Notes under the pieces: model-generated | What the model saw: the letters and a program-made list of their open reading frames with translations, nothing else | Told to the model about the DNA's origin: nothing | Database searches by the model: none | Assembly (NCBI GenBank): GCA_937868485.1 | Contig: CALMML010000343.1 | Span: forward strand, 1-40,171 | DNA: 40,171 nucleotides | Direction of reading: 5' to 3' | Origin: an uncultured Myxococcales bacterium | GTDB taxonomy: Bacteria > Myxococcota_A > Polyangia > Palsa-1104 > JAEUJZ01 | In this document: positions 1-40,171 of the stretch, piece by piece | Position numbering within the stretch: position 1 is the stretch's first letter | Layout: the number at the start of each line of letters is the position of its first letter | Translations under genes and position numbers: made by a program

Positions 1-299
1 TTTTTCGGGATGTTAGTACGTTGGAATCCGTAATAAAAGTCAAGCGCTTGCTCGCGAAGGACGCTGGCTTCACCAGATGTCCACGGGCAAGTCCATCTGA
101 GGTCCAGCCTCTAACCCTCGCGCCGCTTGTTTCGCCAGACGGCGCAACCCTCGCGCTTCCCTCTTGCGTCTCCACCAACGAGGGTCATGCGCTCTCACTC
201 GTTGTCGTTTCCCTCGCACTGTCTGCGCGCTCTGTCTGTCCTGACCGTCTCGATTTGGCCTGGAATCAGGTATGCTACAGCGTGGTCCACGGACGTCTC

Positions 300-800
300 A
301 TGAAGCGATCCCACTGGCTGTCTTGCACCTCGATGATGGTTCTGCTGCTCGGCGGTTGCCATGGCCTGCCGCCGCTGGAGCCCGGCAGCGTCGTGGTTCA
401 GTATCCAGTGTGGGAGCGCGCAGACTGCACCCTCAACCTACAGCGCACCTTCCCGGGCGGCTCTTTGATCATCGACAGCGAGGGCGCGTTTCGCTCGGCC
501 TTCGAGTGTCACCACGACACCAACCAGCGGGCAGCCGGAGAACCGATCGTGGACTTTTCGCGCGAGCTGTTGGTGGTCTTCCTGGCCGACGGGAAAGGTC
601 ACGTCCCCAAGCTTGTGCGGCTTCAGCGCAAGGGCGACCGACTGACGGCGCTGTTTGGCGTCGAGTCCTACTGTGGTGGGGCTCCGCCGTCTTACCTGAC
701 AGCCGTTCATTCGTTCTTGGTTCGTCGCGCGCCGCTCACAGCAGAGAGCAAAGTCGTCACGCTGCATCGCGGTCCGCGCTGTCCCAACAACCTGCCGTAG
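300..800 (+). CDS. Cys-rich lipoprotein of unknown function
   Basis: This is a predicted 166-residue lipoprotein. The ATG at 300 is chosen because it is followed at once by a charged start, a hydrophobic core and a lipobox (LLGGC, lipidated Cys20); the frame stays open upstream to about position 21, but that part looks non-coding. After the anchor there are Cys43, Cys70, Cys125 and Cys161, and a segment VDFSRELLVVFL around residues 84-95 that recalls PrcB-like domains, though I cannot assign a family with confidence. The next gene encodes a protein with the same Cys spacing and a matching segment, so the two look like diverged tandem paralogues. No strong Shine-Dalgarno is visible. Positions 1-299 upstream hold nothing I can support. 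Function is unknown; an envelope location is inferred from the lipobox. Confidence 0.7.
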   Translation: MKRSHWLSCTSMMVLLLGGCHGLPPLEPGSVVVQYPVWERADCTLNLQRTFPGGSLIIDSEGAFRSAFECHHDTNQRAAGEPIVDFSRELLVVFLADGKGHVPKLVRLQRKGDRLTALFGVESYCGGAPPSYLTAVHSFLVRRAPLTAESKVVTLHRGPRCPNNLP

Positions 801-861
801 CACACTGCATCGGTACAAAACGGGTCTGTTCCGTTAGGCTGTATCCAAGGAGCGTGTTTGG

Positions 862-1455
862 ATGACGCTGCGATCCGTCTTGTGGTGTGCGTTATTGGCC
901 TCCTTCTTCGGACACCTCGGGTGTGCGCACGGTGGACCCTCAAAAGGACCGACGGTGCCGGTGAAGTGGCGACCGCTCCGCGCACCATGTCTGCCGACGC
1001 CGGGACCCCTCTTTGACTCGAAGTGGCCGACGCTCAAGCGACTCTCTTCAAACCGTCCGCTGGAGCTGTCGTCCGAGACGGACTTCGCCGCGCTGTTCGG
1101 CTGTGCATCGGGCGTCGATTGGAACAGCGAGCGCCTGGTGCTCCTGATGCTTGAAATACGGCACATGGACTCCATTTTCGTCAGTCAACTTGCGCTACAA
1201 AATGACGCGCTGCGGCTCCGCATCCATGTCGACTGTGGACCTGGCTACGATGACCACTCCCGTCGGATGGAAGGCAGTCATGTCTTCTTTGCCATGTTGA
1301 TTCCGGCCTCGCGATCGCGCTTAGAGGTTCAGTACGGAGACGGCGACAGCTTCACGACGAACTATCAAAAAATCATCCGCCACTGCACCACGATTCCGCA
1401 GGAGAGGCCGCTGACGATCCCTGGTTCCTCTCAAGGTCTGCAAGTAGGCAGGTAG
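862..1455 (+). CDS. Cys-rich lipoprotein, paralogue of the upstream gene
   Basis: This encodes a 197-residue protein with an N-terminal hydrophobic stretch ending in HLGC (Cys21), a slightly atypical lipobox, so outer-membrane lipidation is likely but not certain. Cys43, Cys81, Cys125 and Cys175 match the order and approximate spacing of the four non-anchor cysteines of the upstream lipoprotein. The segment VDWNSERLVLLML (residues 85-97) matches that protein's VDFSRELLVVFL in position and character. I therefore read the two genes as a tandem duplication that has diverged strongly. They are 61 bp apart and probably cotranscribed. No enzymatic motif is visible and the function is unknown. Confidence 0.7.
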   Translation: MTLRSVLWCALLASFFGHLGCAHGGPSKGPTVPVKWRPLRAPCLPTPGPLFDSKWPTLKRLSSNRPLELSSETDFAALFGCASGVDWNSERLVLLMLEIRHMDSIFVSQLALQNDALRLRIHVDCGPGYDDHSRRMEGSHVFFAMLIPASRSRLEVQYGDGDSFTTNYQKIIRHCTTIPQERPLTIPGSSQGLQVGR

Positions 1456-1603
1456 CACCGACGCTGAACGTGAAGCCCGCCGGAGCGCTTCTGTCGTCAT
1501 TTGGGAAGCGCGAATCCTTCCACAAGGTTGTCTCGCGATCCGCTGTGCATCGGTGTGTCCCAGCCGGTTCCCTTGCTGCGCTCTGTTGCGGTATCGTAAG
1601 GAG

Positions 1604-2890
1604 ATGAACACTCGTTTTCTTTCTGTGTGGGTGATGATTGCGGGGGCGCTCGGAACGGCAACAGCCGCAGCACCTACGAGCCCTGAAGCCAAGCCTCCAG
1701 CGACGGTGGCTCCTGCTGTGACCAAGCCCGCGAAGCCAGCTCCCAGCAAAGAGGTGATGCAGAAGTACCTACAGGCACTTACGCAGGGACGGACAGCGGA
1801 TGGAAAGGGACAGCTCCAGGAGGCCCGACGCGCCTTTGAGGAAGCGGTTCGTCTTCTTCCTGAAGGTGCAGCCGCGCAGTCGGAGCTGGGATGGCTTGCC
1901 TACCGTCAACAGGATCTGGAGCTTGCAGAGCGGGCAACGCGTACGGCGATCTCGGCGAGCAGCAAGCCCAGCCTGCGGGCGGCCTCGCTATACAACCTGG
2001 GAAAGATCCTTGTGGCGAGGGGAAAAAAGCCCGACGCCATCGCCGCGTTTCTTGCGTCCTGGGACATTGGACAGAGTCCTGCGGCACTGACGGAGCTGAG
2101 GGCGCTCGATCCCCAGGCTGCGCAGACGGCTTGGCCGAGGGTTACTCCCTTCGATGGACCGCTGAAGCTTGCGGAAGGGGGCGACCAGGGTCCGATGATT
2201 GCCGCGTGTCGAGAGCAGCTCTTCTTGGCTGTCAGCGCACAAGATCCGATGGAGCAGATGACGAATCGAGCAGGGATCGATGCGCTGAGCGTCGAGCGGC
2301 TGCACTGCCAGAAGCATGCGAGCGATCCATCGGGCGGAGCCTTCCCGGACGTCATGGTCCTGTCTGCGCGGTTTGAAGAAAATCACTACGAGCTGAACAC
2401 GATTGCAGTCTGGGTGAAGACAGCCGAGGGCTGGCAGTACAGCGTGCTCGATGCCTCGGAGAATCGAAAGTGGAAGGGAGACACCAGCACCGTCGAAAAA
2501 GTAAGCAAGATTGGGAGTGTGCTGGAGATCCGCAAGAGCGTGTCGCGCCGCGATGAGGTTGAGGTCGCAATCTATTCCAAGGGCGGTCGACAAGGCGGTC
2601 AGGAGTCCCCCACTTCGATCGTCGAGACCGACCGTACGCTGTACTACGTGGGATTTGGACCGAGCAGGAAGCCCAGTCTGACTGCGGGGATTCGCGCCTC
2701 GAATTCCCTGTCCTTGGAGCGTTCAGGTTCCGTTCGGAGCGCTGAAAAGAGCTATCCGATCACCCTCAGCCCGACGGGAATCCTGCAAGTGGGCGAGCCT
2801 CGCATCACGCGCAACAAGCTGCCAGAAAATGACTTCACCGGCAGAGAACTTCAGGTTCCCGTCGGTTCCTTTCCACTGAAGTTTCCCTAA
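1604..2890 (+). CDS. Exported TPR-repeat protein
   Basis: This encodes 428 residues starting at ATG 1604. That start gives a clean signal peptide (hydrophobic residues 5-20, then ATAAA and a Pro/Ala/Lys-rich linker to about residue 48). An AAGGAG directly abuts the ATG, closer than usual for a ribosome binding site, so the start is probable rather than certain. Residues about 50-170 form roughly three TPR helical pairs (for example QEARRAFEEAVRLLP and ASLYNLGKILVARGKKPDAI), normally a protein-protein interaction scaffold. The remaining ~250 residues look like a beta-rich domain with no family I recognise. The 3' end overlaps the convergent kinase remnant by 56 bp. It is likely periplasmic or on the surface. 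Confidence 0.75.
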   Translation: MNTRFLSVWVMIAGALGTATAAAPTSPEAKPPATVAPAVTKPAKPAPSKEVMQKYLQALTQGRTADGKGQLQEARRAFEEAVRLLPEGAAAQSELGWLAYRQQDLELAERATRTAISASSKPSLRAASLYNLGKILVARGKKPDAIAAFLASWDIGQSPAALTELRALDPQAAQTAWPRVTPFDGPLKLAEGGDQGPMIAACREQLFLAVSAQDPMEQMTNRAGIDALSVERLHCQKHASDPSGGAFPDVMVLSARFEENHYELNTIAVWVKTAEGWQYSVLDASENRKWKGDTSTVEKVSKIGSVLEIRKSVSRRDEVEVAIYSKGGRQGGQESPTSIVETDRTLYYVGFGPSRKPSLTAGIRASNSLSLERSGSVRSAEKSYPITLSPTGILQVGEPRITRNKLPENDFTGRELQVPVGSFPLKFP

Positions 2891-3527
2891 CGTTCTCACT
2901 CGGGCTGCGGACGTGTGACGGCCATTTCTCGACGAATCCGAGCTTGTCTGGCTTCAGGTCTCTGTGGACGATCCCGTGGTCGTGGACGGCTTGTAGGCCG
3001 GTGGCAATCTGCTGCGCAATGCGACAGGCTCGCAGCGGCTCCATCGGACCTTCTTCAATCGCTTTGGACAGCGTCGGTCCGACAAGAAGCTCCATCACCA
3101 GATACGAACGTCCGTCGGACAGAAGACCGAAGTCCGCGATGTACACAGTGTTTGGATGATGCACGAGCGACGCCATCTTGGCTTCTTCCAAAAACCGTCG
3201 CTGCGCAAGCGGATCTTGCGGCTGAAGCAGGATCTTGACCGCGACCGGCGTATCCAGGTGGACGTGCTTGGCTTTGTAGACGACGCCCATGCCACCTTGC
3301 GACAGCCGTGACTCGATGAGGTAGCGCTCGGCCAGCACGGCACCGACGACCGGGTCGGCATCTTCTTCTTGCGGGGGCGGGTAGCTGGGCGCGGTACGGT
3401 CCAGATCTTCTTCGGTAATCTGCGGCGCGGACGGAGAGCTACAGTGGTGCGCCTCGGTCACCGCAAACTGCAAGCCGCAGCGCGCACAGCGCTTGGTTAG
3501 TGATGTCCCGAGCCTTGGAGCAACCAC
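2835..3527 (-). pseudogene. Truncated Ser/Thr protein kinase (N-lobe plus catalytic loop only)
   Basis: The product starts with a short zinc-finger-like segment (CARC, then HHC about 10 residues later) and an acidic/Pro linker, followed by a Hanks-type kinase domain. Visible elements are the Gly-rich loop (SQGGMGVVYK), the ATP-binding Lys (AVKIL), the helix-C Glu (FLEEAKMASL), the hinge (LVMELL) and the catalytic loop HRDLKPDK. Homology then stops at about position 2943. The last 35 residues are unlike any kinase, and the Asn of the usual KPxN, the DFG motif, activation segment and C-lobe are all missing. I see no continuation in another frame, because the downstream DNA is the 3' end of the convergent TPR gene. 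The frame opens at TTG 3542, but GTG 3527, preceded by GGGGGA, is the better start. It is probably a non-catalytic remnant. Confidence 0.65.
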
Positions 3528-3549
3528 GAAACCGTCCCCCAAGCGGCAG

Positions 3550-3555
3550 ATTATA
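3550..3555 (-). promoter_or_regulatory. Possible -10 box (TATAAT) for the kinase gene
   Basis: On the minus strand there is a perfect TATAAT about 23 bp upstream of the likely GTG start of the kinase gene. No convincing -35 hexamer sits 16-18 bp further upstream, so this is a suggestion from sequence match only. Confidence 0.3.
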
Positions 3556-3784
3556 CATCAGCGATAGCTCTCGGGATTCCAGGCGGCGCAGTCTATCGGC
3601 ATGATTGGCGAAATGGTCGAGCCAGCCGAGGACTGATCCGGTGTTGGTCTGCTGCGGACGCGCTGAGGCATGGTGCTTCACGGGCCCACATGGAACCTGT
3701 GCCGGCTCCAGAAATGCGACTCAGATTGCCCAAATCCACAGGCTGTGCGGTGGTATGGTCCCCTCCTTCAGCCGGAGGTACTTC

Positions 3785-5974
3785 ATGAGCCAGCTTCGTG
3801 ATGGTCGTGTGAGAGTCTCTCGACGTGTGGGACGCCCGACGCGGTGGTCTCCGTGGCTAGTGTGGGGAGCGATCGCCTGCTCGGGTCTTGGTGGCTGCGC
3901 GGCGATCCGCGAGGTGGACGACAGCGATGACACCGTCGACACCGTCGATCCGCCAAGCGATCCCGTGGTTCGCGAAAACAGCCTCGGGTGTCGCGGTCGC
4001 GAGTGTTCAGCGGCGGTGGCGTGCGGCACCGGACAGCGCTGCCTGGAAGGTGTCTGCGTCGCAGCCGGTGAGCCCTGCCAAGACGACAGCACCTGCCAAG
4101 ACGACTCGCGCTGCTACAAAGGCTCGTGCTTGCCGTGGGATGCGTGCAAAAAGCTTGGCAGCTTCGATCCCGAGTGCAAAGGCGTCGCGTTCACCCCCGA
4201 AGAGTTCAAGTCCCCGGTCATCGCGTGTAAGCTCACTGGCTTTCAGACGCTGTCGGTGCCGGTCGTCGCCGATCTGGATCATGATGGAAAGCCCGAGGTC
4301 CTGACGGTCGCGCACGGTGTCGGCATCGTCGTGATGAGCGGTCAAGACTGTCGCGAGCTATGGCGCAAGAGCCTGAACCTGCAGGCCAGCAACCAAGGCA
4401 ACCTGGCTGTCGCAGATCTCGACGCGGATGGCTTTGGCGAGATCGTCGCGGTCGATTCGGCCAATCGCGTCATCGTGCTCGACTACAAAGGCAACTTGCT
4501 CGCTACGTCACCGACGCCAACGCAGGAATCCAACAGCAACGGTCAGCTGTGGAGCGCGCCCGCCATCGTCGATGTCGATGGAACCGCACCGCCCGAGATC
4601 GTCGCTGGAGCCCAGGTTTCGCGCTTTGTTCGTGGCGCTCCGTCGCGCATTGAAGTGCTGTGGACCAAGCCAAACCGCGCCGAGTCGCTCGGGTCGCTGC
4701 CGATCGCGGCTGACCTCGACGGCGATGGCCGTCCCGAGATCATCTCGAATGACAAGGTCTATGACGGTGTCACTGGCGCGGACAAGACCCCGCCTGCGCT
4801 GTCGACGAAGCCCTTTTATCCTGCCGTCGCTGACTTCAACCTGGATGGAAAGCCCGATCTGCTGCTGGTGATGGCGCAGTCGGGCAGCCAGATGGTCAGC
4901 ATCTACGACTACGCCAACAAAAAGACCATCTTCGGTCCGTATCGCGTCGCGGAAGGCGGCTGGGGCGGTCCATCGGTCATCGCTGACTTCGACGGAGACA
5001 AGGTTCCCGACTTTGGCCTGGCCTCTGCCACGCGCTACTACACCTATGCGCTCAAGTGCGCAAATACGCCCAAGCCCGCCGACTGCACCGGCACCGATCC
5101 TGGCGTTCTGTGGTCCAAGCAGACCCGCGATGCGTCGTCGGGTGGCACCGGATCGAGCGTGTTCGACTTCAACGGCGACGGTACCGCCGAGGTTGTCTAT
5201 CGCGACGAGTGCTGGCTGCGCGTCTACAACGGCAAGGACGGCAAGACGCTCTTTGCGGCCAACATCACCAGCAACACCTGCCTTGAGCTGCCAGTCATCG
5301 CCGACGTCGACAACGACGGACACGCCGACATCATTGTTTCGAGCGACTCGTACGGATCGTGCAGCAGCTCGGCCCAGCCGGAAGCCGATACGCGCACGCC
5401 GTGGACCGGGCTGACCCAAGGCATGTTCGTGCTGCGTGACCCGATGAACCGCTGGATGCCGTCGCGCCCGCTGTGGAACCAGCACAGCTATCACATCACC
5501 AACGTCAACGACGACCTGTCGATTCCCACCACCGAGTCAGACAACTGGCTCACCTACAACAACTACCGTCAGAACGTCCAGGGCGGCGGCGGCAGCGCGG
5601 GATCGCTTCCTGATCCGACCGGACGCACGGTGCCGGGACTCGACTCGACCGATTGCAGCAAGCTGTGGCGACTGCGCGGCGAGGTCTGCAACCGAGGCGC
5701 GAGCCCGATGACGATGCCAGTCTTTGCCAGCTTCTACGAAGGCCATCCCGACATGGGCGGCAAGCTGATCTGCACCGGCCAGACGACTGGAACCATCGCT
5801 CCGGGAAGCTGCGCGCCCGTGACCTGCGACTGGAACAGCCCGCCGGGCCGCGCCGTGGACCTATATCTGCGCGTCGGTGACAACGGCAAGGGAACGCGTC
5901 AGAGCGGTCAGTGCAAAGACAAAAACGACCTCGCGCATCAGCCTGCTGCGACCTGCTCGGGCATTCCTGGCTGA
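3785..5974 (+). CDS. FG-GAP/VCBS-repeat lipoprotein with Cys-rich domain
   Basis: This encodes 729 residues. ATG 3785 is supported by GGAGG at 3774-3778; the frame is open further upstream, but without a signal peptide. An Arg-rich n-region leads to a hydrophobic stretch and lipobox GLGGC (Cys38). Residues about 60-135 form a Cys-rich module with repeated CxxDSxC and CxxGxC patterns. From about residue 150 to 590 there are roughly eight FG-GAP/VCBS-type repeats, each with a calcium-loop motif such as DLDHDG, DLDADG, DLDGDG, DFNLDG, DFNGDG or DVDNDG, predicted to close into a beta-propeller. The C-terminal ~130 residues, with several Cys, look like a separate beta-domain. FG-GAP propellers usually bind ligands or other proteins at the cell surface. 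tmcA follows after only 22 bp in the best reading. Confidence 0.85.
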   Translation: MSQLRDGRVRVSRRVGRPTRWSPWLVWGAIACSGLGGCAAIREVDDSDDTVDTVDPPSDPVVRENSLGCRGRECSAAVACGTGQRCLEGVCVAAGEPCQDDSTCQDDSRCYKGSCLPWDACKKLGSFDPECKGVAFTPEEFKSPVIACKLTGFQTLSVPVVADLDHDGKPEVLTVAHGVGIVVMSGQDCRELWRKSLNLQASNQGNLAVADLDADGFGEIVAVDSANRVIVLDYKGNLLATSPTPTQESNSNGQLWSAPAIVDVDGTAPPEIVAGAQVSRFVRGAPSRIEVLWTKPNRAESLGSLPIAADLDGDGRPEIISNDKVYDGVTGADKTPPALSTKPFYPAVADFNLDGKPDLLLVMAQSGSQMVSIYDYANKKTIFGPYRVAEGGWGGPSVIADFDGDKVPDFGLASATRYYTYALKCANTPKPADCTGTDPGVLWSKQTRDASSGGTGSSVFDFNGDGTAEVVYRDECWLRVYNGKDGKTLFAANITSNTCLELPVIADVDNDGHADIIVSSDSYGSCSSSAQPEADTRTPWTGLTQGMFVLRDPMNRWMPSRPLWNQHSYHITNVNDDLSIPTTESDNWLTYNNYRQNVQGGGGSAGSLPDPTGRTVPGLDSTDCSKLWRLRGEVCNRGASPMTMPVFASFYEGHPDMGGKLICTGQTTGTIAPGSCAPVTCDWNSPPGRAVDLYLRVGDNGKGTRQSGQCKDKNDLAHQPAATCSGIPG

Positions 5975-5996
5975 TCCTGGCTGCGTCCTGGCGCTT

Positions 5997-8072
5997 GTGA
6001 ACGATCCCCGTCATCGCTTCTGCATCGTCCTTCGCGGTAGCCCAGCCGAGACGCAGGCTCTGGCGCTGCCGCTGCTCGCGCGCATTCCTTCGTCAGATGT
6101 GCTGTGGATTGGCGATGCGCCGCTTTCTGCCGTGCAGTCGTCGCCCACGCAGGTTCGGCGGCGGCTGGGTCAGGCCTTTTCGGCGGTGGTGCTCGATCTT
6201 CACGATGGGCTGTCGGCGGACGTGCTGGGTCAGTGTGCCGGGCTGGTCTTTGGTGGAGGTCGCCTGATCTTGCGCCTTCCTCCCGAGGGTGTGGTGCCGC
6301 TGACAAGCCAGGCCGAGCTGGCCGTGTTGCCGTTTTCGATCGACGACGTGGGACAGCGCTTTTTTCTGCGCGTTGCGCGCATGCTGGCGCAAAGCTCGGC
6401 CTGTGTGCCCGCTGCGGTCTTTGATGCGCCCGATCGCCGTGTGACAGGAGATGAAGAACAGGCCCTCGTGGTCGAGCAGCTGGCAGCGGGTCTGGCTGCT
6501 CCGGTTCCGTCGCTGTGGACGCTGGTGGCCGATCGCGGTCGCGGCAAGTCGAGCGCGCTGGGGCTGGCCCTTCGGATGGTGCTGACCTCGGGTTCGGTGC
6601 GCATCGCGGTGTCTTCTGACAGTCCAGCAGCGGCCCAAGAGATCTTTCGCTTTGCGACGGGAAACCCGCAGCCTCCGACGGATGGACCGCTTCGCTTTGT
6701 CGATCCGCGCGCGCTGGCCACCTGCGAACAAGCCTTTGATGTGATTGTGATCGATGAAGCCGCGCAGCTTCCGGTGCCGCTGCTCGTCGCCATCACGCAT
6801 CGTCATCCGCATGCGCGCTTGGCCTTTGCGACCACCGGACGCGGCTACGAAGGCACGGGCCGAGGCTTTGTCCTGCGCTTTTTGGCGTGGGCTGCGCGCG
6901 AAGGCAGGCCGCTTCAGCAGCTTTCCCTGCGACGACCGATTCGCTGGGATCCTGGCGATCCGCTGGAGCACTTTGTCGATCAAGCCCTGGCCATCGACGC
7001 CGAGCCTGCACCGATCGAAGCGCTGCGCCTCGGCTCGCTTGACGACGATGCACAGCTTGGTGAGCCGCCCGTGCATCGACTGCTCGACCGGGATGCGCTG
7101 GCCTTCGACGAGCCGCTGCTGCGCGACTTCTTTGGCTTGCTGGTTCACGCGCACTATCGAACGACTCCGAGCGATCTGCACCGCATGCTCGACGCGCCGA
7201 ACCTGGATCTGCATGCGCTGCTGGTGCGCGGTCGTGTAGTCGCTGCGTCGGTGGTTGCGCGTGAAGGCAGTCTTTCCGATCCGGTCTGCGTCGCGCTGTC
7301 CCAAGGTCGTGGTCGCATTCGAGGCCACGCGCTGCCGGACACGCTGATGTGTCACGCGGGCTACCCGGATGCGGGGCGGCTGTCGATGGTGCGCAGTGTG
7401 CGAGTCGCGGTTCATCCGTCGCTGCGTCGTCGAGGTCTGGCTGCGCTGCTGGTTGAGCACGTTCACCGCAGCTATCCCGACGCCGATCTGTTCGGTACGC
7501 TGTTTGGTGCGACGGCAGAGCTGCTTCAGTTCCGTCGTCAGCTCGGCTATGAGCTGGTGCGCGTCGGCGCGTCGCGTGGCAGTCGTACCGGCGAGCCAGC
7601 GGCGGTGATGATTCGTCCGGTGTCTTCGCAAGCCAAGGCGCTGTGTGCGTCGCTGCGACAGGATCTGGCGCACAACCTGTCGCTTCAGCTCGCGCTGCTC
7701 GCATCCGATGGCGAGGTCTGCTTGGACGGCGCGCTTCGATCGTCGCTGCTGGCTCACTTGCCGTCACCTGTACCGCTGTCGTCGGCGTCGCGTCAGCGCT
7801 TGATAACGCGCTATCTAACGGGTCCGCAGCCGTTTGACGCGCTGGCGCAAGTGCTGACCGATTATGTGACGCAGCACCAAGCCCAGCTGGCCCAGCTGGG
7901 CCATCGCGAACAGTGCTTGCTGCGGGCGCGCGTGCTGCTACGGCTGCCGTGGCCGCGCGTCTGTGCGCAGGCTGGGTATCCGTCCGTTCCGGCGGCGATG
8001 CGAGCGCTCCGACCGGCGCTGCGAGCGCTGCAGCTCGTCGTGGACGGTCCGCTGCCGCAGGACATGGGATAA
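5997..8072 (+). CDS. tmcA: tRNA(Met) cytidine acetyltransferase TmcA
   Basis: This enzyme forms N4-acetylcytidine at wobble C34 of elongator tRNA-Met, using acetyl-CoA and ATP. All the expected parts are present in order: an N-terminal Rossmann-like domain, an RNA-helicase-like ATPase with Walker A (DRGRGKSS, about residues 179-186) and Walker B (VIVIDEAAQLP, acids near 253-254), the signature GYEGTGRGFVLRF, the segment LRRPIRWDPGDPLE, HYRTTPSDLHRMLDAP, and a GNAT domain with the acetyl-CoA loop VAVHPSLRRRGLAALLVE. A C-terminal tRNA-binding tail follows. With GTG 5997 the product is 691 residues, close to the ~670 of E. coli TmcA. The frame is open back to GTG 5877, but that extension lies inside the upstream gene. 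No Shine-Dalgarno supports either start, so coupling to the FG-GAP gene is possible. Confidence 0.9.
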   Translation: MNDPRHRFCIVLRGSPAETQALALPLLARIPSSDVLWIGDAPLSAVQSSPTQVRRRLGQAFSAVVLDLHDGLSADVLGQCAGLVFGGGRLILRLPPEGVVPLTSQAELAVLPFSIDDVGQRFFLRVARMLAQSSACVPAAVFDAPDRRVTGDEEQALVVEQLAAGLAAPVPSLWTLVADRGRGKSSALGLALRMVLTSGSVRIAVSSDSPAAAQEIFRFATGNPQPPTDGPLRFVDPRALATCEQAFDVIVIDEAAQLPVPLLVAITHRHPHARLAFATTGRGYEGTGRGFVLRFLAWAAREGRPLQQLSLRRPIRWDPGDPLEHFVDQALAIDAEPAPIEALRLGSLDDDAQLGEPPVHRLLDRDALAFDEPLLRDFFGLLVHAHYRTTPSDLHRMLDAPNLDLHALLVRGRVVAASVVAREGSLSDPVCVALSQGRGRIRGHALPDTLMCHAGYPDAGRLSMVRSVRVAVHPSLRRRGLAALLVEHVHRSYPDADLFGTLFGATAELLQFRRQLGYELVRVGASRGSRTGEPAAVMIRPVSSQAKALCASLRQDLAHNLSLQLALLASDGEVCLDGALRSSLLAHLPSPVPLSSASRQRLITRYLTGPQPFDALAQVLTDYVTQHQAQLAQLGHREQCLLRARVLLRLPWPRVCAQAGYPSVPAAMRALRPALRALQLVVDGPLPQDMG

Positions 8073-8099
8073 TGGCTGCCTTCGTCGATAGGAGTTCCG

Positions 8100-8603
8100 A
8101 TGCGCTTTACCGACATCCTGCATGCCTATTTTCGCGGCGAGTCCGTGGAAGCTTGGTTTTTTATCGTGCCCGCCGGGCTGCTGCTGGTGGCGGTGGGCTG
8201 TGCGCTGCTGTGGCAGAACCGCTCGCCGTTTGATGTGGGACTCGCGCTGCCGAGCCTGCTGTTCGGGCTGATCCTGATTGCAACCGGAGTCACCGTCGGT
8301 GCGCGAACGCCAAGTCAGGTGCAGCAGCTGTTGCAGACCTACGAGCGCTCTCCGGCGCAGCTTGCGCAGACCGAGCTTCCGCGCATGGAAAAGGTCGTGC
8401 AGAACTTTCGATCGACCTTTTATGCCTTCGGTGCGCTGACGGCGGTGGGTCTGGTGCTGATCTACGGCCTTCGACGGGAATGGACGACTGGACTTGGGAT
8501 TGCGCTGGTCTTGGGCGCCGGAATCGGGCTCACTGTCGATGGAGTCGCCGAGCGTCGCACCCACTCCTATGTCGCAGCGCTCAAGTCGCTGATCCGTCCG
8601 TAA
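8100..8603 (+). CDS. Small integral membrane protein
   Basis: This encodes 167 residues with an ATG at 8100 preceded by AGGAG at good spacing. Four hydrophobic segments are visible: residues about 19-38, 48-66, 104-122 and 130-147. The first two and last two are separated by a ~40-residue soluble loop that carries a predicted helix (QVQQLLQTYERSPAQLAQTE). No catalytic motif or known family is recognisable. It lies 27 bp after tmcA, so it may share its transcript, but nothing links it functionally to tRNA modification. The stop is 9 bp from the stop of the convergent nuclease-like gene. Confidence 0.7.
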   Translation: MRFTDILHAYFRGESVEAWFFIVPAGLLLVAVGCALLWQNRSPFDVGLALPSLLFGLILIATGVTVGARTPSQVQQLLQTYERSPAQLAQTELPRMEKVVQNFRSTFYAFGALTAVGLVLIYGLRREWTTGLGIALVLGAGIGLTVDGVAERRTHSYVAALKSLIRP

Positions 8604-8625
8604 GTCCTGCGATCACGGATTTTTT
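8592..8625 (+). terminator. Weak hairpin plus T-run between convergent genes
   Basis: ATCCGT (8592-8597) can pair with ACGGAT (8615-8620), and a run of six T follows (8620-8625). The 6-bp stem with a 17-nt loop is weak, and it overlaps the coding end of the plus-strand gene, so this is only a possible terminator for the tmcA transcript. Confidence 0.25.
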
Positions 8626-9674
8626 GTCGGGACTTCAGCAATGGGAATCAGCTTGGTCGCGACGGGGAGTAGCTCTGCGGCGATGGCGGTCAGCACTTGT
8701 TCCGCCTTTTCGACGGTCTTTTTAAAGCGCGCGCGATCGAGCGGACCGTCTCCAAAGACATCAGAAATCGACGCAAACGTGGTGTGGATTCCGCTGTGAT
8801 AGTTGCCGGGAACCAGCTGCGTTTCCGACGAGGCAACCGCTTGCAGCGCTTCTTTGGCCTTGTCCCACAGCTTCTTGCGCTGGGTCTTGTGCTCGTCGGG
8901 AACCTTGAGCTTCAGACACAGCTTCTGATCTTCCATTTGTAGATACAGACGCAGGTGCTCAGTCGGGTGAATCGGCGTCCACAGCCAGTGGCACGCGATG
9001 AAGCCGCCTTTGGGATTGGCTTCGTAGCTGATGCCAGCCTTCGCCATCTTGCTTTCGGGCTTGCTGCGGCACTCGGCGAAAAAGCCGTAGAAGTCGGCGG
9101 GCTGCCACGATCGCGGGATTCGATCGGCGTAGTGCTCGGTGCGGGCGATAAGGCGGAGCAGCACGTCTCGATAGGCGCTGGCCAGATCGCGGACATCGCG
9201 CTGGTGGGGATCGCTCTGCGGCGGCTGAATCTGCGGATCCGCGAGCTTGTCGATCAGCTGCTGGGCATCGCAGCGGTGAATGAGCGCGCGGCGATCCTCG
9301 GTCTGGGCCCACTTGCGAAGCTGATCGTCGGTCACGGTCACTTGCGACAGACCGAGCACCAGATAGAGCACATGCGCCGTCGGTCCGTGGCTCTGCGCGT
9401 GGCTGAGCTGCCGATCGAACTGCTCTTTTTCGAGCGCGCCATCGACCTTAAGCTCGACGTAGACGCGGGTCAGCGGACCCTCGGGCTCGCTTACCGAAAA
9501 CGCCAGATCGAAGCGGCCTCGCTCGGGTTCCCAGTCCACTTCCTGCACCCGCAGCGCGGGCCGATTCAGGATCTTGCCGAGCAGCCGACTGTGAAGCAGC
9601 AGCCCCGACAGCGCCACCTGATGGACGCGCTCGCTGTGTTCTCGATGGTCAAAGAGCAGATCAATCGCAGCCAT
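8613..9674 (-). CDS. PD-(D/E)XK nuclease superfamily protein
   Basis: This encodes 353 residues. ATG 9674 is preceded by a run of G (9680-9686) that can act as ribosome binding site; the frame extends six codons further to GTG 9692. Residues about 48-90 carry the pattern of a PD-(D/E)XK fold: a strand with Asp (GRFDLAFSV), then VYVELKVDG with the E-x-K pair, then a helix with a conserved Gln (EQFDRQLSHAQ). This resembles the PDDEXK_4 group. The C-terminal two thirds, including helical and beta segments (HWLWTPIHP, LRLYLQMEDQKLCL), have no assigned role. Such stand-alone proteins often act in DNA repair, restriction or phage defence, but the neighbours give no further clue. The gene is divergent from the alpha-solenoid gene across an 88-bp gap. 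Confidence 0.7.
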   Translation of the reverse strand: MAAIDLLFDHREHSERVHQVALSGLLLHSRLLGKILNRPALRVQEVDWEPERGRFDLAFSVSEPEGPLTRVYVELKVDGALEKEQFDRQLSHAQSHGPTAHVLYLVLGLSQVTVTDDQLRKWAQTEDRRALIHRCDAQQLIDKLADPQIQPPQSDPHQRDVRDLASAYRDVLLRLIARTEHYADRIPRSWQPADFYGFFAECRSKPESKMAKAGISYEANPKGGFIACHWLWTPIHPTEHLRLYLQMEDQKLCLKLKVPDEHKTQRKKLWDKAKEALQAVASSETQLVPGNYHSGIHTTFASISDVFGDGPLDRARFKKTVEKAEQVLTAIAAELLPVATKLIPIAEVPTKNP

Positions 9675-9762
9675 GGTTCCCCCCCGGTGCACCGGACCGC
9701 AGACACAATCCAGATATGTTACCGCAAGCTAGGGTCAGGAAAAGCTGTGCGAAACTTATGAA

Positions 9763-11658
9763 GTGACCGAGCCCGCAGAGCTTCAGCACAAGGCCCAAAA
9801 GGTCCGAAAAGCGCTCGCTGGAGGGACGATTTCCCCGGCGCTTGTGCCGTACGTGGTGTCCGAGCTTCTGTCCGAAGTGGACTGCCGAGGGAGCGACTAC
9901 AAAGAGTTTCTGCTGCTCGCCAGTGAGTGCTTTGTGCGCAGGCAGCAGCCGAGGCGGGCCGCACTGACGATGGCGCTCGCGCAAGGTGCGGATGCCGCGC
10001 TGCGAATCCTGCCAAGCGATCAGCATCCGATCGAGCGCGCGTATCTTTTGTCGTACAAAGCCAAGACGCTGCCAGACGGCGCGGGTGGAGCGCTCGATCT
10101 GCTGACGGAAGCGGCGGAGCTGTGCCAGGCTGCGGGCCGGTTTGTGTCAGCGGCGCTGTTTTGGCAGCAGACGGGAAAGCTCCTCTTCGCCAAGGAGGCT
10201 TGGAATCGACTGCTCGGTGGACAGCTTCCGCCCTACGAGCGAGCGCTGGTTCATACCCAGCTTGCGCTGCTCGGCGGACCGTCAGATGGACGCGTCGATC
10301 CGTCACTGCGCGCCAGCCTGTGGGCGGAAGGTCAGCGGCATGCCTCGCTCGGGGGACAGCTGCTGGAAGAAGTGGCCGACGAGCATGAGAGCGCGGGACG
10401 ACGGGCGCAGGCGCTCGACTGTTATCGGGTGCTGGCGCAGCTTGGCCAGCAGCGAGGATCGGTCGAAAACCTGGCCGAAGGCTACTTGGGCATGCTGCGG
10501 ATCGTTCGGGGCGAGCGGCTGGTGGAAGCGGCGATGCGCTGTTACGACGAGTTTCTGGCCCACGCCGAGCGGTTTGGCGAACACGAGCTGTGCGCGGAGC
10601 AGTGTAAGGAAGCGGCGCAGTTTCTGGCGCGCTGTGGACACCGTCAGCGGGCGATCCGTTATGAGGAGCGGGCGGCGCGGGCGCTCATGCTGGTGGCGAG
10701 TGGGCGACTGCAGGCGGGCGCGGTGCGGCTGGCAGAGCATGCGCTGCTATCGGCGGCGGAGCTGTTGTCATCGGGAAGTTCGCCCACGCTGCTGCGAGAC
10801 GTGCTGACCCAGCTGGCGGCGCTGGTTACCGATCCGATCCAGCGTGCGCGCTATCAGCGGCTGGCCCAGGCGGTCCCAGTGCCCAGTCGGCTGCCCGTCG
10901 CGCAGGCGGTGTCGCCATCTGGACCGACGGTGGGGCCGGTGGCGGAGCCGGTGTGGTCGTGGGACTTGCTCGCGTGGGAATCGGCGGCGTCCCCGACGGC
11001 GGTGTGCCTGCGGCTGCTGCTCGATCCAAGTCGCCCAGAGCTGACGCGTCGTCATGCGCTGCTCGCGCTGCTGTACGTCGAGGAATCGGATACCGACTCG
11101 CTGTCTATCGAGCTGCGGCAGCGTCTCGGCAAGAGCCTGGGCAGCCTGCGCGCCTACGATGCGGTGGCTCCGCTGGTGCGTCTGTACCGTGAGTCGCTGG
11201 TCCGTCCTGACAGCCTCGATGAACAGTCGCTGCGGGCACAGATTGTCGATGCGATGCCGAGGCTGCCGTTTTCAAGCTCGCTGGCGCTGGTGGTGTCAGC
11301 GCTGTCGGACCCGGCGGATGCGGTGCGTCTGCAAGCGCGCGGGGCGCTGTCTCGGCTGGGAACGGCAGAGCTTCTTTCGACGCTGGGCCAGCTGTTTGCG
11401 GAATCGCACGAGCTGCCGGTTCAGCTGGCGCTGCTGTCGGCGCTGTCGAAGGTGGCGGACCCTCGCGCCGTCGAGCGGCTGCTGCAAGTGTTCGTCAGTC
11501 AGCCCGATCCGCTGCGACGAGAAGCGCGACGTGGTCTGCTGGCGCTGCGCGATGGCTCACTGCGGCCTCTGTATGCGCGCGCGCTGCTGACCGTGCCGCC
11601 GGACCGCGAGCCAGATCTGCGGGTGCTTATTGCCGAGCTGTTCCCTTCGGGGCTGTAG
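9763..11658 (+). CDS. Alpha-solenoid protein (TPR-like plus HEAT repeats)
   Basis: This encodes 631 residues from GTG 9763, with no clear Shine-Dalgarno. It has no signal peptide or membrane segment, so it should be cytoplasmic. Residues about 1-340 are almost wholly helical, with TPR-like pairs (for example ALDLLTEAAELCQAAGRFVSAALFW and AMRCYDEFLAHAERFGEHELCAEQ, shown here as two separate repeats). A Pro/Ser/Val-rich linker spans about 360-400. Residues about 500-620 carry HEAT-like repeats with the usual Asp-Pro turn (SDPADAVRLQARGALSRLG, KVADPRAVERLLQVF). It is therefore a scaffold or regulator rather than an enzyme. Its 3' end overlaps the convergent secreted-protein gene by 32 bp. Confidence 0.7.
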   Translation: MTEPAELQHKAQKVRKALAGGTISPALVPYVVSELLSEVDCRGSDYKEFLLLASECFVRRQQPRRAALTMALAQGADAALRILPSDQHPIERAYLLSYKAKTLPDGAGGALDLLTEAAELCQAAGRFVSAALFWQQTGKLLFAKEAWNRLLGGQLPPYERALVHTQLALLGGPSDGRVDPSLRASLWAEGQRHASLGGQLLEEVADEHESAGRRAQALDCYRVLAQLGQQRGSVENLAEGYLGMLRIVRGERLVEAAMRCYDEFLAHAERFGEHELCAEQCKEAAQFLARCGHRQRAIRYEERAARALMLVASGRLQAGAVRLAEHALLSAAELLSSGSSPTLLRDVLTQLAALVTDPIQRARYQRLAQAVPVPSRLPVAQAVSPSGPTVGPVAEPVWSWDLLAWESAASPTAVCLRLLLDPSRPELTRRHALLALLYVEESDTDSLSIELRQRLGKSLGSLRAYDAVAPLVRLYRESLVRPDSLDEQSLRAQIVDAMPRLPFSSSLALVVSALSDPADAVRLQARGALSRLGTAELLSTLGQLFAESHELPVQLALLSALSKVADPRAVERLLQVFVSQPDPLRREARRGLLALRDGSLRPLYARALLTVPPDREPDLRVLIAELFPSGL

Positions 11659-12706
11659 CGGCGGACTTGGCAGGCTTTGCGGACTTGGCGGCGGGCTTTC
11701 CGCTGGGAGCGAAGGTGGCTGCAGGTGGCAGCGGTGGACGTAGCGCGGGCGCGGACGGAGCCAGGCGAGTCCCCGGACCTCCGACGGCTTCTCGGCTGGC
11801 ATTTTGAACGCAGCGCAGCAGCATGCGTAGCTTGGGCAGATCTTGACGCAGCCTCGTCAGGTCAGGTTCAGCACTTGGCTCGGCATAGAGCGTCAAATCC
11901 GACGACGCATCCACCACGTAGGCGCCATAGTCACGCAGCGCTTCGGCCACCGCGCGGCCTTCGGGACTGAGCCCCAGCTGCCCAATGTTCGTCTTCGGAG
12001 CCAGCGTCACAAGCTGTCCCATCGGGATCGTGCCGCGATAGGTCGTCTCGGCGCCGTCGTCTTGCTTGGTCGCAGGCCAGATCGGACCCAGCTTCAGGTG
12101 CGTGCGCGGCAATGCCATTGCCAGTGCGTGTCGAATGCCCATGCTCAGCTCGCGGCGACGGACAAGGCCCGCGATGGCGCTGCCTCCGTAGGCGCGTTCA
12201 CCACCTTCGCCGACACCGCTGCCGTGGAGATCGTTTTTGCTATAGCCCTCGGCGACGATGACATCGGACTTTTTGCGGCTGGCGTGCCACATCTCGTGAA
12301 CGTAGCGACGCTCGGGGTCGATGATGTGCAGGTGTGCGTCGCTGTCTTCGCTCTTGGGCAAGGCGGGCGCGGCGTGTCTGGGCACGCGAAGCTGGGCCAC
12401 CACTTCACCGTGGACGATGATCTTGACCTCGGGATCGCTCGACGAGGCTTGGTAGATCGGATGGCTCCACTGCGCTGCGTTGATGTCAGCCGCGAGCTTT
12501 TCGTCGGTCAGCATGCGCGAACACGGTGAATCGGCAGGTTCAATGACCGCGCCACTGCCCAGCGGCGTATTCCACGGTGACGAGGGCGAAAACGGCCACT
12601 CTGCCGGATCTCGCTCGGGCGCAGCCGCGAACGATGCCGCAGCCCAGCTGATCACCGCGCAGAGCAGACCGAATCGAGTGGCAGGCAGGATGGATGAGGA
12701 AGACAC
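11627..12706 (-). CDS. Secreted protein of unknown function
   Basis: This encodes 359 residues from GTG 12706. The first ~28 residues are a signal peptide ending near ASFAAA. The mature protein begins with WPFSPSSPWNTPLG, a motif I associate with exported proteins of unknown function in actinobacteria and myxobacteria. Other conserved-looking stretches are DAHLHIIDP, EMWHASRKK, NDLHGSGVGEGGERAYGG and SAIAGLVRRREL, followed by GIRHALAMALP. His, Asp and Glu cluster here, which could mean an enzyme active site, but I cannot name one. The last ~45 residues are Pro/Ala/Lys-rich and probably disordered. It lies 29 bp downstream of a small helical protein gene and is likely cotranscribed with it. 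Confidence 0.65.
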   Translation of the reverse strand: MSSSSILPATRFGLLCAVISWAAASFAAAPERDPAEWPFSPSSPWNTPLGSGAVIEPADSPCSRMLTDEKLAADINAAQWSHPIYQASSSDPEVKIIVHGEVVAQLRVPRHAAPALPKSEDSDAHLHIIDPERRYVHEMWHASRKKSDVIVAEGYSKNDLHGSGVGEGGERAYGGSAIAGLVRRRELSMGIRHALAMALPRTHLKLGPIWPATKQDDGAETTYRGTIPMGQLVTLAPKTNIGQLGLSPEGRAVAEALRDYGAYVVDASSDLTLYAEPSAEPDLTRLRQDLPKLRMLLRCVQNASREAVGGPGTRLAPSAPALRPPLPPAATFAPSGKPAAKSAKPAKSAATAPKGTARQ

Positions 12707-12735
12707 AGCGGCTAGCTTGTCAGAACGTGCAGCGG

Positions 12736-12993
12736 TTAGCCGCCGCCATCGATGCCTTCTGGCTTCATGTTGGTGGTCACAAGTCCGAGTAGCTCGGACG
12801 ACAGAGCGACGATCTGGCGAGTCTCATATCCGTTCATTTTCAGCTCGCGGAAGATGGACTTTGCCAAGATCTTGATTGCGCGATCGCGTTCTCCCAAAGA
12901 TGCCTGGATCATCTGAGGCTGCTCCTTGGCCTTTTGTGCGGATGGTTGTTGCTCGCCCTCTACTGCATGGGGCGCGCCAGGCTTGTCTGCCAT
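12736..12993 (-). CDS. Small helical protein of unknown function
   Basis: This encodes 85 residues. ATG 12993 is preceded by GAGGAAG at good spacing, which decides it over an upstream in-frame start at 13014. The N-terminal ~35 residues are polar and disordered-looking. Residues about 36-75 form a helical region (ERDRAIKILAKSIFRELKMN, then RQIVALSSELLGLVTTNMK). The protein has no Cys, no signal peptide and no membrane segment. It is the first gene of a probable two-gene minus-strand unit with the secreted protein, and its promoter must lie in the repeat-bearing gap upstream. I do not recognise a family. Confidence 0.6.
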   Translation of the reverse strand: MADKPGAPHAVEGEQQPSAQKAKEQPQMIQASLGERDRAIKILAKSIFRELKMNGYETRQIVALSSELLGLVTTNMKPEGIDGGG

Positions 12994-13090
12994 GTTGCTT
13001 CCTCTTCTGCCCACGGTTTGTCGTCGGAACGGCTGAGCTTGTCAGGTGACCGAAGGTTCAACCATTGTGTGAATTTTGCGTATCAGCCTG

Positions 13091-13165
13091 CGCGGGAGAC
13101 CGCGCACAATCTCGCGCACTGCGAGATTGTGCGCGGTCTCCCGCGCACAATCTCGCGCACTGCGA
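13091..13165. repeat. 25-bp perfect inverted repeat with overlapping 25-nt direct repeat
   Basis: Positions 13091-13115 and 13121-13145 are exact reverse complements separated by a 5-nt loop (GCACT), giving a 25-bp perfect palindrome. In addition, the 25 nt at 13100-13124 recur exactly at 13141-13165, 41 bp later. The core GCGCACAATCTCGC therefore occurs three times, in the order forward, reverse, forward. The element sits in the 339-bp gap (12994-13332) between two divergent genes, the only non-coding stretch over 300 bp in the window. Nothing else in that gap is recognisable. It could be a regulator binding array, a mobile palindromic repeat, or a strong RNA hairpin. Confidence 0.9.
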
Positions 13166-13332
13166 AAAGGTTTACACGCCCCACGCCCGACCCCAGGGAA
13201 CCTTTGACGCGCTCACCGCACAGGTGATGCGGCCCAGTGCTTGGTTCTCGACGCTTACTCATTTCACATATAGCAAGGCGATCTGACAAGCGGGGCCGTC
13301 TTTTCCGACAGCGCGGCGCAGATTTTGCCAAA

Positions 13333-15474
13333 ATGAGCAGGATGCGCGGACATCGCCACAGCGCTCGGATCGCGGACAGGCTCGCCTTGGGCGTGGGTCT
13401 GTGCTGCGTCGGCATGCTGGCGCTGCTGCCGACGGATAGGCCGCAGGCTCAGTCGATCCTGCTCTCGCACGGGGTGACGGTCGGGGACCGCGCGGCGATG
13501 CTGCGGAGCTTTCGACAGCCGCCGCTCGACTGGACGCGACCGGACTTCGACGACACGCAGTGGCAGCGCTACGTGGTGAGCGCGAGCCCGCAGGTGATGA
13601 AAGATCCGTCGGGTGCGGTGGTGATGGTTCCGTCGCTGTGGACGCCGGGCGATGCGGGACTCGGGGCGCAAGGGCCGCTCGCGGGGGATTCGGCGGGGCA
13701 GGGCGCAGCCGCCGCAATGTCGACGGATGAGCCGACCTCGCCGAGCAGTGAGCCGGACGTTCCGCTGCGCGATGGACTCATTGACGCTGGCCTTCTGTCG
13801 TCGCCTCCCGTGGCTGCCGTCGAGCTGGCTGGTGCTGCACTTCGCGCGGGTCTTGCAGCGACGATGCCGGGCGCGCTGCTGCTGGCGTCGCCGGTTCAGG
13901 CCAAGCGCTCGGGTCGGTCCGCGCGTGAGCTATCGGAGCCGCTGCTTCCCGACTGTGGCGGAAGCTTGTTTATCCGTCGGAAGTTTGACTTTTCAGGCAT
14001 TCCCGGTGGCAGTGGCAGCGCCGGGACGCTGTTGTTGCGGGTCCGTTACAGCGACGGAGTGGTCGCACACATCAACGGGACAGAGGTGCTGCGCAGTCGT
14101 CTGCCGGAGCCTCCACCGGGCGATCTTCCGCTCTTTGCCAGCGATCGGGGCCCGTCGGACCCGGAGCGCTATTATCTACCCGTTTCGTCGCTGCCGCTGC
14201 GCGGTCATGGCAACGTCTTGGCGATCGAGGTGCATCCGAGGACGCCGCTGCGCTGTCCGCAGGTGGAAGCAGAGCTGCTGGCGCTGACGGGGCCTCGGCT
14301 CTTGCGCGGGCCGTACATCGAGCGACTGACGGAGACGACGCTGGATGTGACGGTCGAGACGGAGCTACCGTCGCGCGTGCTGATTCGCTACGGCAAAGGC
14401 GAAAAGGTGCAGCATCGCGATCGGGAAGTGGAAAGCAGCGGAGAGCCTCAGACGGTGCATCGCCTGCATGTGGGTCCGCTGAAGCCGGGGACGCTGCATC
14501 ACTATCAAGTGGTACTGCTTGGCGACGGTCAGAAGCGGAGCGATCTGCCGCTTCAGACGTTTCACACGCCACCTGTGGCAGGCATGCCGCTGAAGATCGT
14601 GGCGTACGGCGACAGCCGATCGGGGCATCCGGTTCACGCGCAGGTGATTTCGTCGATCTTGGCCGAAGATCCCGATTTGGTGCTGCATACCGGCGATCTG
14701 GTCGAGCGTGGCACCGAGGAAGGCGACTGGGATCGCTTCTTTTCGCTGACGGCTCCACTGCTGGCGCGGACGGCGGTTTATATCTCGCCGGGAAACCATG
14801 ACTACGCGATCCGCAAACAAGGATCGCTGCGGCTGTATTCGCTCTTTCAGACGATGTTTCCGCCACAGCTGCCGACGCCGTCGGGGAGTGTCTTTTCCGC
14901 AAGTCGGGTGCTGGCCGATACGGTGGCTGCGCCCGCGCCGCTTGGAAACCTCAGCGAGGCTGCGCGCGGCTATTACAGCGTCGATGTCTCGGGCGTTCAC
15001 TTGGTCAGCATCGACTCGAACCAGGCGGGCAAAGCCGATCAGCATCGCTGGCTGGAAGCGGATCTGACGCGAGCCGATCAGCAGGTTCCGAAGCCGCGCG
15101 CGATCATCGCGTGGATGCACGAAGGTCCGTTTTCGTCGGGCTGGCACGGCGATTATCCGACGGCGATCAAGCACTTGGTGCCGATTTTGCAAAAGCACGG
15201 GACGACGCTGCTCATCTCGGGACACGATCACGACTACGAGCGCGGACAGCGGCAAGGGCTCGACTACATTGTGACCGGCGGCGGTGGCGCAGAGCTGCGG
15301 CCTCTCAAGTGCGATCCGAGACGTCGGCGCTGCAAGAACCAGCCGCTGTATTTTGCCAACGAGCATCACTACCTGCGTCTGGAAGTGCTGCCGACTGTGC
15401 TGCGTGTCTGCCCGCGTCGTCCCGACGGAACAGCCCTGGAAGAATGTCAGGTGCTGCGGCTGCGCAGACCGTAA
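13333..15474 (+). CDS. Secreted purple-acid-phosphatase-like metallophosphoesterase
   Basis: This encodes 713 residues from ATG 13333 (ATG 13342 is an alternative). A signal peptide or membrane anchor is visible near residues 17-34. The N-terminal ~310 residues include a galactose-binding-like beta-domain (RVRYSDGVVAHINGTEVL, GNVLAIEVHP). A fibronectin-like domain of the purple-acid-phosphatase type follows (LLRGPYIERLTETTLDV to GPLKPGTLHHYQVVL). The catalytic domain carries the full metal-ligand set: YGDSRSG, HTGDLVERG, SPGNHDY, WMHEGPF and SGHDHDYERG, followed by VTGGGGAEL. This is a phosphomonoesterase or phosphodiesterase acting outside the cytoplasm on an unknown substrate. The next gene also begins with a phosphoesterase domain, but of a different, cytoplasmic type. 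Confidence 0.85.
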   Translation: MSRMRGHRHSARIADRLALGVGLCCVGMLALLPTDRPQAQSILLSHGVTVGDRAAMLRSFRQPPLDWTRPDFDDTQWQRYVVSASPQVMKDPSGAVVMVPSLWTPGDAGLGAQGPLAGDSAGQGAAAAMSTDEPTSPSSEPDVPLRDGLIDAGLLSSPPVAAVELAGAALRAGLAATMPGALLLASPVQAKRSGRSARELSEPLLPDCGGSLFIRRKFDFSGIPGGSGSAGTLLLRVRYSDGVVAHINGTEVLRSRLPEPPPGDLPLFASDRGPSDPERYYLPVSSLPLRGHGNVLAIEVHPRTPLRCPQVEAELLALTGPRLLRGPYIERLTETTLDVTVETELPSRVLIRYGKGEKVQHRDREVESSGEPQTVHRLHVGPLKPGTLHHYQVVLLGDGQKRSDLPLQTFHTPPVAGMPLKIVAYGDSRSGHPVHAQVISSILAEDPDLVLHTGDLVERGTEEGDWDRFFSLTAPLLARTAVYISPGNHDYAIRKQGSLRLYSLFQTMFPPQLPTPSGSVFSASRVLADTVAAPAPLGNLSEAARGYYSVDVSGVHLVSIDSNQAGKADQHRWLEADLTRADQQVPKPRAIIAWMHEGPFSSGWHGDYPTAIKHLVPILQKHGTTLLISGHDHDYERGQRQGLDYIVTGGGGAELRPLKCDPRRRRCKNQPLYFANEHHYLRLEVLPTVLRVCPRRPDGTALEECQVLRLRRP

Positions 15475-15641
15475 CGACTGCTGCTGTCCGCGCGTGACTT
15501 CGATTTGGTCCGGTTGCGAGGGAGAATCGCAGCTTGTGTGGCCCAAATTTTTCGCGGCTTTCCAGTTGTCGTAGATTCATAAGCAAGGGTTGCGCGTTAG
15601 AAAGCTCGGTTCGGCTGTGATCGCGTGGCTCGGGGGCCAAG

Positions 15642-17864
15642 ATGGGGAAAGACCGACGGATTCGCTGGCTGCACCTGTCCGACTTTCATCAGGGCGTCAA
15701 TCGTCTCGACCAGAAAACAGAGGTTCCCGAGCTGCTGCGGCGACTCCAGTCGGACATCGAGATCCTGCATCGCACAGGCGAGATCGATCTGGTGCTGTTT
15801 ACCGGCGATCTGACGCAAAGTGGCGAAAGTAGGCAGTTCGAGGCGCTCGGGACGTTTCTCGATCAGCTTCTGACGAGGCTGCGCGAGCTGGGATCGGATC
15901 CGGTGCTGCTGGCGGTGCCGGGAAACCACGATCTGTCGCGGCCTGATGGCTCGGACTGGGCGGCGGTGGTGTTCGATGCGTGGGAAAAAAACCAGAAGGT
16001 GCGAGACGCGTTCTGGGACAAAGAAGCCAAGAACCACGCGCAGTATCACAAGCCGATCTCGACGGCGTTTGCGAACTATCGAGCGTTTGCCAAGGCGTGG
16101 CTGAAGAAGCATCCGCTGCCGTCGTGGATCGAGGTGCGTTCGACGGGACTTTTGCCGGGTGACTTCGCCGCGACGATCGAAAAGAACGGCGCGAAGCTGA
16201 TGGTGGCGGGCCTAAACTCGGCGTTTTTGCAGCTTGGGGACGGCTATTACCGAGGTCGGCTGGAGCTTCATCCCAACCAGCTGAGCCAGGTGGCGGGACC
16301 GCGCTGGGAAGAGCTGCACGACGCGGCGCTGCTGTTGTCGCATCATCCGCCCGACTGGCTGAGCGAGCGCAGCCTTCAGAGTTATAAGTCGCTGCTGATT
16401 CAGCGAGAGCGGTTTGCGGCGCACTTGTACGGTCACATGCACGAGCCGCAGGTGTCTCAGCACAGCGAAGGCGGCGGCAGCGATCGGTTTCGCATCCAAG
16501 CTGCGTCGCTGTGGAGCCGTGATCGCTTCGGCAAAGACAGTCATGAAACGCGGCTGCATGGCTACAGCGTCGGGCAGATTGACCTCGACGACGGGCTGCT
16601 TCGGCTGTGGCCGCGTGAATACGTCGAAAAGTCAGACGGTGAGTGGCGTTTCGAGCCAGACATCCGTCGCTATTACCTGCAATCCGACGGACAGCTGCAG
16701 CGTCCCATTTCCGTGAAGCGACTGCGTACGCCGCCGGTGGTGGTGCAAGTACCGCCGCTGCCTCCGGCGATCGACAGTGGCTCGCGGGGATCGCCGTCGG
16801 ATCCGCTGCTGAAGGACTCTGATGTCGGGCTTCAGTCGGTGTCGCTCGAACACTACGTGCTGCGTGATCGACTGGAGCGACCGCTTCGGCGCTATCTGCT
16901 CGGGGAAACGCACAATCCGGTGGTGCTGTGGGGCCCGGCGTTTTGCGGGAAAAAGACGCTGCTGCGACGGGTGCTGTCCGATGTGCGCAGCGAAGAAGCG
17001 AAGCGTGGTCGCAAGCCGCTGGAAGTGATGCTCGACTTTGCGAACTTTCGGCTGGAGCAGCGCGAGCATCTCGACGGAGTGCTGCGTGGACTGGGGCTGC
17101 GGATTGCCCGCGCGGTGGCGCAGCGAACCGGCGAGCGCGACTACGCACACTGGGTAAAGACGCGCTTTGAGCAGCACGATCACATCGAGCGCCTGAACTG
17201 GCTGCTCGAGGAAGACATCTTTCCGCGTCTGCAAGCGGGGCTGTCGCTGGTTCTTTTGTCGGCAAACCTGCTGTTGTCGAGTCCTCTTGGGGCGGAGCTG
17301 TTTGGCATGCTGCGTCACTGGGCGGACTGTACGCAGCAGTCGCTGCACCTGTCGTCGGAAGGCGCGCCAAGCTGGCTGGCGCTGCGGCTGGTGACGGTGA
17401 TCTCGACGATGGAATCGCCGCAGGAAGTGGTTCACGGCTCGCAGTTTCTAAACCACGCAGAGCGCATCGACGTCGATGACTTTGGTCGCGACGAAGTGAT
17501 TCGCTTGATTCGCAGCTACGATCGGCTCCCGGGCGCAGAGATTGCCGCCGACGCGCTGATGCAAGTGGTGGGCGGACAGCCAAATCTTTTGCGACGGATT
17601 CTCGACGATGCCAGTCGAGGTGGCGTGCTGAACCTGGATCGGGAATACCTGACGAGGATTTGTCAGCATCACCTGGACTCGGTTCGGCAGTGGATTCGAC
17701 GAAGCGCAGAGCTGGACGACGCCGTGCAGCGGCTGCTTCGAGGGGGCGCGCTATCGGTGGCCGAGCGTCAGCGGCTTCAGAGCAGCGGGCTGATTCGCAA
17801 CACAGCGTCGGGGCTGCGTCTGCGCTATCCACTGTACGAAGACTATCTACGCGAGCAGCGGTAG
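15642..17864 (+). CDS. Calcineurin-like phosphoesterase fused to a degenerate AAA ATPase domain
   Basis: This encodes 740 residues with no signal peptide. Residues 1-~340 are a calcineurin-like metallophosphoesterase with all metal motifs: LSDFHQG (Asp14, His16), TGDLTQSG (Asp56), PGNHD (Asn95, His96), LSHHPPDW (His234/235) and YGHMHEP (His265, His267). A Pro-rich linker spans about 362-395. Residues about 400-690 resemble the ATPase domain of the next gene (AAA_35-like): the P-loop GPAFCGKKT (431-439) is kept, but the Walker B position reads LVLLSANLL instead of hydrophobics followed by Asp-Glu. A short winged-helix-like tail ends the protein. The next gene starts 7 bp after the stop, with its AGGAG overlapping the stop codon, so the two are translated together and probably act together. 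Confidence 0.85.
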   Translation: MGKDRRIRWLHLSDFHQGVNRLDQKTEVPELLRRLQSDIEILHRTGEIDLVLFTGDLTQSGESRQFEALGTFLDQLLTRLRELGSDPVLLAVPGNHDLSRPDGSDWAAVVFDAWEKNQKVRDAFWDKEAKNHAQYHKPISTAFANYRAFAKAWLKKHPLPSWIEVRSTGLLPGDFAATIEKNGAKLMVAGLNSAFLQLGDGYYRGRLELHPNQLSQVAGPRWEELHDAALLLSHHPPDWLSERSLQSYKSLLIQRERFAAHLYGHMHEPQVSQHSEGGGSDRFRIQAASLWSRDRFGKDSHETRLHGYSVGQIDLDDGLLRLWPREYVEKSDGEWRFEPDIRRYYLQSDGQLQRPISVKRLRTPPVVVQVPPLPPAIDSGSRGSPSDPLLKDSDVGLQSVSLEHYVLRDRLERPLRRYLLGETHNPVVLWGPAFCGKKTLLRRVLSDVRSEEAKRGRKPLEVMLDFANFRLEQREHLDGVLRGLGLRIARAVAQRTGERDYAHWVKTRFEQHDHIERLNWLLEEDIFPRLQAGLSLVLLSANLLLSSPLGAELFGMLRHWADCTQQSLHLSSEGAPSWLALRLVTVISTMESPQEVVHGSQFLNHAERIDVDDFGRDEVIRLIRSYDRLPGAEIAADALMQVVGGQPNLLRRILDDASRGGVLNLDREYLTRICQHHLDSVRQWIRRSAELDDAVQRLLRGGALSVAERQRLQSSGLIRNTASGLRLRYPLYEDYLREQR

Positions 17865-17870
17865 GAGCCC

Positions 17871-20783
17871 ATGGCGTCATCGGAAAACATGGCGAAGATG
17901 GCTCCGCTGCCAGCGCGGCGCTTTCATGCAGGTGGCGTGGTGCCGCTGGGACAGGCGTTCTACATCGAGCGCGATGCCGACCAGCGGTTGGTGAGTGAGC
18001 TGCTCCAGGGCCGGCTCTGTTACATTTTGGGCACACGGCAGATTGGCAAGTCGAGCCTGCGGGTTCGCGCCATCACCGAGCTTCGCCGTCAAGGTGCCAA
18101 GGCCGCGAGCCTGAACCTGCAAGGCTTTGGCTTTCCGCCCGAAGCGGAGTGGTATCGCGGGCTCATCCAGCGCGCCGCCAAAGAGCTAGAACTGCCGTTT
18201 TCCGCGTCGGAGTTCTTCGAGCGTCACGCCCACAGCGGTCCGGTTCATCAGTGGACCAGCTTCTTTCACGAGGTGGTGCTACCGAACATTGATGCGCCGG
18301 TGGTGATCTTCTTCGACGAGATCGACACGGTGCTCAGTCCCGACTTTCGCTTTTCGACCGATGCGTTTTTTGCGTCGCTGCGCAGCTTGTACGAAGAGGT
18401 TCGCGGCTCGTTTAGCCACAGGCCGCAGCTTACGTTTTGTCTGATTGGCGTCGCGACGCCCGAAGAGCTCATCAAAGATCCGGTTCGCTCGCCGTTTAAC
18501 CTGGACAACGAGCGGCTGGTGCTCGACGACTTTACGGCGCGTCAGGCCGAAGTGCTGCTGCCTGGTCTGTCGGTGCTGCCCGGTAGTGCGGAAGACTGGC
18601 TGGCGATGGTGATGTCGTGGACCGACGGGCATCCGTACATGACGCAGCGGCTGTGTCAGTATCTCGTCGATCATCCTCGGCCCATTCACGAGCTTCCGGG
18701 CGATGTGACGCGGGCAGCGGTGACGACGCTGTTTCTGTCGGGACACAAAGATCCGAACCTGAGCTTTGCCGAGGCGCAGTTTCAGCACATCAGCGATCAT
18801 CACGAGCGCCACAGCGTGGTGTCGCTGTACCGTCGGATTTACATCGGGGATCGCGTGCTGTATGAGCCGCAAGATCGCCTTCAGTCGCTGCTGCTTCTGT
18901 CGGGAATGGTCAAGCTGCGTCAGGTCGGCGATGAGCGACGGCTGGTGGCGCGAAACCGCATCTTCCGCGAGGTCTTCGGGGCCAAGTGGATTCAAGAGCG
19001 CGATCGCTCGACGCCGGACTGGCTGAGCGACAAGCTGTTTGCGTACTGGGGAAATCAGCGCAGCGCGGCGTTTGCTCTGTCGCGGATTGAGATTGAGCGT
19101 GCGCTCGACTCGATTCCGAAGAGCGGACAGTCGCTGTCGCCGGACTTGGCGGACTTCATCGGTCGCAGCCAGCACGTTCGCGACAAGCAAGAGCGACGGC
19201 AGCGAACCATCTTCGTGATGGCGGTGATTAGCCTTTTGTCGATTCTGCCGTTTGCGATTTATCAGACCTACCGTCGGATTCTCGACAAAAAGGACGCGGA
19301 CAGCAAAGCGGCGGTGCGAGAGTCGCAAGTGAAGCTGCTGCTCGAGTATCGGTCGTATGCGGAAAAGCAGATCGCGAAGCTGAACGAGCGGATCTCGTCG
19401 CTGGAAGAAGAAGTCGGGGATCTGTATGCGGAGCTGCGGTCGGCCAACCTCCAGCTGCGGTCCAAAGAGCGAGAGATCGCGCGGCTTGTGCAGCAGAAGA
19501 TCGAGCCCAATTCGCAGCTGACGGTGCTCCAGCGCAAAAAGCAGGACGTGCAGGTGCGGATCGAGCGGCGGACCAGCGACAAACAGACGATTGTTCTCGA
19601 TCGCGAAGAACACGAGCGGCTGCGTCGCAACATTGACGATCGACTGCGAGAGCTAGAGCCAGAGCCCGCACCGCTGCCGCCGCTGCCCAAAGAAGCGCAA
19701 GCGCTGCACGACGTGATTGCGAGCGTCGCGGGGAAAGTGGACTCGCTGTCGGTGGATGAGTCGATCAAGCTTCGGCGCGCGGTGATGGCGATGTCGAAAG
19801 CGGGGCCTCGGCTGCGGTTTCATCATGTCGCGGAGCCGGGCCTGGTTCACCTGCGGCTGTGTCCGTTTTCACGCAGCATGCCGGGGAAGCCGTTTTTGCT
19901 GGCTGCTTCGTCGATTGGTGTGTCGCTGTGGGATGGTGAAGGTCAGCCTCTTTCCACCGAGTTTGCGATTCCCGAAGGCGGCAAGGTTCGCGCGCTGGCG
20001 ACCAAGTATCGCTGTAGCCAGGTGCTGGTGTCGGTCGATGGCCGCGTGCTCAGCTTCAATGACCAAGGGCAGCTGATGAATCAGGTGCGCAGCGCGCAGC
20101 CGGTTCAGGCAATGACGGCGCTGGTGTCGCCCGATGATGATCCGCCGCAAGGGTTTCCGGTGGTGCTGGGCATTGGTCACTTCGCAGAGCTTCTGTACAT
20201 GCGACAGGGCGTCTATAAGCCGGGGGTTCGGCTGACTCACGTCGATGATGTGACGGCGCTGGACTTGTCGCAGAGCGGTCAGTGGGTTCTGTCGGGCGCG
20301 GGTCGGCGCGTGCTGCTGTGGCAGACGGTGAGCGGCGAGCGGCTGCGATCGCTTCATGAGCATCCCGCCAAGGTGCGAGCGGTGGCGCTGTCTCATGCCA
20401 GTGCGGATTCAGTCGCGGTGTCAGCGGCGGAAGATGGATCCGTGGCGCTGGTCAGCACTGCGACGGGAGAGACGCTGCATTCCCTGACGGGTCATACCGC
20501 TGCGGTGGTGTCGGCAGAGTTTTCCATCGACGGAAACTACATCGTGACGGCCAGTGCGGATCGCTCGGTGCGCGTGTGGTCGCGTCGCGATGGCAGCTTG
20601 GTCTACGGGCTGTTTGGGCTGTCGAAGGTTCCGCTGTCGGCGGAGCTTAGCGCCAACGGCAAGCAGCTCGTCGTGCTTCAGAGCGAAGGTGAAGCGCGGC
20701 TGTACCAAGTGGGCGACGAAGAGTTTGTCTCGGCAGGCTGCAAGCTGCTGCATCCGCTCATCAACACGCCCGGATGTAAGTAA
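17871..20783 (+). CDS. AAA ATPase with transmembrane segment, coiled coil and WD40 domain
   Basis: This encodes 970 residues from ATG 17871. Residues about 18-350 are an AAA_35-like NTPase: AFYIERDADQRL leads to Walker A LGTRQIGKSS (Lys60), then Walker B VVIFFDEID (Asp149, Glu150), LIGVATPEELI and WTDGHPYMTQRLCQ. A single transmembrane helix lies at about 446-465. Residues ~475-620 are a long coiled coil (KLNERISSLEEEVGDLYAEL). Residues ~650-960 form a WD40-type propeller, clearest near 874-915 (GHTAAVVSAEFSIDGNYIV, then SADRSVRVW). The C-terminus has two Cys. NTPases joined to WD40 sensors are known from signalling and conflict systems of multicellular bacteria. Here the likely role is a membrane-tethered sensor that works with the phosphoesterase encoded upstream, which is an inference from gene order and shared homology. 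Confidence 0.85.
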   Translation: MASSENMAKMAPLPARRFHAGGVVPLGQAFYIERDADQRLVSELLQGRLCYILGTRQIGKSSLRVRAITELRRQGAKAASLNLQGFGFPPEAEWYRGLIQRAAKELELPFSASEFFERHAHSGPVHQWTSFFHEVVLPNIDAPVVIFFDEIDTVLSPDFRFSTDAFFASLRSLYEEVRGSFSHRPQLTFCLIGVATPEELIKDPVRSPFNLDNERLVLDDFTARQAEVLLPGLSVLPGSAEDWLAMVMSWTDGHPYMTQRLCQYLVDHPRPIHELPGDVTRAAVTTLFLSGHKDPNLSFAEAQFQHISDHHERHSVVSLYRRIYIGDRVLYEPQDRLQSLLLLSGMVKLRQVGDERRLVARNRIFREVFGAKWIQERDRSTPDWLSDKLFAYWGNQRSAAFALSRIEIERALDSIPKSGQSLSPDLADFIGRSQHVRDKQERRQRTIFVMAVISLLSILPFAIYQTYRRILDKKDADSKAAVRESQVKLLLEYRSYAEKQIAKLNERISSLEEEVGDLYAELRSANLQLRSKEREIARLVQQKIEPNSQLTVLQRKKQDVQVRIERRTSDKQTIVLDREEHERLRRNIDDRLRELEPEPAPLPPLPKEAQALHDVIASVAGKVDSLSVDESIKLRRAVMAMSKAGPRLRFHHVAEPGLVHLRLCPFSRSMPGKPFLLAASSIGVSLWDGEGQPLSTEFAIPEGGKVRALATKYRCSQVLVSVDGRVLSFNDQGQLMNQVRSAQPVQAMTALVSPDDDPPQGFPVVLGIGHFAELLYMRQGVYKPGVRLTHVDDVTALDLSQSGQWVLSGAGRRVLLWQTVSGERLRSLHEHPAKVRAVALSHASADSVAVSAAEDGSVALVSTATGETLHSLTGHTAAVVSAEFSIDGNYIVTASADRSVRVWSRRDGSLVYGLFGLSKVPLSAELSANGKQLVVLQSEGEARLYQVGDEEFVSAGCKLLHPLINTPGCK

Positions 20784-20827
20784 GTTCGCGGCTCGCAGAC
20801 CCAAAAAGCGTGTTACGGGAGACTGCG

Positions 20828-22393
20828 ATGTCGATGCTGGAACAGCTACTGGTGACGCTCGATCGCAAGCGGCCGAAAGCGCCGGGTGCCTCGCGTCAGA
20901 ATCCGTTTCTTGAAGGCAACTTTGCGCCGGTGGGCTACGAAGCCGATACACCGACGCTGGAGCTGAAACAAGGTACGATCCCTTCGTCGCTGCGTGGTGC
21001 GCTGTATCGGATGAGCCCCGCGCCGCGCTTTTCGCCGCCCAATCAGAGCCTGTATCACTGGTTCGACGGCGACGGGATGATTGACGCGTTTTTCTTCGAA
21101 GACGGACGCGTTCATCACAAAAACCGCTGGGTGCGCACCGAAAAGCTGGTCATCGAAGAGCGCGCCGGGCGAGCGCTGTTTGGCGGGCTGCGGGATCTGG
21201 CGACCTCGACGGCGATTGAAGGACTGCTCGGGCTGGGCTTTTCTGCGACGGAGCTGCTCAAGCTCAAAGCGCTGGGGATGCTCGGACGGAAGCCGTCGCC
21301 GGATGTGATTGCGCGGATTGTGCGTGCGATGGATCGCAGCAACACCAGCATTCAGAAGCTGGCGGGACGGCTGCTCACGCTCGTCGAAGGCTCGGGCGCA
21401 CACGAAGTCGATCCCCGCACGCTGGAGACGCTGGGCCGCTTTGACTTCGGCGGGGCGATTGACCTCACCAAAGGCGGCATGCTCGCGCATCCCAAGGTCG
21501 ATCCTCAGACGGGCAGCATCTACACGATGGGCTACTTTGGCGACGCGGGCGGCTTTTGCTACTACGTGTTTGGCCGCGACGGAACGCTGCAAGTGAAGCG
21601 TGAGTTTGAAGCGCCCTATCCGGCGATGATGCACGACTTTAGCGTCACCAAGACGCGCGCGGTCTTCTATCACTTGCCGGCGGTGCTGCACCTGGAAGAT
21701 GTCACCGACCCGAACACGATTCGCTGGGAGCCCTTCCGAGGCAGCCGCATCGGGGTCGTCGATCGCGACAGTCCGAGTGCGCCGCTGCGGTTTTTCCCGG
21801 TGCCGCCGTGCTACGTGTTTCATCCGCTCAATGCATTTGACGACGGAGAATCGGTGGTGCTCGACGTGGTGAAGTACGCGCGACTGCCGCTGTTTGATCC
21901 GACTGAGCAGCAAGAGCCGGTGACGCAAGATGAATCGGTGGTGGGGAAGCTGACGCGGCTGCGGCTGGATCTGCGAACGGGCGAGCTGACCGAGACGCAG
22001 CTTGATGCGACCCTGTGTGAGTTTCCGGTCTGTGATCCGCGCTATGCGATGCGACCGTATCGCTATGGCTGGCTGGCGGCTCGCGTCGGGGAAACCTGCG
22101 GACGAGGTCAGTTTAACGCGCTGGGTTACGCCGATCTTCAGACGGGGACGGTGCGTCATCGCGTGCTCGGACGGTCCAGCTACGTGAGCGAAGTGCTGTT
22201 TGTGCCGCGTGGCCCCGGTGTACCGGAAGGGGACGGCTATCTGCTCGGGACGGTGTTTCACGCCGAGGCTGGTCAGTCGGACTTGGTGATCTGGGATGCG
22301 CAGCAGGTCGATGCGGAGCCGGTGGCGGTGCTTCAGACGCGGCAGCGTGTGCCGTTTGGCTTCCACGGAACGTGGGTGCCGAGCGATTCGTAG
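20828..22393 (+). CDS. Carotenoid cleavage oxygenase family protein
   Basis: This encodes 521 residues. ATG 20828 has GGGAG (20817-20821) at good spacing. It is a member of the RPE65/carotenoid oxygenase family, non-haem iron enzymes that cleave a C=C bond of carotenoids, apocarotenoids or stilbenes. The four iron-ligand histidines can be placed: AHPKVDP (His221), MMHDFSVT (His269), VFHPLNAFDDG (His332) and FHGTWVP (His513). LRGALYRMSPAPRF and HWFDGDGMIDAF are the expected N-terminal blade motifs. An insertion of about 60 residues with Leu-rich helices (about 115-180) sits near the region that forms the membrane-dipping patch and tunnel in relatives. The gene follows the AAA/WD40 gene by 44 bp and may be cotranscribed. 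No carotenoid biosynthesis gene is nearby, so the substrate is unknown. Confidence 0.9.
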   Translation: MSMLEQLLVTLDRKRPKAPGASRQNPFLEGNFAPVGYEADTPTLELKQGTIPSSLRGALYRMSPAPRFSPPNQSLYHWFDGDGMIDAFFFEDGRVHHKNRWVRTEKLVIEERAGRALFGGLRDLATSTAIEGLLGLGFSATELLKLKALGMLGRKPSPDVIARIVRAMDRSNTSIQKLAGRLLTLVEGSGAHEVDPRTLETLGRFDFGGAIDLTKGGMLAHPKVDPQTGSIYTMGYFGDAGGFCYYVFGRDGTLQVKREFEAPYPAMMHDFSVTKTRAVFYHLPAVLHLEDVTDPNTIRWEPFRGSRIGVVDRDSPSAPLRFFPVPPCYVFHPLNAFDDGESVVLDVVKYARLPLFDPTEQQEPVTQDESVVGKLTRLRLDLRTGELTETQLDATLCEFPVCDPRYAMRPYRYGWLAARVGETCGRGQFNALGYADLQTGTVRHRVLGRSSYVSEVLFVPRGPGVPEGDGYLLGTVFHAEAGQSDLVIWDAQQVDAEPVAVLQTRQRVPFGFHGTWVPSDS

Positions 22394-22396
22394 CGC

Positions 22397-24064
22397 TTAC
22401 GGAGGCGGTGCTCCCGACGGTGGGCCCATCGGTCCTGGGTCGTAGCCAAAGTCATCGCTTGGACGGCTGCGGCTCTGCACGTTGCTGATCAGCACACCCA
22501 GGGCCATGTCCACGAGCGGCTTGGGCACATAGAGCTGATACTGGCTGCTCGAGCCTCCGTCGAACGCGGCGGCTGACACGATCTCTGCACCTTGCGGCAG
22601 CGGCACGCCGAGCGGTCGTCCCGTCTGCTTTTCGAGCGTTTCCAAGATCCGCTTGAGATCCACGTCGATGTACGCGCTGCCACCCGCCGGGAATCGCTTG
22701 GTGGCTTCCGTCGGAAACGCGCCCTTGCCGGTCATCAGCGCATTGACGGCTGCATCGACGCTGTCGCCCATCGCAAACAGCAGATAGTTGCCGACCTGCG
22801 CGACCTCCATCTTCATGTTGGACAGCTTGTTGAACATCTCCTGCGCTTGCTGCAGGTCCGGCTTCACGATCTTGTAGCTGTATTCGTAGCGATCCACCGG
22901 CCAGCCATGCAGCTTGCGAACGGCGGGAGTGCTGCTGCTCTGCATCTCGATGCCGAGCTTTTCCCATGACTTCTTTGCTTCTGGGCCTTGCAGCAGCTTG
23001 AAGCCATTTTTCATCGCCTGCATCGCAGCTTTTCCGTCGTCGACCTTCATGATCGAGGTCATCTGCACAAACTGCTCGCCTCCGATCGTCACCGACGCAG
23101 CCGTCGACATCTTGCTGCCAGCCTTCTGCCACTCGCGCAGCACCGTCTGCATCGCTTCCTTGAGCGGCGGCTGCGACTCAAACATCGGCGCGTAGGTCCG
23201 CATGTAGAAGTCCATAAACTTCTGCATGTCGCGGGTGTTCCACTGAACCCGAAGGTGCGCAGGCGGCAAAAACGACACGAGATCCGGCACCGCATGCGGC
23301 TGGCTCCTCGGCGTCTGCACTTTCTGCTCGGCCACGACCGATAGCTCCAGCGCTTTGTCCGTCAGGTTGGCACCGATGGCCGCTGACTGTAGCTCCGTCA
23401 TCGCATCGACGATCTGGCCAAACAGCTTGGATACGCTCTCTTGCGTGCCTGGAAGCTGCTGCTGCTGTCCCGCTGCGCTCGCTTTGTTCAGCAGGTCGCG
23501 CAGGGTCTGACCATGCTTTTGCATGATCGGGTCCAGGTACGCATAGAGAACCACATCGAACGGACTCGGCGCTGCAGCCAGCTTGAGCAGCGGCTCTTTC
23601 TGCGTGGTCAGCTTGGCCTGCGTCGCGGCATTGAGCGCAAACAGCGTTCCACCCGGAACCTCCATGCGCTGCGAATCAGGGAACGCACGGCTTAGCTCTT
23701 GGGCGCGATCGCTGGCCGTCGCAATCGGTAGGATCATCGCCGACGGAGCTGCGAGTGCTGGCTTGTCCTGCGGATCCCACAGGTACAGCGATGCAACGCC
23801 ACCTGGCTTGAGATCCGTTGGACTCAGTCCCATCGAAAGCAGCAGCGGCTGTGTCAGGGGACCAAACAGCCGACCAGCCAGCGCTGCCGGATCTTTGATC
23901 TTTGCGTAACCCCACAGGTCTTTGGACGCTGGCTCACTGAGCGTGGGAATCGCCAGCGGTGCGGGCTGACTCTGCGGCAGGCTGGGCGGCTTTTTGCCAC
24001 CACTACAGCCGAACAGCAGGGCCGAAGCCAAAACGACAGACGGGACGGAACGGGCAATCTGCAT
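22397..24064 (-). CDS. Large lipoprotein of unknown function
   Basis: This encodes 555 residues. ATG 24064 is preceded by GAGGAA at good spacing and begins a signal peptide with lipobox LLFGC (Cys20); the frame is open 17 codons further but without support. Residues about 45-520 form a mixed alpha/beta protein without Cys, with a Gln-rich loop (AAGQQQQLPG) and a Pro-rich C-terminal tail (PPSGAPPP). It recalls large myxobacterial lipoproteins that carry repeated alpha/beta units, but no named domain is evident. It converges with the carotenoid oxygenase gene (3 bp between the stops) and diverges from the subtilase gene across 94 bp. Confidence 0.7.
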   Translation of the reverse strand: MQIARSVPSVVLASALLFGCSGGKKPPSLPQSQPAPLAIPTLSEPASKDLWGYAKIKDPAALAGRLFGPLTQPLLLSMGLSPTDLKPGGVASLYLWDPQDKPALAAPSAMILPIATASDRAQELSRAFPDSQRMEVPGGTLFALNAATQAKLTTQKEPLLKLAAAPSPFDVVLYAYLDPIMQKHGQTLRDLLNKASAAGQQQQLPGTQESVSKLFGQIVDAMTELQSAAIGANLTDKALELSVVAEQKVQTPRSQPHAVPDLVSFLPPAHLRVQWNTRDMQKFMDFYMRTYAPMFESQPPLKEAMQTVLREWQKAGSKMSTAASVTIGGEQFVQMTSIMKVDDGKAAMQAMKNGFKLLQGPEAKKSWEKLGIEMQSSSTPAVRKLHGWPVDRYEYSYKIVKPDLQQAQEMFNKLSNMKMEVAQVGNYLLFAMGDSVDAAVNALMTGKGAFPTEATKRFPAGGSAYIDVDLKRILETLEKQTGRPLGVPLPQGAEIVSAAAFDGGSSSQYQLYVPKPLVDMALGVLISNVQSRSRPSDDFGYDPGPMGPPSGAPPP

Positions 24065-24158
24065 GGGTTCCTCGCGTGCGGCCACTGTAGCAGGGCTTTT
24101 CGCTTCCGCTGCCAACTTCCCGCGATCAGGGCCCGCTGTCGTCGTGTTATGCAGCGCT

Positions 24159-25664
24159 ATGCGCGTTGCCGTTTCAGTCGCACAGAGCGTTGTCTACGCT
24201 GTTTTTTCGCTGGTCTGTTCCGTCGCTGTATCGCAGAAATCGGCGTCCGCTTCGGTTCCGCGTGTCGGAAAAGTCGAAGCTCGAGCCCTTCGCGACGCGC
24301 AGCAAGTCGGACGCGCATCCGTCGTGATTGTGATGGAAGACCAAGCCGATGTGCGTCAGGCACAGGCGATGTCCGACGACAGTGCGCGCGGCTGGCTGGT
24401 GTTTCAGACGCTGCGTGACACCGCAGAGCGCAGCCAAGGTCCGCTGTGTGACTGGCTCCGTCAGCATGGCGTTCCGTTTCAGCGCTTTTGGGCTGCCAAC
24501 GTCGTCGTCGCAGAGCTGGACAAAGTGCAGCTTCTCACCGTCGCCGCGCGTCCCGATGTTCGCCACATTGAAGCCAACGTCAGCCAGCGCTGGATCGAGC
24601 CCGACGCGATCGCCGACAAGACGCTGTCTCCCTACTTGTTAACGCCAGTCGCCGAGTGGGGCGTAAAGTCTGTCGGTGCTCCGTCTGTCTGGGCCTTGGG
24701 CGCGTATGGACAAGGCATCGTCGTCGCCAACGCCGACACCGGCATGCAGTGGAACCATCCCGCCATTCGCAGTCAGTACCGAGGCTATTCCGTCACAGGC
24801 ACCGTCAGCCACGACTATAGCTGGCATGACTCGATTCACGGTCCGGTGATGGGCAATCCGTGTGGCAGCGACGCGACCGCACCGTGCGATGATCAAGGAC
24901 ACGGCACCCACACGATGGGAACCGTCGTCGGAGACGATGGCCTTGGCAACCAGATTGGCGTCGCTCCTGCGGCTCGCTGGATAGGCTGTCGCAACATGGA
25001 ACGCGGAATGGGAACGCCCGCGCGCTACATCGAGTGCTTTCAGTTTTTCATCGCGCCCACCGACGTGACCGGCAGCCATCCTGACCCCGACCTGCGGCCA
25101 CACGTTGTCAACAACAGCTGGGGCTGTCCGACGGAAGAAGGCTGCGCCGTCAACACCTTGAAGCTGATCGTCGAAAACACCCAGGCTGCGGGCATCTTCG
25201 TCGAAGCGTCGGCGGGAAATGCCGGTCCCGCTTGTAGCACCGTCGATGATGGTCCCGCGCTGTTTGGCGAGGCATTTTCCGTCGGAGCAATTGACGCAAA
25301 CGGCAAGCTCGCGGGCTTTTCCAGTCGAGGGCCCGTCACGGTCGATGGCTCGGGACGCATGAAGCCGGATCTGGTTGCGCCCGGTGTTCGCGTGCGCTCG
25401 TGTCTGCCTGGGAATCGCTATGGCAGCCTCAGCGGAACGTCGATGGCTGGTCCGCATGTCGTCGGTGTGATTGCGCTTTTGTGGTCGGCTCGGCCTGAGC
25501 TGTCTCGGCAGATTGCCGCGACCAAAGCGCTGCTGCTTGCTTCGTCGGTGCCCGCCGTGACGCTTGGCTTCCCCGAGCTGTGCGGCGGTGTGTCGAGTGA
25601 CTTTGTGCCAAACAACTCTTTTGGGGCTGGTCGCGTCGACGCGCTGGCCGCCATCACCTGGTAA
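24159..25664 (+). CDS. Subtilisin-like serine protease (S8 family), exported
   Basis: This encodes 501 residues. ATG 24159 gives a signal peptide (to about residue 31) followed by a propeptide-like region (about 52-145), which in this family acts as inhibitor and chaperone. The catalytic triad is clear: Asp193 in NADTGMQW, His248 in GHGTHTMG and Ser428 in SGTSMAGPHV, with the oxyanion Asn319 in VVNNSWG. Several Cys pairs (CGSD, CDDQ, CRNM, CPTEEGC, CSTV, CLPG, CGG) suggest disulfides and an extracellular location. The lipoprotein gene downstream begins 12 bp after the stop, so the two form an operon. The substrate is unknown. Confidence 0.9.
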   Translation: MRVAVSVAQSVVYAVFSLVCSVAVSQKSASASVPRVGKVEARALRDAQQVGRASVVIVMEDQADVRQAQAMSDDSARGWLVFQTLRDTAERSQGPLCDWLRQHGVPFQRFWAANVVVAELDKVQLLTVAARPDVRHIEANVSQRWIEPDAIADKTLSPYLLTPVAEWGVKSVGAPSVWALGAYGQGIVVANADTGMQWNHPAIRSQYRGYSVTGTVSHDYSWHDSIHGPVMGNPCGSDATAPCDDQGHGTHTMGTVVGDDGLGNQIGVAPAARWIGCRNMERGMGTPARYIECFQFFIAPTDVTGSHPDPDLRPHVVNNSWGCPTEEGCAVNTLKLIVENTQAAGIFVEASAGNAGPACSTVDDGPALFGEAFSVGAIDANGKLAGFSSRGPVTVDGSGRMKPDLVAPGVRVRSCLPGNRYGSLSGTSMAGPHVVGVIALLWSARPELSRQIAATKALLLASSVPAVTLGFPELCGGVSSDFVPNNSFGAGRVDALAAITW

Positions 25665-25676
25665 TCGGGAGCCTTT

Positions 25677-27128
25677 ATGCGTGCTCGCTTCGTCGTCTCG
25701 GTCGTTCCGTTTGTTTCGCTGCTAAGCTGTGCCGATCCGGTGGTGGGTCCGACGGGACCGCAAGGTGATCCCGGTGCCAAAGGTGATCCAGGGCCGGTCG
25801 GAACGCTGCCCGCGCAGCTCGTCGGCGTCTTGCCAAGTAGCGTGCTCAGCGAGCGTGCCGTTCGGATTCAGGTGAGCGGACTTCTGACGCACTTTGGGAC
25901 GGGAACGACCCTGCGTTTTGCCGACCCAGGGATTTCCGTCACCGATCTGCGGGTTCACAGTCCGACCTATCTGACCGCGACGGTGCAAGCGCAGAGCGGC
26001 GTTCGCCTGGGCGCGCATGATCTCACCGTCGAAAGCGCTGCCGTTTCACCCAGCGGAGAGCCGACGACGGGCAAAGAGACGGTGTCGCTCCAAGCTGCAC
26101 TTGTGGTCGCGGGAACGCTCGGGGCGGAGCCGAGCGGCAACAGCAAGACCGTCGAACAAGGCGGCATCGTCGATTGGAACGTTCGTAGCATCGATCGCGA
26201 CAACGCACTTGGAAGCATCGTCCGTACCGGCGGTGGCGCGCGTGGCCTGCTTCTGTCTGCGCTTGGTGGTCGCGTGGTCGGCTATGGCATTGTCGATGCG
26301 CTGATGCCGACGGGACCGCTGTCGCTGCGCTTGGTAAGTGAGTCACCGTCTTCGTCGCTGGGCTTCGTGCTGGAACCAAGTGGCGCGTCGGTGCCGCAGG
26401 TGACAGCGCGTCCGGCGACGGTTCTGTCCGTTGGGAAGGTGCAGAGCGGGGAAAAGCTGCTCACCGGCAAGCAGAGCAACCTGTATAAGCTGACGACGAC
26501 GACGGATTCGCAGCTTCTCATGCTGTCGTTTGCGGTGGAAGGCGGGCTGCTATCGAGCGTGCTGCTGGGAGCAACCGCGCCAGCGACGGGCCGCTTTGGC
26601 GACGGTCAGTTCTTCTATGCGTCGACGAACCTGCTCAGTCAGACGGTGCTTTCGTATCTGCCGCAGAAAGGCGATGCGTACGCGGCGGTGCTGACGACCA
26701 GCTTGAGCGGCGGTGGAACCTACAACGTGACGGCCAAGACCGCAGACGTGACGGTGCTGAACTTGAAGGAACCAGCGACGCCGGACTCGGCTGCGATGCC
26801 GCTTGCGGATGCGATGCTCGACGGGGCCAAGCTTGGGCAGGGCGGGGCGATCGACTCGGCGGTGGATGTCGATTACGTGCGCTTGCAGGTCGCAAAGGGT
26901 GGGCGGCTGTATGTGCAGGTGGTGACGCCGGGACAGGGGCTCAGTCCGTCGACGCTGTCGGTGGCGATTGTCGGAGCGGACTGTGCATCGCCGCTGTCGC
27001 CGTCGGTGCCGCTGCGGCCTGTGCAGCAAGAAGCGGCGGCTGTGGCGGGACAGCGCTACTGCGCGATCATCTCAAGCCCGACGGGTTACGTCGGACCGTA
27101 TCAGCTGCTCGCGACGCAAGAGCTGTAG
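25677..27128 (+). CDS. Lipoprotein with short collagen-like segment
   Basis: This encodes 483 residues from ATG 25677, with GGGAG at good spacing. The lipobox is SLLSC (Cys18). Directly after the anchor come six Gly-X-Y triplets (GPTGPQGDPGAKGDPGPVG), a collagen-like stub. Then a long all-beta region follows, in which three sub-domains of about 90-130 residues seem to be present; the last one (about 365-483) resembles pre-peptidase C-terminal-like beta-sandwich domains (AIDSAVDVDYVRLQVAKGG). The collagen-like stub probably acts as a stalk or trimerising spacer near the membrane. It shares a transcript with the protease upstream and could be its partner or substrate, but that is an inference. 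Confidence 0.75.
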   Translation: MRARFVVSVVPFVSLLSCADPVVGPTGPQGDPGAKGDPGPVGTLPAQLVGVLPSSVLSERAVRIQVSGLLTHFGTGTTLRFADPGISVTDLRVHSPTYLTATVQAQSGVRLGAHDLTVESAAVSPSGEPTTGKETVSLQAALVVAGTLGAEPSGNSKTVEQGGIVDWNVRSIDRDNALGSIVRTGGGARGLLLSALGGRVVGYGIVDALMPTGPLSLRLVSESPSSSLGFVLEPSGASVPQVTARPATVLSVGKVQSGEKLLTGKQSNLYKLTTTTDSQLLMLSFAVEGGLLSSVLLGATAPATGRFGDGQFFYASTNLLSQTVLSYLPQKGDAYAAVLTTSLSGGGTYNVTAKTADVTVLNLKEPATPDSAAMPLADAMLDGAKLGQGGAIDSAVDVDYVRLQVAKGGRLYVQVVTPGQGLSPSTLSVAIVGADCASPLSPSVPLRPVQQEAAAVAGQRYCAIISSPTGYVGPYQLLATQEL

Positions 27129-27140
27129 CAGCAGCTCGCG

Positions 27141-29438
27141 CTACTCGACGACGAAGATCCGAGCCTGACGCGGCGGAATCACAATCGCTGGGCCCGTGAT
27201 CGACGCGTCGCCGACCAGCTCTTTGAGCGGCTTGGCCGGCAGTGAGCATGCAGTCTGTGACACATCGCTGCGGTTGATGGCGACGTAGACCGTCTCGGGC
27301 GGCTGTCCGACGGCGGCTTGCTTGGTTTCCATCTGATAGACCCACAGCTCGTCGGACACTTCCAAGGTCTTGCGCGTGCCACGACGCAGCGCCGGGTGCT
27401 TTTGCCGAATCTGGCCGAGCTTCTTCACCCGCTCAAACAGCGTCACCTGATGGCACGAGCGGACCGCGCCACGCAGCGTTCCATCTGCATAGAACAGCGT
27501 GCGTCGGTTGTCGGGATCGCCGCCGCCTGCCAGGCCGTATTCATCGCCGTAGTAGATGAGCGGTGCGCCGGGGCTCGTCAGCAGAAACGCAAACGCATTG
27601 GCGAGTCGCTCATACGCTTCAGGTCCCTGCGGCTGCGTCGGAAGGTTTGCCCACGTTCGCTCTTTGGCGGGATCGCTGTCTTTGCCTGCGGACCACTCGT
27701 CGAACTGCGGCTCGTTTTCAGCGATGTGAATCGGGCGCACCACGTCGTGGTTGCCGATCCATGGGCTCATCACCGGAGGCAGTCCGCCCGCGCTGCCGCA
27801 GCCGTAGTAGGTGTCGTTGGTGCGGACGAACTCGGCCAGCTCCCACATGGGAAGGTGCTTGCCGGTGTTGCCGCGCGACAGAACCGCCGATGCCAGGTTT
27901 GCACGCAGCGGGAAGTCAAACTGTCCGTCGAGCATCGTCTGCGAGTCGACAAAGCGCTTTAGGTTGTCACGGCTGCCAAAGTCGTAGGTCTCGCCGGTGA
28001 CAAAGACGCGCTTGCTCGGAAACTCGCGCAGCAGCCGCGCACGCAGGCCCTTGTACCACTTGTCGCTGATGTGCTTGACCGCGTCGGCTCGATAACCGTC
28101 CGCGTCGGTGTCGCGCAGCAGTCGCACCGCCGCATCCAGCGAATAGCTGAGCGCATCGTCGACGTCATAGTTCCAGTGCGGCAGGTAGCCTTGGAACGCG
28201 CAGCGTGTCCCGATGAGCGGATCTTGCTTCGTTCCGTCCCACTGACACGGATTTTGCGCGTCGCCAGAGCAGATGCACTCCTGCGTCTGACCGTCTTTTA
28301 GGATCGGCGTTAGATCGTCGTGCAGCGCGACATTGGGCCAAAACCACGCGGGCTTGCCACTTCCGTCGAGCAGCGTCTTGCGATCCGCCGACAGCACCGG
28401 CAGACCTTTGCCATCGAGCGCCGCCGCATGGCTCTTGAAGAGCGGGCTCTGCTCGTGAACGTGAACCATCGCGTAGTCGAACAGCACCTTGATGCCTTTG
28501 CGATGGGCGCGCGCGACCAAGTCCTTTAGCTCGGCCTCGGTGCCAAAGTGTTCTTCGACGCGGGCTCCGCTCTGTGGCCACTGATCGAGCGGCCAGTAGC
28601 CGTGATAGCCCGAGTACGCGTGGCCTCCGACCTGGCGCTTGTCGGCTTTCGGATCGACCGGGCTTAGGTAGTCGGGATTGTCAAACGGCACCGTCACCCA
28701 CAGCGCGTTTACACCGAGGCTGGTGAAGTATCCATCGTCGATCTTGCGGCTGATGCCCGCGTAGTCGCCGCCCAGGTAGTCGCCGGGACGCTCGGCCTTG
28801 CTCTGCACGAGCGGCTTGTCGTTGTCGGTCTTGCCGTTATAGAAGCGGTCGACGAAGGTGAAGTACATCACCATGTCGCGCCAGTCGAAGTCTCCCGATG
28901 GAGGAAGCGTCTCTCCACAGCTGACTGCATCGCCAAGCGGCTGCCGATCACATGTCGCAACCGGGGCCGTCGTACAGCGCGCCGTGAACTTGCTGCCGGG
29001 ATGACTCAGGCTCGGATCGTCGCGCCAGTCGTTGCCGTTTACGACAAACTTTACTTCCGACTCACGACCGTGTGGAAGATACAGCTCTCCTTCCCAGGTC
29101 TTGCCGTCGGCACTGAGCTTGAGCGGATAGCCCACATCCCAGCCGAGCGGACGATGATTCCCTCGCAGCTCGACGCGCGTCATCCCGGGTTCATGGGCAA
29201 TCGCATATTTTTCTTTGCAGAAGCGATGCGCTTCGTCACAAGGAAGCGGATCTCCCGACGGACCTTTGCAGGTTCCCACTTCCGTTGTCACAGCGGGCAT
29301 CGTCGTGCAGATCGGTGGATCAGGCGGAACTTCGTCGGTGGGAAGGTTGTCTTGTGGGGCTGTTCCGTCTCCACAGCCAAGCCACAGCGGAGCCAAGAGC
29401 AAAGCGGCAGTCAGTCGATGAGTCAGCGTACGACGCAT
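27141..29438 (-). CDS. Lipid-anchored alpha-amylase family (GH13) glycoside hydrolase
   Basis: This encodes 765 residues. ATG 29438 is preceded by GGAGAA at good spacing. The lipobox is LWLGC (Cys22), followed by a Pro-rich spacer. Residues about 75-140 resemble a starch-binding or isoamylase-N-like beta-domain (TRVELRGNH, GELYLPHGRESEVKFVVNGN). The GH13 barrel follows from about 188 (MVMYFTFVDRFYNG): catalytic nucleophile Asp452 in DGYRADAVKH, acid/base Glu483 in VTGETYD, and transition-state stabiliser Asp565 in IGNHDVVRP. A C-terminal beta-domain ends the protein. It should hydrolyse alpha-glucans at the cell surface. About ten Cys outside the lipobox suggest disulfides. The gene stands alone and converges with the collagen-like lipoprotein gene (12 bp between stops). 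Confidence 0.9.
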   Translation of the reverse strand: MRRTLTHRLTAALLLAPLWLGCGDGTAPQDNLPTDEVPPDPPICTTMPAVTTEVGTCKGPSGDPLPCDEAHRFCKEKYAIAHEPGMTRVELRGNHRPLGWDVGYPLKLSADGKTWEGELYLPHGRESEVKFVVNGNDWRDDPSLSHPGSKFTARCTTAPVATCDRQPLGDAVSCGETLPPSGDFDWRDMVMYFTFVDRFYNGKTDNDKPLVQSKAERPGDYLGGDYAGISRKIDDGYFTSLGVNALWVTVPFDNPDYLSPVDPKADKRQVGGHAYSGYHGYWPLDQWPQSGARVEEHFGTEAELKDLVARAHRKGIKVLFDYAMVHVHEQSPLFKSHAAALDGKGLPVLSADRKTLLDGSGKPAWFWPNVALHDDLTPILKDGQTQECICSGDAQNPCQWDGTKQDPLIGTRCAFQGYLPHWNYDVDDALSYSLDAAVRLLRDTDADGYRADAVKHISDKWYKGLRARLLREFPSKRVFVTGETYDFGSRDNLKRFVDSQTMLDGQFDFPLRANLASAVLSRGNTGKHLPMWELAEFVRTNDTYYGCGSAGGLPPVMSPWIGNHDVVRPIHIAENEPQFDEWSAGKDSDPAKERTWANLPTQPQGPEAYERLANAFAFLLTSPGAPLIYYGDEYGLAGGGDPDNRRTLFYADGTLRGAVRSCHQVTLFERVKKLGQIRQKHPALRRGTRKTLEVSDELWVYQMETKQAAVGQPPETVYVAINRSDVSQTACSLPAKPLKELVGDASITGPAIVIPPRQARIFVVE

Positions 29439-29664
29439 GGCGATTCTCCGTCGAAAAAGGGACGAAAAGGCAGGTGCCCGCAGCGGCGAAGAACGCTGGG
29501 CTGTTGGGCAGTGCTCGGCGCATCTTGCGTGCGAGTCCGGCTCCCCCGCAAGGGCCTTGGTCGGGCCTCTTTGTGGTATCGCCCACGACGATTTTGGCTG
29601 CGCGGTTCAGCGACGGAAAGTTTGCGGTCTAAGTCGAGCGCTGGGAACGCACATCGGCATTTCT

Positions 29665-29670
29665 TATAAT
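29665..29670 (+). promoter_or_regulatory. Possible -10 box (TATAAT) for the GpsA-like gene
   Basis: A perfect TATAAT lies 50 bp upstream of the ATG of the GpsA-like dehydrogenase gene, within the 282-bp divergent gap to the amylase gene. The best -35 candidate at 17-bp spacing (TGGGAA, 29642-29647) matches the consensus poorly, so only the -10 match supports it. Confidence 0.4.
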
Positions 29671-29720
29671 GGGGCGGGCGGTTGGCGCATCGCGTCGGCC
29701 TCCTGGGGGATGAAAGCGGG

Positions 29721-30827
29721 ATGAAAGCGGTCTCGATCGCGGTAATCGGCAACGGTCGGTGGGCGCGTGCTCTGTCGGTGCGGCTCAAGCACAACCAGCG
29801 TCAGTGGCGGGCTCGGCTGCGACGCGCCATGCTCTATCAGCCACCGCCGGATCTGCCTCGGCTGTCGACGTTCGCAGAGCCATCGGAGCTGGCGATTCGG
29901 ATTCCCAGTCATCCACAGCCCAAGCGCGCGGGCGGAGGTGGCGACGAGACGCTACAGATGACCGCCGATGCGCTGATGTTTGCTGCGGGCGAAGTCTATG
30001 CAGAGTCGATCGACATCGAAGAGCTGCGCGACGCAGATCTGATCATCTTGGCGGTGCCAGCGTCGAAGGTGAAGCCGCTGCTGCGCTCGATCGTTGGGTT
30101 TTTGCGACCCGAGCAGGCGATGGTTCACGCGATTGGCAGCTTTGCTCCCGTCGAAGGTGCCGGTCGTCAGAGCATGCTGCCGGTGTCTGAGCTGATCCGT
30201 CGCGAGACGCCGATTACCCAGATTGGCGCGATTGCCGGTCCGGCGCTGGCCGAAGATCTGGAAGAAGACATTCCGGTGTCGTTTGTCTGCGGCAGTCTCA
30301 GTCCTGATGTCGCGCCGATGGTGCACCAGGGCTTTCACGGACAGCATGTGCGCGTCTATAGCTCGTCGGACTTGATTGGCGTGGAAGTCGCGCGTGCGCT
30401 CGTCGGGGTCTACGGCTTCGCGATTGGTGTGGCCGACGCGATGGAGCTGGGTCCGGCGGTGCGATCGCTGCTGATTGCGCGGGGCGTGGCCGAGATGGCG
30501 CGCCTGGCCGTGTCGCTCGGTGGACAAGAGCGCACCTTCTTTGGTCCGGCGGGACTTGGCGAGCTGATCGTGGCGACCGAGCGTCGTGGCGCCCCAGACT
30601 TTCAGCTCGGCAAGCTGATCGGCAAAGGTGCTTCGCTGGGAGACGCCGCCCGTCAGATCGATCGCGCCTGCGATGCGCTCAACATGATTCGCGAAGGCCA
30701 GATGCACGCGCAGCGACTGCGAGTGACGCTGCCCATCGTTCAAGCGCTGTATCGCTGGGTCGGCGGCAGGCACGATCTACGCGCCTGCATCACCGATCTG
30801 CTCGAAAAGGATCTGTTCCTGCTCTAA
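29721..30827 (+). CDS. GpsA-fold dehydrogenase-like protein lacking the G3P active site
   Basis: This encodes 368 residues from ATG 29721 (a TTG 13 codons upstream is open). The fold is that of NAD-dependent glycerol-3-phosphate dehydrogenase: nucleotide loop IAVIGNGRWARAL, strand ADLIILAVPASKV, IAGPALAEDL, RVYSSSDLIGVEVARAL and RSLLIARGVAEMARL. Aligned by eye to E. coli GpsA without gaps from residue 211, the catalytic Lys is Val228 and the next Asn is Gly229, the AGLGD Asp is Glu281, and the substrate-binding Arg-Asn pair is Pro292-Asp293. The Lys of the TKG motif is also absent (AIGSF). An extra ~45 residues with a Gly-rich stretch (GGGG, 71-74) lie between the first strands of the nucleotide domain. 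It is therefore probably not a working G3P dehydrogenase. Confidence 0.8.
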   Translation: MKAVSIAVIGNGRWARALSVRLKHNQRQWRARLRRAMLYQPPPDLPRLSTFAEPSELAIRIPSHPQPKRAGGGGDETLQMTADALMFAAGEVYAESIDIEELRDADLIILAVPASKVKPLLRSIVGFLRPEQAMVHAIGSFAPVEGAGRQSMLPVSELIRRETPITQIGAIAGPALAEDLEEDIPVSFVCGSLSPDVAPMVHQGFHGQHVRVYSSSDLIGVEVARALVGVYGFAIGVADAMELGPAVRSLLIARGVAEMARLAVSLGGQERTFFGPAGLGELIVATERRGAPDFQLGKLIGKGASLGDAARQIDRACDALNMIREGQMHAQRLRVTLPIVQALYRWVGGRHDLRACITDLLEKDLFLL

Positions 30828-31729
30828 GGCTGGCTGGCGACGTGACCCTGGCAGCGCGTCAAAAACTCGCGCAGCAGGTTCAGCGTCACCGTTCGGCGAT
30901 AGCGCAGGTTCGATCGCACGTCGTCGATCGGCGTGATCTCATACGACAGCGTCGCTTCGGCTCGGCGAATCAGCGCTTCATCGAGCGGCCCTGCCACAAG
31001 CGCCGCTTCCGTCCGTACGCAGCGCAGCGGAATCGGTGCCACACTGCCCAGCCCAATTCGCACCGTCACAAGCTTCTGTCCATCGAAGCGCGCAAACCCC
31101 GCAAAGCACACCTTCGAGATCGCCTGCGCCGCCCGCGTTCCCACCTTGCGGTAGTAGTGAATCGGCTGACCTGGCGCATCGCTCGGCTCGCGACGCAGAC
31201 GAACCTTGGTGATCAGCTCATCGGGACGGCGATCCATCTGCTTGTACTTGCTGTGAAAGCGCGCATACGGCACCACCCGTGTCCCCGACAGCGACTGAAG
31301 CACGAGCTCTGCGTCGTAGGCGAGCAGTCCCGGTGGCGTGTCAGCAGCCGGGCTCGCGTTGGCGATGTTGCCGCCGATCGTGCCTCGGTTCTGAATCGCA
31401 ATCGCACCCGTCTCACGCGCAGCCAGGCTCAGCAGCGGAAACTCCGTCGCGATGATCGGATGTTCACGCAGCTCGGTATAGGTCGTCAGCGCACCGATTT
31501 CGATGGCCTCGGCTGTGACCGTGATTCCTCGTAGCTCCGCGAGCGGCCAGATATCGACATAGCGACCAACCGGCAGCGTTCCCGCCGCCATCGTCACCAT
31601 CACGTCGGTTCCTCCTGCCAGCGGACGCCACGGTCCACGCTCGGGGTCCGTCGGTTCTGCCAGCCGTGCGAGCGCTTCGGACAGCGACTGGGCCGAGCAC
31701 GCCACAAACTCAGACAGGTTGTGGCTCAT
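30824..31729 (-). CDS. Molybdenum hydroxylase, FAD-binding subunit (xanthine dehydrogenase family)
   Basis: This encodes 301 residues from ATG 31729, which overlaps the TGA of the upstream iron-sulfur gene as ATGA. It is the FAD subunit of a three-subunit molybdenum hydroxylase: it passes electrons from the 2Fe-2S clusters to NAD+ or another acceptor. The FAD pyrophosphate-binding motifs are visible as PLAGGTDVMV (about 38-47) and TIGGNIANASPAADTPP (about 121-137), followed by the C-terminal CO-dehydrogenase-flavoprotein-like domain. It is the last gene of the operon and overlaps the convergent GpsA-like gene by 4 bp. The exact substrate of the enzyme is unknown. Confidence 0.9.
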   Translation of the reverse strand: MSHNLSEFVACSAQSLSEALARLAEPTDPERGPWRPLAGGTDVMVTMAAGTLPVGRYVDIWPLAELRGITVTAEAIEIGALTTYTELREHPIIATEFPLLSLAARETGAIAIQNRGTIGGNIANASPAADTPPGLLAYDAELVLQSLSGTRVVPYARFHSKYKQMDRRPDELITKVRLRREPSDAPGQPIHYYRKVGTRAAQAISKVCFAGFARFDGQKLVTVRIGLGSVAPIPLRCVRTEAALVAGPLDEALIRRAEATLSYEITPIDDVRSNLRYRRTVTLNLLREFLTRCQGHVASQP

Positions 31730-32214
31730 GGCTGGCCCTCCGTGCTCGCGGCTTGTTCCTTGGCAACTGCAGCCAGTACCGACGCAAAGATCTTGGTGTA
31801 GCCCGTGCAGCGGCACAGGTTTCCTGCAAGCCCCTCGCGCACCTGCGCTTCCGTCGGGCTTGGATGCTGACGCAGCAGCGCTTTGGCCGCCAAGATCATG
31901 CCGGGCGTACAGATTCCGCACTGGGCGCCGCCGTTTTGAACGAAGGACTCCTGCACGCGATCGAGCAGCTCTGCCGAGGGCGCGACGCTCTCAATCGTCT
32001 GCACGTCACGGCCCGCGACCTGAAGGGCAGGGACCAAGCAGCTGTTGACGAGCTTTCCGTCGACAAAGACGCTGCATGCGCCGCACTCGCCTTCACCACA
32101 GCCTTCTTTGGTTCCGCACAGCTGAAGATCCCGACGCAGCACGTCGAGCAGTCGCGCCAGAGGATGAACGTCACAGGTTCTTTCGGCGCCATTGACGGTG
32201 AGGGTGAGCTTCAT
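31726..32214 (-). CDS. Molybdenum hydroxylase, 2Fe-2S subunit (xanthine dehydrogenase family)
   Basis: This encodes 162 residues. The N-terminal plant-ferredoxin-like domain has its cluster ligands in CGTKEGCGEGECGACSV and a fourth Cys in VNSCLVP. The C-terminal four-helix domain carries the second cluster in QCGICTPGM and NLCRCTGY. These are all eight Cys expected of the two 2Fe-2S clusters. It relays electrons from the molybdenum centre to FAD. The ATG overlaps the TGA of the molybdenum-subunit gene as ATGA, and its own stop overlaps the next start in the same way, so the three subunits are translationally coupled. Confidence 0.95.
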   Translation of the reverse strand: MKLTLTVNGAERTCDVHPLARLLDVLRRDLQLCGTKEGCGEGECGACSVFVDGKLVNSCLVPALQVAGRDVQTIESVAPSAELLDRVQESFVQNGGAQCGICTPGMILAAKALLRQHPSPTEAQVREGLAGNLCRCTGYTKIFASVLAAVAKEQAASTEGQP

Positions 32215-34490
32215 CGGGCAGTCTCCAGCGCTTGCAGCAGGTCTTCGGGGGTCATCGGAATCGCAGGAATCATCAGTCCCGTCGCGTGGTGGACTGCCGA
32301 GATCACCGCCGGGGCTGATCCGTCGAGCGGCAGCTCGCCGATGCCCTTGGCGCCGCGTGGTCCGTTGGGCGCATCTGCACCCGTTCTCGTCGCACGATCA
32401 TCGAACTCGACGAAGATATCTGGCACGTCGAGCGACGTCGGCATGATGTAGTTGGTCATCTGCGCGTTTTGCATCCGACCGCCTTGCCACACCACCTTTT
32501 CGTACAGCGCAAAGCCGACGCCTTGCGCGACGCCGCCTTCGATCTGTCCGGCGGCCATCACCGGGTGAATGATGCGTCCGGCGTCTTGCAGCGCCCAGAA
32601 GCGGTCGACGCGCGTCTCGTATGTGACCAGATCCACCGTCACTTCCGCGACGTAGACGGCCCAGGCATAGGTCGCGTAGGCGTCGCCGCGATACTTTTTG
32701 TCGTCCCACTCGATGCCGGATGGCTGCTGATACTGGCTTTCGACGCGAAGGGTGCCGCCCATTTGGTGGAAGATGCTACAGGCGGTGGCAAACTCCGTCG
32801 GTGTGTACGATTCGCCGAGCAGTCCCCCTTCGCTGAGCTTGCGACGCAGATCCTGACAGGCGCGCTGCACCAGCTTCCCGACGACCATCACCGTACGCGA
32901 AGCCACCGTCGGACCACTGTTGGGCACTTCAGCGGTATCGGGTCGGATGATCTCGATCATGTCGCTCGGCAGCCCGAGTACATCCTGCGCAATCTGGGTA
33001 AAGACGGTGTCTTTGCCTTGTCCAATTTCCGTCGAGGAAGCACGAATGCGGACCGTGCCTTGCGGCGTTGCATCGACGGCCACCACCGAAGCCAGATAGC
33101 GCTCTCCTGACCCGGTAAAGCCCGCGCCGTGCATGAAGCTGGCGAGCCCGATGCCTTTGCGAATTGGCGATCCGCGCTCGATTGCCTCGGCATTGTGACG
33201 GGAAAACTCTTCGCGACGACGCTGATAGTCCGACATCGTCAGCGCATGATCGAGCAGCTGCGACAGATCGATGCTGTCGCGCACCACCTGTCCCGTCGCC
33301 ATCTTCTGTCCTGGCTGTAGGAAGTTGCGACGACGAAGCTCTGTCGGCTCGATGCCAAGCTGCTCGGCCACCTTGTCGAGGTGTCGCTCAATCGCAAACA
33401 CGCTCTGCGGCGCACCGAAGCCTCGGAACGCACCGTGCGGAGGATGATTCGTCGCAGCTGCCCGCGCCCGCACCCGGATGTGTTCGCAGTGGTACGGACC
33501 CGACGCGTGCAGTCCGCCGCGCGATAGCACCACCGGAGACAGCGTCATGTACGCGCCACCGTCGAGCCGAAAGTCCACATCGAGCGCCAGCAGCTTGCCG
33601 TCTCGGTCGTGCGCCGAGCGAATCCGTGTTCGCGATGGATGGCGCTTGGTCGTCGCCAGCATGTCTTCGTGCCGGTCGTAGATCAGCTTGACGGGCCGTC
33701 GTGACTTCCACGCCAGCAGTGCCGCGTGGGCTGCGATCATCGATGGATACTCTTCTTTTCCACCGAAGCCGCCGCCGGTCTCGCACTGGATGATGCGAAC
33801 GCGCTCTTTGGCCACACCAAACAGCATCGCCAGCGCGTCGTGAATGTAATACGGACACTGGAGCGATCCCCAGACGGTGATTCCGTGCTTGGGCGACGCC
33901 AGTGCCACCATGCCTTGCGGCTCGATGTACAGCTGTTCTTGCGCGCCGGTGGCGTAGTCGCCTTCGACAATGACTTCGGCGCTGGCGAAGACCTCGGCCA
34001 CGCTGCCTTTGTCGATGGAAAACTCTTTGATGACGTTGTCTTTGCCCCAGACCCGCACGTCTCCTTCGAGCGCTTCATCCAGATCGAACACCGCAGGCAG
34101 CGGATCGATGTGTAGCTCGACGAGCCGTCGCGCCTTTTCGACCACCTCGCGATCGGGATGCGCCAGCAGCACCACCGCTTCTTCGGGATGATTGATGTGA
34201 TCGTCGGCCAGACACGGCTGATCGTGCTCAATCAGCGCGATCGCGTTCTTGCCGGGCACATCGGCGGCGGTGACCACACAGATGTCTTCCCACGGAACGC
34301 CGGGGTGATAGGTGATGCCGACCAAGCGGCCTCGGGCGACTTTGCTGCGGACGGTGACGCCGTAGATGGCGCCAGCGACTGGCAAGTCGTCGACGTAGAC
34401 GGCTTTTCCGGTGACCTTGGCAACGCCCTCTTTGCGAGGCGGGCTCTGGCCGATGGGCGACTGTTGCTGAAGTACGTCAGGCTGCTTCAC
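32211..34490 (-). CDS. Molybdenum hydroxylase, molybdopterin-binding catalytic subunit (xanthine dehydrogenase family)
   Basis: This encodes 759 residues from GTG 34490; the frame is open to GTG 34562, but 34490 starts just before the typical opening SPPRKEGVAKVTGKAVY. It is the large subunit that binds the molybdenum-pterin cofactor and hydroxylates a heteroaromatic or aldehyde substrate with water as oxygen donor. Motifs are GGGFGGKEE and GAFRGFGAPQ (cofactor binding), EIGQGKDTVFTQIA, and the catalytic Glu in GAKGIGELPLDGSAPAV. No strong Shine-Dalgarno is visible. It heads the operon. The molybdenum subunit first, then 2Fe-2S, then FAD is one of several gene orders used by this family. Specific activity (xanthine, purine, aldehyde or other) cannot be told from sequence here. 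Confidence 0.93.
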   Translation of the reverse strand: MKQPDVLQQQSPIGQSPPRKEGVAKVTGKAVYVDDLPVAGAIYGVTVRSKVARGRLVGITYHPGVPWEDICVVTAADVPGKNAIALIEHDQPCLADDHINHPEEAVVLLAHPDREVVEKARRLVELHIDPLPAVFDLDEALEGDVRVWGKDNVIKEFSIDKGSVAEVFASAEVIVEGDYATGAQEQLYIEPQGMVALASPKHGITVWGSLQCPYYIHDALAMLFGVAKERVRIIQCETGGGFGGKEEYPSMIAAHAALLAWKSRRPVKLIYDRHEDMLATTKRHPSRTRIRSAHDRDGKLLALDVDFRLDGGAYMTLSPVVLSRGGLHASGPYHCEHIRVRARAAATNHPPHGAFRGFGAPQSVFAIERHLDKVAEQLGIEPTELRRRNFLQPGQKMATGQVVRDSIDLSQLLDHALTMSDYQRRREEFSRHNAEAIERGSPIRKGIGLASFMHGAGFTGSGERYLASVVAVDATPQGTVRIRASSTEIGQGKDTVFTQIAQDVLGLPSDMIEIIRPDTAEVPNSGPTVASRTVMVVGKLVQRACQDLRRKLSEGGLLGESYTPTEFATACSIFHQMGGTLRVESQYQQPSGIEWDDKKYRGDAYATYAWAVYVAEVTVDLVTYETRVDRFWALQDAGRIIHPVMAAGQIEGGVAQGVGFALYEKVVWQGGRMQNAQMTNYIMPTSLDVPDIFVEFDDRATRTGADAPNGPRGAKGIGELPLDGSAPAVISAVHHATGLMIPAIPMTPEDLLQALETAR

Positions 34491-34626
34491 GGCGCTACTG
34501 TCAGCAGAGCCACCGTGCGCTGTCAACCCACAACGCGGCCTGTGTGCGCCGTCTAGGTCCACAGACCGACAGTGCAGGCGTGAAGCTACATACTCTGCGG
34601 CTTGCCTGTGTTAGATAGGTCGACGC

Positions 34627-36330
34627 ATGAAATCGCGTCTGATCGCGGCCTTCCGTCGCTTCTCTCGCCGTCGCTGGCTGTGGATGCTGCTGGGCCTGGT
34701 GTCGCTGGTGCTGCTGCTGCCTCGTCTGTTCTTCTGGCTGACAGAGATAAAGCCCCCGCGCGAAGCTGGACGCGGCGTGATTCGCCCGCAGTCCGAAGTC
34801 CGAGACGGTCGGATCTACGTCGGGGAAAGCTGGATGAGCCGAGAGCGAGGACTGCTCGAGCTTCACCTGGCGGGGGAGCCCTTCGTGCTTGGCTACAGCC
34901 ACGGTCGGCTCGGCACGCCGTATCTGGTGCAGATTGAAGACTACCTGTTTGGCGAGATGCGTCGCTACGTTCCATCGTCGCTGGCGCTCTCGGCGATCAA
35001 GACCGGCGTGATGCTCAAGCAGCGCAACCTGCTCGATGCGGTGCCGGTGCCGCTGCGCTTTGAACTCGCGGGCCTGGCCGAAGCGCAACCCGACGGACAA
35101 GGGGACTTTTTGCCCCCGTTTCAGCGGGTTGTCTTCTATCACGCGCTGCACGACATCACCCAGACGATCGAGCACTCGCCGCTGCTCGGCTGTACTGCGG
35201 TCGCTGCGTCGGGAAGCGCGACGACGGATGGACACCTGTATATCGGACGCAACTTCGACTTCGAAGGTCCGCCGATGTTCGACAGCGACAAAGCGATCCT
35301 GTTTTTCCGTCCGCAAGACAAGCTGGCGTTTGCGTCGGTGGCGTGGACAGGCATGGCGGGCGTTGTGACGGGGCTCAACGAAGCAGGGATCTATGTCTCG
35401 GTCAATGCGCTGCGGACCGACGACAAGAGCGATCATGGAATCCCTGTTGAGCTGCTGCTGCGCGATGTCCTAGAGCGTGCGCACTCTCTCGACGAAGCGA
35501 TCGCGGTGGCCAAAGAGCACGCGGTGCTGGTGCCGGATCTGTATCTGTTTGCAGACGGCAAGACTGGCGAGTCGGCGGTGATCGAGCGCTCTCCGACGCG
35601 GTTTGAGGTCATTCGCAACCACGATGTCATTGCCGTCGCCAATCACGCGCGCAGTGCGCCATTTGCTGGGGACCAAGCCAACGAGCGGCTGCGCACCTAT
35701 CTGACCTCGGGGGCTCGTCAAGCGCGGGCCGATGAGCTGCTGGCCCGCTATCGTGGCAGCCTTGACGCAAATGGCGTGCTTCAGATCCTGCGCGACAAAA
35801 AAGGCGTCGGCGACAAAGAGCTGGGGCTCGGCAATCGCAACGCGCTCGACGCCATCATCGCAACGCACTCGGTGGTGGTGGATGCGACCGATCGCGTCAT
35901 CTGGGTCGCCAAAGGTCCGCACGCGCTCGGTGAATACGTCGGCTTCGATCTTCGCAAGGAGCTGGGGGACAAAAGCCGCGTCGATCCAGCGTCGCTCGCC
36001 GAAGATCCCGTCCTGCACAGCGCGGACTATCGCAACCATCGGATGATGGCTCAGTCGCTGCACGCTGCCGAGGTCGCCAAAAAGCGCGATCAGCTCGAGC
36101 TGGCGATCGAAGAAGCCCAGCGTGCCGTGTCGCTCAGTCCGCTGTCTGCCGACGCGCAGCAGCTGCTTGCAGACCTGCTGTGGAGCCGCGCGATGCAGAG
36201 CCGAAATCCCAGCCACCGTCAGCAAGCCACGCAGAGCTACAGCACCTTCCTGAAGCTGTCGCCGCCGCACCGCGTCGATGTCGAGCAGGCGGAGCAGCGG
36301 CTCAAACAGCTCGCTGCGTCCGCGCCATGA
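34627..36330 (+). CDS. Membrane-anchored C45-type Ntn hydrolase with C-terminal TPR-like tail
   Basis: This encodes 567 residues. A basic N-terminus leads to one transmembrane helix (about 17-38) and then an extracytoplasmic domain. The region [13 protein letters not shown] (83-95) and [11 protein letters not shown] with Cys189 are typical of the acyl-CoA:6-aminopenicillanate acyltransferase (C45) family. In that family a Cys exposed by autocleavage is the nucleophile; RNFDFEG (208-214) supports the assignment. The predicted cut is between Gly188 and Cys189. Residues about 470-560 form helical, TPR-like pairs. Relatives act on amide bonds in acyl-peptides, ceramides or beta-lactams, and the substrate here is unknown. 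It is divergent from the molybdenum hydroxylase operon across a 136-bp gap. The last 29 bp overlap mnmG. Confidence 0.8.
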
Positions 36331-38194
36331 CCATCAAGATCGAGACCGCTGCGGGCGTCACGCCAGGAATCCGGCTCGCCTGACCGAGCGACTGCGGCCT
36401 CGCCTTGCTGAGCTTTTCGGTGATCTCTCGCGAGAGTCCGGGAATCGACAGATAGTCGAGCGTCGGCGGCAGCGGCGTCTCTTCCATCGCTCGAAAGCGT
36501 CGCGCTTCTTCCGCTTGCCGGTCCAGATAGCCTTCGTACTTGATGGTGGTCTCGACGCGCTCACCCAGCAGCGCGGGCAGCGGATTCAGTCCAAAGACCT
36601 GGGCCAGGCCGGCGTAGCTCACCTCGGGCCGACGCAGCACCTCGGCCAGCTTGCTCGGACGACTGAGCGGTGCGGTGCCGAGCGAGGTCAGGCGCTCGTT
36701 CGTCGCTGCATCCGGATACACCGTCTTTTCCCGCAGCAGCTGTAGCTCGGCTTCGAGAAGCGCTCGTCTGTGCGAAAACGCCTGCCATCGCTCGTCGGAA
36801 ATGAGCCCCAGCTTGTGACCGAGTGGCAGCAGTCGCTCGTCGGCGTTGTCTTCGCGCAGCAGCAGGCGATACTCCGCTCGGGCCGTCATCATCCGGTATG
36901 GCTCATCGACTCCGCGCGTCGTCAGGTCATCGACCAGCACGCCCATGTACGCTTCGTCTCGTCCGAGCTGCAGCGAGCCGCTGTCGCCGCGTAGCTTGAG
37001 CGCCGCATTGGCTCCCGCCCACAGTCCTTGCGCCGCTGCTTCCTCGTAGCCGCTCGTGCCATTGATCTGACCGGCCAGATACAGGCCCGCGACCTGCTTG
37101 GCTTCGAGCGTTGACTGAAGCTGCGTCGGGTCCGCAAAGTCATACTCGACCGCGTAGCCAAAGCGCAGGATTCGTGCTCGCTCAAGGCCCGGAATGCTGG
37201 CAATCACCTGAAGCTGAATGTCTGCGGGCAGCGACGTCGAGATTCCGTTCGGATACACCTCACACGTCGAAAGGCCTTCGGGCTCTAAAAAGAGTTGGTG
37301 TCGCGGCTTGTCGGCAAAGCGCACCACCTTGTCTTCAATCGACGGACAGTAGCGCGGGCCCACGCCGGTGATGCGTCCCGCAAACAGCGGTGAGCGATGC
37401 AGGTTCGATAAGATCAGCTCGTGCGTCTGCGCCGTCGTGTGCGTGATGTAACACGGCAGCTGCGCAAGCGGCGGCTCCGGTCCGTCTTCACAAAAGCGCG
37501 GCAGCGGCTCGTCGCCTGGCTGCTTTTCCAAGCTGGCCCAGTCGATGCTCTTGCCATCCAGACGACACGGCGTGCCGGTCTTTAGCCTGCCAATCCGAAA
37601 GCCCAGCTCGATCAGGCTCTGCGAGATGCCTCGCGCTGGCGGCTCGCCCATGCGGCCTCCGTCGAGCTGCTGCTCGCCAACGTGGAGCCGTCCCTGAAGG
37701 AACGTTCCCGTCGTCAGAATCACCGCTCGTCCGCGATAGGCAATGCCCATCGATGTCATCACACCGACGATGCGGAACGGCTGCTCGCCGCTCGTTTGTT
37801 CGTACAGGAGCTTCTGTCCGTCGCCCTGCTGGATGTCGAGGTTTGCTTGGTGTTCAACCACCGAGCGCACAAACGACCGATACAGCACCTTGTCGCTCTG
37901 CACCCGCGTCGATCGAACCGCTGCGCCCTTGCTCAGGTTCAGACGACGGAACTGAATGCCGGTTGCATCGGCAGCCCGGCCCATGACGCCACCAAGCGCT
38001 TCGATTTCTTTGACCAGGTGCCCTTTGCCGACACCACCGACTGCTGGGTTACACGACATATGGCCAATCGTGTCGAGGTTGCCGCTCAGAAGCAGCGTTC
38101 TCATCCCCAGTCGAGCCGAAGCCAGCGCTGCCTCGCAGCCCGCATGACCTCCGCCTACCACAATCACGTCGTACTCATGCGGATAGTGCAGCAT
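36302..38194 (-). CDS. mnmG: tRNA uridine-5-carboxymethylaminomethyl modification enzyme MnmG (GidA)
   Basis: This encodes 630 residues, the usual length of MnmG. With MnmE it installs the cmnm5 group at wobble U34 of several tRNAs, using FAD and a folate carbon. Clear motifs are the FAD loop [47 protein letters not shown], the conserved RLKTGTPCR and the active-site Cys in YCPSIEDK, plus [12 protein letters not shown] and the C-terminal [12 protein letters not shown], which binds tRNA and MnmE. It ends by overlapping the convergent C45 hydrolase gene by 29 bp. No mnmE or rsmG is adjacent, unlike many genomes. The start at ATG 38194 is conventional for the family, although no strong Shine-Dalgarno is visible. 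Confidence 0.97.
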
Positions 38195-38287
38195 ACGTGG
38201 CGACCTTGGCTTACCCGCCGCGCGCTGTCAATCCGTCTGCCGCAGCCCGCCGCCTGACGTGAGTGGCCTTTGCCGCCGCACGCGGGG

Positions 38288-39001
38288 CTAAAAGGTTCCG
38301 TCGAGCAGCGTGGCCGAAAAGTTTACGCCACTGCTACCCGTCGGCAGGATGCTAACCGTCGGTGGCTTTAGCTCGATCAGCGTGCCTTGGTCGCTCTGTA
38401 GCGGCAGGTTGGGCAGCAGTCGCCCCACGAGCAGCGCCGAGCCGAGCAGTCCCACGCCAATTCCCGCCATCGTCGCTGGAATCGCAATCCGCGTCGCATC
38501 ATTCCAGTCCCCGCTATACAGATAGCCCGCGCCGAGCCCCACCAGCCCAAACGCCAGCCCCCCCGTGAGCCCGCCCAGATCCACGTACGCCACTTGCCGA
38601 CGACTCAAGGTGCCAAGCTGCGGAATGTGCGCCAGCCCAATCCCCAGCCCAATTCCCAGCGCCGTGCTACCCAGCATCGCAAAGCCGCCTTCGCCCGTCC
38701 GTCCTTCCGGTGGGCGGCCCAAAAAGGTCGCTTCTGGCTTGTGCGTGATCACGTAGGCCCAGGACAGCGCGCCGATGTGAACCGCCCACAGCACCGTGCT
38801 GTTCCAGACGGCGACCGGTCCGCTGCGTGGCTTGCCGAGCCGCCAGATGGCCACCCCGACCGTGCCACCGACCAGACCGCCTCCGACCGCCAGGACGTGT
38901 GGAAGCAGCCACTGCGGCTGAGCGCCAAGCCCCACGCCAAAGCCAAGCAGTGTTCCCCACGCACCAGAACCAATCAGGAGCTGTGATTCACTGACCGGCA
39001 T
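38288..39001 (-). CDS. Glycine-rich multi-pass membrane protein, probably 5'-truncated
   Basis: From ATG 39001 this encodes 237 residues. Six or so Gly/Ala-rich hydrophobic segments (for example LLGFGVGLG, AVGGGLVGGTVGVAIW, LGIGLGIGLAH, GGLAFGLVGLGAGYLY) and a short polar C-terminus are visible. I recognise no family; similar Gly-rich repeats occur in myxobacterial proteins of unknown function. Just upstream of the ATG the frame continues with the same style (GVGATVAGLAGWE), up to about 39050, where the opposite-strand ATPase begins. This suggests the real N-terminus was cut off at a junction and that ATG 39001 is not the original start. The gene lies 93 bp upstream of mnmG. Confidence 0.6.
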   Translation of the reverse strand: MPVSESQLLIGSGAWGTLLGFGVGLGAQPQWLLPHVLAVGGGLVGGTVGVAIWRLGKPRSGPVAVWNSTVLWAVHIGALSWAYVITHKPEATFLGRPPEGRTGEGGFAMLGSTALGIGLGIGLAHIPQLGTLSRRQVAYVDLGGLTGGLAFGLVGLGAGYLYSGDWNDATRIAIPATMAGIGVGLLGSALLVGRLLPNLPLQSDQGTLIELKPPTVSILPTGSSGVNFSATLLDGTF

Positions 39002-39028
39002 CTCCCAGCCTGCCAGACCGGCGACCGT

Positions 39029-40168
39029 GGCTCCTACGCCGGCTGGACGGTATTTACCGGTGACAATGGTTCCGGCAAGAGCACCTTGCTCAAGGCCATT
39101 GCGGTTGGACTGACCGGCAAGGATACCGCGCGGGCGTTGCAACCAAGCTTTCACCGCTGGATACGCGAGGGTGCGGAAAACGAGGAAGCGTCGATCCAGT
39201 TGGAGATTGTCCGTCGGGTAGAGGACGATACTCTGGTCGATCCTGGGACAAAGCCTGGCGGGGCATTTCCGGCAAAGATTACGCTGAAGAACGGCGGCAA
39301 GGAAACCACCCTCCAATCGGCCATACCGGCCAAGAAACCGAAGAACTATTCCACCCCGGATCGCGCCATTTGGTCTACCGATGCCAAGGGATGGTTTTCT
39401 TGCGGCTACGGCCCGTTTCGCCGGGTTCTTGGAGCATCGCCGGAAGCGGCCCGGCAAATGGTCGCACCGTCCACCGAGCGTTTCGTCACCCTGTTTCAGG
39501 AAGCCGCATCGCTGGCCGAGGTGGATCAGTGGTTACGCAACTTGAAGCATAAAGAGTTGGAAAACAGGGCGGCCGAGCGCGAGCAGTTGAGGCTGCTCCT
39601 GGACATCCTCCAAGACGACCTCATGCCTAACCAGATTACGGTGGATCGCGTTGACTCGGATGGTCTGTGGCTGAAAGACCGGAACGGCGTACAGCTTTCC
39701 TGGGGGGAAATGAGTGATGGCTATCGTGCGGCTCTGGCCCTGCTCGCCGATATCCTTCGCCACCTCATCAATGCCTATGGCGTGGACGGCCTGACCGAAC
39801 GCGATCCGGATGGTAAGCTTTTCGTCAAACGCAGCGGCGTGGTGTTGATCGATGAAATCGATGCGCACCTGCATCCTGAATGGCAGCGGGAAATCGGCTT
39901 CTGGCTCAAGCGGCACTTTCCCAACCTTCAGTTTCTGGTGACTACCCATAGCCCGATCATCTGCCAAGCCGCCGACGAGAACGGACTTTTTGTTCTGCCC
40001 GAACCCGGCAGCGACATTCCTCCGCAGCCATTGACCGAGGAGGAATACCGGAAGGTGATCGCTTCACGTCCCGATACGATTCTGTTAACCCGCGCCTTCG
40101 GCCTGCAAAACAACCCGCTCGCCCCGAGCGGTGGCGGGACGGGCGGAGTTAGCGAAGCTCCAGGTTAA
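39029..40168 (+). CDS. AAA family ATPase, 5'-truncated (SMC/ABC-type)
   Basis: The coding signal begins abruptly: GSYAGWTVFTGDNGSGKST places the Walker A at 39062-39085, without the usual ~25-35 residues before it. The frame is open only back to the TGA at 38984-38986 and offers no plausible ATG. The rest is intact: a signature-like LSWGEMSDGYR, Walker B VVLIDEIDAHLHPEWQ and the H-loop VTTHSPI. This is the AAA_15/AAA_21-like type found in OLD-family, Septu (PtuA) and retron-associated ATPases. There is no TOPRIM domain. Base and codon use are less GC-rich than in the rest of the window. The downstream partner gene that would identify the system lies beyond the window. Its stop is 3 bp from the window's end. 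Confidence 0.75.
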   Translation, partial: GSYAGWTVFTGDNGSGKSTLLKAIAVGLTGKDTARALQPSFHRWIREGAENEEASIQLEIVRRVEDDTLVDPGTKPGGAFPAKITLKNGGKETTLQSAIPAKKPKNYSTPDRAIWSTDAKGWFSCGYGPFRRVLGASPEAARQMVAPSTERFVTLFQEAASLAEVDQWLRNLKHKELENRAAEREQLRLLLDILQDDLMPNQITVDRVDSDGLWLKDRNGVQLSWGEMSDGYRAALALLADILRHLINAYGVDGLTERDPDGKLFVKRSGVVLIDEIDAHLHPEWQREIGFWLKRHFPNLQFLVTTHSPIICQAADENGLFVLPEPGSDIPPQPLTEEEYRKVIASRPDTILLTRAFGLQNNPLAPSGGGTGGVSEAPG

Positions 40169-40171
40169 AAA

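Follow-up and report, generated by a model that had tools for sequence, protein, structure and literature searches.

A two-gene AAA_35 locus with phosphoesterase and WD40 modules in an uncultured Myxococcales bacterium: a candidate split STAND-type receptor

Gene organization and conservation of the locus

Two adjacent genes were analysed within a stretch of 40,171 nucleotides (hereafter, the window), and all window features mentioned below are on its forward strand. Gene 1 (15642..17864; 740 aa, ATG start) codes for a phosphoesterase followed by a degenerate AAA_35/STAND-type ATPase domain, and no transmembrane (TM) helix was found in a hydropathy scan of its protein; gene 2 (17871..20783; 970 aa, ATG start) codes for an AAA_35 ATPase domain, a TM helix, a coiled coil and a WD40 region. 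The Shine-Dalgarno (SD) sequence AGGAG of gene 2 (17863..17867) overlaps the stop codon TAG of gene 1 (17862-17864), as had been noticed in the original prediction, and because the ATG of gene 2 is located at 17871, the SD-ATG spacing is short (3 nt). That prediction had also read gene 1 as a complete calcineurin-like phosphoesterase fused to an AAA domain, and gene 2 as an intact AAA domain followed by a membrane helix, a coiled coil and WD40; both readings were confirmed, the former by PF00149, PF14516 and the presence of five metallophosphoesterase (MPP) motifs, and the latter by PF14516, Walker motifs, hydropathy, SMC-like matches and PF00400.

Two congeners have intact copies of both genes (gene 1 orthologues, 91% and 84%), and in them the pair sits 3' of the same upstream neighbour as in the window; the tested downstream genes also match in one of the two. 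The dN/dS values between the window and the congeners range by domain from 0.06 to 0.24, being 0.11-0.13 for gene 1, 0.06-0.14 for the ATPase of gene 2, 0.23-0.24 for its TM/coiled-coil part and 0.15-0.16 for its WD40 part. Judging from these sequence comparisons, the pair occupies a stable chromosomal locus in this genus, with conserved synteny and under purifying selection. The value for the degenerate ATPase of gene 1 indicates a constraint as strong as that on the phosphoesterase, which is compatible with a structural, partner-binding role.

The neighbour directly 5' of the pair is a gene for a secreted-type metallophosphatase (13237-15474), kept at this position in both congeners (86% and 73%), and its co-transcription with the pair is possible. 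We rejected this phosphatase as a part of the system because it belongs to a different MPP subfamily and has only a 52-aa motif match (E 0.002). Directly 3' of the pair lies a gene for an RPE65-family carotenoid oxygenase (20810-22393), syntenic in one congener. The window also carries a gene for a TmcA-like tRNA(Met) cytidine acetyltransferase (5877-8072) with NAT10/TmcA helicase and GNAT domains.

The phosphoesterase of gene 1

The MPP domain of gene 1 (aa 7-318; 15660..16595) was delimited on the basis of PF00149, the DS-8 and DS-9A profiles and its motifs. Pfam Metallophos (PF00149) matches aa 8-269 (E 1.2e-12), and the five metal/active-site motifs are intact (SDFHQG 13, TGDLTQ 54, VPGNHD 92, LSHHPP 232 and YGHMHE 263). 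The NCBIfam profile NF053861 (DS8_antiphage) matches aa 11-318 (E 1.9e-18) with 65.7 bits against a cut-off of 790, covering positions 1-272 of 994, i.e., the effector half only, and NF053862 (DS9_1) matches the MPP part only (E 4.7e-14). The nearest solved chains by sequence are Mre11/SbcD, and in a structure comparison the MPP model resembles the class III cNMP phosphodiesterase Rv0805.

In other Myxococcota, members of the same MPP family are fused to NACHT, nSTAND5, WD40-Roc GTPase, SLOG and TIR, and the window's own genome has another gene of this family fused to nSTAND1. Such fusions indicate that the MPP is a travelling effector of NTP-gated systems, and the view that the family supplies an effector common to STAND-type proteins is supported at the sequence level. 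Two single proteins composed of MPP, WD40 and a Roc/Ras GTPase (L052:7259-11689 and L053:4775-9790, the latter with an extra Metallophos domain) carry the same phosphoesterase on a GTPase chassis.

The two ATPase domains

The AAA_35 domain of gene 1 (aa 404-737; 16851..17852; PF14516, E 2.3e-21) was assigned as a pseudo-ATPase by motif comparison and fold. Its Walker A is GPAFCGKK, without S/T, and its Walker B strand LSLVLLSANL is devoid of acidic residues. The AAA_35 domain of gene 2 (aa 22-268; 17934..18674; PF14516, E 1.4e-23) has an intact Walker A (GTRQIGKS, 18030-18053) and Walker B (FFDEID, 18300-18326). Throughout the relatives, the gene-2-type ATPase (AAA2) retains GK[ST] and DE, and the gene-1-type ATPase (AAA1) decays in the MPP branch: Walker A and B are retained in the gene 1 ATPase of most relatives, and most other MPP members have kept Walker A but lost the Walker B glutamate (LDRVD). 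A pseudoATPase in gene 1 had been part of the original prediction, and this holds for the window, where both motifs are degenerate, whereas full loss is limited to this genus among the relatives.

The model of the gene 2 ATPase (pLDDT 90.6) was matched by Foldseek to ORC/Cdc6, archaeal STAND-like ATPases, Avs3/Avs4 and Apaf-1, and that of the gene 1 ATPase, taken from a structural model of moderate quality (pLDDT 72, pTM 0.47), to ORC/Cdc6, Apaf-1, Dark and plant resistosomes; ORC1/2 is among the best matches of the two comparisons. Because the TM-scores are modest (about 0.3-0.6), these matches indicate the clade and not the family. On the basis of the models, both ATPases appear to have the ORC/Cdc6-clade AAA+ core, like ORC/STAND proteins.

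Membrane topology of gene 2

Gene 2 has a single predicted TM helix (about aa 446-464; 19206..19262; hydropathy 2.3), a coiled-coil stalk (about aa 480-610; 19308..19700) with SMC-like matches at aa 477-612 and JetC-like matches, and a WD40 propeller region (aa 641-970; 19791..20780; PF00400, E 8e-19), which a topology argument makes a predicted periplasmic sensor. A hydrophobic helix after the ATPase was found in 73 of 81 gene-2-type proteins; it is usually single and nearly always right behind the ATPase. The 15 residues on the N-side of the helix are more positive than those on the C-side in 61 proteins and less positive in 6 (means, +2.7 and +0.6). According to the positive-inside rule, the positively charged flank is the cytoplasmic side, and this charge bias therefore assigns the ATPase to the cytoplasmic side and the C-terminal part to the opposite side. 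Among the modules at this end in relatives, CHASE2, PEGA and Amidase_3 are extracytoplasmic and DUF2092 is annotated as periplasmic by Pfam, in agreement with an outside sensor. In the window's gene 2, positive residues flank the helix on both sides, and its topology therefore rests on its relatives. From these statistics on sequences, we consider with good confidence that the sensor lies outside the cytoplasm. The membrane tether of the WD40 sensor, which the original prediction had proposed, thus stands, and the propeller itself is probably located in the periplasm and not in the cytoplasm.

Pairing across bacteria

The search with gene 1 covered 379 genomes of the phylum and found full-length homologues (~35%) in other families, with a gene-2 homologue behind every one of them. 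In a further scan, which used aligned gene-2 ATPases as the query and a single genome for each species, we took the best 80 loci; these came from Myxococcota, Cyanobacteriota, Acidobacteriota, Chloroflexota, Verrucomicrobiota, Armatimonadota, Pseudomonadota and some others; AAA1 and AAA2 were assigned by profile HMMs of the two ATPase types. Among these best 80 loci, a gene-1-type gene lies directly upstream on the same strand for 63 of the 81 gene-2-type genes, and the other 18 include three at a contig edge, one with a broken gene 1, one divergent and one with gene 1 downstream. The adjacency was found in at least seven phyla, which agrees with the co-occurrence of the two genes that the original prediction had proposed to check and contradicts the rare adjacency that it had regarded as fatal. 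In a less selected survey of the phylum using Pfam AAA_35, a partner was present within 1.5 kb for 40 of 60 strong matches. In 11 further genomes, chosen for holding at least one AAA_35-type gene, this was the case for 30 of 51 AAA1 and 32 of 49 AAA2 genes among the matches listed. The proportion of AAA_35 genes without an adjacent partner is a third to 40% in these less selected surveys.

That genes 1 and 2 are independent and mere neighbours in this genus is very improbable: some AAA_35 genes of each type do stand alone, but the adjacency across phyla and the fixed order, with AAA1 located 5' of AAA2 in 29 of 30 pairs (11 further genomes, among the matches listed), argue against it, and chance neighbourhood is ruled out by the pairing survey. 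The two genes very probably work as one sensor-effector system.

Some cyanobacteria have around ten or more each of AAA1 and AAA2 genes. Pairs are also present on plasmids, including cyanobacterial plasmids; a single viral contig carries a relative, and a mobile or viral origin was rejected on this ground. The distance matrices of AAA1 and AAA2 are correlated (r = 0.957; 0.960 within TIR-type pairs), a value confounded by common ancestry that shared descent alone could give, and the neighbour nearest by AAA1 is also the nearest by AAA2 in only 29 of 62 loci. On the tree of joined ATPases, the window pair stands on a very long branch, and its mechanism could therefore have drifted.

Several loci deviate from the usual arrangement. 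Three gene-2-type AAA_35 genes of Sorangium (L075, L077 and L081) have no adjoining gene 1, and in So ce26 a gene-1-type domain occurs ~14 kb from one such gene on the opposite strand. A Chlorohelix plasmid (L145, 4983-11053) has the reversed order, gene 2 being followed by a kinase-AAA_35 gene. At L098:8322-12946, a gene for an OmpR-type wHTH joined to AAA1 is divergent from its gene-2 partner, an arrangement that might resemble a regulator of its own divergent promoter.

Exchange of modules at both ends

The termini of the two genes vary widely among relatives. Among 60 gene 1 N-termini, Pfam assigned TIR_2 in 37, CHAT in 15, Metallophos in 9, Pkinase in 6, BTAD in 4, Trans_reg_C and Trypsin_2 in 3 each, and XRE HTH and EAD7 in 1 each; CHAT precedes TIR in the examples read. 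WD40 was found in 45 of 69 gene 2 C-termini, and the other C-termini carry CHASE2 (once followed by a kinase), PEGA/carboxypeptidase-regulatory, DUF2092, TonB_C, TPR, PD40 or an MFS-type transporter. Both ends are exchanged in a pair on plasmid pNsp_e of Nostoc sp. ATCC 53789, which combines Trypsin-TIR-AAA_35 with AAA_35-WD40-Amidase_3. Two matches of gene 1 in the phylum have kept the ATPase and carry another N-terminus, TIR (L059/L094) or an XRE-type HTH (L063/L109). At the latter locus (2616-5668), which belongs to a congener, the XRE-type gene 1 is accompanied by a gene-2 ATPase fused to the start of an MFS/POT-like transporter at the contig end, and the pair is possibly a transporter-coupled transcription switch.

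When outputs were placed on the tree of joined ATPases, 9 changes were counted, compared with 19 for shuffled labels; at the level of sequence, the outputs are clustered on the tree and yet appear to have changed several times. Among the myxobacteria on this tree, outputs of MPP, HTH, trypsin and TIR type stand side by side, the exact placements being unsure because of long branches.

Proposed mechanism

From the domains, motifs, conserved pairing, module exchange and purifying selection described above, we infer a scheme of physical interaction, oligomerisation, activation, substrate, ligand and biological purpose, in which genes 1 and 2 form a split, transmembrane STAND-type receptor/effector pair; we favour this reading with moderate confidence. 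The protein of gene 2 would be anchored in the inner membrane; its active ORC/STAND-like ATPase would face the cytoplasm, and the coiled coil and WD40 would lie on the outer side, where they would sense a ligand or the envelope state and switch the ATPase. The protein of gene 1 would be soluble and cytoplasmic; it would dock on its gene 2 partner by means of the homologous, catalytically dead ATPase domain and contribute the metallophosphoesterase as the output enzyme. Ligand binding would cause ATP-dependent mixed oligomerisation of both ATPase domains and bring the phosphoesterase domains together, and the clustered enzyme, thereby switched on, may then hydrolyse a nucleotide substrate (a cyclic nucleotide, a dinucleotide or a nucleic acid). 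The original prediction had the sensor release the phosphoesterase; we have dropped this step, as nothing shows release and the MPP is part of the same polypeptide as its ATPase domain.

More generally, the pairs may represent a widespread, previously unnamed class of split STAND/NLR-like receptors, in which a membrane ATPase reads an extracytoplasmic sensor and signals to a paralogous ATPase with an interchangeable cytoplasmic output (a toxin, a second-messenger enzyme or a transcription factor), i.e., an NLR-type transmembrane two-component system; we put this forward tentatively.

Defence or signalling

An immune purpose of the pair is plausible, and defence and signalling are about evenly balanced. 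Defence or cell suicide has close to an even chance of being the purpose, and envelope/stress or kin signalling is a substantial possibility. A narrower and more doubtful reading is that the pair serves solely against phages by abortive infection, as a counterpart of DS-8/Avs on two chains, the phosphoesterase degrading an essential nucleotide or nucleic acid once infection is sensed. The homology of the MPP to DS-8 and DS-9A, both validated, and the fold kinship with Avs3/4 and Apaf-1 point in this direction, as do the TIR, trypsin, CHAT and EAD modules at the same position in relatives, the pairs on cyanobacterial plasmids and the further MPP-nSTAND1 gene in the same genome. The stable synteny and a dN/dS of about 0.1 in the genus are, however, unusual for an immune locus, a relative is known on only one viral contig, and a sensor in the periplasm and outputs that bind DNA are equally compatible with general signalling. 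A location near defence genes, which had been suggested as a check, was not found: no PADLOC defence system lies beside the pair within the window, where only isolated subtilase and GlgB-like matches occurred, and the reading as a defence island was rejected for this reason.

It is likewise possible, though doubtful, that the pair serves envelope, nutrient or kin signalling as a STAND-type analogue of one- or two-component systems, gene 2 sensing the periplasm and gene 1 tuning a second messenger, here by cyclic-nucleotide phosphodiesterase activity. This is consistent with OmpR-type wHTH, BTAD and XRE DNA-binding domains among the outputs of relatives, with CHASE2, PEGA and an MFS transporter among the gene-2 sensors, with the resemblance of the MPP model to Rv0805, and with a stable chromosomal locus under purifying selection. 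It is opposed by TIR as the commonest output, by the trypsin and CHAT outputs, and by the anti-phage function of the closest characterised MPP homologues; TIR in defence is usually an NAD-consuming toxin or a signal maker. The design of NTP-dependent conflict and signalling systems, recognized in the original prediction, is upheld by the swapped effector and sensor modules and the homology to anti-phage DS-8, but the transcription-factor outputs widen it to general signalling and not only conflict.

Comparison with known systems

Most of the characterised STAND/NLR-like receptors of bacteria consist of one chain and detect phage proteins within the cell. If such a receptor were split and had a transmembrane sensor half, as we favour for this pair, an NLR-type switch could monitor the envelope or the cell exterior, and its chassis would join conflict effectors (TIR, MPP and protease) with ordinary transcriptional outputs. 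The dozens of natural module swaps would be material for studying signal transmission by such ATPases. The gene pair appears to be a modular relative, so far without a name, of the immune receptors of bacteria.

A literature search for AAA_35, PF14516, DS8/DS9 and AAA-like combined with TIR and WD40 gave no description of the pair, nor do passages of Kaur et al. 2020 (PMC7159879) and PMC8195603 (eLife 2021), which describe related grammars (ternary systems, iSTAND, EACC1 and STAND-FGS). The pair belongs to the known STAND-type sensor-effector NTPases, and there is a real chance that it is undescribed as a transmembrane system. The passages of PMC8195603 cite the MNS clade (Npun2340/2341 family) from Leipe et al. 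2004 and mention this family only as the NTPase of single-chain STAND-FGS proteins, not as a two-protein transmembrane system. Its name points, as we infer, to two consecutively numbered Nostoc genes, and the ATPase of the AAA_35 pair may be of this family.

The MoxR-vWA ternary systems and iSTAND, as presented in passages of Kaur et al. 2020 (PMC7159879), share with the pair an inactive STAND protein, TIR or peptidase effectors at its N-terminus, PEGA and TM segments, and occurrence in multicellular bacteria; here, however, the second component is an active homologous ATPase. A MoxR-vWA ternary or EACC1 two-gene system was rejected because no such genes are present, the flanking ORFs coding for the secreted phosphatase and the RPE65 protein. 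DS-9 (MPP + HAD phosphatase, NF053862) also consists of two genes and has a homologous MPP, but its partner is an HAD phosphatase and it is without an ATPase.

The pair has the composition of a two-gene AAA_35 group, i.e., AAA1 with an N-terminal output followed by AAA2 with a TM helix and a C-terminal sensor. Like Avs and bacterial NACHT antiviral STAND proteins, it has an N-terminal effector, a central ORC/STAND-type ATPase, structurally matched to Avs3/Avs4, and a C-terminal repeat sensor; unlike these one-chain proteins, it has its effector and sensor divided between two chains, both of which contain an ATPase domain, and the sensor chain additionally possesses a membrane helix and sensor modules of extracytoplasmic types.

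The original prediction knew no named system with exactly this pairing, and none was found in the literature searched, but DS-8, a single MPP-NACHT protein in which mutation of either domain abolished phage defence (PMC13092281), is a characterised single-chain analogue. Gene 1 shares with DS-8 (NF053861; a DefensePredictor system) a homologous N-terminal MPP with intact motifs fused to a STAND-class ATPase, but does not match it at full length above the cut-off with NACHT. DS-8 has its NACHT on one chain, whereas here a degenerate AAA_35 domain is accompanied by a separate membrane-anchored AAA_35-WD40 protein, and the pair places a DS-8-type phosphoesterase under a different sensor.
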